Shown one piece after another: positions 1-64,000 of a stretch of 64,000 bases of DNA; the first letter of the stretch is position 1, and each line of letters opens with the position of its first letter. Under the pieces are notes generated by a model, which saw only the letters and a list, made by a program, of their open reading frames with translations, had not been told where the DNA came from and searched no databases. A program made the translations under genes and the position numbers. The DNA is from Pseudorhodobacter sp. MZDSW-24AT (GTDB taxonomy: Bacteria; Pseudomonadota; Alphaproteobacteria; Rhodobacterales; Rhodobacteraceae), in the NCBI RefSeq assembly GCF_002794355.1, contig NZ_PGOI01000001.1:1-64000 (forward strand), written 5' to 3'.

Positions 1-1302
1 CAGCCGGTCCAGCACCGCCTGCGCCGCCTCGGCCCGCTCCAGCGCCGCCGGGGTCACGCGCAGCACCGCGCGCGCCGCACTCTGCGCTTCCCAATGCCGC
101 CGCTGCGCCTCGGCCTGCGCCAGCTGCGCCGCCAGTGTCACCGCCCGTGCCCGGGCCGCGCGCGCTTGATCGGCCCGGCGTGCGCGCTCCACCCTGTCGG
201 CCGCGACGCCAAGAGCTGTCACCGCCGCGCCATGCTGGCCCTGCGCCGCCACCACCTCCGCCGCAGCCGCCGCCACCAAGCCTTCGGCGCGGTCAGACGC
301 GACCACGCGCTCGGCATGGGCCGCGGCGGCCTTGTCCAAGCGCCCTTGCAGATCCTCGATCCGGCGGATCTCGGCCCGCGCCTGCGCCAGCGTCACCTGC
401 GCCAGCCGCACATCGGCCGCTGCCTTCCGGCTTTGCTCCGCATGGCTTTCGGCGGCCTGCAGCGCCGCTTCGGCCCGGGCCAAGGCCTCGGCCTCGCGCG
501 CCTGCGCCTCCGGGTCAGACAGCGCCTGCAGGCGGCGCAAAAGCCCCCCGCGCTGGCTCAGCGCATCTGTCAAGCGGCGCGCCTTTTCTTCCAAAGCGTC
601 GCGCGCGGCCTCCAGACCGGCGGCCTCCTCCACCGCCCGCGCCCATTCGCCCCCGGCCTTGGGTTTCAAGGTGCTGGTCGCCAGCCGTGCCAGCGCCTCA
701 TTCACCCGCGCCAGCACCTGATCCATCCGGCGCCCGCCCGTCATCGCCTCGATCTCGCCCGCGACCGAAGACACCAGATCGCGCCGCGTGGCAAAGGCAC
801 GGTCCCGCTCGGCCCGGTCGGCGGCGGTGCTGCCTTCCGGCTCCAGCCCCAACAGCCCCTGCCGCACCCACAAAAGACCCGAGGGCCCCGCCAGCCCCTG
901 CCCCTGTCCAGCCAGCCCCTGCCCCGTCAGCCCCTGACCCGCCAACCGGTCGATCCACGCCTCGGCCTCATCCTCCTGCGCGATCACCCGCCCGGACGCA
1001 TCCAGCACCCGCGCGCTCTGCCGCGACAACCAGCGCTTTTCCAGCCGGAACCGGCCCTCGGCCACCTCCACCTCCACCGCAGCCTCAGGCGCGCCTCCGG
1101 CATGCGGCTGCAAGGCCCGCGTCTGCGCCGTCTTGCTGCGATGCGGCTGAAAGAACAGCGCATGAAGCCCGTCGAAAAACGTGGATTTGCCGAATTCATT
1201 GGGCTGGGACAGCACCGAAATCCCATCCCCGATGCCCTCGATCCGCGCCCGCTGCCCGCCAAAACGGCGCAGATTGGTCAACTCGATCGCCCGGATCTTC
1301 AT
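1..1302 (-). CDS. YhaN/SbcC-like AAA ATPase, partial (3' end outside window)
   Basis: N-terminal 434 codons of an SMC/Rad50-like ATPase; the reading frame is open to base 1, so the gene leaves the window. The protein starts MKIRAIELTNLRRFGG, typical of the family, and has a Walker A-type loop (PNEFGKST) near residues 41-48. A long Ala/Arg/Glu-rich region of coiled-coil character follows. Its ATG overlaps the TGA of the upstream sbcD-like gene (ATGA), so the two are translationally coupled. Family knowledge: such ATPases pair with an Mre11/SbcD nuclease to process DNA ends and hairpins. The NEFGKST loop is closer to YhaN than to classic SbcC. The Walker B and signature motifs lie outside the window and cannot be checked. 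Confidence 0.85.
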   Translation of the reverse strand, partial: MKIRAIELTNLRRFGGQRARIEGIGDGISVLSQPNEFGKSTFFDGLHALFFQPHRSKTAQTRALQPHAGGAPEAAVEVEVAEGRFRLEKRWLSRQSARVLDASGRVIAQEDEAEAWIDRLAGQGLTGQGLAGQGQGLAGPSGLLWVRQGLLGLEPEGSTAADRAERDRAFATRRDLVSSVAGEIEAMTGGRRMDQVLARVNEALARLATSTLKPKAGGEWARAVEEAAGLEAARDALEEKARRLTDALSQRGGLLRRLQALSDPEAQAREAEALARAEAALQAAESHAEQSRKAAADVRLAQVTLAQARAEIRRIEDLQGRLDKAAAAHAERVVASDRAEGLVAAAAAEVVAAQGQHGAAVTALGVAADRVERARRADQARAARARAVTLAAQLAQAEAQRRHWEAQSAARAVLRVTPAALERAEAAQAVLDRL

Positions 1303-2417
1303 GGCTGCACCTCCTGCACCAGCGCGAACAGCCGCGCCAGCGCCGCCTCGGCCAACGCGCGCTCGGCCGCGCCCAAAGCCGGGTCTTGCGCTTGCCCCAA
1401 CAGGGTTTCCGCCGCCTCGCGCAGCGCGCCGCTGCGGTCGATCGCCTCCAGATCGCCCCGGCCCACATCGGTGCCCAACCGGCTCAGGTCCCCCTCGAAC
1501 CAACCGAAATCCGGGCCAAGCCCTGCCAGTTCGGCCTCCAGCCCCGCGCGCTCGGCCAAGGTCAACCGCCCCGTCACCTCGATCCGCATCAGCACATCGC
1601 GCCGCGCGGCCTGCGGCGGCAGCACATCCGACAAACGGCGCGCCACATCGTCACCGGGCAACAGATCCAGCCCGGGCCGCCGCCAGTGGAACTGCCCTGT
1701 CGGCACCGGCTCGGCCACCGCCCCGCCCCCTGCCAAGCACACCCGCACCGCCCCCGGCGCGCTTTCGTGCTTGAACCCATCCGCTTCCGGCGTGCCGCTA
1801 TACCATGTCGCCGGGCCAACCTGCATCCGCCCATGCCAATCGCCCAACCCCAGATAATCCAGACCCGACAGCCGCGCGCGGTCCGGCGGAATGATCCCCG
1901 CGCCGCCGTCCTCGCCGCTGAAATCGGTGATCGCCCCATGCCCCAGACCAATGCGCAGGCAGCCTGCCGGGGTCGCCCCCGACATCGCCTCGGTCAGGTC
2001 CCGCCCCGGACGCCGCTGGGTGCAAGGCGCCGGCAACAGCCACACATCCGGTTTAAGCGCCTGTGGCTCCGGCGTCAGCAACACCCGCAGATTGGCAGGC
2101 GCATCGCCGCTGATCCGCCGCCACAATTCCGAGGCCGCCAGACTGTCATGATTGCCGGGCAGCAGGAACCAGCGCAGATCCGACTCCGCCGCCATCGCCC
2201 GCAAGGCATGGCGCAGCGTTTCGGGCGAAGGCGTCTCGGCGTCGAATGTGTCGCCCGCCAGCAGCACATCTTGCGCACCCCCCGCCCGCGCCGCCGCCGC
2301 CAGCCGCTGAATCACCCCATGCCGCGCCTCGCGCAGGCGGCCCCGGATTCCTTCGGGAAAACTGCCAAAGGCCTTGCCCAAGTGCAGATCCGCGCTGTGC
2401 AGGAAAGTATAGGTCAT
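1299..2417 (-). CDS. SbcD/YhaO-like DNA repair exonuclease (metallophosphoesterase)
   Basis: A 372-aa calcineurin-like phosphoesterase of the Mre11/SbcD/YhaO type. The metal-binding motifs appear in order: SADLHLG (residues 8-14, DxH), GDTFD, PGNHD, GHG and GDWHG. The start is the ATG opening MTYTFLHSADLH. It is the first gene of a two-gene unit with the coupled ATPase. Inferred role: the nuclease half of a cytoplasmic DNA double-strand-break or stalled-fork processing complex. Length and partner fit YhaO/YhaN as well as SbcD/SbcC, so no symbol is given. Confidence 0.9.
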   Translation of the reverse strand: MTYTFLHSADLHLGKAFGSFPEGIRGRLREARHGVIQRLAAAARAGGAQDVLLAGDTFDAETPSPETLRHALRAMAAESDLRWFLLPGNHDSLAASELWRRISGDAPANLRVLLTPEPQALKPDVWLLPAPCTQRRPGRDLTEAMSGATPAGCLRIGLGHGAITDFSGEDGGAGIIPPDRARLSGLDYLGLGDWHGRMQVGPATWYSGTPEADGFKHESAPGAVRVCLAGGGAVAEPVPTGQFHWRRPGLDLLPGDDVARRLSDVLPPQAARRDVLMRIEVTGRLTLAERAGLEAELAGLGPDFGWFEGDLSRLGTDVGRGDLEAIDRSGALREAAETLLGQAQDPALGAAERALAEAALARLFALVQEVQP

Positions 2418-2530
2418 GCGTCATCCGTCCCCAACAGCGGCGGCTGCGCCCTTGTGGCGCCTCCACCGTGCCGGGCCGACCTTCCCGCAAAGGAAAGGCC
2501 GCGGCAACCCCTTGCGCCCTGCGCGTGCCT

Positions 2531-4375
2531 TCAGCCTGCCAGCGCCACCGGTTGCCCCATCGAGTCAGACACCATCTTTTCCAGCACCAGCCGCAGCTTC
2601 GCCGGGTCCACCGGCTTTTGCACCATTGGCACAGACTGGAAATCCGCCGGCAGATGCTCCGGCCCATAGCCAGAGACAAAGCAGAACGGAATGTTGCGCT
2701 TGCGCAGGATCTTGGCCACGCCATCCACCCGCTCGCCGCCCAGATTGCCGTCCAGCAGCGCCAGATCGACCGTCTGCTCTTCCGCCGCCACCAGTGCATC
2801 GCGCAAGGTGCGGGCCACGGCCACCACCTCGGCCCCGGCATCCTCCAACTCGCAGCTCAGATCCAGCGCAACCAGCGGCTCGTCCTCGATCAGCAGGATG
2901 CGCCGACCGATCAGCAAATCCTCGGACAAGGTCACCGGCGCCGCCACAGGGCGCGCGGCCGCGCTGCCTTGCAGGAGGGTCACGCCTTCGGTCAGACGAA
3001 TGGTCCAGACCACGCCGGTCGGCTGCCAGTCCACCGCCACCGTGCCTTCTTCGCCGCCAGCACTCGCCCCGATCAGCGTGTGGCCAAAGCCCTTGCGCGT
3101 GGGCGGCACCACCGTAGGGCCGCCGCGCTCCTGCCATGTCAGGATCAGCCCGTCGCCCTCACAGCGCCACGACAGGATCACCTCGCCCCCGGGCACTGAA
3201 AACGCGCCGTATTTCTGCGCATTGGTCCCCAATTCGTGCAGCGTCAGCGCAAGCCGCAGCATGTTCTCCGGGGAAATCTGCACCTGCGGCCCATGGCGCT
3301 GCAAACGGTCGCCCACAAGCGTGCCCGCCTTCACCTGATCCTCGATCAAGCCATCCAGTGGCGCGCTCGACCATGTGGCATCCGACAAAATCGAATGCGC
3401 GCGCGACAGTGCCTGCAAGCGGCCCGAAAAGCTCTGATCAAAGGCTTGCAGACTGGCCGATTGCCGCAGCGTCTGCCGCGCGATGGCCTGCACATTGGCC
3501 AAGGTGTTCTTGATCCGGTGGTTCAGCTCCCCGATCAGCAACGAGCGCATTTCTTCCGCCTGCCGCCGCTCGGTGATGTCCAGCACCTGCAAGGTCAGCG
3601 ACATATGCTTGCCATCCGCCTCGCACAGCGATGATCCGTGCAGCTCGCAGGCGATCTCGCGACCATCGGCACCAAAGGCCACCGCTTCCATCGTATAGCG
3701 TGGCGCCGCTTCGCTCGCGTTGTCGGCGGCGATCCACCCCCGCAGCACCTCGATCGTCTCGGGTGCAAGCCAGCGCGTCTCGCCCACCGGACGGCCCAGC
3801 ATGTCGCGCGCCTTGTAACCAAAGATCCGCTCCGCCCCCTGCGACCATGCGCGCAGCATCAGCGCGCAATCCAGTTCGATCGTCGCCAGCGGCGAATTGT
3901 CGGTATGCGCCTTCAGCCGCGCCATCGCCTGATCGCGGTGCTGCGCAATCGCACGCATCTCGTCGCGCTGGCGGGCCAGATCGCGCGCCTGCTGGCCCAG
4001 TTGGAAAAACACCTCCGACTTGGACTTCAGCACCACGGGATCAATCGGCTTGAAGATGAAATCCACCGCCCCCGCTTCATAGCCCCGAAAGCGGCGGGTT
4101 TCGTCCACATCGGCGGCGGTCACAAAGATGATCGGCAGCCGCCGCGTTTTCTCGGCCCCCCGCATCAGCTCGGCCAGTTCGTAGCCGTCGGTGTCGGGCA
4201 TATGCACGTCAAGCAAGGCCAAGGCGTAATCATTGACCAGCATCAGCTCCAAGGCCTCGGCCGCCGATTGCGCCTTGTGAATCTCCAGCCCGTCCCGCCG
4301 CAGCAAGGCTTCAAGCGCCACCAGATTTTCCTTGATGTCGTCCACCAGCAGAAAGCGGATCGCTCTATCCGGCAT
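2531..4375 (-). CDS. Receiver-PAS-HWE histidine kinase-receiver hybrid protein
   Basis: A 614-aa cytoplasmic signalling protein without membrane segments. Order: N-terminal receiver (residues 5-125, VDD acidic pair at 12-13, phosphoacceptor Asp56 in LLDVHMP, KPID lysine), a PAS-like region (about 150-270), an HWE-type kinase (ELNHRIKNTLANVQ with the phospho-His, then HELGTNAQKYGA and GFGHTLI), and a C-terminal receiver (LIEDEP, Asp in LLDGNLGG, QKPVD). The start at 4375 is chosen because GGGAGGG lies 5 nt upstream; the ORF could extend 11 codons into cheR. Third gene of the operon with the hybrid kinase and the CheR-type gene. HWE kinases commonly act on single-domain receivers or on PhyR-type regulators; a link to PhyR here is inference. 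Confidence 0.9.
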   Translation of the reverse strand: MPDRAIRFLLVDDIKENLVALEALLRRDGLEIHKAQSAAEALELMLVNDYALALLDVHMPDTDGYELAELMRGAEKTRRLPIIFVTAADVDETRRFRGYEAGAVDFIFKPIDPVVLKSKSEVFFQLGQQARDLARQRDEMRAIAQHRDQAMARLKAHTDNSPLATIELDCALMLRAWSQGAERIFGYKARDMLGRPVGETRWLAPETIEVLRGWIAADNASEAAPRYTMEAVAFGADGREIACELHGSSLCEADGKHMSLTLQVLDITERRQAEEMRSLLIGELNHRIKNTLANVQAIARQTLRQSASLQAFDQSFSGRLQALSRAHSILSDATWSSAPLDGLIEDQVKAGTLVGDRLQRHGPQVQISPENMLRLALTLHELGTNAQKYGAFSVPGGEVILSWRCEGDGLILTWQERGGPTVVPPTRKGFGHTLIGASAGGEEGTVAVDWQPTGVVWTIRLTEGVTLLQGSAAARPVAAPVTLSEDLLIGRRILLIEDEPLVALDLSCELEDAGAEVVAVARTLRDALVAAEEQTVDLALLDGNLGGERVDGVAKILRKRNIPFCFVSGYGPEHLPADFQSVPMVQKPVDPAKLRLVLEKMVSDSMGQPVALAG

Positions 4376-4377
4376 GG

Positions 4378-5229
4378 TCACCCTCCCTGAACTGCATTGC
4401 GGCGCCAAATGCGCTGAGACTCGTCAAACGCCGAATACAGCGGCGCATGCGCTGAAAAGCGCAAGGTCTCATGCGCCCCAAGGCCCAAGAACCCGCCCCG
4501 CGCCAAGGAGTCTGCGAACAGCCCCAACGCGCGGTCCTGCAACGTCGTATCAAAGTAAATGAGCACATTGCGGCAAGACACAAGATGCACTTCCGAAAAC
4601 ACCTGATCCGAGGCCAGATTGTGTTCGGTGAACACCGTCTTGCGCCGCAGGCTCCGGTCAAAGGCAGCCCGGCCATAAGCTGCCGTGTAGTAATCCGACA
4701 AAGAGGCCCGCCCCCCCGCCTGATGGTAATTTTGTGAAAACTGCGCCATTCGGTCCATATCATAGACCCCCGCCTCGGCCTTGGCCAGCGCGCGGCGGTT
4801 GATCTCGGTCGCATAAAAGATGGTGCGGTCGAACAGCCCCTCTTCCCGGAAGAGGATCGCCAGCGAATACAGCTCTTCGCCATCCGCACAGCCCGCCACC
4901 CAAACCTTGAGCGAAGGGAAGGTGCTCAGATGCGGGATCACCTCGCGCCGGATCGACAGATAATAGCTGGGGTCGCGGAACACCTCGCTCACCTGAACGG
5001 TCATCGCATCGATCACCGTCGGCAACACATCGGGTTCATGCAGCAGGCGGCGCTGCAAATCAGACAGCGTCGCGCACTCCAGACGGCTGCGCGCAAGATC
5101 GGCGCGCCGCTGCAAGGACGTGCGCGAATACGACCGGAAATCATAATGATACCGCCGGAACAGCGCTTCGAGAAACAAATCCAGCTCAACATCCGCCGGA
5201 GCGGGAACAGGCACAGGCGCCGGGATCAT
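4378..5229 (-). CDS. cheR: CheR-type SAM-dependent methyltransferase
   Basis: A 283-aa CheR-family protein-glutamate methyltransferase. The N-terminal helical domain contains RTSLQRRADLARSRL; the SAM domain contains VSEVFRDPSYY, the binding loop VAGCADGEELYS and SCRNVLIYF. No TPR or coiled-coil extension. Its ATG overlaps the TGA of the upstream hybrid kinase (ATGA), and the next gene begins 2 nt after its stop, so the three genes are coupled. No CheB, CheA, CheW or receptor is nearby, so this is probably not the flagellar chemotaxis CheR but part of a dedicated signalling module, as in known CheR/HWE-kinase combinations. The substrate is unknown. Confidence 0.9.
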   Translation of the reverse strand: MIPAPVPVPAPADVELDLFLEALFRRYHYDFRSYSRTSLQRRADLARSRLECATLSDLQRRLLHEPDVLPTVIDAMTVQVSEVFRDPSYYLSIRREVIPHLSTFPSLKVWVAGCADGEELYSLAILFREEGLFDRTIFYATEINRRALAKAEAGVYDMDRMAQFSQNYHQAGGRASLSDYYTAAYGRAAFDRSLRRKTVFTEHNLASDQVFSEVHLVSCRNVLIYFDTTLQDRALGLFADSLARGGFLGLGAHETLRFSAHAPLYSAFDESQRIWRRNAVQGG

Positions 5230-8200
5230 CGCGGCATCCAGACACGGGTCAGCGACAACAGCTTGTCCACATCCAGCGGCTTGGACAAATAGTCATTCGC
5301 CCCCGCCGCAAGACATTGGTTCTGGTCATCGGCCATCGCCTTCGCCGTCAGCATGATGATGGGCAACCCCTTCCAGCGGTCGATCTTGCGGATCTCGCGG
5401 GTGGCGGTCAGCCCGTCCATCTCGGGCATCATCACATCCATCAGCACCAGATCAATCTTGGGCTGCGCCCCATCCGCGATCCGCCCCAGCACCTCCAGCG
5501 CCTCGCGCCCGTTGCGGGCAATCTGCACCGTGGCGCCATGAGGCTCGAAGATCCCGGTCAGCGCATAGACATTGCGAATGTCATCCTCGACAATCAGGAT
5601 ACGCCGCCCTTCCAGCATCGCATCGCGGTTCAACGAGGCCGCCAGCATCTCGCGCTGCTTTTCCGGCAGGTCCGACACCACCTGATGCAGGAACAGCGTC
5701 ACCTCGTCGATCAGCCGCTCGGGCGATTTCGCGCCCTTGATGATGATCGATTTCGAATGCCGCCGCAGCCGCTGCTCTTCCGCCTCGCTCAGCGCGCGGG
5801 CGGTGTAAACGATCACCGGCGGGAAGCTCGGGTCATCATCGGAATCCAGCATCTCCAGCAGGTCAAACCCGCTGGCATCCGGCAAGGTCATATCCAGCAC
5901 GATGCAATCCACCCGCTGGCTGCGGAAGGCGGCCAAGGCCTCGGCGGCGGTGGCCGCACCCACGGCCTCCACCTCGTCATTGCCAAGCAGCGCCTTCAGC
6001 CCTTCCAGCTGGGCCGGATCGTCTTCCACGATCAGCACCCGCCGCACCCGCTGCTCCAACCGCTGCTCCAGCCGCTGGATGGCCTGCGAAAGCTCATCGC
6101 GCTGCACAGGCTTCATCATATAGCTGATCGCCCCCTGCGACAGCGCCTCATGCGTGTAATCCTCGGCCGAGCACATGTGCACCGGAATGTGCCGCGTCGC
6201 CACATCGCGCTTCAGCTGATCCAGCACCGACAGGCCCGAATGGTCGGGCAGCCCCACGTCAAGCACAATCGCATGCGGCTTGTAATGGCGCGCCGCCTGA
6301 ATGGCCTCATCCGCCCGGCCCACGCACAGGCATTTGAACCCAAGCTCGGTCGCCAAATCACGCAGCACCTGCGCAAACGCCACGTCATCCTCGACCACCA
6401 GCATCACCCGGTCGCCGGGCGACAGGGCCTCGCGGTCATCGGTGATCCCCGGCAGCGGCGTCAGCGCCGGGGGCAGCGTCTTGCCTTGGGCGCTTTGCTC
6501 GGGAACAGGCGCAGCCAGCGGCGTGCGCGGCACTTCCGCCGCAACCGAAGGCGCGCGCGTCATCCCCGCTTCCTGCGGCAGATCCAGCGGCAGCGTCAGC
6601 GTGAAGGTGCTGCCCTTGCCCGGCGTGCTGGCCAAGGTGATCTCGCCGCCCAACAGATCCGCCAACTCGCGCGAGATCGACAGCCCAAGCCCGGTCCCGC
6701 CATAGCGGCGCGAAATCGTGCCATCCGCCTGCCGGAACGCATCGAACACCGCCTCCTGCTCGCTTTCGGAAATCCCGATCCCGGTGTCCTGCACCGCAAA
6801 GGCAATTCCCTCCGGCACCGGAGAGATCAGCAAGGACACCCGGCCCCGGTCGGTGAACTTCAGCGCATTCGACAGGAAATTGCGCAGCACCTGCTCCAGC
6901 CGGTTGCTGTCGGTGTGGAAAGCCGCGATCCCCGGCGCCACTTCCGCCGTCAGCTGCAAGCCTTTCGATCGCGCCTGCACCTCGAATCCACGCAACAGCT
7001 TGCGCGCCACCGCTTGGGGGTCAACCTCGGTGCGGATCAAGTCCATCTTGCCCGCTTCGATCTTCGACAGGTCCAGAATGTCATTGATCAGCGTCAGCAA
7101 ATCCTGACCCGAGCTTTCAATGGTCTGCGCCCAGCGCACCTGCTCTGCCGTCAGCGTGCGGCCCCGGTTTTCCGCCAGCAAGCGTGACATGATCAAAAGC
7201 GCATTCAGCGGCGTGCGCAACTCATGCGACATGTTGGCCACGAATTCCGATTTGTAGCGGCTCTCGCGCTCCAGCGTTTTTGCTTGCTCTTCCAAGGTCT
7301 TGCGCGACTGCACCAGCGCATTGCGCTGATCTTCCAGCAGTTGCGTCTGGCTTTCCAGCTGGGCGTTCTGCTCTTCCAGCTCGGATTGCTGATGTTCCAG
7401 CATCTGCTGGCTTTCCTTCAGCGCGCGCGTCTGCTCTTCCAATTCCTCATTGGTCGCCGCCATCTCTTCGCTATAGCTGCGCAACTCTTCCGCCTGACGG
7501 CGGCTCTCTTCCAGCAATTGCTGCAACTGCGTGCGGTATTGCGCCGACCGGATCGCCACACCCACCTTGTCGCTCACCCGCTCCAGCAATTTGCGCGCAG
7601 GCTCGCTCAGCGGGGCGTCCAGACCAATCTCAATCGCACCATTGCAGGAAATGCCATCATGGGTCGGGACAATCACGCTATAGGCGGCATGCCCGCGCAT
7701 CAGCCCCGATCCCCAGCCCAGCGCCACCGACGGATCGGCCTTCAGGCTCACGATCGCATTGCTCTGTGTCGCCCGTGTCAGGTGGCCGTCACCCTCGGCA
7801 ATCGTCTTGGGCAGACTCTCGGCATCCGTGCCCCACTGGCCGAACCGCTCAAACCCGCCGCCTTGGCGAAGATACACCACCGCCGCCCGCGCGCCCAGTT
7901 TCTCGCCAAGCGAGGTCAGCACCTGCGCGCCCAGCTTGTCCAGCGACATGTCGCCCTGCACGGCGCGCGACATCTGAACCTGTCCTTGCTGCACCCAGTC
8001 CGAATCCGCCAGCCGCATCCGGCTGATAATCAGATAGCGCCCGGCCCAGCCCAGCATACAGGCCAGACTGCCCGCCATGATCCGGTTGGCGGCGGCGATG
8101 GTGGGGTCTATCCCGACGCGGTCCAGCGCAAAGCCCGCCGCAAGTCCAAGGATGATCACGCCCGACACCGCGACAGGCAGGATCGGCCGCGTGCTGACAA

Positions 8201-8351
8201 AGCTCAGGATCAGCGGAATAAAGTAGCCCAGCCACACCGCTGTGCCCAAGGGGAACATCAGATCCAGCACGAACACAAAAGCAAGCGCAACGCCCACAAC
8301 GGCGATGACGCCGCTATCCTGCCTGAAATTCACGAACGCTGTCCCCTTCAC
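5226..8351 (-). CDS. Membrane GAF-HisKA hybrid histidine kinase with three receivers
   Basis: A 1041-aa sensor kinase. Residues 14-110 hold about four hydrophobic segments; 130-270 resemble a GAF domain; 275-365 form a Glu/Gln-rich coiled coil. HisKA has His376 in SHELRTP; the HATPase has N-box NFLSNALKFTD and G-boxes DTGIGI and GGTGLGLSI. Three receivers follow, with phosphoacceptors Asp698, Asp820 and Asp972. Start codon: GTG at 8351 as listed has no obvious ribosome site; a GTG six codons inside (8333) is preceded by AAGGGG and may be the true start. It is the first gene of the kinase-cheR-HWE operon, and an EcfG-type promoter lies about 50 nt upstream. The input signal is unknown. Confidence 0.92.
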   Translation of the reverse strand: MKGTAFVNFRQDSGVIAVVGVALAFVFVLDLMFPLGTAVWLGYFIPLILSFVSTRPILPVAVSGVIILGLAAGFALDRVGIDPTIAAANRIMAGSLACMLGWAGRYLIISRMRLADSDWVQQGQVQMSRAVQGDMSLDKLGAQVLTSLGEKLGARAAVVYLRQGGGFERFGQWGTDAESLPKTIAEGDGHLTRATQSNAIVSLKADPSVALGWGSGLMRGHAAYSVIVPTHDGISCNGAIEIGLDAPLSEPARKLLERVSDKVGVAIRSAQYRTQLQQLLEESRRQAEELRSYSEEMAATNEELEEQTRALKESQQMLEHQQSELEEQNAQLESQTQLLEDQRNALVQSRKTLEEQAKTLERESRYKSEFVANMSHELRTPLNALLIMSRLLAENRGRTLTAEQVRWAQTIESSGQDLLTLINDILDLSKIEAGKMDLIRTEVDPQAVARKLLRGFEVQARSKGLQLTAEVAPGIAAFHTDSNRLEQVLRNFLSNALKFTDRGRVSLLISPVPEGIAFAVQDTGIGISESEQEAVFDAFRQADGTISRRYGGTGLGLSISRELADLLGGEITLASTPGKGSTFTLTLPLDLPQEAGMTRAPSVAAEVPRTPLAAPVPEQSAQGKTLPPALTPLPGITDDREALSPGDRVMLVVEDDVAFAQVLRDLATELGFKCLCVGRADEAIQAARHYKPHAIVLDVGLPDHSGLSVLDQLKRDVATRHIPVHMCSAEDYTHEALSQGAISYMMKPVQRDELSQAIQRLEQRLEQRVRRVLIVEDDPAQLEGLKALLGNDEVEAVGAATAAEALAAFRSQRVDCIVLDMTLPDASGFDLLEMLDSDDDPSFPPVIVYTARALSEAEEQRLRRHSKSIIIKGAKSPERLIDEVTLFLHQVVSDLPEKQREMLAASLNRDAMLEGRRILIVEDDIRNVYALTGIFEPHGATVQIARNGREALEVLGRIADGAQPKIDLVLMDVMMPEMDGLTATREIRKIDRWKGLPIIMLTAKAMADDQNQCLAAGANDYLSKPLDVDKLLSLTRVWMPR

Positions 8352-8728
8352 GCATGCCGATATGGGCGGCCGGGCTCCGCCCGCACCGTCCGAGTGCCTT
8401 AAACGCCGCGCAGTGTGACGCAGTTCCCTGCCATGTGAAATTTCTTTTTACATATCTACAGCCGCCATCGGGCGATGACAGGGCAAACATCGCTGGCCTG
8501 CCGGACCCGCCGCCAAGCCTCGGTCTTCCGCCACTTGGCAACCCGCACAGGCACCGTGCAAATCGGCAAAAGCCCCGGCGTCTTGGGGCCGGAGTGGGCA
8601 TCCAGCCCCCCACCCGCCATCGGCAGCCGCACGCGCTGCAATCCACGGTCTTTTCGGCCACGCAGGCATCCGAACCTGCGGACGGGTCGCGGGTCAGTCT
8701 TGCCTTGTCGAAAGCCAAGGTGCCGGGC
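8352..8728. other. Intergenic region of 377 bp upstream of the hybrid kinase
   Basis: No convincing gene. It carries the EcfG-type promoter at 8402-8427 and an AT-rich patch at 8437-8460. The open frames crossing it on both strands have no recognisable domains or good start contexts. The segment 8461-8728 shows nothing else I can name. Confidence 0.6.
8402..8427 (-). promoter_or_regulatory. EcfG-type (general stress sigma) promoter of the hybrid kinase operon
   Basis: On the minus strand GGAAC (8427-8423) is followed after 17 nt by CGTT (8405-8402), matching the alphaproteobacterial EcfG consensus GGAAC-N16/17-CGTT. The GTG start of the hybrid kinase is 51 nt downstream of the -10 element. 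A short AT-rich stretch (8437-8460) lies just upstream. Confidence 0.7.
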
Positions 8729-9058
8729 TCAGGCGCTGCCCGGCAACCTGCGGTAAATCACATGATGGTGGCGCCCGTCATAAAGCGGGCGCACCCGTTC
8801 CAGCGCCTGCATCGCCGCGATCCGGCGCGGCGAGGCCAGTGCCTCGTCAATCGCCGCGCGGCTGGGGTAGTCAATCTCTTGCACCAGAAACACATCGCTC
8901 AGCGCGGCTTCCGACTCCATCGGCTGATACACCCGCACCGCCTGTGCATGCAGCATCTGCGACCACGCAGGCACCAGAAATTGCGCCACCTCCGCGTAGA
9001 ACTCCTCCTCGCGTCCGGGCTTGATCCGCCCACGAAAAATCGCGCTTCGGGTCCACAT
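8729..9058 (-). CDS. Small dimeric alpha/beta-barrel (ABM-like) protein
   Basis: A 109-aa protein with a ferredoxin-like A/B-barrel pattern: an opening beta strand (AIFRGRIKPGREEEFYAEV), a middle strand (VFLVQEID) and a closing YRRL strand. This resembles antibiotic-biosynthesis-monooxygenase or stress-responsive A/B-barrel proteins. GAGAGG lies upstream of the ATG at 9058. The gene stands alone between the hybrid kinase promoter region and the HAD gene. Function unknown; the fold is inferred from the pattern only. Confidence 0.65.
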   Translation of the reverse strand: MWTRSAIFRGRIKPGREEEFYAEVAQFLVPAWSQMLHAQAVRVYQPMESEAALSDVFLVQEIDYPSRAAIDEALASPRRIAAMQALERVRPLYDGRHHHVIYRRLPGSA

Positions 9059-9237
9059 CGCGGCATCCTCTCCGGGTCACATCCCGCCAGCCACAGGCGG
9101 CTTGGCGGTGTTATCGTTATCATAACCCGGGATCTGCAAAAGTCCACCCATCGCAAAGCGGATAGCCGCAAGCAACACGCGGCCAAGGCCCTGAAAGATC
9201 TTTCAGATCTGCGGCTCGCCCCCGCTTTGCGCGGTGC

Positions 9238-9903
9238 TCAGCCGCGGGTCAGGGCGGCGCGGTGGGCCGTGATCTGCGCCACCAAGGCCTGCGCCCGCGC
9301 CGGCCAGTCGGGGCGGCGCACATCCGCCCACGCCATCCCCGCCGCCTGCGCCGCCGCGATGCCCTGATCGCTGTCCTCCAGCACAAGGCACCCTTTCGCC
9401 GCCACGCCCAAGCGCGCGGCCCCCGTCAGATACAGGTCCGGCGCGGGCTTGGCGCGCGGCGCATCCTCCACCGCGACGATGGCACCGAACAGCGGGGCCA
9501 GCCCGATGTGATGCAGCACCGCCCGCGCGATCTCGCCCTCGCAATTGGTCACCACCGCCATCGGCAGCACCCCCGCCCCCGCCCGCGCCAGCGCCGCCAC
9601 CGTCGGATTCTCGCGCGCCTGCCGTGCCATGCGCGCCGTCTGTGCCACAGACTCCGCCACCAGCCGCGCGATGTCCGGCGTGCGCCCGAAATCCTCGGCG
9701 AATTGCGCAAACAGCCCGCGCCGGTCCAGCCCGGTCAGCCCCAGATACCACGCCCGCGGCAATTCCAGCCCCTGCGCCGCAAAGGCCTGTGCCATGCCGT
9801 TGAAATGCATGTCGGCGGTCAGCGCCAAGGTGCCATCGCAGTCGAACAGCAAGGCGGTGGGCAGGTCTGGCCCGGCACCGGGCATCACAGGCAAATCAGG
9901 CAT
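9238..9903 (-). CDS. HAD-family hydrolase (phosphatase/phosphoglucomutase-like)
   Basis: A 221-aa HAD superfamily subfamily-IA hydrolase. Motif I is LLFDCDGTLA with the nucleophile Asp and DxD, motif II is AVVTNC, the motif III lysine is in RAKPAPDLYL, and motif IV is LVLEDSDQGIAAA. An alpha-helical cap follows motif I (MHFNGMAQAFAAQG). Its start overlaps the 3' end of the adjacent hybrid kinase by 8 nt, so it is probably the last gene of the response regulator-kinase-HAD transcript. The phosphorylated substrate is not evident; a sugar phosphate would fit the neighbouring importer but is a guess. Confidence 0.9.
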   Translation of the reverse strand: MPDLPVMPGAGPDLPTALLFDCDGTLALTADMHFNGMAQAFAAQGLELPRAWYLGLTGLDRRGLFAQFAEDFGRTPDIARLVAESVAQTARMARQARENPTVAALARAGAGVLPMAVVTNCEGEIARAVLHHIGLAPLFGAIVAVEDAPRAKPAPDLYLTGAARLGVAAKGCLVLEDSDQGIAAAQAAGMAWADVRRPDWPARAQALVAQITAHRAALTRG

Positions 9904-12373
9904 CTTCCGTCTTTCTCAGCAAAAAGGTCAGCGCCGCCCCCACCGCCTCGGCGGTGAGGGGCTTGGCAAGGGTGGTGATCCGCCCCGGAAACCGGGACGA
10001 CATAGGGTCAACCTCGGGCAGATGGCCCGACACAACCAGCGCCCGCGCGGCGGGCCAGCGCTGCAACGCCGCCTCCGCCAGCCGCCAGCCTTCGATCCGG
10101 CCCGCCAGCGACAGATCGGTCACGATCAGATCCAACGGCCGCGCCAGCTGCAAAAGCGCGCCCGCCGCCTCCTCGGCCACGCGCAGCTCTGCACAAAGCG
10201 GGCCCAGCAAAGCCAGCGCCGCCTTGCGTTCCTCCGGGTTGTCCTCCACCAGCAGCACCCGCCCCAGCCTCGGCACCGCCACCGGCACCGCCCCATGCAG
10301 CGGCAGCGTCAGGCGCACCACCGTGCCTTGCCCGGGGGCCGAGGTGATCGCAATATCCCCGCCCGATTGCCGGATGAACCCGTAAACCATCGCCAGACCC
10401 AGCCCGGTCCCGGTGCCATCGGCGCGCGCGGTGAAGAACGGCTCCATCGCATGGGCCAGCACCTCGGGCGGCATCCCCGCCCCGGTGTCGGCCACCTCGA
10501 TCACCGCCAGATCCCCCGCCCGCGCCACCCGCAGCGTCACCCGCCCCGCGCCCTCGATCGCCTGCCCCGCGTTCAGGCACAGGTTCAACAGCGCGCTCTC
10601 CAGCTGGCCCGGGTCCACCCGCACCGGCAACGACTCCTCTGGCACCGTCGCCACCACCAGCTCCACCCGGTCGGGCAGCGCCAGCCCCACCAGATCCACG
10701 ATCCCCTCCACCAAGGCCGGCAATTCCACCAGTTCCGGCTCCAGATGCTGGCGGCGCGCAAAGGCCAGCAGCCGCCCCGTCAGCGCCGCCCCCAGATCCA
10801 CCGCCGAAGCCATGCTCTGCCGCAGCGCCGCCTGCCGCTCGGGCGGGGCGCGGTCCATCAGATGCAAACTGCCCGAGATCGTCGACAGGATATTGCCGAA
10901 ATCATGCGCCACCTCGCCCGTGACCTTGCCCAAGGCCTCGATCCGCTGGATCTGGCGCAGCCGCTCTTCCATCTGCCGCCGCTCGGTCGCGTCCGCGATC
11001 AGCACCACCGACCCGCCCGCCGGCAGCGTGCTTTCGCGCAGCTCAGCCCGATGCGTCTCGCCCAAGGACAAGATCCCCAGCCCCGGCTGCCCAGCATCCG
11101 GCACCCAGCCCGCCTCGCCGATCACCTCCATCAGCCGGGGCCGCCCCGCCAAGCGCGCCGGGTCCACCCGCAGCACCGGGGCCAGCCGCGCGTTCTGCGC
11201 CACGATCTGCCCCTGCTCCGACAGGATCGCCACCCCGTCACTGATCCCCGCCATCATGTTTTCGTAAAGCGCGGTCCGCTGCGCCATCTGCCGATGCGAC
11301 CGGTCCAGCCGCAGCGCATTGGCGCGGAAAATCCGAAAGGCATGAAACAGCTTGCCAATCTCGTCGCCCTGCCCCGCCCCACGCGGCAGCCGCGTCTGCC
11401 GGTCGCCCGAGGCCAGCCGCATCATCGCCTCGGAAATCGCCCGCAGATTCCCCGTCACATAGCCCGACACAAACAGCGCCGCCACCAAGGCCAGCGCCGC
11501 ACTGGCCAGCACCACCAACAGCAGGGTCGATTTGGCAAAGGCAATCGCCGTGGTGGTGCTCGCCCGCTCTGCGGCAATCGCCGCCTGCGCCCGCGCGGTC
11601 GCCGCCGCGCCCTCGGCCGTCACCTGCGCCGCGCCCAGCCGGATGCGCACCAGCGCCGCCTCGGCGCCGATCTGCCGCGCCAACTCGCGCCGCCGCAACT
11701 CGAACATGCCTTCCGGCCCTTCGGCAATGGCGCGCAGGCGGGTCAGCTCAACCGCCTCATCCGCCGGACGCTGCCCGGTGATCCGCTGCATCAGCCGCGT
11801 GTATTCGCGCTGAAACTCGCCCACACCCACCAGATTTTCCGACCGTCCCGCCCCCAGCAGCGCCGCCGCACTCCGCTGCAAGGTCAGCCAATCCTGCCGG
11901 GCCTGCAAAGGGGCTGTCACCCGCGCCGACTGCGCCGCATAGCGCCGCTCGGCCGCGGCCAGTTCCGCATTCAGCCGCAAGGTGCGGTCGCGCAGTTCCG
12001 CCCGCACCGAGGCATCGCGCACCAGATCGGCAATCGCGCCGCGCATCTCGGCCAAGGTCGGGCGCAAGGCATCCTCCGCCGCCAGCCCCGCCGCGATCCC
12101 GTCCACCAGCCGCGTGGCCTCTTGCCCTTCCTGCGCCACGCGGAAAGGGCTGTCCAGCGTCAGCAGATAGGGCGCAAGCGTGGCCAGATCCGCCGCTTGC
12201 CGCGACAAGGTCAGCGCCTGATCCACCCCGGCCAAGGTGTCGCCCAAAAGCCGGTCCATCCGGTCATTGCCGCGCGACAGCGCGCCCCAGGCGATGATCC
12301 CCACAATCAGCACCGCTGCCGCCAAAAGCCCCAGCGCCCCCAAAAGGCGGCTGCGCACCGAAAGGCGTGTCAC
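9896..12373 (-). CDS. Membrane hybrid sensor histidine kinase (TorS-like layout)
   Basis: An 825-aa sensor. TM1 at about residues 9-29, a long helical periplasmic region (30-275), TM2 about 280-305, a HAMP domain (MMRLASGDRQTRLP), a PAS-like segment (ENMMAGISDGVAIL), HisKA with the phospho-His in EVAHDFGNILS, and HATPase motifs NLCLNAGQAI, DTGAGM and GTGLGLAMVYGF. A C-terminal receiver has Asp in LIVTDLSL. Its ATG overlaps the stop of the response regulator gene, forming a two-component pair divergent from an afuABC-like importer. Inferred role: sensing the importer's substrate or a related cue. Confidence 0.92.
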   Translation of the reverse strand: MTRLSVRSRLLGALGLLAAAVLIVGIIAWGALSRGNDRMDRLLGDTLAGVDQALTLSRQAADLATLAPYLLTLDSPFRVAQEGQEATRLVDGIAAGLAAEDALRPTLAEMRGAIADLVRDASVRAELRDRTLRLNAELAAAERRYAAQSARVTAPLQARQDWLTLQRSAAALLGAGRSENLVGVGEFQREYTRLMQRITGQRPADEAVELTRLRAIAEGPEGMFELRRRELARQIGAEAALVRIRLGAAQVTAEGAAATARAQAAIAAERASTTTAIAFAKSTLLLVVLASAALALVAALFVSGYVTGNLRAISEAMMRLASGDRQTRLPRGAGQGDEIGKLFHAFRIFRANALRLDRSHRQMAQRTALYENMMAGISDGVAILSEQGQIVAQNARLAPVLRVDPARLAGRPRLMEVIGEAGWVPDAGQPGLGILSLGETHRAELRESTLPAGGSVVLIADATERRQMEERLRQIQRIEALGKVTGEVAHDFGNILSTISGSLHLMDRAPPERQAALRQSMASAVDLGAALTGRLLAFARRQHLEPELVELPALVEGIVDLVGLALPDRVELVVATVPEESLPVRVDPGQLESALLNLCLNAGQAIEGAGRVTLRVARAGDLAVIEVADTGAGMPPEVLAHAMEPFFTARADGTGTGLGLAMVYGFIRQSGGDIAITSAPGQGTVVRLTLPLHGAVPVAVPRLGRVLLVEDNPEERKAALALLGPLCAELRVAEEAAGALLQLARPLDLIVTDLSLAGRIEGWRLAEAALQRWPAARALVVSGHLPEVDPMSSRFPGRITTLAKPLTAEAVGAALTFLLRKTEDA

Positions 12374-13125
12374 GCCGCCGCCCCGGTCACAAAAATATAC
12401 CCTTGGCCGCGCCGGGTCTGCAAATGCACGGGCTTTGACGGCACCGCCTCGATCTTGCGGCGCAGCCGCAGGATCAGGACATCGATCGTGCGATCCATGT
12501 AAAGCGACAGGTCATTGCCCAATTCGGTCAGCAATTCGGTGCGCGGGATGATCCGGCCCGGATGGCGCAGGAAATAGTCCAGCAGCCGGTATTCGGCATT
12601 GGTCAGCGCAATCTCGGCCCCTGTCTCATCCAGCAATTCCCGCCGGGTCAGATCCAGCCGCAAACGGCCAAAGGCGCGCAGGTTGCTGGCGCTGCGGTCG
12701 GGGGGCAGCACGCCGGGGTGCCCGGTGCGGCGCAGCACGGCCCGCAACCGCGCGATCAGCTCGCGCGGGTTGAAGGGCTTCATCATGTAATCATCCGCCC
12801 CGGTTTCCAGCCCGATGATCTTGTCCATCTCGTCGCCGCGCCCTGTCAGCATCACGATGGGAATCCCCATCGTCTCGCGGATGCGGATGGCCAGTGTCAG
12901 GCCATTCTCGCCGCGCAGCCGCAGATCGATCAGCGCCAGATCCACCGCCGGGCGCGGCCCCAGCGCCAGAAAAGAGGCACCATCCGGCAACGGCAGCGGA
13001 TCAAAGCCGTTTTCCGCCAGCAGATCCGCCACCGTGCGGCGCAGATCCGCATCATCATCTATGATGGCCACAACCGGAGACTTGCCCAAAGGCATCTCCC
13101 CCTGCGGCATGGACGCATGTTCCAT
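12370..13125 (-). CDS. OmpR/PhoB-family response regulator
   Basis: A 251-aa regulator. The receiver (acidic IIDDDAD, phosphoacceptor Asp in ALIDLRL, switch Thr in MLTGRGD, KPFN lysine) is followed by a winged helix (LTNAEYRLLDYFLRHPGRIIPR, TIDVLILRLRRKIE, RGQGYIF). The start at 13125 is preferred because GGGAGG lies about 9 nt upstream, although the ORF extends 36 codons further. It is coupled to the downstream hybrid kinase. The divergent neighbour is an importer operon 222 bp away, making that operon the probable target. Confidence 0.92.
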   Translation of the reverse strand: MEHASMPQGEMPLGKSPVVAIIDDDADLRRTVADLLAENGFDPLPLPDGASFLALGPRPAVDLALIDLRLRGENGLTLAIRIRETMGIPIVMLTGRGDEMDKIIGLETGADDYMMKPFNPRELIARLRAVLRRTGHPGVLPPDRSASNLRAFGRLRLDLTRRELLDETGAEIALTNAEYRLLDYFLRHPGRIIPRTELLTELGNDLSLYMDRTIDVLILRLRRKIEAVPSKPVHLQTRRGQGYIFVTGAAA

Positions 13126-13347
13126 GGCCTTTGTCCTCCCTGCCGCCATGATGGGCAAAGCGTCGCGGGGTGCAATCTTATTCCGGTTGCGAAAATTCTG
13201 GCTTTTCTGGCGGTTTGTAACATTGTTCATCATAATCCCCGCTTGCGGTCAGTCTGTTAACCGGGCCACCCCTCCCCCCCGGCCAGCCTCCTGTGCAACT
13301 CTTTGCCGGGGCCACTCGGGAGAGGTGGCCATTCCGGGAGGACCACG

Positions 13348-14376
13348 ATGAAAACCACACTGATCAGTGCTTTGGCACTGGCTGCCGCCATGGCCGCAAG
13401 CGGCGCTTCGGCGCAAAGCCTGAACGTCGTCTGCTCGAACGAGCAGGCATGGTGCGACCTGATGGCGCAAAACTTCAAGATCGACACTGGCATTGACGTG
13501 GCGATGGTGCGCAAATCCACCGGCGAGGTTCTGGCGCAGATCCGCGCCGAAGCCGGCAATCCCAAGATCGATGTCTGGTGGGGTGGCACGGGCGACCCGC
13601 ATCTGATCGCCGCCAATGAAAACCTGACCGTCGCCAGCGGCGTCGATGTCTCTGAACAGCTCGGCTGGTCGCAGAACATGACCGAAATGTCGGGCGGCAA
13701 GGCGGTGGGTGTGCATGTGGGCCTTCTGGGCATCCTGTACAACACCGAAGTTCTGGCCGAAAAGGGCCTGCCCGCGCCAGCCTGCTGGAAGGATCTGGCC
13801 AAGCCCGAATACAAGGGCGAGGTCACGGTCTCGAACCCGCAATCCTCCGGCACGGCCTATACCCAGCTTGCCACGCTGGTGCAGCTCTTTGGCGAGGACG
13901 AGGCGTTCAAGATGCTGGCCGACATCGGTCAGAACGTGAACCAGAACACCAAATCCGGCTCGGCCCCCAGCAAGATGGCCGCGCGGGCGGAAACCACCAT
14001 CGCGGTCGGCTTCATGCATGACATGGTGAACCTGAAAAAGCAGGGCTTCCCCGTCGAGATCGTCTCGCCTTGCGAAGGCACCGGCTATGAGGTCGGCGCC
14101 GTGTCGGTGATCGCCAACACCCCCAATCTCGAAGCCGCGACGAAATGGGTGGAATATGTGATCTCGGCCGAAGCGCAGTCGCGCGGGCTCGAGGTCGGCG
14201 TGTTCAACATCCCCTCCCACCCCGCCGCCGAAACCGACCCCGAGGCCCCCGACATGGCCGCGGTCAAGCTCATCGACTACGATTTCGCCACCTATGGCGC
14301 CTCTGAAACCCGCGAGCGTCTGCTGGCCCGCTGGGAAGCCGAAGTGAAGTCCAAGGGCGGCAACTTCGAACAGTGA
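13348..14376 (+). CDS. Periplasmic binding protein, AfuA/FbpA-type ABC importer
   Basis: A 342-aa extracellular solute-binding protein. The Sec signal peptide MKTTLISALALAAAMAASGASAQ is followed by a mature part beginning SLNVVCSN. It shows the COG1840 pattern (IDVWWGGTGDPH, LLGILYNTEVL, SGTAYTQLATLVQLFG). GGGAGG is correctly spaced before the ATG. It begins an operon with a two-in-one permease and an ATPase. The family is usually annotated as ferric-iron binding, but AfuA-type members bind hexose phosphates; with the long permease and adjacent two-component system, an organic phosphate ligand is as likely as iron. Confidence 0.85.
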   Translation: MKTTLISALALAAAMAASGASAQSLNVVCSNEQAWCDLMAQNFKIDTGIDVAMVRKSTGEVLAQIRAEAGNPKIDVWWGGTGDPHLIAANENLTVASGVDVSEQLGWSQNMTEMSGGKAVGVHVGLLGILYNTEVLAEKGLPAPACWKDLAKPEYKGEVTVSNPQSSGTAYTQLATLVQLFGEDEAFKMLADIGQNVNQNTKSGSAPSKMAARAETTIAVGFMHDMVNLKKQGFPVEIVSPCEGTGYEVGAVSVIANTPNLEAATKWVEYVISAEAQSRGLEVGVFNIPSHPAAETDPEAPDMAAVKLIDYDFATYGASETRERLLARWEAEVKSKGGNFEQ

Positions 14377-14386
14377 TCGCCTGACC

Positions 14387-14411
14387 GGCCCGCCCCCATC
14401 CGGGGCGGGCC
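14387..14411 (+). terminator. Intercistronic stem-loop after the binding-protein gene
   Basis: A perfect 10-bp stem (GGCCCGCCCC / GGGGCGGGCC) with a 5-nt loop, 10 nt after the binding-protein stop and without a T-run. Such structures usually stabilise or attenuate mRNA so that the binding protein is made in excess over the permease. Confidence 0.7.
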
Positions 14412-14450
14412 CTTCGCGCATCCACCGGCAGTTTTCCAAAGGATAAGACA

Positions 14451-16607
14451 ATGCGGCGCACGGCGGGGCTTTGGCTCTTGATCGGGCTGGCAGGCTATGC
14501 CCTGCTGCCTTGGTATATGGTGGCAGGAGGATTCTGGTCCTTCGGCTGGATCTCTTCACTGGGCAGCGACGCGCGCCCCGCCCTGCTCTGGGCGATGGAG
14601 GCGCGCGGCTGGCTCTGGCTGCCGCTTCTGGGCTTTGCCATCGCCGCCGCCGCCCTCGCGCTCCGCCGCGACCACCTCACCACCGCCCGCGGGCTCGTCC
14701 TTGGCGGCGGCCTCGGCCTCGCGCTGATGGCCGCTCAAGGCCTTGTGATCCTTGGCAACGGCACCCGCTTTGGCCTGCTGGACGGCGCCAGCCAGCCCGG
14801 CATGGGCGGCGGCGCCTTTGTCACCGCCACCGCACTGCTCTTTCTCCTCACCACCGGCATCTCCGGCATGGGCCGTGGTCGCGGAGACGCCTTCATCACC
14901 GGCCTCATCGGTGCCATCATCGCCCTCGTCGGCATCTTCGTCTTCTACCCGATGAGCTTCATCCTGATCCGCGCCTTCGAGCTGCGCGGCGGCGCGGGCC
15001 TTGGCGTCAGCGAATTCCTCCCGCGCTTCTTCGCCCCCGAAATCTGGTCCGCCGCCTGCCTCACCGGGCGCGGCACCTGCGGCGCGGCGCTCAACTCGCT
15101 CTTGCTCGCCCTTGCCACCGCCACCGGCACCACCCTCATGGGCCTTGCCTTCGCGCTCATCTTCACCCGCACCAATTTCCGCGCCAAAAAGCTCCTGCGC
15201 GTCCTCACCATCCTGCCCATCATCACGCCTCCCTTCGTGATCGGGCTCGTCCTCATCCTCCTCTTCGGCCGCGCCGGCACCATCACCGAGTTCTTCTCCG
15301 ACACCTTCGGATGGGAGAAAACCCGCTGGCTCTACGGCTTTTACGGCGTCTGGCTCGCCCAGATGCTCTCCTTCACCCCGATCGCCTTCCTCGTGCTGAT
15401 CGGCGTGGTCGAAGGCGTCAGCCCCAGCATGGAGGAAGCCTCGCAAACCCTCGACGCCGACCGCTGGCAAACCTTCCGCTTCATCAGCCTGCCGCTGATG
15501 CGCCCCGGCCTTGCCAATGCCTTCCTGCTCGGCTTCATCGAAAGCCTTGCCGATTTCGGCAACCCGCTCGTGCTCGGCGGCAATTTCAACGTGCTGTCCA
15601 CCGAAATCTACTTCGCCATCGTCGGCACCGTGGCCGACCCGGCCAATGCCGCCATCCTCTCGCTCATCCTTCTGGTGATGACGCTGGGCGCCTTCCTTGC
15701 CCAACGCAAATGGCTGGGCCGCAAGAACTATGCCACCGTCACCGGCAAGGCCGACTCGGGCCGCAACGCCGCGCTGAACGATGGCCTGCGCTGGACCTGC
15801 TATGCCGTCGCCCTGCCTTGGGCCGCCTTCACGCTGGTGCTTTACCTGCTCATCGTCTTTGGCAGCTTCGTCAAGCTCTGGGGCTATGACCACACGCTCA
15901 CCTTCGAGCATTACACCCGCGCCTTCGGCATCGTCTATCGCAACGGCATCCACTTCACCGGGGCCGCATGGAACAGCTATTTCACCACTCTGACCATCGC
16001 GGCCATCGCAGCCCCGCTCACCGCAGCCGTCGGCCTCGCCACCGCCTATCTGCTGGTGCGCCAGAAATTCGCGGGCAAAGAGGCGTTCGAGTTTTCCACC
16101 ATGCTCTCCTTTGCCATTCCCGGCACGGTGATCGGGGTGGCCTATGTGATGGCCTTCAACTTCCCGCCGATTGAATTAACCGCCACCGGCCTGATCCTGA
16201 TCATCGTCTTCGTGTTCCGCAACATGCCGGTGGGCGTGCGCGGCGGCATCGCCGCGATGAGCCAGCTCGACAAATCGCTGGACGAGGCCTCGATCACCCT
16301 TGGCGCCAATTCGGCCACCACCTTGCGCCGGGTGATCCTGCCCTTGATGGGTCCGGCCATTCTTGCCGCGCTCACCTACAGTTTCGTGCGGGCCATCACC
16401 TCGGTCTCTGCCGTCATCTTCCTTGTCTCGGCCCGCTACAACATGGCCACAAGCTTCATCGTCGGCCGGGTCGAGAATGGCGAATTCGGCATCGCCATCG
16501 CCTATGCCACCGTGCTGATCGTCACCATGCTGGTCGCCATCCTTGCCCTGCAACTGATCATCGGGCGGCGCAAACTGCGCCGGGCCGATCGCATCGAAGC
16601 CCATTGA
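14451..16607 (+). CDS. AfuB/FbpB-type ABC permease, two fused transmembrane halves
   Basis: A 718-aa inner-membrane permease with many hydrophobic segments. Two EAA-type coupling loops are visible, one in the first half (MEEASQTLDADRWQTF) and one in the second (LDEASITLGANSATTL), so one polypeptide supplies both halves of the channel. It is about 200 residues longer than typical FbpB proteins and close to AfuB in size. AAGGATAAG precedes the ATG. It lies between the binding-protein gene and the ATPase gene. Confidence 0.9.
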   Translation: MRRTAGLWLLIGLAGYALLPWYMVAGGFWSFGWISSLGSDARPALLWAMEARGWLWLPLLGFAIAAAALALRRDHLTTARGLVLGGGLGLALMAAQGLVILGNGTRFGLLDGASQPGMGGGAFVTATALLFLLTTGISGMGRGRGDAFITGLIGAIIALVGIFVFYPMSFILIRAFELRGGAGLGVSEFLPRFFAPEIWSAACLTGRGTCGAALNSLLLALATATGTTLMGLAFALIFTRTNFRAKKLLRVLTILPIITPPFVIGLVLILLFGRAGTITEFFSDTFGWEKTRWLYGFYGVWLAQMLSFTPIAFLVLIGVVEGVSPSMEEASQTLDADRWQTFRFISLPLMRPGLANAFLLGFIESLADFGNPLVLGGNFNVLSTEIYFAIVGTVADPANAAILSLILLVMTLGAFLAQRKWLGRKNYATVTGKADSGRNAALNDGLRWTCYAVALPWAAFTLVLYLLIVFGSFVKLWGYDHTLTFEHYTRAFGIVYRNGIHFTGAAWNSYFTTLTIAAIAAPLTAAVGLATAYLLVRQKFAGKEAFEFSTMLSFAIPGTVIGVAYVMAFNFPPIELTATGLILIIVFVFRNMPVGVRGGIAAMSQLDKSLDEASITLGANSATTLRRVILPLMGPAILAALTYSFVRAITSVSAVIFLVSARYNMATSFIVGRVENGEFGIAIAYATVLIVTMLVAILALQLIIGRRKLRRADRIEAH

Positions 16608-16618
16608 AAGAGGCCGCC

Positions 16619-17668
16619 ATGAAAGGCTCTGTCCGTTTCGAAAATGTCACCAAGACCTTCGGCGATGTTGTGGCGCTCAAGCCGCTGTCGCTCGACATCA
16701 CCCCCGGCACGCTCGTCACCCTGCTTGGCCCGTCGGGCTGCGGCAAGACCACCACGCTGCGCCTGATCGCAGGGCTTGAAAGCGCAAGCTCTGGCCGCAT
16801 CCTGATCGGGGGGCAGGATGTCACCCATCTTTCGGCCACCTACCGCGCGGTGTCGATGGTGTTTCAGTCCTACGCGCTGTTCCCGCACATGACCGTGCTC
16901 GAAAACGTGGGCTACGGCCTCTCGGTCAAGGGCACGGCCAAATCCGAACTCCGCGACCGCGCCGAAGCCGGGCTCGAGATGGTGGGCCTCAAGGGCTTTG
17001 GCGCGCGGCTGCCGTCCGAGCTGTCGGGCGGCCAGCAGCAGCGCGTCGCCGTGGCCCGCGCCATCGTGCTGGAACCCGAGGTTCTGTTGCTCGATGAACC
17101 GCTCTCGAACCTTGATGCGAAATTGCGCCGCCATGTGCGCGAGGAAATCCGCCAGATCCAGCAGCGCCTGGGCCTGACGGCGGTCTATGTGACGCATGAC
17201 CAGGAAGAGGCGATGGCGGTGTCGGACCGCATCATCGTCATGAAAAACGCCGAGATCGCCCAAGAAGGCGCGCCGCAAGATCTTTATGATCGCCCGGCCT
17301 CGGCCTTCATCGCCGATTTCATCGGAGACGCGAACCTGATCGATGTCGAGGTGACGCGCGCGGGCGACACCACCGAAGTGGCCCTGCTCGACCGCCGCCT
17401 CGCCCTGCCCTTGGCCAGTGCCGCCACCGGCCCTGCCCGCATGGTCTTGCGCCCGCATCATGTGCGCTTGTCGCGCGATCCGGCACCGCACAGCCTCCCG
17501 GCCGAGGTCACCTATGCCGCATGGCTGGGCAATTCGGTGCAATACACCTTGTCCACCGCCGCAGGCTCGATCTTTGCCATCGGCGCGCCCCAGCCCTTGC
17601 CCTTCCGGCAGGGCGACACGGTCCACATGGGCTTCGCGCCCGAAGATGTGCGGCTGGTCCCCGCCTGA
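16619..17668 (+). CDS. ABC importer ATPase (AfuC/FbpC/PotA-like)
   Basis: A 349-aa ATP-binding subunit: Walker A GPSGCGKT, Q-loop VFQSYALFPH, signature LSGGQQQR, Walker B LLLDEPLSNLD, switch His in VTHDQEEA, then a C-terminal TOBE-type domain (PHHVRLS). The start at 16619 is preferred because AAAGAGG is well placed; an ATG at 16604 overlapping the permease stop is also possible. Last gene of the three-gene importer, followed by a strong terminator. Confidence 0.93.
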   Translation: MKGSVRFENVTKTFGDVVALKPLSLDITPGTLVTLLGPSGCGKTTTLRLIAGLESASSGRILIGGQDVTHLSATYRAVSMVFQSYALFPHMTVLENVGYGLSVKGTAKSELRDRAEAGLEMVGLKGFGARLPSELSGGQQQRVAVARAIVLEPEVLLLDEPLSNLDAKLRRHVREEIRQIQQRLGLTAVYVTHDQEEAMAVSDRIIVMKNAEIAQEGAPQDLYDRPASAFIADFIGDANLIDVEVTRAGDTTEVALLDRRLALPLASAATGPARMVLRPHHVRLSRDPAPHSLPAEVTYAAWLGNSVQYTLSTAAGSIFAIGAPQPLPFRQGDTVHMGFAPEDVRLVPA

Positions 17669-17693
17669 CCGCGGGCCGGACAGGTTTTCTCTT

Positions 17694-17725
17694 GGGGGGG
17701 CGGGCATCTGCCCCCCCTCTTTTTC
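17694..17725 (+). terminator. Rho-independent terminator after the importer operon
   Basis: A GC stem of GGGGGGC and GCCCCCC with a short loop, followed by TCTTTTTC, 26 bp after the ATPase stop. It lies between convergent genes and touches the stop of the opposing kinase gene. Confidence 0.8.
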
Positions 17726-18371
17726 AGTCTGAAGCCGTGTCTTGGCGCAGGGTCACATCCGCCGCGCGCGAGTGCGCCACCACCAGCCGCGCATTGGGAA
17801 TGTCATTGCTCAGCGCCCGTGCCCGCGCCGCCTCGGGCGCATGGCCATAATGCAGCCAACGCGCCACAAGGCGGCGCTCCAACTCGGCCTCGGGCACCTC
17901 GACAAACACCGTCATGTCGAACATCGGGGCCAGATCGCGCCACGGCGCCTGATCCAGCAGCAGGTAATTGCCTTCGATCACGATGATCGGCACCTCTGGC
18001 CCCACTTCGCGCGCGCCAGCCCGCGCCAGATCCAGATCGCGGTCGAAGACGGGCAGAATCACCGGCCTGTCCGCTGCCCGGACCCGCGCCAGATCACGCG
18101 CCAGCCCGTCCACGTCAAAGGTCGGAGGAGAGCCTTTGCGGTCGCGCAGGCCGCGTGCGTCCAAAAGGGCATTGTCCAGATGATAGCCGTCCATCGGCAT
18201 CACCACCGCCACCCCCGGCTGGCGCTGGTTCAGCGCGTCGCACAAGGCCTCGGCCAGCGTCGATTTGCCCGCCCCGGGTGCGCCCGCGATGGCCACCACC
18301 ATCCGCGCGCCTGTCATCCGCGCGCCCGTCATCCGGCCCAGCACGGCCTCGGCCAAGGCTTGCGTCTCCAT
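17724..18371 (-). CDS. P-loop kinase of the uridine kinase/phosphoribulokinase family
   Basis: A 215-aa kinase-like protein: Walker A AGAPGAGKST near residues 29-38, MDGYHLDN, PVFDRDLDLA, IVIEGNYLLL and a lid-like RLVARWLHYG, as in pantothenate/uridine kinase relatives often annotated nucleoside kinase or FrcK-like. The start at 18371 is chosen for the upstream GGGAGGAA. Residues near 15-25 repeat MTGAR twice, from a 15-bp tandem duplication. The substrate cannot be deduced. It is transcribed convergently with the importer. Confidence 0.8.
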   Translation of the reverse strand: METQALAEAVLGRMTGARMTGARMVVAIAGAPGAGKSTLAEALCDALNQRQPGVAVVMPMDGYHLDNALLDARGLRDRKGSPPTFDVDGLARDLARVRAADRPVILPVFDRDLDLARAGAREVGPEVPIIVIEGNYLLLDQAPWRDLAPMFDMTVFVEVPEAELERRLVARWLHYGHAPEAARARALSNDIPNARLVVAHSRAADVTLRQDTASD

Positions 18372-18593
18372 CGGTTCCTCCCTTGCGGCCTCGCCTCCCT
18401 TTCTTGGCCAGCCCCCACCGCTTCGCAAGGGCAAAAGCGGCGCCGACGAAACGGGGAACTGTGGCCGCGAAAGGGTGGTGGCCTGTCCCGCCTGCGCGTC
18501 CCACACCACCACCCGCCCCGTGTTCAAACGTTAAGTTTTGGTAAATTCCCGCAGCCAAGAGCTTGATTTCAAATGACTTCAAAAATGACCCCC

Positions 18594-18618
18594 TGTGTGA
18601 CAGCGCGTGTGTCACACA
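18594..18618. repeat. Inverted repeat between urtE and the P-loop kinase gene
   Basis: A perfect 9-bp inverted repeat, TGTGTGACA / TGTCACACA, with a 7-nt spacer. On the minus strand it begins 7 nt after the urtE stop, and a short T-run (ATTTTTG) lies 8 nt beyond it. It may be the urt terminator or an operator for the downstream kinase gene. Confidence 0.55.
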
Positions 18619-18625
18619 CCCGGCG

Positions 18626-19321
18626 TCAAACCGAAACCGTCGCCTTCAGAACCTCTTTCGACAGCGTGGCCTTGTCTCCCTCCAAAGCCACCTCCCCCCG
18701 CTTCAGAACATAAAACCGGTCGGCCAGCCCATAGGCAAAGTCAAAATATTGCTCGACCAGAATGATCGCCATGTCCCCCTTCCCCTTCAGGTAGTCAATG
18801 ACCCGCCCGATCTGCTGGATGATGTTGGGCTGGATGCCCTCGGTCGGCTCATCCAAAAGCAAGACCCGCGGCTTCATGATCATCGCCCGGGCGATCGCCA
18901 GCTGCTGCTGCTGCCCCCCCGACAGATCCCCGCCCCGCCGATGCAGGAACTCTTTCAGGATCGGGAAAAGCTCGAAGATCTCGTCAGGGATGCGATGCTC
19001 CGCCCGCGGCAGCAGCGCATAGGCCGTCTCCATGTTTTCCCGGACAGTCAGCAAGGGAAAGATCATCCGCCCCTGCGGCACCACCGCCAGCCCCCGCCGC
19101 GCCATGCCCTGCGGCGGCACGACGGGCACCTCTTCACCGCCCAGCCACAGCTGCCCGCCCGACCGAGGATGTGTCCCCGCCAGCGCCTTCAACAGCGAGG
19201 TCTTGCCCACCCCGTTGGTCCCCATCACGCAGGTCACCTCGCCCGCGCGCGCCTCCATGCTGATCCCGTGCAGGATCTGGCTGCCCCCATAGTGCAGTGT
19301 CAGGCCTTCGGTTCTGATCAT
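18626..19321 (-). CDS. urtE: Urea ABC transporter ATP-binding protein UrtE
   Basis: A 231-aa LivF-type ATPase: Walker A GTNGVGKT, signature LSGGQQQQLAIA, Walker B LLLDEPTEGIQP and switch His replaced by the family's typical ILVEQYFDFA. It ends the urtABCDE run; its ATG overlaps the urtD stop by 4 nt. Assignment to urea rather than branched-chain amino acids rests on order, linkage to urease and the EGIQPNII motif. It energises urea uptake with UrtD. Confidence 0.95.
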   Translation of the reverse strand: MIRTEGLTLHYGGSQILHGISMEARAGEVTCVMGTNGVGKTSLLKALAGTHPRSGGQLWLGGEEVPVVPPQGMARRGLAVVPQGRMIFPLLTVRENMETAYALLPRAEHRIPDEIFELFPILKEFLHRRGGDLSGGQQQQLAIARAMIMKPRVLLLDEPTEGIQPNIIQQIGRVIDYLKGKGDMAIILVEQYFDFAYGLADRFYVLKRGEVALEGDKATLSKEVLKATVSV

Positions 19322-20067
19322 CTCTCGGACCGCCCCAGATAAACGTCGATCACCTGCGGATTGCGGGTGACATGGTCCAGACTGCCCTCTGCCAGCACAG
19401 ACCCTTCGTGCAGCACCGTGACCTTGCAGTTCAGGCGGCGCACGAATTCCATGTCATGCTCCACCACCACCACCGCGCGGGTCCGCGCCAGATCCACCAG
19501 CAGGCGCGTGGTGTGCTCCCGCTCGGCCAGCGTCATGCCCGCGGCGGGTTCGTCCACCAACAGAAGCTGCGGCTCTTGCGCCAGCAGCATCCCGATCTCC
19601 AGCCATTGCTTTTGCCCGTGGCTAAGCTCGCCCGACTTGCGCGCCAAAGCGTCGCCCAAGCCCACCTCGGCCGCGAGCGCCGCCACCCGCGCATGATCCG
19701 CCACCTTGGGCGACCAGAACAGCACCGCCAGCGGCCCGCGCGCGGCCTTCAGCGCCATCATCAGATTGTCAGCCACCGTCTGATCCTCGAACACTGTCGG
19801 TCGCTGAAACTTGCGCCCCACTCCGGCCCGCGCGATCTGGGCCTCGGACATCGACAGAAGCGATTGCAGCCGCGAACCCCACAACACACGGCCTTCGTCG
19901 GGACGGGTCTTGCCGGTGACGATATCCATGAAGGTGGTCTTGCCCGCCCCATTCGGCCCGATGATCGCCCGCAACTCGGCCGGACCGATCGAGAAGGACA
20001 GGTTGTTGATCGCGCGAAAGCCGTCAAAGGTGACCGAGACGCCGGACACTTCCAGAAGCTGGGTCAT
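19318..20067 (-). CDS. urtD: Urea ABC transporter ATP-binding protein UrtD
   Basis: A 249-aa LivG-type ATPase: Walker A GPNGAGKTT, Q-loop GRKFQRPTVFEDQ, signature LSHGQKQWLEIG, Walker B LLLVDEPAAGMT, switch His VVVEHDMEFVR. The LSHGQKQWLEIG signature is characteristic of UrtD. It is coupled to urtC upstream and urtE downstream by 4-nt overlaps. Confidence 0.96.
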   Translation of the reverse strand: MTQLLEVSGVSVTFDGFRAINNLSFSIGPAELRAIIGPNGAGKTTFMDIVTGKTRPDEGRVLWGSRLQSLLSMSEAQIARAGVGRKFQRPTVFEDQTVADNLMMALKAARGPLAVLFWSPKVADHARVAALAAEVGLGDALARKSGELSHGQKQWLEIGMLLAQEPQLLLVDEPAAGMTLAEREHTTRLLVDLARTRAVVVVEHDMEFVRRLNCKVTVLHEGSVLAEGSLDHVTRNPQVIDVYLGRSER

Positions 20068-21296
20068 TCCTTGGCCTCCTTTTCCAGCAAGGCACCATCA
20101 TCGGGGCCAAGGGCTGCCCCTTTGCGGTCGGGGTGGCGCAGGCCTTGCCACAGGTCGAACAGACCCCCGATGCCCTTGGGCGCGAAAAGCGTGACGCAGA
20201 CAAAGGTCAGGCCCAACAGGATCAGCCACCAGTCGACCCAGTTGACGGTGTAGAAGCCCAGGTTGAGCGATGGCGCCCGCCCGCCGGTGAACCATGAGGA
20301 CAAGAGCGACACCAGCGCCGCCCCGATCACCGCGCCATAGAGCCGCCCGCGCCCGCCAATGGCGACCCAGACCGCCAGATAGATGCTGGCGATGGGGGCA
20401 AGCTCGGCCGGGTTGATGATGCCGGCCTGAGGGTAGTAAAGCGCGCCAGCGATGGCGGCGATGATGGCGGTGAGGGTGAAGACAAAGAGCTTATACCCTT
20501 CGACCGAATAGCCAAGGAAGCGCACCCGCGCCTCGTCATCGCGGATGGCGCGGATGACGGAGCCGAACTTGCCCGAGACGACCCAGGCCACCAAAAGGTA
20601 GCCAAGCCCGAGCGCCGCCGCCGAAGCCCAGAGGAACCAGACCGAGATCCGGTCCTGAGAGACAGCGTCCAGACCGGGGATGTTCTGCAAGCCCGAAAGC
20701 CCGTTGTTGCCCCGCAAGCCGGAATCGTTCTGGAAGAGGTAAAGGGCAAGCGCAAGCGTCATGGCCTGGGTCAGGATGGAGAGGTAAACCCCCGTCACCC
20801 GGCTGCGAAAGGCAAGCCAGCCGAAGATCAGCGCGAGGAGGCCCGGGACCAGCACGACGAGCAGAAGTTGAAGGGGGAGCGAATGGGCAAAGACCCAGAC
20901 GCCGGGCAATTCGGATGCCCCCACCACACCAAAGATCTGGGCGGCGATGCCGTTCTGGATTTCCTGCGCGGTGGCGGGCAGCGCCTCGTTCGAGAGGGCG
21001 GTGATGACGATGGCCTCGGTGCGGGCATACATCAGCCACATGCCGATCATGTAGCCGCCAAGCGCGAAGAAGGCCATGTGGCCGAGGCTGAGGATCCCCG
21101 CATAGCCCCAGATCAGATCCATCGCGAGCGCGGCCAAGCACAGGCAGAGCGTCTTGCCCAGCGTCTTGATGAAGGAGGTGGAGATCAAGGCCAGGCCGTA
21201 AGCCTCGGACAGGAGTGTGACCCCCAGCGTGAACAGCGACAGGAGCAGCAGGAACCAAAGGACCGATGGGTTGCGGGCGAGAAAAGTTCGGGTCAT
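20064..21296 (-). CDS. urtC: Urea ABC transporter permease UrtC
   Basis: A 410-aa LivM-type permease with about 9-10 hydrophobic segments, including DLIWGYAGILSLGHMAFFALGG-type and GLSGLQNIPGLD regions and the coupling helix RDDEARVRFLGYSVEGYK. It lies 88 bp downstream of urtB; this gap contains a copy of the dispersed CCCCCGTGGGATATTT-type intergenic motif but no terminator-like T-run. It forms the urea channel with UrtB. Confidence 0.95.
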   Translation of the reverse strand: MTRTFLARNPSVLWFLLLLSLFTLGVTLLSEAYGLALISTSFIKTLGKTLCLCLAALAMDLIWGYAGILSLGHMAFFALGGYMIGMWLMYARTEAIVITALSNEALPATAQEIQNGIAAQIFGVVGASELPGVWVFAHSLPLQLLLVVLVPGLLALIFGWLAFRSRVTGVYLSILTQAMTLALALYLFQNDSGLRGNNGLSGLQNIPGLDAVSQDRISVWFLWASAAALGLGYLLVAWVVSGKFGSVIRAIRDDEARVRFLGYSVEGYKLFVFTLTAIIAAIAGALYYPQAGIINPAELAPIASIYLAVWVAIGGRGRLYGAVIGAALVSLLSSWFTGGRAPSLNLGFYTVNWVDWWLILLGLTFVCVTLFAPKGIGGLFDLWQGLRHPDRKGAALGPDDGALLEKEAKE

Positions 21297-21384
21297 GCGC
21301 GGCCTCTGGCGTTGGCAGCGGGGGTTTCACACCCCCGCACCCCCGTGGGATATTTGTGAACAGATGACAGGGGGAGCATGGGTC

Positions 21385-23346
21385 TTAATCCCCCGCGGCG
21401 CGGCCCTTGAGGGCGATGATGCCCCTTGGCCGGAACTGGATGAAGAGGATGATGAACAGGATCATATAGGTTTGAGCGGCCAGGGTGTTGGAGGGGTTGA
21501 ACCACTCGATCCCCTTTTGCAGTGTGCCAATCATCAGCGCGCCCGCCAGCGTGCCCCAGATGTTGCCGACGCCGCCCACCACGACCGTCATGAAGCTTTG
21601 CACGATGTAATCATTGCCGAGTTCCGAGGTGACCTTGGCGAAGAGGCCGATGGCGATGCCAGCAATGCCCGCAATGCCGGAGCCCAGGCCAAAGGTGAGC
21701 ATGTTGATGCGGTCGGGGTTGATGCCCATGGAGGCGGCCATGGAGGGGTTTTGCGTGACCGCCCGCACTTCGAGGCCGAGCCGGGTGCGCTTCATCAGCC
21801 AGAGGAAGACCATCAGGAACAGGATGGCCAGAACAAAGATGCCAACGCGGATGTAGCTGATCGAGACAATGTCATTGAAGGTGAGGGCGCCATCGAGCCA
21901 AGCCGGGGAGGTGAGCGGGCGCGCTTGAGTGCCGAAGATGTTCTTGGCCAATTGTTGCAGCGCGATCGAGATGCCGAAGGTGGCAAGCAGCGTTTCCAGC
22001 GGGCGCTTGTAGAGATGGCGGATCACCAGCCGCTCCATGGCGACCCCGGCGGCGAAGGTGACGAGGAAGGCCAGCGGCAGCGCCACGATCAGCGACAGCG
22101 TATAATTGGGGATGAACAGTTGCACCACATAGCCGGTGTAAGCGCCCATCATGATGAATTCACCATGCGCCATGTTGATTACCCGCATCACGCCAAAGGT
22201 GATGGCAAGGCCGATGGCGGCGAGGAAGTAGATGGAGGCCAGAGACAATGCGTCGAGGGCAAGGTCGGCTGTCTGCATCGCCCCCAGTTTGATCTCGATC
22301 CCGGCCAGCACCTCTTGGGCCGCGGTGGTGATGGCGGGGTCAGGCTCGGCATAGGTTTCGACGAACTGGTGGCTCGCAACGATCTGCGTCACCTCTTCAT
22401 CGGTGGCGGCCACGGGCACTGTGCCTGCCACCTCCAGCGCGGTATAGGCGCGGTTGCGGGCGGCTTGGGTGTTGAGATCGGCCAGCGGGATGCCGGCAAC
22501 GGCGCCGTCGACGATATTGGCGGCGAGAGAGGCTTTCAGCTCGGCGGTCGTCAGGCGTGGGGGGGCAAGACCGGCGGCGACCAGACTGTCATAGGCCTCT
22601 GTCTCGGTCAGGTCATCGCCGGGCTCGAGCGTGCGCGCGATGTTGCCGTCGAAGGCGGCTCCCTCGGGCGCCGCGCGGCGGGTGGTGGCCAGCAGTGGGT
22701 TGAGGGCCGCGCGCAGATCGAGCCCGAGATCGCCCGAGAAGCTTTCGATCGCGGCAATGCGCGCGGCGGCGTCCGGATCGAAGCGCAGGGTCAGCAGTCG
22801 GTTCAGGCGGTCCTTCTGGGCGCGCAAGGCGGGATCGGTTTCGGCCTCGATCGAGGCGCGCAAGGGCGTGAGCAGTTCGGGGGCCGGGTCACGGGCGATG
22901 GTGGTCAGTGCCTCGGCACGGCGCGCGCGGTCGGGATCGCTCAGCTGAAACTGGACAAGCGCATTGGCGATGATCCCGCGCACGCCTGCATTGGGGCGCA
23001 GCTCGGTGATCTCGGCGCGGGGGGCGGTCCCGGCGTCGCTGCCGTCTAGCCCGCGCAGGGCATAGCCCTCGGGCGCTTCAGAAAGCAGGACAAAGGCGCC
23101 ATCGGATTTGCGCAGCCCAAGACCCCGGTTTGCCCAAGCCTGCAAGATCATCACCGCCTGTGGATCCCCGCTTGCGGCAAGCGCGGCAATGACCGGGCCG
23201 ATGGTCTGGCGCGACGGCTTTTCGATCTGCGCGCGGTTGTCTTCGACGATGGCCGCAGCCGTGACCGGCGAGGCGGTCTGCGCGTGCGACGCCACTGGCA
23301 TCAGCAGCAGCAGCAGACAGAGAAGGGCGACAAGAGCGGCGCGCAT
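21385..23346 (-). CDS. urtB: Urea ABC transporter permease UrtB
   Basis: A 653-aa LivH-type permease with a signal peptide (MRAALVALLCLLLLLMPVA) and a periplasmic, helix-rich N-terminal part of roughly 330 residues, which is the long form typical of UrtB. The membrane core follows (MRVINMAHGEFIMMGAYTG, VTQNPSMAASMGINPDRIN). The start at 23346 is chosen because the signal peptide begins there; the ORF could extend 82 codons into urtA-proximal sequence that does not look like protein. Confidence 0.95.
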   Translation of the reverse strand: MRAALVALLCLLLLLMPVASHAQTASPVTAAAIVEDNRAQIEKPSRQTIGPVIAALAASGDPQAVMILQAWANRGLGLRKSDGAFVLLSEAPEGYALRGLDGSDAGTAPRAEITELRPNAGVRGIIANALVQFQLSDPDRARRAEALTTIARDPAPELLTPLRASIEAETDPALRAQKDRLNRLLTLRFDPDAAARIAAIESFSGDLGLDLRAALNPLLATTRRAAPEGAAFDGNIARTLEPGDDLTETEAYDSLVAAGLAPPRLTTAELKASLAANIVDGAVAGIPLADLNTQAARNRAYTALEVAGTVPVAATDEEVTQIVASHQFVETYAEPDPAITTAAQEVLAGIEIKLGAMQTADLALDALSLASIYFLAAIGLAITFGVMRVINMAHGEFIMMGAYTGYVVQLFIPNYTLSLIVALPLAFLVTFAAGVAMERLVIRHLYKRPLETLLATFGISIALQQLAKNIFGTQARPLTSPAWLDGALTFNDIVSISYIRVGIFVLAILFLMVFLWLMKRTRLGLEVRAVTQNPSMAASMGINPDRINMLTFGLGSGIAGIAGIAIGLFAKVTSELGNDYIVQSFMTVVVGGVGNIWGTLAGALMIGTLQKGIEWFNPSNTLAAQTYMILFIILFIQFRPRGIIALKGRAAGD

Positions 23347-23413
23347 GGGTGGGCCTTGGATTTGGGGAAAGGAAGTGGCGGGAGGGGGACGTGCCCTCTC
23401 CCGCCCCGGCAGA

Positions 23414-24691
23414 TCAGTAGTTCGATTTGATCTGAACGCAGGTCTTGGTTTCGGTGTTATACATGCCGCAGTCGAGTTCGGCCCAGTCGGCCTCGAGCAC
23501 CGCCGATTCCGGCAGGAAATCGGTCCAGGCGTCGCCGGGGACCGGCTCGGTGGAGGAGACGATGTCGAACTGGCCATCGGCGCGGATTTCACCGATCAGC
23601 ACCGGCTTGGTCAGGTGATGGTTCGGCAGCATCTTGGCGATGCCCCCGGTCAGGTTCGGGGTTTCCAGCCCATACATCGCCTCGCGCACGGCATCGACAT
23701 CAGTGGTGCCGGCCTTCTCTACGGCCTGAACCCAAAGGTTGAAGCCGATGACATGGGCCTCCATCGGATCGTTGAAGACGCGGTTTTCGCCAGCGAAGGC
23801 CTTCCACTTGGCGATCCATTCGCTGTTCAGATCCGATTCCGCCGACTGGAAGTAGTTCCAGGCCGCCAGATGACCGACAAGGTTCGAGGTGTCGAGGCCC
23901 GAGAGTTCCTCTTCGCCGACCGAGAAGGCGACGACCGGAATGTCATCGGCGGAAATGCCAGCTGCGGCCAGTTCCTTGTAGAACCCGATATTCGCATCGC
24001 CGTTGATGGTGGAGATCACACCCACCTTTTTGCCGTCTGCCCCAAGCGCCACCACATCGGCCACGATCTTGGACCAGTCGGAATGGCCAAAGGGGGTGTA
24101 GTTCACGAAGATATCGCTTTCGGCAATCCCTTTGGATTTCAGATAGCTGTCGAGGATATTGTTCGTGGTGCGCGGATAGACGTAATCGGTGCCCAGAAGC
24201 GCGAATTTCTCGACGCCCAGTTCTTCGAGGAAATAGTCGGTGGCCGGGATGGCCTGCTGGTTTGGCGCCGCCCCCGTGTAGAACACGTTTTTCGAGGATT
24301 CTTCGCCTTCATACTGCACGGGGTAGAACAGCAGACCGTTCAGTTCCTCGATCACCGGGAGCACGGATTTGCGCGACACGCTTGTCCAGCAGCCGAACAT
24401 CACGTCGACATTCGACACGGTCATCAACTCGCGCGCCTTTTCGGCGAACAGCGGCCAGTCCGAGGCCGGGTCCACCACCACGGCTTCCAACTGCTTGCCC
24501 AGCACGCCGCCCTTGGCGTTCTGCTCTTCGATCAGCATCAGCATCACGTCTTTCAACGTGGTTTCCGAAATCGCCATCGAGCCCGACAGCGAATGCAGCA
24601 CGCCCACCTTGATCGTTTCATCCTGTGCGATGGCCTGCCCAGCCGTCATGGCAATGGCAGAGGCCAGCAACGCTCCCTTGAATTTCGACAT
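23414..24691 (-). CDS. urtA: Urea ABC transporter substrate-binding protein UrtA
   Basis: A 425-aa periplasmic binding protein: signal peptide ending GQAIAQ, then DETIKVGVLHSLSGSMAISET, a UrtA hallmark. Other family motifs are MFGCWTSVSRKSVLPV, LFYPVQYEGEE and YNGDANIGFYKEL-like TINGDANIGF. It is the first gene of urtABCDE, with GAGGGAAAA before the ATG. A 411-bp regulatory gap separates it from ureG. Confidence 0.96.
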   Translation of the reverse strand: MSKFKGALLASAIAMTAGQAIAQDETIKVGVLHSLSGSMAISETTLKDVMLMLIEEQNAKGGVLGKQLEAVVVDPASDWPLFAEKARELMTVSNVDVMFGCWTSVSRKSVLPVIEELNGLLFYPVQYEGEESSKNVFYTGAAPNQQAIPATDYFLEELGVEKFALLGTDYVYPRTTNNILDSYLKSKGIAESDIFVNYTPFGHSDWSKIVADVVALGADGKKVGVISTINGDANIGFYKELAAAGISADDIPVVAFSVGEEELSGLDTSNLVGHLAAWNYFQSAESDLNSEWIAKWKAFAGENRVFNDPMEAHVIGFNLWVQAVEKAGTTDVDAVREAMYGLETPNLTGGIAKMLPNHHLTKPVLIGEIRADGQFDIVSSTEPVPGDAWTDFLPESAVLEADWAELDCGMYNTETKTCVQIKSNY

Positions 24692-25102
24692 GGTTTTCCC
24701 TCATTGGGCCGCGCAGGCGAACGGGCTTTCCCTGCGATGTGGGAAAGTCTATTCTGGCGCGGCAACTCTGTTGCACCCCGTGCGGTGGTGGCGGAGGTCC
24801 ATTTCGCGGCCGCCACCGCACATCTTTTGTTCTTGTGCAGGCCAAGTGTGGCCTGCCTTGTCACGAAAGCGTCATTGCCGCAGCGCGGCAAGTTGCAGGT
24901 GATGCAAGGCTGGAACCGCAGGCTTTGATCGTCGGAAATGCCCGACAATTAGGCTACGACACAGATCACAGCCCAAGAAACAAGCGCAGAGGTGCAAAAT
25001 CGGGCGACTCAGCCCCCGCAACTGACCGATCTTTGATCAAAAACGCGCAAACCCCGGCACGCCGGGGTTTGTCAGGCAACATTGAGGTCTGTGGCGCTTT
25101 GG
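24692..25102. other. Intergenic region of 411 bp upstream of urtA
   Basis: No gene seen. It holds the urease terminator at its right end (25048-25071) and the presumed urtA promoter. Two perfect inverted repeats lie close together: CAGGCCA/TGGCCTG (24838-24855) and TTGCCGC/GCGGCAA (24875-24891). No clear sigma-54 or NtrC site was found by eye. Confidence 0.6.
25036..25071 (-). terminator. Rho-independent terminator of the urease operon
   Basis: A perfect 10-bp stem, AAACCCCGGC / GCCGGGGTTT (25049-25070), followed on the minus strand by GCGCGTTTTT. It lies 32 bp downstream of the ureG stop and separates the ure and urt transcripts. Confidence 0.85.
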
Positions 25103-25747
25103 TCAGGTCGTCTCGGCCAAGGCCCCTTTGGCATCTAAGGCCAGCCCGCCTTCCCTCTCCAGAAAGGCCACCACATCCGCCACGCCTTTGCCTTGGCGCA
25201 ATTGCGCCATGACATACGGCCGGCTGCCCCGCGCCCGCGCGGTGTCAGACTCCAGCAGCATCGGATCTACGCCGACATAAGGTGCCAGATCGGTCTTGTT
25301 CACAATCAGCAAGTCCGAGCGCGTGACGCCCGGCCCGCGTTTGCGCGGGATGTCCTGACCGGCGGCGGTGTCGATTACATAGATGGTGATGTCTGCCAGC
25401 TCGGGGCTGTAGGTCGCTGCCAGATTGTCACCGCCTGATTCAATCAGGATCAAGTCCAGATCAGGGTGCAGTGCCCGCAGATCGGCGATGGCGGCAAGGT
25501 TGATGCTGGCGTCTTCGCGGATTGCCGTGTGCGGGCACCCCCCGGTTTCGACGCCGCGAATGCGGTCAGCCGGCAGAACCTGCGCCCGCATCAGGAACTC
25601 GGCATCTTCGCGGGTATAAATGTCATTGGTGATGACAGCCATTGAGCAGCGGCTGGCCAAGGCGCGCGCGAGCTGTTCGGTCAAGGTTGTCTTGCCTGCG
25701 CCGACAGGGCCGCCGATGCCCACGCGCAAAGGTCCGTTCTTGCTCAT
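25103..25747 (-). CDS. ureG: Urease accessory GTPase UreG
   Basis: A 214-aa SIMIBI GTPase: P-loop [15 protein letters not shown] near residues 12-25, [15 protein letters not shown], the metal-binding motif [32 protein letters not shown] and a base-specificity NKTD. It delivers Ni2+ to apo-urease with UreD, UreF and UreE. Its ATG overlaps the ureF stop by 4 nt. Confidence 0.98.
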
Positions 25748-26379
25748 GTGCGAAATATCCTTACTTCCATGGTTTCATGCGCCATTGCCGACAGATCCGC
25801 GCCAAAGGCCGAGGTGCCCAGATCGTCCAGAGAGAGCAGGACAGCGTCTTGCGACAGCCTATCGATCAACGGATGAAGCGCGGCCAGAACCTGCTGACCT
25901 TCGGCTTGCCCCAACGGGACAAAGCGCATGGCAACCGAGGTCAAATTGCTGGCAAAGGCGTGCAGGTAAAGCGCCGCCACCTGCGCCTTGGGCAAGGCGA
26001 GGCCTGCCGCCGCCTCTCCCAACGCGATCGGCAGGCACCGCGGCGGCAAGTCACGCCCCGTTAACCCTGCCACAGTGCGGGCAAAGGCCGTGCCCTGATC
26101 CAGCGTTTCACGCAACCGTTCGGACGAGGGTTGCAGCGCGCGCGCCAGCATGTCGAGCGCGGGATGGTCTGCGTCACGCTGCAAGGCCTGGATCAGCAGG
26201 ATCGCATCCTGCCGGCCCGCTCCGAACTCCAGCACCTCGGCCAGCCAAAGCTGCACGCCAGCCGCATCGGTGACCTGACCATTGGCAATCACCGCCTCCA
26301 ACCCGTGTGAATAGGCGAAGCCTCCGGTCGGAAACGCCGGGGAAAGCCATTGCACAAGGGTCAGAAGATCATGGCTCAT
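25744..26379 (-). CDS. ureF: Urease accessory protein UreF
   Basis: A 211-aa all-helical Ure[22 protein letters not shown] at the N-terminus and [20 protein letters not shown] toward the C-terminus are family hallmarks. It acts as a checkpoint and adaptor linking UreG and UreD on apo-urease. It sits 9 bp after ureE and overlaps ureG. Confidence 0.97.
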
Positions 26380-26388
26380 CGCGGCACC

Positions 26389-26943
26389 TCAGGGCTTGCG
26401 GTGCGGGTGGGCGTGACCGTGGTCATGGTGGTGGGAATGATCGTGGCTGTGCGAATGACTGTGGGAGTGGCTGTGGCTGTGCCCTTCTGCAGGGCCATGG
26501 TCATGCCCCATCGGGCGGCCCAAGCCATAGGCGCCCACTTCCGGCGCAAAGGGTTCGGTCAGGGCGCGCACAGATGCGCCAAGCTGGTGCAGCATCGCCT
26601 CCAGCACATGATCGGCGCGGATCACCAGACGCGCAGGCTCGACCTGACACGGGGTATGGCGGTTGCCGATGTGCCAGGCATAGCGCGCCAGATCCGGCCC
26701 AGTGATCTCCAGCACCGGTTCTGCCGCCGCGACCACCTGAATGGCGCGGCCGTCTTCCAGCTCGAACCCCCAGAACAGATCAAGGTTCACCACCTCGGGC
26801 AAATCCACCAGAAACCCGGCGCCTTGCGCAGTCTGAAGCCGTTTGCGGCGCACCAGTCTTTCGTCATAGGTCAGTACAACCACATCGTCGCACGTCTCTC
26901 GCGGGTATTGCAGCAGGCGGTGGGCGGGGGGCAGGTCAGTCAT
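26389..26943 (-). CDS. ureE: Urease nickel metallochaperone UreE, His-rich tail
   Basis: A 184-aa UreE: a beta-rich N-terminal domain (LTYDERLVRRKRLQTAQGAGFLVDLPE), a metal-binding C-terminal domain (YAWHIGNRHTPCQ, HVLEAMLHQLGA, GPM GHDHG) and a His-rich tail of about 35 residues with alternating His-Ser and His-Asp. The tail is coded by short repeats (CAC AGC), prone to length change. It binds Ni2+ for insertion by UreG. It follows ureC after a 252-bp gap, larger than other spacings in the operon. Confidence 0.96.
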   Translation of the reverse strand: MTDLPPAHRLLQYPRETCDDVVVLTYDERLVRRKRLQTAQGAGFLVDLPEVVNLDLFWGFELEDGRAIQVVAAAEPVLEITGPDLARYAWHIGNRHTPCQVEPARLVIRADHVLEAMLHQLGASVRALTEPFAPEVGAYGLGRPMGHDHGPAEGHSHSHSHSHSHSHDHSHHHDHGHAHPHRKP

Positions 26944-27195
26944 CTGGTGTCCTTGGCTTATGGTCTTTTCTCACAACACGCGCGGGTGTGAGAGGTTTGT
27001 TAATCCTGTCGGCGCAGTCTGATCGAGACTTTGCCAGAAGGGGGAGATCATGCCGGTGAGGGAGATCGAGGGAGAACTGACGCTGCCGCGACAGCGGGCG
27101 CGGCCAGTGCTGGACGCGTTTCAGCCCGCCACCACCCCGCCCCGGATGGCCGATTCAGCGGGTGGTGGCGGGGGCGCTGCATTAGATCCCGCACT
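26944..27195. other. 252-bp gap between ureC and ureE
   Basis: No convincing gene. A CCACCACCC / GGGTGGTGG inverted repeat (about 27129-27168) close to the ureC stop could be a processing or partial termination hairpin inside the operon; there is no T-run. Confidence 0.5.
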
Positions 27196-28932
27196 TCAAT
27201 ACAGGAAATAGCGCTGCGCCAGCGGCAATTCCTCGGCCGGTTCGCAGGTCAGCAACACGCCATCGGCCCGCACCTCATAGGTTTCGGGGTCCACGTCGAT
27301 GTGCGGGGTGGCGGAATTCAGTTTCATATCGGCCTTTTGCACCCCACGCGTGCCGCGCACCGCCAGCGTTTCCTTGGCCAATCCCAGACGCGCGGCAATG
27401 CCGTCGTCCTGCGCGGCTTGGCTGACAAAAATCACCGCATTGCGTTCCACACTGCGGCCATGGGCCCCGAACATCAACCGGCTGTGGACCGGCTGCGGCG
27501 TCGGGATGCTGGCATTGGGGTCGCCCATCTGGGCCACCATGATCACGCCGCCCATCAGCACCATCTCGGGCTTGGCGCCAAAGAATGCCGGGCTCCACAG
27601 CACCAGATCGGCGCGCTTGCCCACCTCGATGCTGCCGATGTGGTCACTGATGCCATGCACGATGGCCGGATTGATGGTGTATTTCGCGATGTAGCGCCGC
27701 ACGCGCAGATTGTCATTCGCGCCCTGCTCCCCTTCCAACCGCCCGCGTTGCATCTTCATCTTATGGGCGGTCTGCCAAGTGCGGGTGATCACCTCTCCGA
27801 CGCGGCCCATGGCCTGACTGTCAGAGGACAGCACCGAAAACGCCCCCAGATCGTGCAGGAAGTCTTCGGCAGCGATGGTTTCCCGCCGGATGCGGCTTTC
27901 GGCAAAGGCCACATCCTCGGGCACCTTGCGGTCAAGGTGGTGGCAGACCATCAGCATATCGAGATGCTCTTCGATGGTGTTCACCGTATAAGGCATCGTC
28001 GGATTGGTGGAAGAGGGCAGGATGTTCTGCGATCCCACCACTTTGATGATATCGGGGGCATGGCCGCCGCCTGCGCCTTCGGTGTGGAAGGCGTGGATGG
28101 TGCGCCCCGCGATGGCCTTCAACGTGTTCTCGACAAAGCCGGATTCGTTCAAGGTATCGGTGTGGATCATCACCTGCACATCCATTGCCTCTGCAACGCT
28201 GAGGCAGCAGTCGATGGCGGCGGGGGTGGTGCCCCAGTCTTCGTGCAGTTTGAGGCAGGATGCCCCGCCGCGCACCTGCTCTTCGATCCCGGCGGGAAGC
28301 GAGGCATTTCCTTTTCCGGCGAAGGCGAGATTCATCGGGAGCGCATCCGCCGCCTGCATCATCCGCCCCAGATGCCAAGGCCCCGGCGTGCAGGTGGTGG
28401 CCAGCGTCCCATGCGCAGGGCCCGTGCCGCCGCCCAGCATGGTGGTGAGACCCGAATGCAAAGCATCGTCGATCTGTTGCGGGCAGATGAAATGGATATG
28501 GGCGTCCATTCCCCCCGCTGTCAGAATCCGCCCCTCGCCTGCGATGATCTCGGTCCCCGGCCCGATGATGACATTCACGCCGGGCTGGGTGTCAGGGTTC
28601 CCGGCTTTGCCGATCACCGCGATCTTGCCATCCCGCAGGCCCACATCCGCCTTGTAGATCCCAGTGTAATCCACAATCAGCGCATTGGTGATGACCGTGT
28701 CCATCGCGCCTTGTGCGCGGGTGATCTGGCTTTGACCCATCCCGTCCCGAATGACCTTGCCGCCGCCGAACTTCACCTCTTCGCCAAAGCGCAACTCTCC
28801 TGCGCCGCTGCGTTCCGCGATCAGATCACGCTCGACCTCGATGATCAGGTCCGTGTCTCCCAGCCGCAGCCGGTCCCCCACCGTCGGGCCATACATATCG
28901 GCATAGGCCGCACGGGAAAGCACGAAGGGCAT
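27196..28932 (-). CDS. ureC: Urease alpha (catalytic) subunit UreC
   Basis: A 578-aa catalytic subunit, slightly longer than the usual 566-570. Visible are nickel ligands [10 protein letters not shown], the carbamylated lysine in [12 protein letters not shown], the flap region around MVCHHLD, and the Asp ligand region [18 protein letters not shown]. It hydrolyses urea to ammonia and carbamate in the cytoplasm with UreA and UreB. The start ATG at 28932 gives the classic [17 protein letters not shown] opening. Confidence 0.98.
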
Positions 28933-28948
28933 GGGACAAACCTTTCTG

Positions 28949-29263
28949 TCAGAACGGAGTTTTGGGGCCGCCGCGTGTCAGACGACGGGCGTTGGCGGCA
29001 GTTGCACGTTTCACCGGGGCAAGGGCTGCCTCGGCAATCTGGGTGACGGACCCGCCCGACAGGGCAGATTTCTGAGCGGCTGCCCCGGCCTTCACCACCG
29101 CACGCATCTTTTCAGACACCATGCGCGCGTTTTCCGTGGGCGAAACCACCCAGACCCCCGCCATGCCCATCATGCGCATGGCAATCACACTTTGTGCCTG
29201 CACCAACATGGTGGCGGTGTTCATCGACAGGCGCATCAGATCGAAGGGGGTAAAAGGCAGCAT
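28949..29263 (-). CDS. Conserved hypothetical protein inside the urease operon
   Basis: A 104-aa protein between ureB and ureC. It opens [15 protein letters not shown], has a hydrophobic, Met-rich segment ([16 protein letters not shown]) and a basic C-terminus ([14 protein letters not shown]). AGGAG precedes the ATG. I recall similar proteins in Rhodobacterales urease clusters, sometimes named phasin-like or antifreeze proteins, but no function is established. Its position implies co-expression with urease. Confidence 0.75.
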
Positions 29264-29274
29264 GGCATGAGCTC

Positions 29275-29580
29275 CTACAAGGCGCCCATCACTTGGGCGT
29301 TGAACCCATAGACATGGCGTGTGCCTGCCAGCGGCACAAGGCGCACCTCACGAGATTGTCCCGGCTCAAAGCGCACCGCCGTTCCGGCTGGGATGTCCAG
29401 CCGCTGACCACGCGCGGCGGCACGGTCAAACGAGAGCCCCGGGTTGGTCTCGGCAAAATGGTAGTGGCTGCCAACCTGAACCGGGCGATCGCCCGTGTTG
29501 GAGACCATAAGCACCGTCACCAACGCATCCGCATTGAGGGTGATATCCCCTTCAGCGGGAATGATTTCGCCAGGAATCAT
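29275..29580 (-). CDS. ureB: Urease beta subunit UreB
   Basis: A 101-aa structural subunit starting [13 protein letters not shown], with [20 protein letters not shown] and [15 protein letters not shown], all family hallmarks. The start at 29580 is set by GGAGGG 6 nt upstream and by homology; the ORF extends further into ureJ. Confidence 0.98.
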
Positions 29581-29590
29581 AGGACCCTCC

Positions 29591-30163
29591 TTATGCAAAG
29601 GCCAAGGCGAGGCCCGCGATTGCCGTGCCAGCACCGAGTGCCCGCGCAGCGCTTCGGGCCGACAAAGCGTTCAGAGCCAGACCAAAGGCGAGCCCCGCTG
29701 CATGCAAGGCCAGCGTCGCCAGACCAAAACCTGCCGCATACATCAGCAGGCCGTCCGCCGGGCCTTCGGTGCCATGCGCATGACCGTGAAACAGGCCAAA
29801 AACCGTCACGACGCCCACCCCAATCGCCAGAGGCGCGCGCCATGCCAAGGCCGCCAGCACGCCCAGCAAGACGATAGAGGCCAAAATCATCGGCTCCACC
29901 CCCGGCAAAGCGACACCGACAGCCCCCAAAGCGCCCCCCGCCAGCATTGCGCCGACAAATCCCGCTGGCAGCGCCCAAAGGGCGCGACCGCCGCTGACAG
30001 CGGCCCAAAGGCCGACCGCGACCATGGCCAGCACATGGTCGGCGCCCCCGACCGGGTGCTGCAGGCCCGACAGGAACGCCGAACTGTCATGATTGCCCGG
30101 ATGGGCAAGCACGGCCTGTGGCATCGCGGCCAAGGTCCCCAGTGCGAACAGAAATTTTTTCAT
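29591..30163 (-). CDS. ureJ: HupE/UreJ-family nickel permease
   Basis: A 190-aa membrane protein with a signal-like N-terminus ([21 protein letters not shown]) and about six hydrophobic segments. Its metal-binding motifs are HPGNHD-type at the mature N-terminus, [16 protein letters not shown] and [10 protein letters not shown], diagnostic of HupE/UreJ. It likely supplies Ni2+ for urease. It sits between ureA and ureB. The start at 30163 has AAAGG upstream. Confidence 0.93.
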
Positions 30164-30176
30164 CGGAAGACCTTTC

Positions 30177-30479
30177 TTATCGGATCGGATGGTGCACGGT
30201 GACAAGCTTGGTGCCATCGGGAAACGTGGCCTCGACCTGCACAGAATGGATCATCTCAGGCACGCCGGGCATGCATTGGTCGGCGGTGATGACGGTGGCG
30301 CCCGCCTCCATCAGATCAGCAACCCGCCGCCCGTCACGCGCCCCTTCCACCACGAAATCCGTGATCAGCGCGATGGCCTCGGGGTGGTTCAGCTTGACGC
30401 CACGCGCCAGCCGACCGCGCGCAACCATGGCGGCAAGACTGACCAACAGCTTGTCTTTTTCGCGAGGCGTAAGGTTCAT
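30177..30479 (-). CDS. ureA: Urease gamma subunit UreA
   Basis: A 100-aa subunit with the family-standard length and motifs [26 protein letters not shown]-like [43 protein letters not shown] precedes the ATG. It assembles with UreB and UreC into the apo-urease trimer. Confidence 0.98.
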
Positions 30480-30489
30480 GATCTCTCCT

Positions 30490-31320
30490 TTAATTCTGCC
30501 AGACGCGCGGCAAGGGTTGCCCCCGGCGCAAGACCGTAAGGCATCGGGCTATCTGACGGCGCAGCGGCCAGCCATCGCGGGCCGCCATGCGCAGCATCAG
30601 CCGCCCGTCAAACGCCGAGGCTGCGGCGATGACCCCCGGTTCATCCAAGACCGCGCGCACGGCCTGCAACAGATCAGGCGCGCCCTGCCCCACCATCGCC
30701 ACCGATGCAAAGGCGCGCTGCCCCGCCAGCCCCGCCACGCCAGTGCGCAGGGCAGCATCATTGAGCACCAGCGGCTCAACCATCAGCGGCCGCCCGCCTT
30801 GCCGGATTTCGCGCCAGTCGCGCAAAGCCAGTTGCGCCACCGTCTCCCCCATTGCAGCACGGCCCAAGACCACGGTCTCAACCAGCAGACACCCCGCGCC
30901 GGGGGCAAGGGTAATCACGGTGCGGCGATCAAGGCGGCTGCTGTCGAACAGAATGGTTTCCTGCGGCAGCCAATCGAGCCAAGCGCCCTCGCCCACCTCC
31001 ATCGTGACCCGCACCCGCGCTGCGTCGCCGCTGGAGCGATAGGCGCGTTCCGCCGTCTGGGTCGTTGCAACGGCCCGTGTCTGCGGGCCTAGACGCACCG
31101 CGTATGACAAGCTATCGCCGCCCGTCAGTCCCCCTGACGTGTTCAGGAACACAATCTCGGGGACGCCCGCAACGCCACGCGGCCCGTGCGGAAGAATACA
31201 TTTGGCCGATCCCTGCTGCCGAAGACCCGTCAGCCGCAGCCCAGCCCCCCCACAGGAGAGCGCAACCGAGGCTTCGCCCCGGCTTCGCTGCATCGGCTCT
31301 GTGATGGAGACAGCAAACAT
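30490..31320 (-). CDS. ureD: Urease accessory protein UreD
   Basis: A 276-aa UreD/Ure[42 protein letters not shown] and [17 protein letters not shown] are family hallmarks. It is the platform on apo-urease for UreF and UreG and the nickel path. It is the first gene of the operon; a start nine codons inside (MQRSRGEA) is also possible. Confidence 0.96.
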
Positions 31321-31647
31321 GAAACCCCGCTTTGCGCCAAGGTGCTGCGGGATGCGGGCAGGCTCAATCCGAGATCAGAAGACAAACGAGCGATGGCGGA
31401 AAAACAGACGAATTGCGCTTAAGCGGTGCGCATTGTGATTAAGAAAAGTGCACCATACGAAAATGATGTCTTCAACCTGCCCGATCCATGCGCAGATGCA
31501 CGCGTGCGAGGCGCAGGGCGTTGCGCCTGCCTTCACAGCTGAAGGGCGCAGAACAGGCAAGATCTCACGCAGCATCGTGTTCACTCTCTGCGCAAGTCCC
31601 AGCCTGATCGCCGCGACAGCGCCCTTCCCGCTGCCGACCCTGAGGCG
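31321..31647. other. 327-bp gap upstream of ureD
   Basis: No gene seen. It should contain the urease promoter. Two symmetric elements stand out: CGCTTAAGCG (31416-31425) and GGTGCGC/GTGCACC with a 16-nt spacer (31425-31454). The second resembles but does not fit an NtrC site, because its half-sites point the wrong way. The ribokinase gene ends at the right border. Confidence 0.55.
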
Positions 31648-32568
31648 TCAGCTCGCCAGAAAGGCCTCAATTTCCGGACGTGTCGGCATGGATGACGCGG
31701 CGCCATGACGGGTGACGGATATCCCTGCGACCGCGGTGCCAAACTGGAGCGCCCGCTCCATGCTCGCCCCTTGCGACAGCGCAACAGCAAGCCCTCCGTT
31801 GAACGCATCACCCGCCCCGGTCGTATCGACCACCGGGCCAGAGGCGCGGGCAGGCACATGCAACGTTTGCCCGTCCTTGCGGTAGAGCACACCCTTTTCC
31901 CCCAAGGTGATGATCGCAGCGCCGACACCGCGCGCGATCAGCCGGTCAGCGGCCGCTTCAGCATCGGCCCGTGTGGCAATCTTCACACCTGTCAGACCCT
32001 CGGCCTCGGACTCGTTGGGGGTGATGAGATCGCACAGCGACAGCATCTCATCCGACAGATCTGCCGCTGGCGCAGGGTTAAGGATGGTGCGCACGCCTGC
32101 CGCGCGCGCAATGCGCAAGCCGTGCATGGCCGCGTCCAACGGCTGTTCCAGCTGGGTCATGAACAGGCCCGCCGCCTCGATAAGCCCGCGCCGTGCCTCG
32201 ACATCGGCGACGGCGATCCGCGCGGCCGCGCCGGGTGCCACGATGATCGCGTTCTGCCCGGTTGCGGCTTCCAGAAAGATGAACGCAGAGCCAGTGTAAC
32301 TCTCCGCATCTTCCGTTACTGCGGGCGTGACCCCGGCCTTTTCCCAAAGGTCATAGGCCATCTGAGCAAAGGCGTCGCGGCCAAGGCGCGTGATGAAATG
32401 AACGTCCCCCCCGGCGCGTGCTGCCGCGACCGACTGGTTCGACCCTTTGCCGCCGGGCCCCAATCTGAAATCCTGCCCCAGAATGGTCTCACCCAAGCGC
32501 GGCAAGCGGTCCGCACGATAGGCCGCATCCGCCACAAAAATCCCCAAGATCACAATAGGCTGCTGCAT
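31648..32568 (-). CDS. rbsK: Ribokinase (PfkB family)
   Basis: A 306-aa sugar kinase: N-terminal GGKGSNQSVAAARAG, NPAPA near 182, TPNESEAEGLTG and the catalytic-base motif DTTGAGDAFNGG. It phosphorylates ribose or a related sugar in the cytoplasm. It follows the RbsD/FucU gene by 2 bp, so the two form an operon; no rbsABC transporter is in the window. Confidence 0.93.
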   Translation of the reverse strand: MQQPIVILGIFVADAAYRADRLPRLGETILGQDFRLGPGGKGSNQSVAAARAGGDVHFITRLGRDAFAQMAYDLWEKAGVTPAVTEDAESYTGSAFIFLEAATGQNAIIVAPGAAARIAVADVEARRGLIEAAGLFMTQLEQPLDAAMHGLRIARAAGVRTILNPAPAADLSDEMLSLCDLITPNESEAEGLTGVKIATRADAEAAADRLIARGVGAAIITLGEKGVLYRKDGQTLHVPARASGPVVDTTGAGDAFNGGLAVALSQGASMERALQFGTAVAGISVTRHGAASSMPTRPEIEAFLAS

Positions 32569-32570
32569 GG

Positions 32571-33023
32571 TTACGCCTCAGGTCCGATCACGCCTTTGCG
32601 CAGCATGAAACAGCCGTAGAACCGTCGCTCTCCGGTCTGGATCACCGCATAGGCCCCACGCGCCAGATCATAAAAGGAGAACCGCTCGATTCCGGGAAGC
32701 GGGCGTGACATTCCTTCCGCGCTGTCCACCTCGGCCTGCACTTCGGCCTGCACGTCAGGGACCGTATGGGGCTCTCCCACCACCTGCATGCGCCCTGCGA
32801 AATCTGGCACGAATGTGTCGAGTGGCAAAACCGTCAGGATCGCCTGCACCGCCTGCGCCGAGGTCAGGTTCTCCATCCGCAGCAAACGCCCCGTCGCGGT
32901 TGACCGCGCGATGCTGTCGGCGGGAAAATTGGTATCCACCACCACGATGTAATCGCCATGTCCCATGGCGCGCAGAGCCCCCAGAACATCTGCGTTCAAT
33001 CTGTGGTCAATTCCCTTGAGCAT
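32571..33023 (-). CDS. RbsD/FucU-family sugar mutarotase
   Basis: A 150-aa protein opening MLKGIDHRLNADVLGALRAMGHGDYIVVVDTNFPADS-like, with the catalytic-site HGD and DxNFP typical of RbsD/FucU; the C-terminal RFSFYDLARGAYAVIQTGERRFYGCF matches FucU more than RbsD. It interconverts sugar anomers before phosphorylation by the neighbouring kinase. The start at 33023 has GGGAGGGGGAG upstream; the ORF extends 8 codons further. Confidence 0.88.
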   Translation of the reverse strand: MLKGIDHRLNADVLGALRAMGHGDYIVVVDTNFPADSIARSTATGRLLRMENLTSAQAVQAILTVLPLDTFVPDFAGRMQVVGEPHTVPDVQAEVQAEVDSAEGMSRPLPGIERFSFYDLARGAYAVIQTGERRFYGCFMLRKGVIGPEA

Positions 33024-33110
33024 CCCAATCTCCCCCTCCCAGAGCATTTCCTATGCTCTGGCGGTTGTCAGATTGCCCGCTGGCGGCGTGCGCCGCAAGG
33101 GGGGCGCCCG

Positions 33111-33839
33111 CTAAAGAATGGGCCGCTTTTCGGCAGGCCTGTCGTGCAGATTGGCAATGCTTGCGAGTGCGTTGCGATCCGGAATGTGCAGGATGCCGCG
33201 TGACCAGTCCATCAAGCCGGCCGCGCGGAAGCGTTGCAGGCGCTTGTTGGTGTGCACGAGAGACAGGCCCAAGGCATCTGCCATATCCTGCTGGCGGTAA
33301 GGCAGCGACATCTTGCCGTCACGCACCAGTCCAAGGCTTTCGCCGCGCCGGAAAATCCGCAGAAACGCCCAAGCCAAGGCCGCCGTCGCATCGCGCTGTC
33401 CGATGGTTGCAACAGTCTCGCCCAGAAAATGCTCTTCCACAGCGGCGATCCATGTCAGATCATAGGCGCGCGCGGGATTGTTCTGAAACAAAGACCAGAG
33501 GCCACTTCGGTCGAAGACACACAGAACCATTGGCGTCACCGCTTCGACAGAATGGCCCATCTCCCCCATCAGCCCGGCCTGCAAACCCAGAAAATCGCCC
33601 GGAAAGATCAGGTTGAGAACCTGACGCTGGCCATTTTCCAATGTCTTGTGACGCAGACCAAGTCCACTAAGGACGGTGTAAAGCTGCCCGCTTGGCTCGC
33701 CCTCTGAGAGGATCGTGGCCCCGCGCGCAACCGACAATTCGCCTTTCTTGAAACGCTCCATGAACCTGACTTCATCGTCGGTCATTGGCAAAAACGCTTC
33801 GCACTGGCGCAAAGGGCAGGCACGGCAACTTGTTTTCAA
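33111..33839 (-). CDS. FNR/CRP-family regulator with four-cysteine FNR-like pattern
   Basis: A 242-aa regulator: cyclic-nucleotide-like beta barrel (about 25-140), dimer helix, and a winged helix (YRQQDMADALGLSLVHTNKRLQRFRAAGL, about 180-210). The start is judged to be TTG at 33839, because AAGGAGGG lies 5-6 nt upstream; the open frame reaches 33932. From this start Cys5, Cys8, Cys13 and Cys107 match the spacing logic of FNR [4Fe-4S] ligands (three N-terminal, one about 94 residues later). An oxygen or NO response is therefore possible but unproven. Divergent from a HisKA_2 kinase. Confidence 0.88.
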   Translation of the reverse strand: MKTSCRACPLRQCEAFLPMTDDEVRFMERFKKGELSVARGATILSEGEPSGQLYTVLSGLGLRHKTLENGQRQVLNLIFPGDFLGLQAGLMGEMGHSVEAVTPMVLCVFDRSGLWSLFQNNPARAYDLTWIAAVEEHFLGETVATIGQRDATAALAWAFLRIFRRGESLGLVRDGKMSLPYRQQDMADALGLSLVHTNKRLQRFRAAGLMDWSRGILHIPDRNALASIANLHDRPAEKRPIL

Positions 33840-34215
33840 CTTTTCCCTCCTTGAATATGTCCTAGTTAAGTGCGGGAGGCCATTTTTGGTTCCATGACAC
33901 ATTCTGAGTTTCAGAAAGTCGTCAGATGCCAAACATGATCCTTGTCGCGGCGGAGGTGCCGATCCGCTTCGACCAGTGGTTTGGAGGGCTCGGCCACTGC
34001 AGGTGTAACGCGCGGATGACAGTAAGACGCCGATTCACCCGGTTGCCGCAATGCGCGGACTTGACATGCCGACCCGAGCACAGCAAACCCGGGCGGCCCT
34101 ACGAACGGCCTGCCCCCGGTAGGTCGTTCGCGCGGAAAGCCATTGCAATGCCATTGGCTTGGGATAACCTTTGCCTGACGCCGGGCAGGAACCGGACATA
34201 GGGTAAATAGACGGA
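33840..34215. other. 376-bp divergent promoter region between FNR-like and kinase genes
   Basis: No gene seen. It must contain promoters for the FNR-like regulator (minus) and the HisKA_2 kinase (plus). GGAAC occurs on the minus strand at 33893-33889 and on the plus strand at 34188-34192, but neither is followed by CGTT at 16-17 nt. A CGAAC-N18-CGTT arrangement at 34101-34127 is a poor match. Confidence 0.5.
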
Positions 34216-35241
34216 ATGGAACAACTGCGACTTTGGGCTGTCGCACAGCGTAGTCCTGCCTTTCAAATTTGCTTTGCGTGTCTTGCGATTGTTGTCTCGA
34301 TTGCTTTACGCCATTACCTCGATCCGGTTTTGCCACCGGGCTTTCCCTATTTGACCTTTTTTCCTGCCGTGATCCTGACAGGATATTTTGCAGGAACGCG
34401 GGCCGGAATTGTGGTGGCTGTGGTCTGCGGGCTTGCGGCGTGGTATTGGTTCCTTGCGCCACACCAAAGCTTTTCGGTGACCTTCCCAAGCGTGGTTGCG
34501 CTTGTTTTCTATATGTTTATTGCGACAACCGAACTGGTTCTGCTGCATGCGATGCGCTACGCGCTTAGCAAGCTCGAGATCGAGAAAGACCGCTCTGACA
34601 CGCTCGCTCAGGCGAACAAGACGATGTTCCATGAATTGCAGCACCGTGTGTCGAACAACCTTCAGGTGGTGGCATCGCTGCTTAAGATGCAACGTCGAAA
34701 CGTGTCAGACGAAGCTGCGCGCGCGGCTTTGGATGTTGCGACCGCCCGCCTTCAAGTGGTAGCGAACATTCAGCGGCAATTGCACAATCCAAAGCGTCAA
34801 AGCACGGATATGGGCCAGCTGATGCGCGATGTTTTGCCTGAAGTGGTCAGCAACTCTGCCTTGTCCGACAGGATCGTCCTGGACTTCGATGTGGAACCCG
34901 TTGTCGTCACCGGCGATCAAGCAACGCCCTTGGCGCTGATCATTGTCGAACTCGTCTCGAATGCGGTCGAGCATGCGACGCATCAAGACAAGGATGCAGT
35001 GACGCATCTTCACCTCAAGATGTTCAGCCGCGGTTCAGAGGCAGTCATCATCGTGCAGGATGATGGAAAAGGCCTTCCCACCGATTTCGCACCAGAAAAG
35101 TCGCGCAGTCTCGGCCTGCGCGTGGCCTTGCAATTCACCGAACAACTCGGTGGCAAACTGGTCTTCGAGAAAATCGATGGCACGCGCGTGACATTGACCA
35201 TCCCGCTTCACGCTGTGGACGGGAAAGAGGGAAGAGGCTAG
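34216..35241 (+). CDS. Membrane HisKA_2-type sensor histidine kinase (DUF4118-like)
   Basis: A 341-aa kinase. Residues 15-115 hold about four membrane segments with the DUF4118-like pattern PPGFPYLTFFPAVILTGYFAGTRAG; a short coiled coil follows. The HisKA_2 domain has phospho-His in FHELQHRVSNNLQVV, the HATPase has VELVSNAVEHAT, DDGKGLP and SLGLRVALQF. This is the kinase type that drives PhyR in alphaproteobacteria. It is unpaired with a regulator and lies within the stress island. Codon use is less GC-biased in the first part than in the neighbours. Confidence 0.92.
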   Translation: MEQLRLWAVAQRSPAFQICFACLAIVVSIALRHYLDPVLPPGFPYLTFFPAVILTGYFAGTRAGIVVAVVCGLAAWYWFLAPHQSFSVTFPSVVALVFYMFIATTELVLLHAMRYALSKLEIEKDRSDTLAQANKTMFHELQHRVSNNLQVVASLLKMQRRNVSDEAARAALDVATARLQVVANIQRQLHNPKRQSTDMGQLMRDVLPEVVSNSALSDRIVLDFDVEPVVVTGDQATPLALIIVELVSNAVEHATHQDKDAVTHLHLKMFSRGSEAVIIVQDDGKGLPTDFAPEKSRSLGLRVALQFTEQLGGKLVFEKIDGTRVTLTIPLHAVDGKEGRG

Positions 35242-35918
35242 ATCAGCCAGACCACCGCATAAATCGCTGCCGACGCCAGCACGATCGCAACCATCGCGAT
35301 TGTAAGACGCCCCGTCAGCATGGTCAGAGCGAGTGCGGCGATCAGTGTCGCGACGATCGATGACGAGAAGGGGATCAGCTCAAGCATGGGCATCCCGAGG
35401 CCCAGAAGCAGGCACATCGCCGCCAGCACTGGCATCCACCATGCATGTCTGCCGCCTTCTGGTCGGGCGGGCGCGAGCCCGTCGAAACGCCGCGCGGGTT
35501 TGCGCAACCATTCGAGACCTTTGCGCAATGTGCTGCCCGGCAAGGTCCGGTTTCGGATAAACTCGGGCAGCCAGACCTTTTCGCGTCTGAGAAGGATTTG
35601 CGCAGAGATCAGGGCGATCACGATCCCGCCCACCACCGAGGCCCCGGGCACGCCGCTGATCGGCGAAATCAGCAAAAGCGCTGGAACCAGCAGAACCGCG
35701 GCCATGGAGGAACGCCCCATCGCATCCACGAGATCCCCCAAGGACACGCGCTCGGCACCTTCGGCAGCGTCACTCAACTGGGAGATGACGCCCTGCAAAT
35801 CCGCCGCCGCATCTTTTTTGCCATCTGCTTCGGTGCGGTGATCTGCCTTCGGATTTTTGGGGCCGCCCTCCACCATTCCCGCGCCGTGAAAATCGGAACC
35901 GCTTTGATTGGCAGACAT
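35238..35918 (-). CDS. ExoD-family membrane protein
   Basis: A 226-aa protein: a hydrophilic N-terminus (1-50), then the ExoD core (ISQLSDAAEGAERVSLGDLVDAMG, LLLISPISGVPGASVVGGI) and several membrane segments. The start at 35918 is chosen for AAAGGG upstream; the frame extends 81 codons across an EcfG promoter, which argues against the long form. Family role: linked to exopolysaccharide synthesis and alkaline or stress tolerance, mechanism unclear. Its stop overlaps the 3' end of the kinase gene by 4 nt, tail to tail. Confidence 0.85.
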   Translation of the reverse strand: MSANQSGSDFHGAGMVEGGPKNPKADHRTEADGKKDAAADLQGVISQLSDAAEGAERVSLGDLVDAMGRSSMAAVLLVPALLLISPISGVPGASVVGGIVIALISAQILLRREKVWLPEFIRNRTLPGSTLRKGLEWLRKPARRFDGLAPARPEGGRHAWWMPVLAAMCLLLGLGMPMLELIPFSSSIVATLIAALALTMLTGRLTIAMVAIVLASAAIYAVVWLI

Positions 35919-35999
35919 GAAAAGCCCTTTATCTATAAATTTCGTCGGTCGTGACCGCCTGTAAAACGCGGCGGCGGGGTCGCGATCTTTCCCTAGCGC

Positions 36000-36025
36000 A
36001 ACGCCGCCTTGCATAAATGGGTTCC
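36000..36025 (-). promoter_or_regulatory. EcfG-type promoter of the exoD-family gene
   Basis: Minus-strand GGAAC (36025-36021), 17-nt spacer, CGTT (36003-36000). The -10 element is about 82 nt upstream of the ATG at 35918. Confidence 0.75.
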
Positions 36026-36159
36026 TCGCGGCGTTCTCACAGTCAGAAGCAGTCAGATAGGCGATCTTTTGCCGGCCTATCCGGAAGATCGGAACTTTTG
36101 CCCCCCCTGTGCGCGTTACTGGGATGCCGCCCTTCGGGGTGCCCTGCCTCATGGAGCGC

Positions 36160-36663
36160 ATGATGACCGTTACGGACCCTCAGCCGCACAAGCTCTCTCC
36201 TGCCTCACCCAGCCTCAAGCTGCTTTGGATGCAGGCCCTGATCGGGGCTGGTGCCCAACTCGCCCGGCCCGAGGTGGCGATGACCGACACCCCGGCGACT
36301 TCCAAGGATGCCGTGCATTACATCCTTTGTGGAGCAGGGCCCGGAACAACCGAGGCCGGGACCGATTTCCTCACCGCCGTCGCCAAAGCGCGGAAGCTTG
36401 TGGCTGGCGGCGCAAGACGTGTTGTATTCCTCACCTATGGCGACACGAAAGACGGACGCCTGCACCTGTCGCTGATCAGCTTTGCCCATCATGCAGGTCG
36501 CGCCTTGACCGCTCGGCCCGCGGAATTTGCGGTGGTTCCCATCCGGCAGCCGCTGACACTGTCTCCTGCGTCGGATGCCACGGAGCAGGCCCTTGCGCAA
36601 CTGCGCAAGCCCGGCGCGCTGGAGCCCGTCTGGGACAGCGCCACCCAGAACGCGCCCCGCTGA
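36160..36663 (+). CDS. Hypothetical protein in the stress island
   Basis: A 167-aa protein with no family I can name. The centre (VHYILCGAGPGTTEAGTDFLTAV, ARRVVFLTYGDTKDGRLHLSLISFAHHA) looks like a small soluble fold; codon third positions are GC-rich as in real genes here. The start is ATG at 36160 or the next codon at 36163, with GGAG just upstream. A near-EcfG promoter with an 18-nt spacer lies at 36091-36117. A 10-bp inverted repeat (36711-36740) follows the stop. Confidence 0.6.
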   Translation: MMTVTDPQPHKLSPASPSLKLLWMQALIGAGAQLARPEVAMTDTPATSKDAVHYILCGAGPGTTEAGTDFLTAVAKARKLVAGGARRVVFLTYGDTKDGRLHLSLISFAHHAGRALTARPAEFAVVPIRQPLTLSPASDATEQALAQLRKPGALEPVWDSATQNAPR

Positions 36664-36710
36664 AGAACCGGCAAGCGCCCCCGGTCATCGCATACCTGCA
36701 AGAGCCTACA

Positions 36711-36740
36711 ACCCAACACCTTGACGCTTTGGTGTTGGGT
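36711..36740 (+). terminator. Stem-loop after the hypothetical gene
   Basis: A perfect 10-bp stem, ACCCAACACC / GGTGTTGGGT, with a 10-nt loop, 48 bp after the stop at 36663. No T-run follows, so it may be a Rho-assisted or mRNA-stabilising structure. Confidence 0.5.
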
Positions 36741-36781
36741 CAGCGCGAGATTGATCAGCGATAGACAGACCCCGCGCGACA

Positions 36782-36812
36782 AAAAAGGCCGCCCGGAGGA
36801 CGACCTTTTCTA
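36782..36812 (-). terminator. Rho-independent terminator of the DUF1328 gene
   Basis: On the minus strand a stem of AAGGTCGTCC and GGGCGGCCTT (with one wobble pair) is followed by TTTTTTG. It begins about 28 bp after the DUF1328 stop. Confidence 0.7.
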
Positions 36813-36839
36813 GCATATCAACATGGTGTCACGGCCCGA

Positions 36840-37013
36840 TCACACCGGAGGACGCCCCCGCACGGCACGTGCGATCATCGCAACCACAAACAGCACAATG
36901 AACACGAAGAAGAGGATCTGTGCGATAGAGGCCGAGGCACCTGCGATGCCGCCAAAGCCAAGAGCCGCTGCAATCAATGCCACGACCAGAAACGTCAATG
37001 CCCAACCAAGCAT
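36840..37013 (-). CDS. DUF1328 small membrane protein (YtjA family)
   Basis: A 57-aa protein with two membrane helices ([20 protein letters not shown] and [20 protein letters not shown]) and a basic tail ending RGRPPV, matching DUF1328/YtjA in sequence and length. GGAG lies 8 nt before the ATG. It has its own terminator and an EcfG promoter about 57 nt upstream. The family is often stress-induced; its biochemical role is unknown. It is below common length cut-offs and easily missed. Confidence 0.9.
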
Positions 37014-37069
37014 GGTAATCTCCTATAAATCTGGTTCAGGTCTATGCGCCTAAGCGCTCATGAATGGTC

Positions 37070-37094
37070 AACGTGCGCTGCTGCCCAGGGTTCC
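37070..37094 (-). promoter_or_regulatory. EcfG-type promoter of the DUF1328 gene
   Basis: Minus-strand GGAAC (37094-37090), 16-nt spacer, CGTT (37073-37070), with the DUF1328 ATG 57 nt downstream. It is divergent from the promoter at 37185-37209. Confidence 0.78.
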
Positions 37095-37184
37095 CCCGGC
37101 ACCGCATTTTCCGATAACGCGGTGCGATGGCGGCTTCTTTAGCCTGCACATCAGCCGAGCTGTTTCTGCGTTCAAGATTTTCAG

Positions 37185-37209
37185 GGAACCCGGAACGCCA
37201 AGGCGCGTT
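37185..37209 (+). promoter_or_regulatory. EcfG-type promoter of the PLDc_N/holin-like/YqjD-like operon
   Basis: GGAAC (37185-37189), 16-nt spacer, CGTT (37206-37209). The ATG of the PLDc_N gene is 65 nt downstream of the -10 element. Confidence 0.78.
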
Positions 37210-37273
37210 GTCAAGCCAGAATGCCGTGACCGCGCGCCATGGCAGAACCGCTGACCCACAAAGGTGATCCGAG

Positions 37274-37480
37274 ATGAACCAGCTTAGCATGTTTGAACTG
37301 TCCGGTTTCGGGGGGCTTCTGATCCTCGCCCTTGATCTTTGGGCGATCATCTCGGTCTTTGGGTCTTCCGCCAGCACCGGCAAGAAAGTTCTGTGGACCC
37401 TTCTCATCATCTTCCTGCCGATCATCGGCTTCATCGCGTGGTTCTTCCTGGGCCCGCGCGCTGCGCAGCGCAGAATATGA
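37274..37480 (+). CDS. PLDc_N-domain small membrane protein
   Basis: A 68-aa protein with two hydrophobic helices (GGLLILALDLWAIISVFG and LLIIFLPIIGFIAWFFLGP), matching the phospholipase D N-terminal membrane domain found alone or in cardiolipin synthases. It is the first of three co-directional genes (21 bp to the next). Under EcfG control it may act on the envelope, but no catalytic motif is present. Confidence 0.88.
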   Translation: MNQLSMFELSGFGGLLILALDLWAIISVFGSSASTGKKVLWTLLIIFLPIIGFIAWFFLGPRAAQRRI

Positions 37481-37501
37481 CCGGTTTGGCAGGATAACCT
37501 G

Positions 37502-37882
37502 ATGTCGCGCTCTGGTGTCGAAAGCTGGCTCGTCCCGTTGCTTGATCTTGTCATGCTGGCGCGGCGCACCGTCCAGCTTCGGCTGGCTCTTCTCAAGGCA
37601 GAGCTTCGGGTTCGCGCGTCTTCTCTTGTAACGGCAGGCGTGCTGGGCGCTATGGCCATGGTCCTTGTTGTCATCATGCTGGGACTTTTGGTTCAGGCAG
37701 GCCTATTATGGCTTGCCCTGCTGGGCCTGACGCCGCTGCAATCTTTGCTGACGGGTGCGGGCGTTTGCGCTCTTGCCGCCGTGGTGCTCGTGCTGGTCGC
37801 AGGCCGCCTCGTCAAACGCGCGACCCTTCCCCTTTCACCCCTCGCGGGCTCTGGCGAGACGCGTCCCGCCACCCGCCCCTGA
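37502..37882 (+). CDS. Holin-like/YqjE-type membrane protein
   Basis: A 126-aa protein: an amphipathic N-terminus (ARRTVQLRLALLKAELRVRASSLVTAG) and two long hydrophobic helices (40-65, 70-95), like the phage holin family/YqjE superfamily. It is followed after 24 bp by a YqjD-like gene. YqjD, YqjE and similar proteins are stress-induced membrane proteins in enterobacteria; lytic activity is not implied. Confidence 0.78.
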   Translation: MSRSGVESWLVPLLDLVMLARRTVQLRLALLKAELRVRASSLVTAGVLGAMAMVLVVIMLGLLVQAGLLWLALLGLTPLQSLLTGAGVCALAAVVLVLVAGRLVKRATLPLSPLAGSGETRPATRP

Positions 37883-37906
37883 TACATTTTAAGTTTGGAG
37901 ATTCAC

Positions 37907-38968
37907 ATGGCACGCTCCCGTCGATCTGAAGCGCTTTTCAATGAGGCCCGCGCAACTGAAGATGCCCTTCGCGCAGCGATTGGGCGACTGACCGGTCGCT
38001 TGGTCGGGGGTGGAAACGCATCGGATGATTTGCTTGGCCTCGCCACCGGGCCTCTGGGTCAAACCGTCCTCGCAACCGCCGCGACGCGCGCCTTGCGCAC
38101 ACATCCTTTGGCGACGGTGCTGGTAGGGGCCGGTCTCGCTTGGCTCGCGTTCGGTCAAAAAGACGACCAGAGCCTGACCGAGCGCGTCTCTGACACGTTG
38201 GAAGACTGGCAGGCGAAGGCTGATGACGCACGCGACGCGGCCCGCGAGCGGCTCGCCGCCCTCTATGACGACATGTCAGAAAGGGGCCACGATGCCGCTG
38301 CATTTGCCCGTGAAAAAGCCGCTGTCACCGCAGATCTCGCCTCCGACCTTGCATCTGCGTTTGCACATGGCCTGTCAGACATGAGCGCTGATGCCGCAGA
38401 CCGCATCATCGCCGCCCGTGAGCGCGCCTATGCGGCCTTTGCCTCGGGCGCGGAGGCTGTCGAAGACAAGTTTGACGAGCTTACCGAAGAAGAAGACGAT
38501 CGCAACATCCTGCGGCGTCATCCCGTCGCTTCCGCTGCGGTCGCCGTTGCCCTTGGCGCGGCACTGGCAACCGCCTTGCAGGCCAACCGCCGCGAGGGAG
38601 AATCGCTGAGCCAGTCTGCCGAGCATCTGATGAAGAAAGCCCGGGACGTGTTTGACACCGAGCGCAGTGCGGCCAGCCGCGCATTTGGCGAGGCCGCCAG
38701 TGCCTTGCGCGCACGCGGCACCGAGGCCGCCTTGGCCATGGTCTCCGATCTGTCGGAAATCCTTGAAAATGCACGCGACAAGGGGCGAAGCGTTGTCGAG
38801 ACGGTAGAAGATGCCGCGGAGGACATTGAAGACTCCGCGCGCAGGACCACGCGCCGTGCGAGCGCCAAGGTCAACGACGCGGCAAAGCGCGTAAGCGCGC
38901 AGACCCGCAGCCGCCGGAAGGCGACCCAAAAGCTTGCCGACAAACTCACGGGCGGTCGCGCGCGTTAA
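37907..38968 (+). CDS. YqjD/DUF3618-like helical membrane-anchored protein
   Basis: A 353-aa, Ala/Asp/Arg-rich helical protein with two copies of a similar layout: a transmembrane stretch (TRALRTHPLATVLVGAGLAWLAFG, about 66-85) and a second (HPVASAAVAVALGAALATAL, about 205-225), each followed by long charged helices. The C-terminal 50 residues are Arg/Lys-rich and histone-like (RRTTRRASAKVNDAAKRVSAQTRSRRK). YqjD binds ribosomes at the membrane in E. coli; here the basic tail might bind nucleic acid. The start at 37907 is ATG; a TTG 4 codons upstream is possible. Confidence 0.8.
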   Translation: MARSRRSEALFNEARATEDALRAAIGRLTGRLVGGGNASDDLLGLATGPLGQTVLATAATRALRTHPLATVLVGAGLAWLAFGQKDDQSLTERVSDTLEDWQAKADDARDAARERLAALYDDMSERGHDAAAFAREKAAVTADLASDLASAFAHGLSDMSADAADRIIAARERAYAAFASGAEAVEDKFDELTEEEDDRNILRRHPVASAAVAVALGAALATALQANRREGESLSQSAEHLMKKARDVFDTERSAASRAFGEAASALRARGTEAALAMVSDLSEILENARDKGRSVVETVEDAAEDIEDSARRTTRRASAKVNDAAKRVSAQTRSRRKATQKLADKLTGGRAR

Positions 38969-39018
38969 ACGCGGTCCCTACCCTGTCTTTCCCCTGCCTC
39001 CTCAAGGCAACCCCACCT

Positions 39019-39050
39019 CCCCATGGCTTCGCGCCATGGGGCTTTTTTTA
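39019..39050 (+). terminator. Rho-independent terminator after the YqjD-like gene
   Basis: A perfect 8-bp stem, CCCCATGG / CCATGGGG, with a 7-nt loop, followed by CTTTTTTT. It lies 50 bp after the stop and overlaps the stop codon of the convergent phospholipase D gene. Confidence 0.85.
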
Positions 39051-40607
39051 CACCATTTCAGGGGGAAGGAAGGGCAGCGGTGTTCCGAATTTTTCGGCGA
39101 TCCGCACATCATAGGGCAAAACAAACCCCTGCCGAGATTCAGGAGGCCGCGCCGCATTCGACAGCGCGAGCCCGCGCCACGCAGCCACCGCAGTTTCTGG
39201 CGCAAAGTAACGTTGGTCGGCCTTTTCCGGGAGCCAATGCGCCATACAGCGGTGCCGGATGTCATCGACAACGTTCAGGTCTGTCAAGGATACGCCCGCC
39301 TCGGTGTCCCATCGCATGGAACGACCATTCAGGTTTGCGGATGAAATGATCGCCACATGGTCGAAGACCGAAACCTTGGCGTGAATATAGATCAGCGGCG
39401 CGTTCTTGAGATGATCGCGTCCGACCGTCTTGTCCGGCCTGCCTCGCCTTTGCTGGGCGGCGCTGCCAATAAAGAGACGCGCCCCGAAACTGCGCTGCAG
39501 ACGGCGCAGACAGCGCGCCTGATGCCATTCCCCGACTTGGGAATCGAGCCCCGTCCGCCCTTCGAAGGCCAGTTCTTCGGGCGCCCCCGGCAGCATGAGC
39601 AGAAGGTGCAGATCGGGCCGCGCGGCTGCGGCCGCGCAAAGCGCGCGGGTCAAAGCTCCATCGCGAAAATACTGGGTTTCCAGATAGATCAGGCCCTTCG
39701 CCTTGGAAATCGCAGCACAATGCGCGTCAAATATGCTTTGAACTACGGGCTTGGGACCAAAGCGCACCAAAGGCCTGCGCCGCTGTGTCGAGAGTGTAAC
39801 CAGCAAGTCGCCGCGTTCGACCGGGGGCATATCGCCTGCGGTCACGGCTTCGAAGCTCTCAAGGTGGCGCACCGCGTCTTCTGCCACCTTCCCCTCGACG
39901 ATGATCTGCACATCATGCCAAGTCTGATCCGCCGGGCGTTCATGATCCTGATCGTCGTAGCGGCGCTCGTTGAGGTCCAGACCACCAACATACAGGAGGC
40001 GGCGATCAAACACGGCAATCTTTTGATGGTGCGTCCCGGGGAACAGGCGCGGCACCGGCCAGAGTCTTGGGCGCACGGTCCCATTTGGCCGAACGACGAT
40101 AAGTTCGGCAGCACCGGGCATCTCACGCAAGGCAGCCGCGCGCAGGTCGGCCGGCTGTTTGTTCAGCCATTGGCACAGACGCCACACGCGCTTCATGATC
40201 ACCGGCGACAACAAGAACCGGGGAAGAGAACCTGTCTCGGCCGGATGACGCGCGACCGTCGCTTTGAGCTTCCCTGCACCCGGCCCCGCAACTTCGGCTG
40301 CGGCCTGCAACAAGCGTATGCTGCGCCACGTCCCTCGATGCATCGCGGCACGCGCGATCGGGTCGAAATCCGAGAGTTTTAGCGTGATGTTCACACCGCG
40401 GCGCAGACAGTCGACGATCAGGTCGAACCAGCGCGGTCCGACGTTCTGCGCCTGCGCAGAGCGCAGGCGGGTTTCCGGGTCAAACACCAGAAAACTGGCG
40501 ATGATTTCTGTCTCGGCGGTCAAAAACGCGTTTTCCAAGGCCGGATAGGCCTCGGCCGCCGTGATGAACACCTTCGGCATTGCGTCGGGCAGGGTGTCGG
40601 CGTTCAT
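39048..40607 (-). CDS. Phospholipase D/cardiolipin synthase-like protein
   Basis: A 519-aa PLD-superfamily enzyme with two HKD motifs: THHQKIAVFDRRLLYVGGLDL and IHAKVSVFDHVAIISSANLNG. No N-terminal membrane domain is present. Interestingly a separate PLDc_N protein is coded at 37274-37480. Likely activity: phospholipid hydrolysis or transphosphatidylation at the membrane. The upstream region (40651-40628, minus) contains only a weak EcfG-like match, GGGAC-N17-CGTC. Confidence 0.9.
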   Translation of the reverse strand: MNADTLPDAMPKVFITAAEAYPALENAFLTAETEIIASFLVFDPETRLRSAQAQNVGPRWFDLIVDCLRRGVNITLKLSDFDPIARAAMHRGTWRSIRLLQAAAEVAGPGAGKLKATVARHPAETGSLPRFLLSPVIMKRVWRLCQWLNKQPADLRAAALREMPGAAELIVVRPNGTVRPRLWPVPRLFPGTHHQKIAVFDRRLLYVGGLDLNERRYDDQDHERPADQTWHDVQIIVEGKVAEDAVRHLESFEAVTAGDMPPVERGDLLVTLSTQRRRPLVRFGPKPVVQSIFDAHCAAISKAKGLIYLETQYFRDGALTRALCAAAAARPDLHLLLMLPGAPEELAFEGRTGLDSQVGEWHQARCLRRLQRSFGARLFIGSAAQQRRGRPDKTVGRDHLKNAPLIYIHAKVSVFDHVAIISSANLNGRSMRWDTEAGVSLTDLNVVDDIRHRCMAHWLPEKADQRYFAPETAVAAWRGLALSNAARPPESRQGFVLPYDVRIAEKFGTPLPFLPPEMV

Positions 40608-40682
40608 TTTTCAGCCTGTCACTGTGATGGACGCAGCCCGTCCTTGGCTTGTCCCAAGGCGGGACACCTCTTCTGCTTCCCC

Positions 40683-42482
40683 CTACCCGCGCGGCGCCTC
40701 TCTGGACGCAGCAGACCGTTCTTCGGCTTCTGAAAGCGGGCGCAGCGGAAAATCCATTGTAAGCAGATACTCATCGCCTTCGCGACCGCGAGTCACCTTC
40801 CCGTTCAACTGCTGAGAGAATGCCGTCAGCAATTGAGAGCCAAAACCGTCGCTGCCCGGCACCAAGGGATCGTCGCCCTGAGCCACCACGGGGCGCAGGC
40901 TGTTGCGCAGCGTAAATCTTGCGATCCCACCGCCCGTGCGCTCCAACCGCAGTCCTACGGTGGACCCGGCAGTACCTGCATTCCAAGAATGCTTGATCAC
41001 ATTCGCCATGCCTTCGGTCAGAAACAGCGCCAATGGCACAGCTTGGTCGGGCGTCAGACGAATATCATCCACACTGGCGACCAACTCAAAGCGGCGGCCG
41101 GGGGCAGAGCCGATCCGCAGCAGATCACCCGCGACGCGCGGCAAAAGCTCATCTGCGCGCACGTCTGTCAATCCGCTGGTCTGATACAGTTCGCGGTGCA
41201 CCGTGGCGAGGCTGATCACGCGCTCCTGCACCGTGCGCATCGCTTCCTTCGCTTCCGCAGTCCGCGCCCCCCGCAACTGCATATTCAAAATCGAAGCAAT
41301 GAGTTGCAGGTTGTTCTTCACGCGGTGATGCACCTCTCGGAGCAGCACTTCCTTTTGATGGATCGTGTTTTCCAGATCCGCTTCATTGCGCACGACGGCA
41401 TCGGTCATGCGCTCATAGGCGCGGCCCACCGAACGCAGCTCGATGGCGGCACCGTCCATGTTGAGTTCCGGCAACTGTCGCTCCCCAGCCGCAAAAGCGG
41501 TGATACGGTCGCGGAGCAGACGTACATGGCGCAAGACTTGGCTTTCTGCTGCAAGCCACGCCACCAAAAGGCTGGCCGCCCACATCAGCATCGGAAACAT
41601 GAAGGCAGGCAATGCGCCTTCGAGAATGGTATTGTCGAGCCGGTCGGCAGGCCAAGACCCAATCAGATACAGTGACCCGATCTGTAGGGGGACAACGGCA
41701 AAGGCCCGCCGCTCGCCGCTTGGCGTGCTTGCGATAAAGCTGCGGCCGTTGTTGTTGCGCGTGAAGCTCGCAAGATCCCGGCCCGCTGGAAGGCTTTGCT
41801 CGGCTGCGTCCATCCCGATCGAGGACGTCAGCAAAGCCCCGTTCGCATCGAAAGTAATAAGCGCAAGCGGCTGGTCGTCTGTTGTTGACGCCGTTTTTGT
41901 CTGCTGATCCAAGGCCTCATGTGGCAAGGAAACAAAGGCGAATCCCATCAAGCTTCCGGCGGCATCCACCACAGGGTGCGACACGATCAAAACCGATGCT
42001 TGGGTGACTGGTCCATAGGGATTGACCGCGATTTTAGGGCCCGGGTCATCCAGAAGGATGGCCATAGCCTCTGTTCCGGCAAGATCGCGCTGTTCGTTGC
42101 GCGCGCCGCACGCCATCTGGCCGTTCACATCCACATAGCCAGCAAATGTAACCACCCCGATGTTGGCATCGACGAGATTGTCCATAAGCCTGCGGCAGGC
42201 ATCCAGGTTCGCAAGAACATCCCCTTGCACGACGGCAGGCAAAGCCGTTGCCAAGGTGGCAGCCTTCGCCTGCGCCTTCATCAGTTCTGCAATAAGCGGA
42301 TTGGCTGCAATCAAGGTCTCACCCTTGATTACATTTGTGACCCTTGCTTCGGCCAGCTGCGCGGTTTTCAGTCCTTGAACATAGCTAAGGATGGCAAGCG
42401 GCAATAGGGCAACCCCCATCACGGCCATGAGGCGAAATCCAAGTCCTGAAAACCGCCGCGGTATCGCGGCCAACTTCGTCAT
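40683..42482 (-). CDS. Membrane HisKA_2 sensor kinase of the GSR locus (PhyK-like)
   Basis: A 599-aa kinase: TM1 (about 17-37), a periplasmic sensor of about 240 residues (Cache-like, DACRRLMDNLVDANIGVVTFAGYVDVNG), TM2 (about 285-308), HAMP-like linker, and HisKA_2 with phospho-His in LREVHHRVKNNLQLIASILNMQ. The HATPase has LFLTEGMANVIKHS and GFGSQLLTAFSQQL. Its ATG overlaps the ecfG stop by 4 nt, so nepR, ecfG and this kinase form one operon opposite phyR. This is the expected position for the kinase that phosphorylates PhyR. Confidence 0.92.
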   Translation of the reverse strand: MTKLAAIPRRFSGLGFRLMAVMGVALLPLAILSYVQGLKTAQLAEARVTNVIKGETLIAANPLIAELMKAQAKAATLATALPAVVQGDVLANLDACRRLMDNLVDANIGVVTFAGYVDVNGQMACGARNEQRDLAGTEAMAILLDDPGPKIAVNPYGPVTQASVLIVSHPVVDAAGSLMGFAFVSLPHEALDQQTKTASTTDDQPLALITFDANGALLTSSIGMDAAEQSLPAGRDLASFTRNNNGRSFIASTPSGERRAFAVVPLQIGSLYLIGSWPADRLDNTILEGALPAFMFPMLMWAASLLVAWLAAESQVLRHVRLLRDRITAFAAGERQLPELNMDGAAIELRSVGRAYERMTDAVVRNEADLENTIHQKEVLLREVHHRVKNNLQLIASILNMQLRGARTAEAKEAMRTVQERVISLATVHRELYQTSGLTDVRADELLPRVAGDLLRIGSAPGRRFELVASVDDIRLTPDQAVPLALFLTEGMANVIKHSWNAGTAGSTVGLRLERTGGGIARFTLRNSLRPVVAQGDDPLVPGSDGFGSQLLTAFSQQLNGKVTRGREGDEYLLTMDFPLRPLSEAEERSAASREAPRG

Positions 42483-43054
42483 GCTGCCTGAATACCCGAT
42501 CGTCCCATCACCGCCAGAGTTGCCCCCGACTGTTCCGCCAGAATATCCTCACCCTCAGCAAGACCGAGCATCTCGCACAATTTGGCACGCGCGCGATTGG
42601 CTCGGCTTTTGGCAGTGCCGACAGCCACGCCCATCATATGCGCCGCTTCCTCATAGGAATACCCGTTCGCGCCCACAAGGATCAGAACTTCACGATGCTC
42701 GGGCGACAGCTTGTCGAATGCATGGCTGAAATCGGTGAAAGCGAGACGCCCGTCATGATGCGGCTTCTCAAACATTGAAGCTGCGTGAACACCATCGGTA
42801 TCGGACACTTCGCGCCGCGTCTTGCGCTTGGACGAAAAGAACGTGTTGCGCAGGATCGTGAAAAGCCACGCGCGCATGTCAGTGCCAACGGTGAACTTCT
42901 CGATGTTCGACCAAGCTTTCAAAATGGTTTCCTGCACAAGATCGTCGGCTTCGCTCACATTGCGGGTCAGTGAGATGGCGAAGGCACGCAGGGAAGGAAT
43001 GTGGGTTGCCATCTCGTCACGCGGGTCTGCATGGGTGACGGGGGCGCTGCTCAT
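42479..43054 (-). CDS. ecfG: General stress ECF sigma factor EcfG
   Basis: A 191-aa ECF15/EcfG-type sigma factor: region 2 (LRAFAISLTRNVSEADDLVQETILKAWSNIEKF, MRAWLFTILRNTFFSSKRK) and region 4 (LSPEHREVLILVGANGYSYEEAAHMMGVAVGTAKSRANRARAKL). It has no C-terminal SnoaL extension. The ATG overlaps the nepR stop (ATGA). Family: held by the anti-sigma NepR and released when phosphorylated PhyR binds NepR; recognises GGAAC-N16/17-CGTT. Confidence 0.97.
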   Translation of the reverse strand: MSSAPVTHADPRDEMATHIPSLRAFAISLTRNVSEADDLVQETILKAWSNIEKFTVGTDMRAWLFTILRNTFFSSKRKTRREVSDTDGVHAASMFEKPHHDGRLAFTDFSHAFDKLSPEHREVLILVGANGYSYEEAAHMMGVAVGTAKSRANRARAKLCEMLGLAEGEDILAEQSGATLAVMGRSGIQAA

Positions 43055-43212
43055 TTGCCAGCCTCCTTTGCTTTCAGCTGCTCGAGCAAAAGCTTAAACC
43101 TGTCAGGCACTTCTTCCTTCAGCGCCGCCTCGTAGACACGCTTCAGGTTTTCATCAATGTCTTTGCGCAAACTGGATTTCTGGTTGTCACCCGACATATG
43201 TTCCATCATCAT
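43051..43212 (-). CDS. nepR: Anti-sigma factor NepR
   Basis: A small protein of 48-53 aa. The core DENLKRVYEAALKEEVPDRF followed by LLLEQLKAKE is the NepR signature that binds both EcfG and the PhyR sigma-like domain. In-frame ATGs exist at 43212, 43209, 43206 and 43197; the last (MSGDNQKSS) is preceded by GATGGA and may be used. The stop overlaps the ecfG start. It is below the length cut-off of usual ORF tracks and was found by reading the sequence. Confidence 0.95.
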   Translation of the reverse strand: MMMEHMSGDNQKSSLRKDIDENLKRVYEAALKEEVPDRFKLLLEQLKAKEAGK

Positions 43213-43241
43213 GCTACTCTACCGATCCCGCATTTATTCAT

Positions 43242-43267
43242 GGAACCAAACGCGACGCCAGTGCGTT
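43242..43267 (+). promoter_or_regulatory. EcfG-type promoter of phyR
   Basis: GGAAC (43242-43246), 17-nt spacer, CGTT (43264-43267), 35 nt before the phyR ATG. Its DNA is also the mirror image of the nepR promoter. Confidence 0.85.
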
Positions 43268-43274
43268 TGGTTCC
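43249..43274 (-). promoter_or_regulatory. EcfG-type promoter of nepR-ecfG-kinase
   Basis: Minus-strand GGAAC (43274-43270), 17-nt spacer, CGTT (43252-43249), about 37 nt before the most upstream nepR ATG. It overlaps the phyR promoter almost completely. Confidence 0.85.
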
Positions 43275-43301
43275 GTAGAAAACGAAACTGGGGAGAAAAT
43301 A

Positions 43302-44111
43302 ATGACTGCCTCCGCGACCTTCGATCTGACATCGGCCATCGCGGCCGATCTGCCGTTTTTGCGTCGCTATGCGCGTGCGCTCACCGGCAGCCAAGATACC
43401 GGCGACCGTTACGCTGCCGCGACCTTGGAAAGCATTCTGATCGAAGATACGCCGGTCCGCGAAGCCTCTACACCACGGATCGGATTGTTCCACTGCTTCC
43501 ACCGCGTCTGGGCCAGTGCTGGCGCGCCGTTGGAAACCGAAGATGACATCTTGGCCAAACGGGCGCAGGTCCACATGGCAGGGCTGACGCCCAACTCGCG
43601 CGAGGCGTTGCTGCTCCATGCGATTGAAGGCTTTGACCGCCCCGCCATCGCCGAAATCATGGCGCATGATGAGACCGAAGTGCAGGCGCTTCTGGACGCC
43701 GCCATTCGCGAGATGGAGGCATCCGTGACCGGGAAGGTCATGGTGATCGAGGATGAGGCCATCATCGCGATGGACATCGTCGATATCGTGGGCCAGATCG
43801 GACACAAGGTTACAGGCGTTGCCAGAACACGCCGTGAAGCGGTCGAGCTTGCCGCGCGCGACCGCCCCGACTTGATCCTTTCGGACATCCAGCTGGCCGA
43901 CGACTCGTCGGGGATCGACGCGGTCAATGATATCCTGGCCCAATTCGACGATATCCCGGTCATCTTCATCACCGCTTTCCCCGAGCGGCTGCTGACGGGC
44001 GACAAACCGGAACCGGCTTTCCTGATCACCAAACCCTTCTCGGAAGAGCAAGTGCGCTCGGCCGTCAGCCAAGCCATGTTCTTCTCTTCGACCGAGACCC
44101 TGCACGCCTGA
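43302..44111 (+). CDS. phyR: General stress response regulator PhyR
   Basis: A 269-aa PhyR: an N-terminal sigma-like domain (FDLTSAIAADLPFLRRYARALTGSQ, LTPNSREALLLHAIEGF) that mimics EcfG, and a C-terminal receiver (VIEDEAIIAMDI, phosphoacceptor Asp195 in LILSDIQLAD, FITAFPERL, TKPF). GGGGAG precedes the ATG by 7 nt. On phosphorylation it sequesters NepR and frees EcfG. Divergent from nepR-ecfG-kinase and with its own terminator. Confidence 0.97.
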   Translation: MTASATFDLTSAIAADLPFLRRYARALTGSQDTGDRYAAATLESILIEDTPVREASTPRIGLFHCFHRVWASAGAPLETEDDILAKRAQVHMAGLTPNSREALLLHAIEGFDRPAIAEIMAHDETEVQALLDAAIREMEASVTGKVMVIEDEAIIAMDIVDIVGQIGHKVTGVARTRREAVELAARDRPDLILSDIQLADDSSGIDAVNDILAQFDDIPVIFITAFPERLLTGDKPEPAFLITKPFSEEQVRSAVSQAMFFSSTETLHA

Positions 44112-44137
44112 GTTTTGTCCCTTCACACACCACCTTG

Positions 44138-44165
44138 CGCCTGCCCTCGTGGCAGGCGTTTTTTA
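44138..44165 (+). terminator. Rho-independent terminator of phyR
   Basis: A perfect 8-bp stem, CGCCTGCC / GGCAGGCG, 5-nt loop, followed by TTTTTTATT, 26 bp after the phyR stop. Confidence 0.9.
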
Positions 44166-44185
44166 TTGAACTTCAGGAGCTTCGT

Positions 44186-44210
44186 GGAACTCCTCAGGCC
44201 GGATTGCGTT
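44186..44210 (+). promoter_or_regulatory. EcfG-type promoter of the small exported protein gene
   Basis: GGAAC (44186-44190), 16-nt spacer, CGTT (44207-44210), 54 nt before the ATG at 44264 and directly after the phyR terminator. Confidence 0.8.
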
Positions 44211-44263
44211 CTCTGTGCAAGCGAGGGCTGCCCTTCGCATCACATATCTGGAAGGATCTTTTC

Positions 44264-44746
44264 ATGTTCCGCAAAGTTCTTATGGCAACCACCGCCCTCT
44301 TCATCGCGCAGGCCGCATTCGCGCAGGACACGATGGTGAAAGAAATCGACGTGACCGCCGATATCACCGCCATCTCGAATGCCGAGGCTGCGAGCTACTG
44401 GGCAAACACGGCGGCTGATCTGCAGAATGCCATCCTCGCGCGCCTTGTCGACCGGGTTGGCGAAGATGGCGTGAAGATCAGCGTCGATATCGACGAACTG
44501 TCCTTGGCAAACTCGTTCCAGAACCAGTTGAACCTCGAAGATGCTGTTCTGGTCGGCTCGGTGAATGTGACCAGCGACACCGACAATACCAAATTCGACA
44601 GCTATGAGCTGACCGTGACGGCCCTGACAGCGCAAGCCTTTGCGCCGGACGGTGCGGTGTTGGATGGCGCGTTCACCGACACGCCCGAGTATTACGCCGC
44701 ACTTATCGCCGCATTCGCCGATGGTGTTGTGACCCGTATCAAGTGA
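44264..44746 (+). CDS. Small exported protein of unknown function, EcfG-controlled
   Basis: A 160-aa protein with a Sec signal peptide (MFRKVLMATTALFIAQAAFA, cleavage before QDTM). The acidic mature part of about 140 residues has no cysteine and no motif I recognise: ADITAISNAEAASYWANTAADL, then LVDRVGEDGVKISVDIDELSLAN, suggesting a compact alpha/beta fold. GGAAGGA precedes the ATG. It is expected to be a periplasmic stress protein. Monocistronic, bounded by terminators. Confidence 0.85.
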   Translation: MFRKVLMATTALFIAQAAFAQDTMVKEIDVTADITAISNAEAASYWANTAADLQNAILARLVDRVGEDGVKISVDIDELSLANSFQNQLNLEDAVLVGSVNVTSDTDNTKFDSYELTVTALTAQAFAPDGAVLDGAFTDTPEYYAALIAAFADGVVTRIK

Positions 44747-44763
44747 TCGAAACCCCAATGATG

Positions 44764-44792
44764 AAAGGCCCCGGAGTGATCCGGGGCCTTTT
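44764..44792 (+). terminator. Rho-independent terminator after the exported protein gene
   Basis: An 11-bp stem, AAAGGCCCCGG / CCGGGGCCTTT, 6-nt loop, ending in TTTTC, 17 bp after the stop. Confidence 0.88.
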
Positions 44793-44810
44793 CATTTGCG
44801 CCAAGTGAAA

Positions 44811-44845
44811 GAAAAGGCCCGGAGAGCACTGCACCCCGGGCCCTT
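44811..44845 (-). terminator. Rho-independent terminator of dps
   Basis: On the minus strand a GC stem (AAGGGCCCGG with CCGGGCCTT, one bulged base) is followed by TTTTCTTTC, just after the dps stop. It faces the terminator of the convergent exported protein gene. Confidence 0.75.
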
Positions 44846-44851
44846 GCGTTT

Positions 44852-45346
44852 TTACTTGGAGGTGGCGCGCAGCATCCAAGCGGCTTTTTCGTGGAAGGCC
44901 ACGCGTGCAGTGAGCAAATCGGCAGTTGCCACATCTTCACCGTCCTCGGCGCGGCCGATCACATCCCGCATACGGCGGACAACGGCTTCATGTTCTCCGG
45001 CGAGGTCTTCCACCATCTCTTGCGCCGAACCCAGTTTGGCAGGATCCTTGACGCAAGACATCTTGGTGACTTCAGACAATTGATAGGGTGCGATCCGGCC
45101 CAAGGCACGAATACGCTCTGCCAGATCGTCGGCCGCCTTGAACAGATTGTTGTACTGCGCTTCGGTCAGGATATGGATCGAGTGGAACAGCGGACCTTCA
45201 ACGTTCCAGTGGACGGCATGTGTCTTGAACAGCAGGCGATAGGTGTCCGCGAGTGCCTCGCTCAGGCCTTTAGAAATGGCGGTGACGCCTGTGATGCCGG
45301 TGTCGATCTTGTCTGCCGCTGGCACGGCCTTCAGTGCTTCTGACAT
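44852..45346 (-). CDS. dps: Dps ferritin-like DNA-protection protein
   Basis: A 164-aa Dps: ferroxidase-site residues in LFKTHAVHWNVEGPLFHSIH and AQYNNLFKAADDLAERIRALG, a four-helix bundle, and a short N-terminal tail (MSEALKAVPAADK). The start at 45346 has AAAGGA upstream; the frame extends 11 codons more. It stores iron with H2O2 as oxidant and shields DNA; a typical GSR target. Promoter at 45399-45424. Confidence 0.95.
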   Translation of the reverse strand: MSEALKAVPAADKIDTGITGVTAISKGLSEALADTYRLLFKTHAVHWNVEGPLFHSIHILTEAQYNNLFKAADDLAERIRALGRIAPYQLSEVTKMSCVKDPAKLGSAQEMVEDLAGEHEAVVRRMRDVIGRAEDGEDVATADLLTARVAFHEKAAWMLRATSK

Positions 45347-45394
45347 GAGAAATCCTTTCGGTGACGCACCGCCGGACATGGCAGCGCTCTGCCA

Positions 45395-46462
45395 TCAAAA
45401 CGCAGGTCCGTCCGCCGAGGTTCCTTCGCCCATTGCCAGATCCTTCGAAAAGACGACCACCTGCCCCCGTCCAGCGTGCTTGGCCGCATAGAGGGCGAGA
45501 TCCGCATCGCGCAGCATCACCTCGGGGGCGGGAGTTTCATAGTGGGTCGAGACAGTCAGCCCAATGCTGCCGCCGATCTGGCACATCGTTGCTTCAACTG
45601 AAATCGGCCTTGCCAAGGCCGCGATGATCCGCGTCGCGACGGCGCGCAACCGCGATGGATCGGCCATTCCGGGCATCAGGATCACGAATTCGTCACCCCC
45701 CACCCGCGCCACCAGATCGCCCGACCTTGTTTCACCCGACAAGAGCCGAGCCACCACTTGCAAGACCTTGTCACCAGCGGCATGTCCCCAGCTGTCATTC
45801 ACCTGTTTGAAACGGTCAAGGTCCAGATGCATGAGCGCAAAGGGCTGCGCAGAGAGCACCGCCTGCGCCAAGCCCAAATCAAGGGCACGGCGGTTGCGCA
45901 ATCCTGTCAGGGTATCTGTCAGGGCCTGCTCTTCCGCTTTCGATTTTGCGCCTTGCAAGCGTAGGTTCAAGCGTTGCAGTTCGTCCATCACGGCCCGCTT
46001 CACCTCAACCAGATAGAGCAGTTCTACCGTCAGATCCGTGGCTGCAAAATCGGCATCTGTGAGTGCGTGCGCCTGAACCGCATCCGCGACGCCAATTCCG
46101 AAGGAAAGATTCATCACCATACCGCCGAAGGCATCAGCCACCGCCAGCCCGCGAAACTCTGCCCCCCCGCCGCGCAGGGCCACATGCAGGCGCTTTCCTT
46201 CATGACACCGCACATGGACCATTTCCGTCACACCGGAAGGTCGGCGCACCTCAAACAGATCGAAGAAATGCTGTCCGCTCTCCGAAGACGCTGTCGGCAT
46301 CCTTGCGCCGCCGACGATCTTGGCAAGGGTCGCACCGATGCCCAAAATCTGGCCTGACGCTGACACATGCAAATGCATGGGTATCAGACGATCCAGCCCA
46401 GCGACAGGCAGCGCAACACCCGCAAACCCCTCGGTTGGTTTTGACGGCCAGAGCTCATCCAT
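45395..46462 (-). CDS. HNOBA-GGDEF diguanylate cyclase
   Basis: A 355-aa protein. The N-terminal 130 residues resemble the H-NOX-associated (HNOBA) domain (PMHLHVSASGQILGIGATLAKIVG, FEVRRP); a coiled-coil linker follows (about 150-180); the GGDEF domain has LDRFKQVNDSWGHAAGD and an intact ARVGGDEF. An RxxD inhibitory site (RSGD) lies five residues before GGDEF. It should make cyclic di-GMP in the cytoplasm. It is 15 bp downstream of the H-NOX-like gene, its likely regulatory partner. Confidence 0.9.
   Translation of the reverse strand: MDELWPSKPTEGFAGVALPVAGLDRLIPMHLHVSASGQILGIGATLAKIVGGARMPTASSESGQHFFDLFEVRRPSGVTEMVHVRCHEGKRLHVALRGGGAEFRGLAVADAFGGMVMNLSFGIGVADAVQAHALTDADFAATDLTVELLYLVEVKRAVMDELQRLNLRLQGAKSKAEEQALTDTLTGLRNRRALDLGLAQAVLSAQPFALMHLDLDRFKQVNDSWGHAAGDKVLQVVARLLSGETRSGDLVARVGGDEFVILMPGMADPSRLRAVATRIIAALARPISVEATMCQIGGSIGLTVSTHYETPAPEVMLRDADLALYAAKHAGRGQVVVFSKDLAMGEGTSADGPAF
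45399..45424 (-). promoter_or_regulatory. EcfG-type promoter of dps
   Basis: Minus-strand GGAAC (45424-45420), 17-nt spacer, CGTT (45402-45399), 53 nt before the dps ATG. It lies inside the last codons of the upstream diguanylate cyclase gene. Confidence 0.8.
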
Positions 46463-46477
46463 CGCGACACGCCCGGA

Positions 46478-47065
46478 TCATGACGCCCGCAGGGCCAAGT
46501 CAAACTTGCGCCCTTCCGAATGGGCTTCATCCAGCAGCAGAACGGAAATCACATCCTCCTCCCGCTCAGACGGCATCATGTCCAGCAGCACCAAGGCGCC
46601 GTAATCGTCTGCCATGGCGCGCAGCAATCCGATCAGGATGAACCCCGCGCCAGCAAACGGCGGCAGCGCACGAATAGTAAACTGCCCGCCTCCCCGATCT
46701 TCCAGAACGATTGTCGGCAAATGCAGATCCGGCAAGGCGAGGCGCGCCCGGTTTGGCAATTCTTCCAAAGAATGCAGGAAGTCACGGAAGGTGACACCGC
46801 CAAATCGCAGCAGGCGGCGCAGTCCATCCCGATCGTGATGAGAGACCAAAGTGGTCCCCAGATCTTCCAGAATGCTCTCCCGTGGTCGCCCGAGTTCCAC
46901 GCAGGCCGCGCGAATGACGGTTTCGGTCAGTGCCGGATCATAACTGAGCAGCGGCTCAAAGCTATCGAACGGCAACTGCGCCCGCAGCACGACCCGTTGC
47001 CAGACCGCTGAACCGTGCCGTCGCTTCAAAAAGTCTTCCAGCGCGCGATTGATCAGCCCCAGCAT
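46478..47065 (-). CDS. H-NOX-like (heme NO-binding family) protein lacking the heme ligand
   Basis: A 195-aa protein of H-NOX length and layout: opening MLGLINRALEDFL, ILEDLGTTLVSH, then LLRFGGVTFRDFLHSLEELP, and AMADDYG near the end. At the place of the proximal heme histidine (LDxLH in canonical members) it reads EELP, and the YxSxR motif is absent. The start at 47065 is chosen because GGGAG is 6 nt upstream and it gives the family opening. Partner of the HNOBA-GGDEF gene. Heme binding is doubtful. Confidence 0.82.
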   Translation of the reverse strand: MLGLINRALEDFLKRRHGSAVWQRVVLRAQLPFDSFEPLLSYDPALTETVIRAACVELGRPRESILEDLGTTLVSHHDRDGLRRLLRFGGVTFRDFLHSLEELPNRARLALPDLHLPTIVLEDRGGGQFTIRALPPFAGAGFILIGLLRAMADDYGALVLLDMMPSEREEDVISVLLLDEAHSEGRKFDLALRAS

Positions 47066-47151
47066 GGCCATCTCCCGTGTGGGTTGGGTAATCCGTGCCA
47101 GTCTAGGTCGGCGATGTTAAAGAAGCCTTGCGCAAACCCTGCGACTTACAG

Positions 47152-48885
47152 TCAGGGGGCCAGAATGAGCCCGCCACCACCCGGCAGATTCAACTGGTTC
47201 ACCGATAAGGGCATCGCAGCCGGCGGAGACGCCTGCCAAGCGCGGATAAGCGCTTCCCCCGCCTCGTATTGCGGCAAGGCACCGTTGGCGGGCAAAACCT
47301 CACGCAGGCTTGGCCCATGCAGGGCATCATTGTGAAAGCCGGTAAACTGCACATAGCCTCCTGCACTGTATTCCAGAAGCAGTGCTTCCTCACCGGGAAG
47401 CCCCGGTTGCAGATCGGCAACCACCATCACACAGCCCGGCCCGCCGCCCGGCATCTGCCGCACACAGCTTTCACGCAAGGCGCCCAGACGATAGGTGTCG
47501 AGCGCAGTCAGATAGATGTCGCGCGTCGCTGACGCGCTTTCCGGCTGCAAAGGCATCAGGGTGGCGACTTCAGCCAACACAGACTCGCGATCCGCCGCCT
47601 TGGAGGGCGAGCGGGTCTGTGCCATCCATTCGGCCAAAGCCTCCTGCCCCGGTTCTGCTGACCTTTGTTCAAGCCGCGCCAAAGCCTCTGCCCCCGGTTT
47701 CCCCCAGCGGTCAAGCAGGCTCAGGTCCAGTTCGGCAAGGGGCAAACGCCCATCTTCCAGTCGCGCCATCAGACTGTTGGCCGAAAGACGCTCCGGACTC
47801 AGGATCGGTGTCATGCTCGCCGCCGCCATCGCCATAAGCACCAAAGCCATCATCACATTGGCCTGTCTGACCTTTGCCATCCACGCCGGACCACTCACCA
47901 CGGCCCGCGCGTAAAGCACACCATAGCCCAAGCCCAATGCGGCGACCTGGCTGGCAAACAGACGGTCAGGTGTCCATCCGTATTGCGCCACACGCAACCA
48001 GACAGCCCAAGCCCCAAGACCCGCCAAAACGGGCAGCATAAGTGCCATCGCTTGCGCGATGCGCGCCAGAACAGGACTTGCCGTCGCCTCTGTGTCAGAC
48101 TGGTCGATCACAACACTGACCAATGCGGCCACAGCCCCCGCCATCGTCAACAAAGTCACGGCAAAAGACCATGATCCAAACAGACCCGTCACCCCGCGAA
48201 ACGGCAGCGCAAGAAGGAACACAGCCGACACCACAAAAACCACGGGAAGCAAGAGCCGGAGCAAGCGCAGGATCAAATAGGGGCTGACATACTCTGAAAG
48301 CTCCTGCACCACCGCAAGTGCCAACCCCAGCGCCGCGCCCGTCACCAGCCAGTTGAAGGGCCCGGTATCCATCATCCGGTCAATCAGATCGATCCCGACC
48401 GCCTTGAGCAAGGCGTCAGACAGCAGGATCATCGCCCAGACCAACCCTACAAAGGCCCAAGCTGCGACTGCCCGCACCACCATGGCCCAAGTCTCGCGGA
48501 ACAAGGTCGCATAGTCGCGCCACCCTGCCCCATGCCGCGCAATCCAGAAAGGCAATGGCACCAGCGTCAGGATCACGGCGCCGAGAACCGCATGCGCACT
48601 GTCCAACACCTGTTGTGCCGGGGCAAACCCAAGGGCGGCGACAGTCAAAAGCAGCGTGACAGTGACCGCGACAAGCGCTGCGCCAACGGCAGCCCGGCCC
48701 AAGGTGAGCGGTCCCGCCATCGCAAGCAAGGCTGCGAAAAAGGCGGCGATCAAGGTCGCAACAGCCAGAAGTGGCAGCCCGATCAGGAGACTGTGCGCGG
48801 CAAGCTCTGACAGCGCAAAAAGCGCGAGCCCCGCCACCGCACCCGTGCCGGTCAAGAGGGCCCGCCGCGTGATAAGAGTGTCCAT
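47152..48885 (-). CDS. DUF4153-family polytopic membrane protein
   Basis: A 577-aa protein with about 11-12 hydrophobic segments in the first 390 residues and a soluble, acidic C-terminal third. The membrane part (WAMILLSDALLKAVGIDLID, WLRVAQYGWTPDRLFA) fits DUF4153. Function unknown. A tail region (AEPGQEALAEWMAQTRSPSK onward) probably lies outside or inside the membrane as a small domain. Confidence 0.8.
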   Translation of the reverse strand: MDTLITRRALLTGTGAVAGLALFALSELAAHSLLIGLPLLAVATLIAAFFAALLAMAGPLTLGRAAVGAALVAVTVTLLLTVAALGFAPAQQVLDSAHAVLGAVILTLVPLPFWIARHGAGWRDYATLFRETWAMVVRAVAAWAFVGLVWAMILLSDALLKAVGIDLIDRMMDTGPFNWLVTGAALGLALAVVQELSEYVSPYLILRLLRLLLPVVFVVSAVFLLALPFRGVTGLFGSWSFAVTLLTMAGAVAALVSVVIDQSDTEATASPVLARIAQAMALMLPVLAGLGAWAVWLRVAQYGWTPDRLFASQVAALGLGYGVLYARAVVSGPAWMAKVRQANVMMALVLMAMAAASMTPILSPERLSANSLMARLEDGRLPLAELDLSLLDRWGKPGAEALARLEQRSAEPGQEALAEWMAQTRSPSKAADRESVLAEVATLMPLQPESASATRDIYLTALDTYRLGALRESCVRQMPGGGPGCVMVVADLQPGLPGEEALLLEYSAGGYVQFTGFHNDALHGPSLREVLPANGALPQYEAGEALIRAWQASPPAAMPLSVNQLNLPGGGGLILAP

Positions 48886-49252
48886 ACCCTGCCCTTTGTC
48901 CCAAGTGCCGCGCGGCGAAACCTAACTTCCAGCGCCGCAAAGAGCCAGAGGTTGCACAGTGGAGAGCCGATTGATGACTGTCATTTACCTGTTACAAAAC
49001 TGACGCATGAGGGTCATGCCGCCGAAGTAAGGAAGGCAAGATCGACTCGTCTTCGCCCTCTGGTAGAGCGGGACAACAGGAAAGTCTGCCTGCCATGACC
49101 GTCGCGTTACAAAGTTCTGACCCGGCACCCTGCGCCCTCAGCACCCGTGTGGCGATGGTCTGGCCAGCACAATACGCGCAGCATTTTGGCGCTTCGCAAG
49201 ATGCGCCCGCCCATCATCTCTCTCCGGCCAGATCGGCAAAGGACCCAAGATC
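48886..49252. other. 367-bp region with Pho box upstream of phoU
   Basis: Contains the Pho box at 48978-49004 and a candidate 53-codon ORF (49095-49256). No pstSCAB or phoR sequence is present, although these usually precede phoU-phoB. Confidence 0.6.
48978..49004 (+). promoter_or_regulatory. Pho box (PhoB-binding direct repeats)
   Basis: Repeats CTGTCAT, CTGTTAC and CTGAC occur at 11-nt intervals with AT-rich spacers TTAC and AAAA, as in PhoB operators. They lie about 250 bp upstream of phoU on the same strand. Confidence 0.75.
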
Positions 49253-49256
49253 ATGA
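49095..49256 (+). CDS. Candidate 53-aa leader ORF overlapping the phoU start
   Basis: An open frame MTVALQSSDPAPC... to TGA that overlaps the phoU ATG as ATGA. It lies between the Pho box and phoU. The sequence matches nothing I know, and a ribosome site is not evident. It could be a coupled leader, a remnant of a deleted gene, or chance. Confidence 0.25.
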   Translation: MTVALQSSDPAPCALSTRVAMVWPAQYAQHFGASQDAPAHHLSPARSAKDPRS

Positions 49257-49975
49257 TCAGCGACCCCCATATCAGCTCTGCCTTTGACCGCGACCTCGAA
49301 GGTGTTCAGGCACTTGTGATGAAGATGGGGGGCTTGGTCGAGCACGCCTTGCTGCGGGCCGCCACCGCCTTGGAAACCCGCGACGAGGCGCTGGCCGCCG
49401 AAGTCCGTGCCGGCGACCGCGACATCGATGCCTTGGAAGATCAGATCCACACGGAATGCGCCCGCATCATCGCCTTGCGCGCCCCGACGGCCACAGACCT
49501 GCGCACTGTGCTGACAGTGATGCGGATCGTGGGCTCGCTCGAACGCTCAGGCGATTACGCGAAGAACCTCGCCAAACGGTCACTCGTGCTCAATCAGATG
49601 CGGCCGGTCAACGGGTCCGCAGGCTCCATCTCGCGCATGGCGCGATCTGTCGTCGGCCTTTTGAAAGACGCGCTGGATGCGTTTGTCACCCGCGATGCCC
49701 GGCTGGCCGAAGATGTCCGCCGCCGCGACGCCGAAGTGGATCAAATGTATAATTCTGTTTTCCGCGAATTCCTCACGCATATGATGGAAGATCCGCGCAA
49801 TATTACACCCTGCATGCACCTGCATTTTATCGCCAAGAACATCGAGCGCGTCGGAGACCATGCCACCGGCATTGCAGAACAGGTTCTTTATCTGGTCAAC
49901 GGCAGGATGCCCGATGAGGAACGCCCCAAAGGCGACCTCACCTCGCTGACCGATACACCCACAACAACCCTCTGA
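49253..49975 (+). CDS. phoU: Phosphate signalling protein PhoU
   Basis: A 240-aa PhoU with two repeats of a three-helix bundle carrying metal-binding motifs: SLERSGDYAKNLAKR (first) and KNIERVGDHATGIAEQV (second). AAAGGA precedes the ATG. It normally connects PstSCAB with PhoR to repress the Pho regulon when phosphate is plentiful. It is 8 bp from phoB, one operon. Confidence 0.96.
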   Translation: MISDPHISSAFDRDLEGVQALVMKMGGLVEHALLRAATALETRDEALAAEVRAGDRDIDALEDQIHTECARIIALRAPTATDLRTVLTVMRIVGSLERSGDYAKNLAKRSLVLNQMRPVNGSAGSISRMARSVVGLLKDALDAFVTRDARLAEDVRRRDAEVDQMYNSVFREFLTHMMEDPRNITPCMHLHFIAKNIERVGDHATGIAEQVLYLVNGRMPDEERPKGDLTSLTDTPTTTL

Positions 49976-49983
49976 GGTCACCG

Positions 49984-50676
49984 ATGGCTCATACCTCTCA
50001 ACCCGTTGTCCTACTGGTCGAGGACGAACCCGCGCAGCGCGAAGTCTTGGCCTATAATCTGGAAGCCGAAGGCTTTCGCGTTGTGCAGGCAGCGAATGGC
50101 GAAGATGCGCTGATGCTGGTCGACGAAGAGATGCCCGACATCATCATCCTGGACTGGATGATGCCCGAACTCTCGGGCATCGAAGTCTGCCGAAGGCTGA
50201 AAATGCGTCCGGAAACCCGGGGGATTCCGATCATCATGCTGTCGGCCCGCGCCGAAGAGGTGGATCGCATCCGCGGGCTCGAAACCGGAGCCGATGATTA
50301 TGTCATCAAGCCATATTCAGTGCTGGAACTCATGGCGCGCGCGCGTGTGCAGTTGCGGCGGGTGCGCCCCTCCTCCATCGGCGTGGTGCTGGAATGGGAT
50401 GACATCCGCCTTGATCCAGAAACGCACCGGGTTTACCGGGGCAATCAGGTGCTTAAACTCGGTCCGACAGAGTTTCGTCTGCTCTCGACCTTCATGGAGA
50501 AACCCGGTCGGGTCTGGTCGCGCGAGCAGTTGCTCGATCGCGTATGGGGACGCGACATCTATGTCGACAGTCGCACTGTCGATGTGCACATCGGCCGCCT
50601 GCGAAAGTCCTTGATGCAGAATGGGGGAGAAGACCCGCTGCGCACGGTGCGCGGTGCAGGCTATGCCTTGGGATAA
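49984..50676 (+). CDS. phoB: Phosphate regulon response regulator PhoB
   Basis: A 230-aa OmpR-type regulator: receiver (LVEDEPAQREVL, phosphoacceptor Asp57 in IILDWMMPELSG, MLSARAEE, KPYS) and winged helix (LGPTEFRLLSTFMEKPGRVWSREQLLDRVWG, RTVDVHIGRLRKSL, RTVRGAGYAL). The VWGRDIYVDSRTVDVHI and DWMMPE features are PhoB-typical. It probably binds the Pho box upstream of phoU for autoregulation. No phoR is adjacent. Confidence 0.95.
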   Translation: MAHTSQPVVLLVEDEPAQREVLAYNLEAEGFRVVQAANGEDALMLVDEEMPDIIILDWMMPELSGIEVCRRLKMRPETRGIPIIMLSARAEEVDRIRGLETGADDYVIKPYSVLELMARARVQLRRVRPSSIGVVLEWDDIRLDPETHRVYRGNQVLKLGPTEFRLLSTFMEKPGRVWSREQLLDRVWGRDIYVDSRTVDVHIGRLRKSLMQNGGEDPLRTVRGAGYALG

Positions 50677-50751
50677 GCCTGACGGGCGCCCGTGGCCGCA
50701 GACGACAATCCGGACTTGCCCTGAAACGCGAAACAGCTTAGCCACGCGGCG

Positions 50752-50880
50752 TTCTCAGGGCGGGGCGCAATTCCCCACCGGCGGTATAGCCCGCGAGCGC
50801 CAAGCACCTTTTCCAAGGCGCTTGGGTCAGCAGATCCGGTGAAACTCCGGGGCCGACGGTATAGTCCGGATGAAAGAGAA
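50752..50880 (+). ncRNA. FMN riboswitch (RFN element) upstream of ribH
   Basis: The conserved RFN core is present: TCTCAGGGCGGGGCGCAATT, CCCCACCGGCGGTA, AGCCCGCGAGC, a variable stem, GGTCAGCAGATCCGGTGAAA, CTCCGGGGCCGACGGTATAG and TCCGGATGAAAGAGA. It binds FMN and should lower ribH expression when FMN is abundant. A CCGCCGA/TCGGCGG hairpin (50892-50908), without a T-run, lies between it and ribH and could be part of the expression platform; the ribH start is 80 nt downstream. Confidence 0.95.
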
Positions 50881-50959
50881 TGGCCATGTTCCGCCGACTT
50901 TCGGCGGGCCGTGTCCGTTTGTGCTCTGGGACCTGACGCAGCAACGCAAAGGTTCCAAA

Positions 50960-51439
50960 ATGACCAACCCTCCTGCCTATCCTTCTTCGGCCCGAGTGGC
51001 CGTTATCCGCGCCCGCTGGCACAGCGAGATTGTAGACCGCGCTCATGACAGCTTTCTGAACGAAGCCGCAAAGATCCTGCCGCACGCACATATAGACAGT
51101 TTCGACGTGCCTGGCGCATTCGAGATGCCGCTCCTTGCCCAGAAATTGGGACGCAGCGGGCGTTATGATGCCGTGGTCGCAATCGCTTTTGTCGTCGATG
51201 GCGGCATCTATCGGCATGATTTCGTGTCCGCAGCGGTCATCGACGGGTTGATGCAAGCCCAGATGACCACCGACGTGCCGGTGTTCTCGGTCTCGCTCAC
51301 CCCGCATAATTTCCAGCCGACCGAAGCCCTGACCGATTTCTTCGCAAATCACTTTGTGAAGAAAGGTCGCGAGGCGGCAGAGGCTGTGCGCCAGGTTCTT
51401 ACCCTCAACGCAGAACTGGCCCTTCCTGCGCAAGCCTGA
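50960..51439 (+). CDS. ribH: 6,7-dimethyl-8-ribityllumazine synthase (type II-like RibH)
   Basis: A 159-aa lumazine synthase: VAVIRARWHSEIVDRAHDSF, FDVPGAFEMPLLAQKL, AIAFVVDGGIYRHDFVSAAVIDGLMQ and SVSLTPHNF. The DGGIYRHDF loop instead of the usual GxTxHF pattern resembles RibH2 of Rhizobiales, a decameric, often riboflavin-binding isozyme. It makes the riboflavin precursor from the ribityl-uracil and dihydroxybutanone phosphate. A lone gene behind an FMN riboswitch. Confidence 0.94.
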   Translation: MTNPPAYPSSARVAVIRARWHSEIVDRAHDSFLNEAAKILPHAHIDSFDVPGAFEMPLLAQKLGRSGRYDAVVAIAFVVDGGIYRHDFVSAAVIDGLMQAQMTTDVPVFSVSLTPHNFQPTEALTDFFANHFVKKGREAAEAVRQVLTLNAELALPAQA

Positions 51440-51528
51440 GGAGAAATGGGTGCGGCTACTGGCGCCGCACCCACCTGCGCTTGGGTGCCGCACTGGCGCG
51501 ATGAGGACCCGGCGCTAGGTTGCGCACC

Positions 51529-51885
51529 ATGACCAAAGAAACCCGCGTTCTTTACAATCGGACCTGCCCCCTGTGCCGGGCAGAAATCACCGCCTATCAG
51601 CGTCGCGCCTTGCGCGACGGGCTGCCCATCCGCTTTGACACGCTTGAGCGGGCCGCCGACTGGGGGTTGAGCCCGGACGACGCCGCGCGGCGCCTGCATG
51701 TTTGGCATCAAGGCAAGGTATTGTCTGGTCTTGCGGCCTTTCGCGCGCTTTGGGGCGAGTTGCCACATTTGCGCTGGTTGGCTTGGCTCACCGGACTGCC
51801 AGGGGTCCACTGGCTGGCGGCGCGCACCTATGACCACGTTCTCGCGCCTCTTCTCTATCGCGCGCATCGGCGCCGACAGAGCTAA
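51529..51885 (+). CDS. DUF393 thiol-disulfide oxidoreductase-like protein
   Basis: A 118-aa DUF393 (YuxK-type) protein: the opening LYNRTCPLCRAEI contains the family's CPLC motif near residues 13-16, followed by VWHQGKVLSGLAAFRALW and a hydrophobic C-terminus. Possibly a redox or membrane-associated protein; substrate unknown. The start at 51529 is chosen on homology. Its end overlaps the convergent IMPACT-family gene by 4 nt. Confidence 0.87.
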   Translation: MTKETRVLYNRTCPLCRAEITAYQRRALRDGLPIRFDTLERAADWGLSPDDAARRLHVWHQGKVLSGLAAFRALWGELPHLRWLAWLTGLPGVHWLAARTYDHVLAPLLYRAHRRRQS

Positions 51886-52259
51886 GCCTTCGGCACCCCA
51901 CCCTGTTGGCGCCATGCCTCAAGAAAGGCGCGCACGCAGGTTACGACATGGGCGAAGCGGTCGCCGCCCAGATGCACGCCGCCATACCACCTTGTGACCA
52001 CCACCACGCAGTCCGTCAGCCCTTCGCGCTCCAGCATCTTCAAGATCACCGCAGCGGCGCCAGCCTCCCCGTCATCATTCTTCAGCGGGCCACCGTCTGA
52101 CAGGATCACCGCCCAAGTGTTATGCGTTGCCTTGGCGAATTTCTTTTCGCGTTTGAGCGTTTGCAAAAAGCTATCCACCCCTGCCCGCCCGGCAACCCTG
52201 CCACCCGTCACCGTGTAGCGAGAGCCGCGGTCGCTCACCACCTTGTCCAGTCGGATCAT
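51882..52259 (-). CDS. IMPACT/YigZ (UPF0029) family protein
   Basis: A 125-aa protein with only the IMPACT N-domain: DRGSRYTV, ATHNTWAVILSDG, NDDGEAGAAAVIL and VVVTRWYGGVHLGGDRFAHV. It lacks the C-terminal domain of YigZ, so it is a short family version. The start at 52259 is preferred for the GGGGGCAGG upstream. Family role is poorly defined; eukaryotic IMPACT binds Gcn1. Confidence 0.9.
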   Translation of the reverse strand: MIRLDKVVSDRGSRYTVTGGRVAGRAGVDSFLQTLKREKKFAKATHNTWAVILSDGGPLKNDDGEAGAAAVILKMLEREGLTDCVVVVTRWYGGVHLGGDRFAHVVTCVRAFLEAWRQQGGVPKA

Positions 52260-52308
52260 CCTGCCCCCTTTCGCTGCCACCCTGTCCTGTAGGCGGCTAG
52301 GAGAAAGG

Positions 52309-52572
52309 TCAATGCCGCAGCGACAAGACTTCCAAAGCTGATTTGTTTGGACAAAAGACTGGAAGGCAGGGTGTGCCAGCCGCGATGGCCAGCCATGCCG
52401 TGCAGGCCGATTTCTGACCGCAGGCCTCGCAGCGCGCCACCAGTTGCCCCAACTCGCGACGGGTCAACCAGCCTTCCACCACAGCCGACGGCAGATTGAC
52501 CCCCAGCAGCCTTGCCATTCCCCGTGTCAAACCCCAAGCCAGCGGGCTTTCCGCATATCCGATCATCGCCAT
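52309..52572 (-). CDS. DUF6455 family protein
   Basis: An 87-aa protein with the DUF6455 pattern: GLTRGMARLLGVNLPSAVVEGWLTRRELGQLVARCEACGQKSAC-like, ending with a WL motif. The three-cysteine set (CEAC, C-W) suggests metal or heme binding but this is not established. Typical of Rhodobacterales. A longer overlapping frame (52256-52588) is a shadow. Confidence 0.8.
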   Translation of the reverse strand: MAMIGYAESPLAWGLTRGMARLLGVNLPSAVVEGWLTRRELGQLVARCEACGQKSACTAWLAIAAGTPCLPVFCPNKSALEVLSLRH

Positions 52573-52636
52573 ACCTTTGCTTTGGCACCGTGCAGATCAG
52601 AGTGCGCCCCTTGGGTGGCTCCTGCCTTGATGCAGA

Positions 52637-53929
52637 TCAAGCCGACGGTGGCAAACTTTCGCGCAAAGCCGCGTGCAACTGCTCAAGGCGCCGCAGATCC
52701 TCCGCATAAAGATCCGTCTTGCGCGCTTCGGCCAAGGCGCGGTCAGATAGCCGCAGTGCGGCGTTTCCGAACTGCGCGGGGTCGGTCTGGGCGAGCGCGG
52801 CCAAAAGTTTCTGAAGCCGCAACTGCACCGAAATGACACCAGCGCCATCACGGGCCACACCGGCAAAGGCGTCTTCCAACAAGTCCTGCATTTCCAATCC
52901 GGGCACGGAAACCAGCGGATATTCCGCCTCTGCCGCAGTCCCGCGCTGTGTCCACAGATCCAAGATCTTGAATTGTCGACCTAAAACATCCAGCGCCGTT
53001 CCCGGATCATTCACCGCCGGAGACAGTGCGCGCTCCGCAATCTCGGACAAGACCGAAAGTCCAAAACGGGGATCTTGCTCATAGGTGCGCGCCGTGCCGA
53101 TGGTAAAGGCCTGCCGCGCCCTCTCCAGCCGATCATCGCTTTCTGGACCTTGCGCAAGCTCGGGTGCCAGCCATGCCAGCAGCCGCTTGCGATGGACAAA
53201 GCTGCCCGGAACCAGATCCAACCGGATCACCGGCCCGATGGGCGCGCCTTTGATTTCGGACCCGAGCTTTTGCAGCGCAGGCATATCGACATGGCACAGA
53301 TATCCTGACTTTTCTGGGTAGATTGGCACCCATCCTTGGACCGGTCCCTGCGGCGGCACCCCTCCCAGGTAAGGTGCCGCCACCCGCGCCTTCATCGCTT
53401 CGGCAGCCGCCGTTTCAACCCGGCTGACTGTGTCGATCAGCCTGCCAAAGTTGGTCAGGTGCGTGATCCAGCGGACAAGGGCAATGACCACCGCAAGCGT
53501 CACCCACATCGTGGCAAAAAACAACACGACTCGCCCGGCAGCATCGAAAACACCGCTGCGGATGCCGATAAGCGCGAACAAGGAAAACAGGAACGCACCT
53601 AGAAACGTGGCCAGCACCATCTGTGAGGTGACGTCCTCTTTCAGCAAAGACACCGCACGCGGCGTTCCGGACACGGATGCAGCGTTATAGGCTGTCAGCA
53701 TGATAGAGACTGAGAACGTGGTCACGGCCAACATCGACGAGGCAAGGATGCTCAGGATGCTCTCAATCGATTCGGCAGCTTCGATCTCGGCAAGCCAGTC
53801 CGGCAAGAGCGGCGACACCAGCGGCGTTAGCACCACCACCGCAACGCCTGCCAAGGCGAAGGCCGATGTCCTGACCCACAGCTTGCGCCAGACGCGGCGC
53901 AATTCGAACATGAACCGTGTGCCAATCAT
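52637..53929 (-). CDS. DUF2254-family membrane protein
   Basis: A 430-aa protein with four membrane helices in the first half (FALAGVAVVVLTPLVSPLLPD, ILASSMLAVTTFSVSIMLTAYN, LATFLGAFLFSLFALIGI, VLFFATMWVTLAVVIALV) and a soluble domain (HVDMPALQKLGSEI; ALSPAVNDPGTALD is a family hallmark). The start at 53929 (MIGTRFMFELRR) avoids a long non-protein-like extension over the M48 gene end. Function unknown. Confidence 0.88.
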   Translation of the reverse strand: MIGTRFMFELRRVWRKLWVRTSAFALAGVAVVVLTPLVSPLLPDWLAEIEAAESIESILSILASSMLAVTTFSVSIMLTAYNAASVSGTPRAVSLLKEDVTSQMVLATFLGAFLFSLFALIGIRSGVFDAAGRVVLFFATMWVTLAVVIALVRWITHLTNFGRLIDTVSRVETAAAEAMKARVAAPYLGGVPPQGPVQGWVPIYPEKSGYLCHVDMPALQKLGSEIKGAPIGPVIRLDLVPGSFVHRKRLLAWLAPELAQGPESDDRLERARQAFTIGTARTYEQDPRFGLSVLSEIAERALSPAVNDPGTALDVLGRQFKILDLWTQRGTAAEAEYPLVSVPGLEMQDLLEDAFAGVARDGAGVISVQLRLQKLLAALAQTDPAQFGNAALRLSDRALAEARKTDLYAEDLRRLEQLHAALRESLPPSA

Positions 53930-54005
53930 CTGCGCGCGCCCCTCGCCTGCCCTCGTCACGCTTGACTGAGCAGAGATAAGCCCCGGATGCAATGACACAA
54001 GCGGA

Positions 54006-54746
54006 TCAGCGCAGGCCGGCCACGACGCGCCGCACAATCTCCTTGCGCTGTGCGTTTGGCGGGTGGCTTCCCAAGAACTCATCGCCCGGGTCCGGCAATC
54101 GGTCAAAGAAGGCCGAACCCCGCACTGGATCGAAACCCGACCGGAAGGCGATCTCGGCCCCCAGCGCATCGGCCTCAAGCTCGAACTCGCGCGCATAGGT
54201 CCGGGCCCCCATGTTGGCCCCCATCTGCTGCGCCGCACGCACGGCGTCAGGCGGGGCGCCAGAGGCCTGTGCCAAAACGCCTGCCAGCACCGCCCCCGTC
54301 ACCGCAGTGCGCTGCACTTGAGGAATATGCCCTGCGATGTGATGCGCCGTCTCGTGGCCCACCACAAAGGCGATCTCATCCGCGTTGCGCGCATCCGCAA
54401 TCAGCGCAAGGGTAAAGCCCACAATCGGGCGGCCGTTTCGATCGAGGGTCTGAAAGGCATTTGGGGGCTGGCCCGGGCGGTCATCGACGACGATCTGGAA
54501 GTCACAATTGCTGCGCGGGTTGCGTTCCCGGCACATCGCTTCGGCCACCGGCTCAACCCGGTTCACCACGGCCACAAAATTGCGCGCAGCCTGCTCAGGC
54601 GGCAATACCCCTTCGAAGGCGGGCGCCGCGGGCACTGGCAGCGGCGTGGGGGAAACGACCGCCCCGCCTGCCGGGTAAGCGACTGGCTGGCAGGCTGCCA
54701 GCAAAGCGGCAACGCCGATCGCCAAAGCCAATCTTTGAATGCCCAT
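54006..54746 (-). CDS. M48-family metalloprotease, lipoprotein
   Basis: A 246-aa exported peptidase. A lipoprotein signal (MGIQRLALAIGVAALLAAC, lipobox LAAC) sends it to the membrane. The zinc motif HETAHHIAGH and downstream glutamate region ELEADALGAEIA define M48. The C-terminus has the family's SHPPNAQR. It is relatively short, lacking TPR repeats. The start at 54746 has GAGG upstream. Probable role: cell-envelope protein quality control. Confidence 0.9.
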   Translation of the reverse strand: MGIQRLALAIGVAALLAACQPVAYPAGGAVVSPTPLPVPAAPAFEGVLPPEQAARNFVAVVNRVEPVAEAMCRERNPRSNCDFQIVVDDRPGQPPNAFQTLDRNGRPIVGFTLALIADARNADEIAFVVGHETAHHIAGHIPQVQRTAVTGAVLAGVLAQASGAPPDAVRAAQQMGANMGARTYAREFELEADALGAEIAFRSGFDPVRGSAFFDRLPDPGDEFLGSHPPNAQRKEIVRRVVAGLR

Positions 54747-54890
54747 ATCCGCCTCGTGCATGAGATTTTTGTGGCGAAGATAGCAGGTGCCTGCGCAGAC
54801 GAAAGGCCCCCCGCTTGACCTCACGCCAAGTTGCAAATCACGCCGCAATTGCCATTGCCCTCGCGGCGCCTGCAGGGCTACTCTCCCTTT

Positions 54891-55133
54891 ATGTTTACAA
54901 TCGAACACGATTTTGATGCGACCGTCATCACGCTGATTGACGAAGGGCAAGACCCGCTGGAAGAGGACGTAACCATTCTGGCATTTGAAGAATGTGTCGT
55001 TCTGGAACAGGAAGATCCGGTCTCTGGCGATGTGGTGCGCATCAGCCTGTCCATGGGCCAGCTTGCCGATCTTGCGGCAGCGCTTGATCTGCCCGAGGGC
55101 AGCTACCGGATCGAGCGTCCGTCCAAGCCCTAG
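54891..55133 (+). CDS. Conserved hypothetical acidic protein
   Basis: An 80-aa acidic protein (MFTIEHDFDATVITLIDEG..., IERPSKP at the end) with no domain I can name. The frame is GC3-biased and opposite in direction to the M48 gene, 144 bp away. I believe similar short proteins occur in Rhodobacterales, but function is unknown. Confidence 0.65.
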   Translation: MFTIEHDFDATVITLIDEGQDPLEEDVTILAFEECVVLEQEDPVSGDVVRISLSMGQLADLAAALDLPEGSYRIERPSKP

Positions 55134-55256
55134 ACCCGAGGCACGACCAATCCGGTCGCCCCGGCAAGCAGGCGCATGGTGCAGGCCAGCTGCGCGGCAG
55201 GGTGGCATTCTGCGAGCCTCGCGCTTAGCTTGGCGTCAAACCGACCGGAGCCACAG

Positions 55257-55829
55257 ATGCCAGACCCCAACCCTGCCGTTCTCGACTACCTTGCCACCCG
55301 ACGCTCGCCCGGCGCAAAGACCTTCACAGGCCCGGTGCCCGATCGTGGTCAGCTCATGCAGATCCTGACCTTGGCGACGCGGGTGCCTGACCATGGCAAG
55401 CTTGAGCCTTGGCGACTCGTCGTGCTCGAGCGGGCTGCGATGGCGCGGCTTGCCGATCTGGCAGAAAAGCGCGCACGCGCTCTGAATGGCGACGCCGAGA
55501 AGATCGAGAAAGGGCGTGGCCAGTTTGACCGCGGGCAGTTGGCTGTGGTGGTGATCTCTTCGCCGAAAGACGCCGAAAAGGTGCCTGTGGCGGAACAGGT
55601 GCTGTCCGCCGGGGCGCTGTGCATGAACATCGTGCACGCTGCAACAGCTGCGGGCTGGGGGGCGTGCTGGCTGTCGGGCTGGCCCTCGCATGATGCGCAG
55701 TTCCGGGCCTTGGCCTTTGGCTGCGCGGATCACGAGACGGTGGCGGGGATCATTCACATCGCCACTCCGGGCCCGATGGCTGCCGACCGTCCACGCCCCG
55801 ATCTGTCGCGGCTGGTAAGCTGGGGCTGA
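55257..55829 (+). CDS. Nitroreductase-family FMN oxidoreductase
   Basis: A 190-aa nitroreductase: YLATRRSP near the N-terminus (FMN phosphate contact), ATRVPDHGKLEPWRLVVLE, and GWGACWLSGWPSHD toward the C-terminus. It resembles YdjA-type short nitroreductases. FMN dependent and cytoplasmic. It lies 1 bp from the next gene, so the pair is likely co-transcribed. Confidence 0.92.
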   Translation: MPDPNPAVLDYLATRRSPGAKTFTGPVPDRGQLMQILTLATRVPDHGKLEPWRLVVLERAAMARLADLAEKRARALNGDAEKIEKGRGQFDRGQLAVVVISSPKDAEKVPVAEQVLSAGALCMNIVHAATAAGWGACWLSGWPSHDAQFRALAFGCADHETVAGIIHIATPGPMAADRPRPDLSRLVSWG

Positions 55830-55830
55830 C

Positions 55831-56523
55831 ATGATCCTTGGCGATTTTCTGAAAGCTGTCCTGCAACTGGGGGATCGGCGTTTCCGGCGGGTGATGGGGC
55901 TGGGCGTGCTTCTGACGCTGGCTCTGTTGATCGCGGTCTATGCGGGCTTTCTGGCTCTGATCCAAAGCGTCACCCCCGAGACCATCGACATCCCGTTTGT
56001 CGGCCCGGTGACAGGGTTGGAGACGCTGCTGTCTTGGGGATCGGCGGTGCTGATGATCGGGCTGTCAGTGTTCCTGATGATGCCGGTGGCCTCGGCTTTC
56101 ACCGGGCTGTTCCTTGAGGATGTGGCGCAGGCGGTTGAGGATCGGCACTACCCGAGCTTGCCGTCGGTGCCGCGCATGGCTTGGGGGGATGCGCTGGTGG
56201 ATGCGGCCAATTTCTTTGCCCTGCTGATCGCCGTCAATGCGCTGGCCCTGATCCTTTATGCCTTTGCGGGGCCGTTCGTTCCGGTGGTGTTCTGGGCGGT
56301 CAACGGGTTTTTGCTGGGGCGGGAATACTTCACCCTCGTCGCGATGCGGCGCTTGGGGCGGCAGGGGGCGAAGGCGCTGCGGGGGCGGCATGGGGGCAAG
56401 ATCTGGCTCGCGGGGATCCTGATGGCGGCACCCTTGTCGCTGCCGCTGGTCAACCTGCTGATCCCGGTCTTGGGGGCGGCAACCTTTACCCATCTGTTTC
56501 ATCGGCTGAACCGGGATGCATGA
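55831..56523 (+). CDS. EI24/CysZ-like membrane protein
   Basis: A 230-aa inner-membrane protein with about four to six hydrophobic segments and the EI24-domain pattern (DFLKAVLQLGDRRFRRVMGLG, PFVPVVFWAVNGFLLGREYFTLVAMRRLG). CysZ members transport sulfate; this one is not linked to sulfur genes, so the substrate is open. Confidence 0.88.
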   Translation: MILGDFLKAVLQLGDRRFRRVMGLGVLLTLALLIAVYAGFLALIQSVTPETIDIPFVGPVTGLETLLSWGSAVLMIGLSVFLMMPVASAFTGLFLEDVAQAVEDRHYPSLPSVPRMAWGDALVDAANFFALLIAVNALALILYAFAGPFVPVVFWAVNGFLLGREYFTLVAMRRLGRQGAKALRGRHGGKIWLAGILMAAPLSLPLVNLLIPVLGAATFTHLFHRLNRDA

Positions 56524-56726
56524 CCCTCTGTGTTACAAGACTGAAGCTACATACATCTCAATGACTTAGCCTTGCAGCTTTCAGACCTTTTTAACGAACG
56601 GGCCCGCAGGACAGACAAAAGAGCGGCTGCGCCGCAATCGTCTTGTCTCGGCTCTGGCCTGCGGCCAACCGCCTCGGCGTGAGGGGCTTTGCCCCTCGCC
56701 GCCCGAAGAGGGCGGCTCACCCCAGA

Positions 56727-56838
56727 GTATTTGGAAAAGCTGCAATTCAGACAGCGCGCAAGGCGGAGAGCGGCAAGCCTTTGCGATCGGCCGCATCCCC
56801 CTGCCCTTCATGGCCTTGCACCTTTCTGAAATACTCCC
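56727..56838. repeat. Inverted pair of the dispersed GAGTATTT intergenic element
   Basis: GAGTATTTGGAAAAGCTGCA on the plus strand is matched about 70 bp later by the reverse complement of GAGTATTTCAGAAAGGTGCA. The second copy carries the flanking CGGCGG. The same element recurs at 59120-59182. Confidence 0.7.
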
Positions 56839-56996
56839 GCCGTAGGGCCAGAGAACAGCGCCGGGATCGGCTGTGCGGTTTGATGGAGGCTGGTCTTGGG
56901 CAACGGCCGCGCTGCCACTGGCGCGTCCCTTGTGCCGGGAGGGCTGCGCGCCCGTCTGGCCGCGGCGGGATCAACCGCGGCGGCCGACGTGCAAGA

Positions 56997-57025
56997 CAAA
57001 GGCGCGCCCCCGGCAGGAGCGCGCC
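56997..57025 (-). terminator. Terminator of the acyl-CoA synthetase gene
   Basis: Minus-strand stem GGCGCGC / GCGCGCC with an 11-nt loop, followed by TTTGTC, 23 bp after the stop. Confidence 0.75.
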
Positions 57026-57047
57026 TCGACAAGCGATGGAGCGGCGG

Positions 57048-58937
57048 TCAGGCCGCCCAATCCCAAGGGTTGGTGAAGCCGCCGAGCACTTCGGTGACCT
57101 TGGCATCCTCCACCTCGCCCGATTTGGCGAGTTTGGCGACAAGGCCGCGCTTCTTGTCTTCGGCGACCATGGCCACCGTGGCGGGGATGCCAGCCTTGGC
57201 CAGCGCCTCGTTATAGACCCGGGTGATCGCCATGCGGCGCAGATCGGGTTTGAACACCTTGCCCACCGCGGTTTTCGGCACTTCAGACAGGATCTCGATA
57301 TGCTTGGGCAGCGCCGCGCGTTCATGAATGTGCTTGCCCGCGTAATCCATCAGGTCGGCCACGCTGGCAGTGGCGCCCTTGACCAGTTCGACATAGGCCG
57401 CAGGCAATTCGCCCGAATGCGCATCGGGCTGGCCGATGGCGCCCACCACCGCCACAGCGTCATGGCCCATCAGCGCCTCTTCGATGATCGCAGGGTCGAT
57501 GTTATGCCCGCCCCGGATGATCAGATCCTTGGCGCGCCCGGTGATGAAGAGATAGCCATCCGCATCGATGCGGCCCAGATCGCCGGTGCGCAGGAAGCGG
57601 CCTTCGGCAAACAGATCCTTGTTCTTGTCGACCTCGGTATAGGTGGAGCCTTCGTAGACGCCCGGATTGGCCACGCAGATTTCGCCCACCTCATCCACGG
57701 CGCATTCCCGGAAGCCTTCGGGGGTTTGCGTGAGGATGCGGACATGGGTGTAGGGGAAAGGCATGCCGACCGAGCCGATCTTCTTCACGCCATCCGGCGG
57801 GTTGATCGAGACAAGGCAGGTGCATTCGGTCAGGCCATAGCCTTCCACGATCTCGATGCCGGTTTCCTTCTTGAAGCGGTTGTAAAGCTCGATCGGCAGC
57901 GGGGAGGAGCCGGAAAACGCGCTGCGCAAGGAGGAGATGTCGGCATCGACCGGGCGCTGCATCAGCGCCGAGAGCGCGGTGGGCACCGTGATCATATAGG
58001 TGGCCTTGTAGCGGGCGATGAGCTTCCAGAAGTTGTCGAAGACGCCCTCGCCGCGATAGCCCGCCGGAGTGGGGAAGACGACATGGGCGCCCGAGGCGAT
58101 CATGCTCATCAGGATGGGATAGGCCGCGAAGACGTGGAACAGCGGCAGCGGGCACATCACCACGTCATCGGGCTTGAACAGAAGCTGCTGGCCAAGCCAG
58201 CCGTTATAGACCATGCCCGAGACCTTGTGCTGGGCCACCTTGGGCATGCCGGTGGTGCCCCCGGTGTGGAAATAGGCGGCGACACGGTCGCGGGGTTCGT
58301 CGGCAAAGGTCAGGCGGTCACTGGGCTGACGCGCGAGTTCGGCCATGAAGTTCTTGACGGTGGCGGTGTGCTTGACCGGGTTCTTCGGCCGGATCAGCGG
58401 CACGATGTATTTCTTGGCGCCCGAAAGATAGCGGACGAGATCGACTTCCAGCACGGTCTTCACCGACGGGGCGTGGCGCACGGCCTCGGCCACCTTTTGC
58501 GGCAGATCGGTCTTGGGGAAGGCCTTGAGGGTGACGACAACCTTGGCCTTGGTCTCGCGCAGGATGGCGGAGATCTGTTCGGGCTCGAGCAGCGGGTTGA
58601 TCGGGTTCACGATGCCCGCGACGGCGCCACCGATCAGGGTGACCACGGTTTCAAGGCTGTTGGGCAGCACATAGGCAACCACATCGGTCTCTCCCACACC
58701 CAGAGCACGGAACAGGTTGGCGGCTTGGGTGGTCTGGGCGTGCAACTGGGCCCAGGTCAGTGTCTCGCGCTTGGTGTCGGCACCAGAGAGCAGCTGGTAG
58801 CTCACGGCGGGGCGCGCGCCATGCGCCGCCTTGGTGGTCGACATGAATTCATGCATCGTGCGCGCCACCGGCCGGTCGGCCCATGACATTTCCGCCTCGG
58901 TCGCGGCGATGTCTGCACGCGTCACGAATTTCCCCAT
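57048..58937 (-). CDS. Acyl-CoA synthetase (AMP-forming)
   Basis: A 629-aa adenylate-forming ligase: P-loop FHTGGTTGMPK, motif GYGLTECTC, RTGDLGRIDADGYLFITGRAKD and the catalytic lysine near the C-terminus (PKTAVGKVFKPDLR). The long N-terminal part (TMHEFMSTTKAAHGARPA) and GGHNIDPAIIEEAL are typical of a fatty/aryl acyl-CoA synthetase subgroup common in alphaproteobacteria. Substrate not determined. Terminates at 56997-57025. Confidence 0.93.
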   Translation of the reverse strand: MGKFVTRADIAATEAEMSWADRPVARTMHEFMSTTKAAHGARPAVSYQLLSGADTKRETLTWAQLHAQTTQAANLFRALGVGETDVVAYVLPNSLETVVTLIGGAVAGIVNPINPLLEPEQISAILRETKAKVVVTLKAFPKTDLPQKVAEAVRHAPSVKTVLEVDLVRYLSGAKKYIVPLIRPKNPVKHTATVKNFMAELARQPSDRLTFADEPRDRVAAYFHTGGTTGMPKVAQHKVSGMVYNGWLGQQLLFKPDDVVMCPLPLFHVFAAYPILMSMIASGAHVVFPTPAGYRGEGVFDNFWKLIARYKATYMITVPTALSALMQRPVDADISSLRSAFSGSSPLPIELYNRFKKETGIEIVEGYGLTECTCLVSINPPDGVKKIGSVGMPFPYTHVRILTQTPEGFRECAVDEVGEICVANPGVYEGSTYTEVDKNKDLFAEGRFLRTGDLGRIDADGYLFITGRAKDLIIRGGHNIDPAIIEEALMGHDAVAVVGAIGQPDAHSGELPAAYVELVKGATASVADLMDYAGKHIHERAALPKHIEILSEVPKTAVGKVFKPDLRRMAITRVYNEALAKAGIPATVAMVAEDKKRGLVAKLAKSGEVEDAKVTEVLGGFTNPWDWAA

Positions 58938-59119
58938 AGCATCCTCCCTATGACCCCGTTGATGGGGGGTCTTTTATCCCTGTGCCCAGCATGTGGGCAA
59001 ATGCGGCATTTGCCAAGCCGATGGGGCGGATGAAAACGCAACGTCATGCCGGCATGGCAAGAACGGGTTTGTCTTCTGCGCCGCCTTCCCCCTGCCCTGC
59101 GGGTAGATGCCTCCGGCGG

Positions 59120-59182
59120 GAGTATTTCAGAAAGGTGCAAATCCTGCGGACGCTTTGGGATTTGCACCTTTTCCAAATACTC
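59120..59182. repeat. 63-bp near-perfect inverted repeat of the GAGTATTT element
   Basis: Two 25-nt arms, beginning GAGTATTT and ending GGTGCAAATCC, differ at three positions and flank a 13-nt loop. The left arm is preceded by CCTCCGGCGG. It lies 20 bp from the stop of the ABC exporter gene and could act as its terminator or as a REP-like mRNA end. Confidence 0.8.
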
Positions 59183-59202
59183 AAAATGCACCGCTGGTGC
59201 CG

Positions 59203-60987
59203 CTAGCGGACGGTGCCATCGGTGAACTGCAGGCGGGCAAGGCGCGCGTAGAGGCCGCCTTGGGCCACCAGATCTTCGTGCTTGCCCTGCGCCACGATGC
59301 GGCCATGATCGAAGACCACGATGCGGTCGGCGCGTTTGACGGTGGCAAGGCGATGGGCGACCACGAGGGTGGTGCGCCCCTTGGCGAGGGTTTCCACCGC
59401 CGATTGCACAAGGCGCTCGGATTCGGCGTCGAGGGCCGAGGTGGCCTCGTCCAGAAGCAGGACCGGGGCGTCGCGCAGGATGGCGCGGGCGATGGCGATG
59501 CGCTGTTTCTGCCCGCCCGAGAGCATGACGCCGCGTTCGCCCAGACCGGTGTCATAGCCTTGGGGCAGCGCGGTGATGAAATCATGCGCGGCGGCGGCGC
59601 GGGCGGCGGCTTCGACCTCAGCATCCGTGGCCTCGGGGCGGCCAAAGCGGATGTTGTCGCGGGCGGAGGCCGCGAAGATCACCGGGTCTTGCGGCACAAG
59701 CGCCAGCGCGCGGCGAAAATCGTTGCGGGTCATGGCGCGCAGGTCGACCCCATCCAGACGCACCGCGCCCTGTTGCGGATCATAAAAGCGCAGGAGAAGT
59801 TGCAGGATGGTGGTCTTGCCCGCCCCGGACGGGCCGACGAGCGCCACGGTTTCCCCCGGCTGAACATGCAGGGTTATGGTGTCGAGGGCCGAGGTTTCGG
59901 GCCGGGCCGGATAGCGGAAGGTGACGGCGTCGAAGCGGATGTCGCCGCGCACGGGTCGCGGCAGCGTGACGGGGGCGTCCGGGTCTGCCACCGGATCGGT
60001 CGCGTTGAGGAGTTCCACCAGCCGCTCGGTCGCGCCGGCGGCGCGCTGCAACTCGCCCCAGATTTCCGACAGCGCGCCGACCGAGCCTGCCACCATGATG
60101 GCATAGATCACGAACTGGATGAGCTCACCCGCGGTCATCACCCCGGCGCGCACGTCGCGCGCGCCCATCCAGAGCACGCCGACGATGCCGGTGAAGACCA
60201 GAAAGATCACGAAGATCGTCAACAGCGCGCGGGTGCCGATGCGGGTCTTGGCCGAGAGGAAGCTTTTTTCGGTGACCTCGGCGAAGGCGGCGCGGGTCTG
60301 GGGTTCATGGGTGAAGGCCTGCACGGTTTGCACCGAGGAGAGCGCTTCGGAGGCGGCGCCGGAGGAATTGGCGATCCAGTCCTGATTTTCGCGGCCCAGA
60401 TTGCGCAGGCGACGGCCCAGCACGATGATGGGCACCACCACCACCGGCACGATGAGAAGCACCAGACCTGCGAGCTTGGCCGAGGTGGCCAGCATCAGCA
60501 CCAGACCGCCGAGCAGGATCAGACTGTTGCGCAGGGCGATGGAGACGGAGGAGCCGATCAGCGACAGGATCAGCGTGGTGTCGGTGGTGATGCGGCTGAG
60601 CACCTCGCCTGTCATCAGGCGCTCGAAAAAGGCGGGCGAGAGGCCCAGCACCCGGTCGAACAGCGCGCGGCGGATGTCGGCCACCACGCGCTCGCCCAGC
60701 CGGGTGACGAGGTAGTAGCGCATCCCCGAGCCAAAGGCGAAGAGGCCCGCGATCACGATGGCGGCGCCGAAATACTGATCGAGGATCACCACATCGGCGT
60801 TGAAATTGTCGACCACGCGGCGCACCGCCAAGGGCAGGATCAGGCTGACGGCGGCAGTGAGCACTAAAGCCGCAAGCGCCAGCACCAAAAGGCGGCGGTA
60901 CGGGGTGAGAAACGGCATCAGCCCGGCAAGCGCGCCGACCCGTTTCGATGTTGCGCGGTCTTCTGTCACTGTCGGGGTGCGTGCCAT
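59203..60987 (-). CDS. ABC exporter, fused membrane and ATPase domains (MsbA/LmrA-like)
   Basis: A 594-aa half-transporter: six membrane helices (about 25-310) followed by an ATPase with Walker A GPSGAGKTT, Q-loop LVPQDPVIF, signature LSGGQKQR, Walker B LLLDEATSALD and switch His VAHRLAT. It works as a homodimer exporting lipids or drugs. Substrate is not evident; related Rhodobacterales genes are annotated as ABC transporter transmembrane ATP-binding proteins. Confidence 0.93.
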   Translation of the reverse strand: MARTPTVTEDRATSKRVGALAGLMPFLTPYRRLLVLALAALVLTAAVSLILPLAVRRVVDNFNADVVILDQYFGAAIVIAGLFAFGSGMRYYLVTRLGERVVADIRRALFDRVLGLSPAFFERLMTGEVLSRITTDTTLILSLIGSSVSIALRNSLILLGGLVLMLATSAKLAGLVLLIVPVVVVPIIVLGRRLRNLGRENQDWIANSSGAASEALSSVQTVQAFTHEPQTRAAFAEVTEKSFLSAKTRIGTRALLTIFVIFLVFTGIVGVLWMGARDVRAGVMTAGELIQFVIYAIMVAGSVGALSEIWGELQRAAGATERLVELLNATDPVADPDAPVTLPRPVRGDIRFDAVTFRYPARPETSALDTITLHVQPGETVALVGPSGAGKTTILQLLLRFYDPQQGAVRLDGVDLRAMTRNDFRRALALVPQDPVIFAASARDNIRFGRPEATDAEVEAAARAAAAHDFITALPQGYDTGLGERGVMLSGGQKQRIAIARAILRDAPVLLLDEATSALDAESERLVQSAVETLAKGRTTLVVAHRLATVKRADRIVVFDHGRIVAQGKHEDLVAQGGLYARLARLQFTDGTVR

Positions 60988-61427
60988 AACGTCCTGCCTT
61001 GTTCTGGCCCGGGTTTAGGCAACCCGGGCCATGGGGGCAAGCGCCCCGATTGCCGCGCCCCTGTGGGGCAGAGGGAAGAGGACTGCGACGGAGGCGCCCT
61101 TGGGGGGCGGGGGAGCCTCCGGCGGGGATATTTGGGCCAAGATAAAGGGCGGGCCCAGAGCGGATGAGGGGGGCGGCGCCTTAGGGGGGCGCGGTTTTGT
61201 CCGAAGGCGGGGGCCCCGCGGACCCGATGGGGCATTGCGGGCGGGGCGCGCTTGGGCTTTATCTGTGCGGCGGTGGGGACCGTGCGCGCGACGGGACGGG
61301 CGCGATCCCGACCGGGGGCGCAGGCCCCGGCGGGACGCGAGGATCGGGCGGCGGGATGGCTGGCGTTGGCATGAAGGCTTCCAAGCGGGGGCGGCAAGGC
61401 GAAGGATGTAGGCACGAGGATGCGGCG
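60988..61427. other. 440-bp GC-rich intergenic region
   Basis: Divergent promoter region for the ABC exporter (minus) and the alpha/beta hydrolase operon (plus). It includes one copy of the dispersed motif, GCCTCCGGCGGGGATATTTG, at 61111-61130. The overlapping open frames (61031-61411) are low-complexity Gly/Arg/Ala strings and not credible genes. Confidence 0.6.
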
Positions 61428-62252
61428 ATGACCCGGTTTTTCACGGCACAGGACGGGGCGCGTCTGGCCTATGACGACCAAGGCGTGGGGCTACCGCTGT
61501 TGTGCCTGTCGGGCCTGACCCGCACGATGGGGGATTTTGACTATATGCTGCCGCATCTGCCCCCTTGCCGGGTGATCCGCATGGATTACCGTGGCCGCGG
61601 GGCCAGCGACTGGACCGGGGCCGAGAGCTATACCGTGCCCATCGAGGCGCGCGATGCGCTGGATCTGCTGGACCATCTGGAGGTGGAGGCGGCGGCGGTG
61701 ATCGGCACCTCGCGCGGCGGCCTGATCGGGATGTTGCTGGCCGCCCTTGCGCCGCAGCGGCTGCGCGGGCTTTTGTTGAACGATGTCGGCCCCGAGATCC
61801 ACCGCCCCGGGCTGGAGCGCATTTTCGATTATGTCGGGCGCAATCCGGCGGCCAAGACCCATGCGGCGCTGGCGGCGGCCTTGCCCGGCGTGATGCCGGG
61901 CTTTGCCAACGTGCCCGAGAGCCGCTGGCTGGAGGAGGCGCGGCTGCATTACCGCGAGACGCCGCAGGGCTTGCGCATCACCTATGACCCGGCCTTGCGC
62001 GCGGCCTTTCTTGCCGCCTTCGACGGGCCGGAGGTGGACCTTTGGCCGCTGTTCGAGGCCTGTGCGGGCAAGCCTTTGGCGCTGTTGCGCGGCGCGAATT
62101 CTGACCTGTTGTCGGCGGCGACGGCGGATGAGATGCGGCGGCGACGGCCGGACATGATCTTTGGGGAGGTGCCGGACCGGGCGCATATCCCTTTTCTGGA
62201 TGAGCCGGAGGCCGTTGCGGTGATCCGGCGCTTTGTGGAGGCATGCGGATGA
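61428..62252 (+). CDS. Alpha/beta hydrolase
   Basis: A 274-aa alpha/beta-hydrolase: oxyanion loop LCLSGLTRTMGDF, RMDYRGRGASDW, nucleophile elbow GTSRGG, and C-terminal His in VPDRAHIPFLDEPE. The start at 61428 (MTRFFTAQDGARL) is chosen by homology; the frame extends 77 non-protein-like codons upstream. First of three coupled genes (ATGA overlap with the next). Substrate unknown. Confidence 0.9.
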   Translation: MTRFFTAQDGARLAYDDQGVGLPLLCLSGLTRTMGDFDYMLPHLPPCRVIRMDYRGRGASDWTGAESYTVPIEARDALDLLDHLEVEAAAVIGTSRGGLIGMLLAALAPQRLRGLLLNDVGPEIHRPGLERIFDYVGRNPAAKTHAALAAALPGVMPGFANVPESRWLEEARLHYRETPQGLRITYDPALRAAFLAAFDGPEVDLWPLFEACAGKPLALLRGANSDLLSAATADEMRRRRPDMIFGEVPDRAHIPFLDEPEAVAVIRRFVEACG

Positions 62253-63205
62253 ATTTGGCCAAGATCGAGGCGGCGGCGGCGCGGCTGGCGGGCGCAGCGC
62301 GGGCGACGCCGCTTCTGGAAGCGCCGCTGCTGAGCGCGCGGGCGGGCAAGCGGGTGCTGGTGAAGGCGGAATGCCTGCAGGTGACAGGATCGTTCAAGTT
62401 TCGCGGGGCTTGGGCCGCGGTGTCGGCGCTGCCTGCGGAGACGCGCGGGGTGCTGGCCTATTCCTCGGGCAACCATGGCCAAGGTGTCGCCTTGGCGGCG
62501 GCGCGGCACGGATTGCCTTGTGTGGTGGTGATGCCGTCCGACGCGCCCGAGGTGAAGGCCGCCAACACCCGCGCCTTTGGGGCGGAGGTGGTGCTTTATG
62601 ACCGGCAGCACGAGGACCGGGATGCGATTGGCGCGCGGCTGTGTGCCGAGCGCGGGTTGGCGCTGATCAAGCCCTTTGACGATGCCGAGGTGATCGCCGG
62701 GCAAGGCAGCGTGGGGTTGGAGATCGCGGCGCAGGCGCGAGCCTTGGGCGTGGAACAGGGCGAGGTGCTGGTCTGTTGCGGCGGCGGCGGCCTGTCGGCG
62801 GGGATTGCGCTGGCGCTGGAGGCGCACGCCCCGGGCCTGCGGCTGCGCACGGTGGAGCCTGCGGGTTTTGACGACATGGCGCGGTCCTTGGCGGCGGGCG
62901 AGCGGCTGCGCAATGCCCAAGGGACCGGATCGGTTTGTGACGCCATTCTGACGCCCAGCCCGGGAGAGTTGACCTTTCCGGTCTTGCAGCGGCTGGCGGG
63001 CGCGGGAATTGCGGTGAGCGACGATCAGGCGCTGGAGGCGATGGCGCTGGCCTTCACCCATCTGCGCATCGTGCTGGAACCCGGGGGGGCGGTGGCGCTT
63101 GCGGCGGCCTTGAAGGCCGAGACCCATGATCCGGTGATCTGCGTGGCCAGCGGGGGCAATGTGGACCCGGGCCTGTTCCGCGACGTTGTGGCGCGGTTTG
63201 GCTGA
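62243..63205 (+). CDS. PLP-dependent threonine/serine dehydratase-like enzyme
   Basis: A 320-aa fold-type II PLP enzyme: lysine in TGSFKFRGA, SSGNHGQGVALAA and phosphate-binding CCGGGGLSAG. It resembles threonine ammonia-lyase or hydroxyaspartate dehydratase without a regulatory ACT domain. Two starts fit: ATG at 62243 or 62249; the latter overlaps the hydrolase stop as ATGA. Confidence 0.9.
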   Translation: MRMNLAKIEAAAARLAGAARATPLLEAPLLSARAGKRVLVKAECLQVTGSFKFRGAWAAVSALPAETRGVLAYSSGNHGQGVALAAARHGLPCVVVMPSDAPEVKAANTRAFGAEVVLYDRQHEDRDAIGARLCAERGLALIKPFDDAEVIAGQGSVGLEIAAQARALGVEQGEVLVCCGGGGLSAGIALALEAHAPGLRLRTVEPAGFDDMARSLAAGERLRNAQGTGSVCDAILTPSPGELTFPVLQRLAGAGIAVSDDQALEAMALAFTHLRIVLEPGGAVALAAALKAETHDPVICVASGGNVDPGLFRDVVARFG

Positions 63206-63208
63206 GCC

Positions 63209-63994
63209 ATGGCGACGCTGTTCTTTCCCGATCTGCGGGTGAATGTGGAGGTCTCGGGGCCGGAGGGGGCGCCGCCTGTGGTGCTGTTGCATGCCTTGGG
63301 CACCCACCTGCGGCTGTGGGATCCGGTGGTGGCGCGGTTGCCCGGGCACCGGATCTTGCGGCTGGACATGCGCGGCCATGGGCGTTCCGATGTGCCGCCC
63401 GGGCCCTATGCGATGGGCGCGCTGATCCATGATGTGGAACGGGTGATGGCGCAGGTGGGGATGCGCGAGGCGGTGGTGGTGGGCCTGTCGATCGGCGGGC
63501 TGATCGCGCAAGGGCTTGCGGTCAAGCGGCTGGATCTGGTGCGGGGGATGGTGTTGTCGAACACGGCCGCCCGGATCGGCATTGCCGCGCAATGGCAGGC
63601 CCGGATCGAGGCGGTGCGCGCGGGCGGGATGGCGGCGATCGCCGAGGCCACGCTGGAGCGCTGGTTTGGCCGCGGGTGGCGGGACCTGCCCGAACTGCCG
63701 CAGATGCGCGCCATGCTGCTCTCCACCGCGCCCGAGGGCTGGATGGGGGCGGCGGCGGCGATTGCGGGGACGGATTTCTACACGCCGACCGCCGGGTTGA
63801 CCCTGCCGACGCTGGCGCTTGCGGGCCTGCGCGATGGGTCCACCCCGCCCGATCTGGTGAAGGAAACCGCCGACCTGATCCTTGGCAGCCGGTTTCAGCT
63901 GATCCGGGGGGCAGGCCATCTGCCGATGGTGGAACAGCCCGACGCCTACACACAGGCGATCCGTGAGTTTCTGGAGAGCATCGGCCATGCCTGA
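63209..63994 (+). CDS. pcaD: 3-oxoadipate enol-lactonase PcaD
   Basis: A 261-aa alpha/beta hydrolase matching PcaD: LLHALGTHLRLWDPVV, RLDMRGHGRSDVP, nucleophile elbow GLSIGGLIAQGLA and C-terminal GAGHLPMVEQPDAY. It opens beta-ketoadipate enol-lactone in protocatechuate degradation. It follows the dehydratase by 3 bp; a further gene begins inside its end. Confidence 0.87.
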   Translation: MATLFFPDLRVNVEVSGPEGAPPVVLLHALGTHLRLWDPVVARLPGHRILRLDMRGHGRSDVPPGPYAMGALIHDVERVMAQVGMREAVVVGLSIGGLIAQGLAVKRLDLVRGMVLSNTAARIGIAAQWQARIEAVRAGGMAAIAEATLERWFGRGWRDLPELPQMRAMLLSTAPEGWMGAAAAIAGTDFYTPTAGLTLPTLALAGLRDGSTPPDLVKETADLILGSRFQLIRGAGHLPMVEQPDAYTQAIREFLESIGHA

Positions 63995-64000
63995 GATCCT
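63987..64000 (+). CDS. Start of next gene, truncated by window edge (pcaC expected)
   Basis: ATG at 63987 opens MPEI and overlaps the pcaD stop by 8 nt. Only four codons are visible. In protocatechuate clusters the gene after pcaD is often pcaC (4-carboxymuconolactone decarboxylase); this is context only. Confidence 0.3.

Follow-up and report, generated by a model that had tools for sequence, protein, structure and literature searches.

A shared 33-bp site with two nested, opposed predicted EcfG promoters between nepR and phyR in Rhodobacteraceae

Introduction

Can a single DNA site start transcription of both divergent units of a stress-response locus, and does such sharing have a regulatory effect? 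The question is raised by a locus of Pseudorhodobacter sp. MZDSW-24AT situated in the window analyzed here, i.e. the whole stretch of 64,000 nucleotides at positions 1 to 64,000 of contig NZ_PGOI01000001.1. The gene phyR (43302..44111, plus strand) codes for a 269 aa anti-anti-sigma response regulator that combines sigma-like domains with a receiver (PF22029, PF22233, PF00072; NF006623 at 351.7 bits with a cut-off of 240). Divergently, on the minus strand, we found nepR (43051..43212), the gene of a 53 aa anti-sigma factor (PF18557, E 4.7e-15), whose product had no match in the NCBIfam profile search. It is followed by ecfG (42479..43054, minus strand), coding for a 191 aa ECF sigma factor (NF009198 at 305.1 bits, cut-off 270) and overlapping the nepR stop, and by the gene of a HisKA_2/HWE-type sensor kinase (40683..42482, minus strand), which overlaps the ecfG stop. 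The kinase is PhyK-like (PF07568), with a weak similarity to PhyK (NF051872 at 196 bits, under the cut-off of 750). Given the overlapping ends, the three genes are arranged like an operon.

The locus has the content of the alphaproteobacterial general stress response locus, namely PhyR, NepR, an ECF sigma factor and divergent units. The genome is near to Pseudotabrizicola: among the best 80 of 120 loci, six from Pseudotabrizicola, including two that are metagenome-assembled, had a PhyR with 96-97% identity. Another HisKA_2/HWE-type kinase, carrying a DUF4118 domain, is encoded at 34216-35241 of the window (plus strand), roughly 5 kb away from the PhyK-like one.

Predicted promoter elements in the palindrome

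The gap between nepR and phyR is 89 bp long and contains a 33-bp palindrome, GGAACCAAACGC-GACGCCAGT-GCGTTTGGTTCC (43242-43274), with perfect 12-bp inverted-repeat arms and a 9-bp centre. The initial annotation had described this palindrome as two opposed EcfG-type promoters, and the letters agree with it: GGAAC-N17-CGTT matches at 43242-43267 on the plus strand and at 43249-43274 on the minus strand. The published EcfG consensus is GAAC-N16,17-C/GGTT (as given in the accessible text of PMC4814048), and a match to it is present before both the phyR and the nepR-ecfG units.

The predicted phyR promoter has its -35 element, GGAAC, at 43242..43246 and its -10 element, CGTT, at 43264..43267, both on the plus strand. 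The predicted nepR-ecfG promoter has GGAAC at 43270..43274 and CGTT at 43249..43252 on the minus strand. Thus the -35, the -10 and the spacing are identical for the two promoters, and each -10 sits 2 bp inward from the opposite promoter's -35, the elements being adjacent and not shared. The DNA at 43242-43274 is pseudo-symmetric, and a single polymerase footprint would take in promoter elements of both orientations. Nine of the 12 bases of an arm are dictated by fitting both promoters in register; therefore, perfect palindromy contributes just three further matched positions (43247, 43248 and 43253, with their partners).

The phyR start would presumably be at about 43273-43275, if the usual ECF spacing applies, and the nepR-ecfG start would be expected at about 43241-43243. 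Judging by the sequence match and by the register kept in the family (see below), we are highly confident that the palindrome carries two EcfG promoters, and both starts would then depend on EcfG. Two weak sigma70-like matches lie near the palindrome, and other promoters may contribute beside the predicted EcfG pair. From the predicted transcription start of nepR, a 10-codon ATG frame (43209-43241 of the window, minus strand) runs as far as the nepR start codon, which its end overlaps; the frame may be there by chance.

Conservation in the family

The family sample comprised 150 PhyR loci (30 + 120), of which 136 had a divergent nepR before phyR; among the other 14 loci, 13 had no nepR match and one (L155) had nepR placed otherwise. 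Sites were called nested if the gaps between neighboring elements were 0-5 bp, the spacers 15-18 bp and the mismatches at most 3 of 18, with dinucleotide shuffles as a control. Nested opposed EcfG sites were found in 122 of the 136 divergent loci compared to 1 of 680 shuffles, though the loci are related, so that the counts are not independent and are inflated by kinship. Sixty-four loci had zero mismatches, and 14 of the 136 were not nested. Sharing of one 33-bp site by the nepR-ecfG-kinase and phyR promoters, as proposed initially, is thus upheld both by the opposed sites themselves and by the overlap kept across the family.

What is held constant in the 122 nested loci is the promoter geometry. 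Both spacers were 16 or 17 bp in 118 loci and the outer length was 31-33 bp in 120. A GGAAC consensus match was present on the phyR side in 121 loci and on the nepR side in all 122. The -10 was CGTT in 89 loci on the phyR side and in 80 on the nepR side, and 107 loci retained the GTT core in both promoters. Where the gaps measured 2 bp (81 nested loci), the information content of the -35 elements was 1.8-2.0 bits per base, and identity in the centre averaged 32-35%. We also ran a register-free test with a stricter rule. It found sites on both strands in 107 of the 136 loci, always overlapping, at offsets of 7 bp (81 loci), 6 bp (20), 8 bp (4) or 2 bp alone (2). None of the 136 loci had solely a non-overlapping pair, and 29 lacked one or both sites under this rule.

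The perfect symmetry at 43242-43274 could instead suggest the operator of a dimeric transcription factor, with the likeness to promoters being secondary. Gaps were indeed symmetric in 91 of the 122 loci. Moreover, arm position 7 was symmetric in 45 of 81 loci, more often than expected (permutation p 0.0006; GC-stratified p 0.009; kinship ignored in both). Still, positions 6 (p 0.10) and 12 (p 0.69) showed no co-variation in the permutation test on these 81 loci; position 7 is a hint, and we do not accept arm co-variation as proof that the palindrome is being corrected. An operator would be expected to keep its half-site symmetry together with its spacing in relatives, and the 122 nested loci do not do so: gaps were asymmetric in 31, while the -35/-10 spacing of 16 or 17 bp, which a promoter needs and an operator does not, was held in 118. 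In addition, the opposed pattern occurs once per genome that has it, and the single-strand motif stands also before a dps-like gene and other genes nearby. We therefore reject the dimeric operator, to which we give very little probability.

The conserved feature is a pair of overlapping predicted promoters, each with the right spacing; the symmetry need not be perfect. Conservation across Rhodobacteraceae loci had been named beforehand as a test of the initial annotation. The arrangement kept across the family answers it, the overlap being conserved and the perfect symmetry not.

The register itself has changed many times. For 121 nested loci placed on a tree of EcfG, the fewest changes were 49, an approximate figure since the tree was made from one short protein by a quick method, compared to a mean of 64.8 and a minimum of 59 for shuffled labels.

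Controls for chance occurrence

Genomes were searched for the exact opposed pattern, GGAACNNAACGN{9,13}CGTTNNGTTCC, and, as a control, for the same pattern read backwards. The pattern occurred once in the 3.86-Mb genome of this strain, and the backward control did not occur. In the family, 51 of 295 genomes (294 genera) had it, one occurrence each, with zero occurrences of the backward control; PhyR was detected in 140 of the 295. All 51 matches were located directly upstream of phyR: 49 before an identified divergent nepR, one with ecfG and no nepR match, and the last, L155, between nepR and a phyR that matches in two pieces. Though 9-13 central bases were permitted, the matches were 32 bp (31 matches) or 33 bp (20 matches) long. 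These lengths imply spacers of 16 or 17 bp, both lengths of the published consensus. The dinucleotide shuffles and the whole-genome backward controls together rule out a chance origin of the opposed pair.

The same genome has a second overlapping opposed EcfG-like pair, GGAACG...CGTTCC, on contig C15 (L327 1205-1232). This pair is in another register and lies inside overlapping ORFs, one of them recombinase-like by eye, on a 6.5-kb contig. We did not accept it as a genuine second site; it is probably due to chance.

The single-strand motif GGAAC-N16/17-CGTT was not enriched in the genome, with 73 matches compared to 211 for the backward control. Therefore, the weight of the argument rests on the opposed arrangement and its conservation, not on the motif alone, and many isolated matches are probably chance. 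The window holds 8 of the 73 matches, 7 of them within 36000-45424. The expected number in the window was 1.2 (P ~4e-5, calculated after the cluster had been noticed). By motif match, candidate EcfG-type sites precede an ExoD gene (36000-36025, minus strand), a DUF1328 gene (37070-37094, minus strand), a small ORF at 37274 (37185-37209, plus strand), a secreted-looking ORF if its start is at 44264 (44186-44210, plus strand) and the dps-like gene (45399-45424, minus strand). The region 36000-45424 is perhaps a stress regulon island.

One-sided loci in Paracoccus

The loci carrying names were the best 80 of 120, and 78 of them had sufficient upstream DNA. Nested sites with at most one mismatch were found in 45 of the 78. 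The palindrome of Rhodobacter capsulatus DSM 1710 (L221) has the 31-bp form; in R. capsulatus, disruptants of phyR and of ecfG are described (passages of PMC3999984). The 33 exceptions were 32 Paracoccus loci and one locus of the same type (L249). Together with one nested Paracoccus locus they make 34 loci, of which 33 kept the nepR-side site, mostly as GGAAC-N16/17-GGTT. On the phyR side, a scan made without a shuffle control gave a weak match in 9 of the 34 loci and none at that level in the other 25. In these loci, with the nepR side kept and the phyR side weak or gone, the autoregulated sigma unit outlives the phyR side. The -10 of the nepR promoter in the Paracoccus loci (L228-L268, in part) was mostly GGTT and not CGTT.

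Loci of this type raise the question of whether, at nested sites too, just one direction is an active EcfG promoter, with something else accounting for the persistence of the second arm. Against this stand the elements of the nested loci themselves, where both -35s are near-invariant and the -10s are kept to a similar degree on the two sides. We consider a single active direction improbable.

Loci outside the family

The outside-family sample had 85 PhyR loci (82 distinct), made of a class sample and three orders. Divergent ecfG was upstream of phyR in 59 of the 85. A different layout was common here: in 33 of the 82 distinct loci, from seven family codes, the EcfG sites were back to back, with the -35s a few bases apart and an offset of -30 to -35. 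Most of the 33 (25 loci) came from the order of G298, i.e. 22 of its 29 added loci and 3 sampled before. The back-to-back loci are found among L163, L166, L171, L173, L174, L179, L182, L183, L288-L290 and L292-L320 (in part). We observed in these 33 loci that T-runs often follow GGAAC and that the distance between the -35s is near-constant.

In the order of G335, five of the 6 loci had nested sites at offset 6, and so had L177 under a looser rule, irrespective of order. For 2 of the 47 loci in the class sample, the best pair was one with an offset of 2. The remaining loci had other spacings, a single side or no pair.

Proposed mechanism

In the mechanism that we propose, polymerase with EcfG would recognize these 33 bp in two orientations, of which one would lead to the phyR start at about 43274 and the other to the nepR-ecfG-kinase start at about 43242. 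Since both complexes would occupy this DNA, each initiation would serve a single direction at a time. Such mutually exclusive occupancy, deduced from the overlap, is very probable. With initiation at one site and in one direction, a rise in free EcfG would raise both units together, and the split between the units would be set by the two sets of elements. Since the -35, the -10 and the spacing are identical at 43242-43274, competition should favour neither side as far as these elements go, and the split would be about 1:1. Judging by the sequence, one site probably serves both gene sets, and the polymerase bound there would transcribe either of them.

The initial annotation went further and proposed that the activator (PhyR) and the inhibitor with the sigma factor (NepR/EcfG) compete for the site as a ratio control. 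This is not supported. The elements are identical, both sides have the same sigma consensus, and neither side is consistently weaker. The -10 deviated from CGTT on one or both sides in 58 of the 122 nested loci; it was imperfect on the nepR side only in 25, on the phyR side only in 16, on both in 17 and on neither in 64, a split that shows no conserved bias. In a toy equilibrium-binding calculation, exclusive sites held the output ratio constant at all sigma levels, compared to independent sites of unequal strength, which drifted toward equal output. Under this simple model, exclusion would freeze the ratio rather than tune it. Compared to ratio control, a fixed split or plain compaction is the better fit.

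How much would a fixed split matter? That it is of consequence for the stress switch is possible but doubtful. Somewhat less probable still is that selection keeps the nested-site exclusion in Rhodobacteraceae because it fixes the PhyR output relative to that of NepR-EcfG at every sigma level and damps cell-to-cell variation. The phyR and ecfG mRNAs of Rhodobacter sphaeroides differ in the stresses to which they respond (accessible text of PMC5830050), which argues at the mRNA level against a strict coupling of phyR and ecfG.

The overlap could instead be a compact layout with no regulatory effect, where neither promoter can move unharmed and firing is too rare for competition; we hold the chances of this to be evenly balanced. 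Drift of the register, with the number of changes given above, and the absence of a consistently weaker side across the family are in line with it. So is an E. coli study, in the accessible text of which the basal firing of five bidirectional promoters was too low for polymerase competition, with competition appearing only once activity was raised (PMC12825309). On the other hand, the overlap has survived many register changes in the family, and Paracoccus loses it by weakening or disappearance of the phyR side, not by separation of the promoters. We read the site as at most a fixed splitter, and an effect-free compact layout is at least as likely a reason for it. Taken as a whole, a shared nested site with exclusive initiation and a fixed split is the explanation that we consider likely to be the best.

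Comparison with known systems

The closest known system is the EcfG-autoregulated phyR / nepR-ecfG locus of Alphaproteobacteria. It is alike in gene content, in the divergent layout and in having an EcfG consensus promoter for each unit, and in other Alphaproteobacteria EcfG is described as driving both units (passages of PMC8103513 and PMC4814048). For S. meliloti, rsiA1 and rsiB1 are described as EcfG-driven units (passages of PMC3616915). The EcfG control of both units and their divergence were already known, and the nesting would be the new part; the promoters are nested here, unlike those of the 33 outside-family loci in which they stand back to back.

Within the titles, abstract openings and text passages found, there was no description of nested EcfG promoters at nepR/phyR. 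A figure marks predicted promoters at Rubellimicrobium thermophilum loci (PMC12148442, by its legend), where the overlap may be seen without being remarked on. The nested form occupies the control switch of the general stress response in nine tenths of the divergent family loci (122/136). Nature has produced three layouts, i.e. nested, back to back and one-sided as in Paracoccus, which makes a regulatory role of promoter overlap directly testable.

The other comparison is with the sigma70 bidirectional promoters of E. coli studied by Warman, Grainger and colleagues. These are alike in having near-symmetric DNA, two polymerase orientations and exclusion of one polymerase by the other, which the accessible text of PMC12825309 states as established and which we infer for the present site. 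In one E. coli example studied, the interference reduced expression noise (same source). The own feature of the E. coli class is a shared -10, and the five promoters studied have starts 10-23 bp apart (PMC12825309, same text). The present site has no shared -10: the elements at 43249-43252 and 43264-43267 are separate, each just inside the opposite -35, the distance between the expected starts would be about 32 bp, and the promoters are of the kind read by an ECF sigma factor. The work on bacterial bidirectional promoters that we found concerns the housekeeping sigma factor; the site described here would extend it, in nested form, to an alternative sigma factor.
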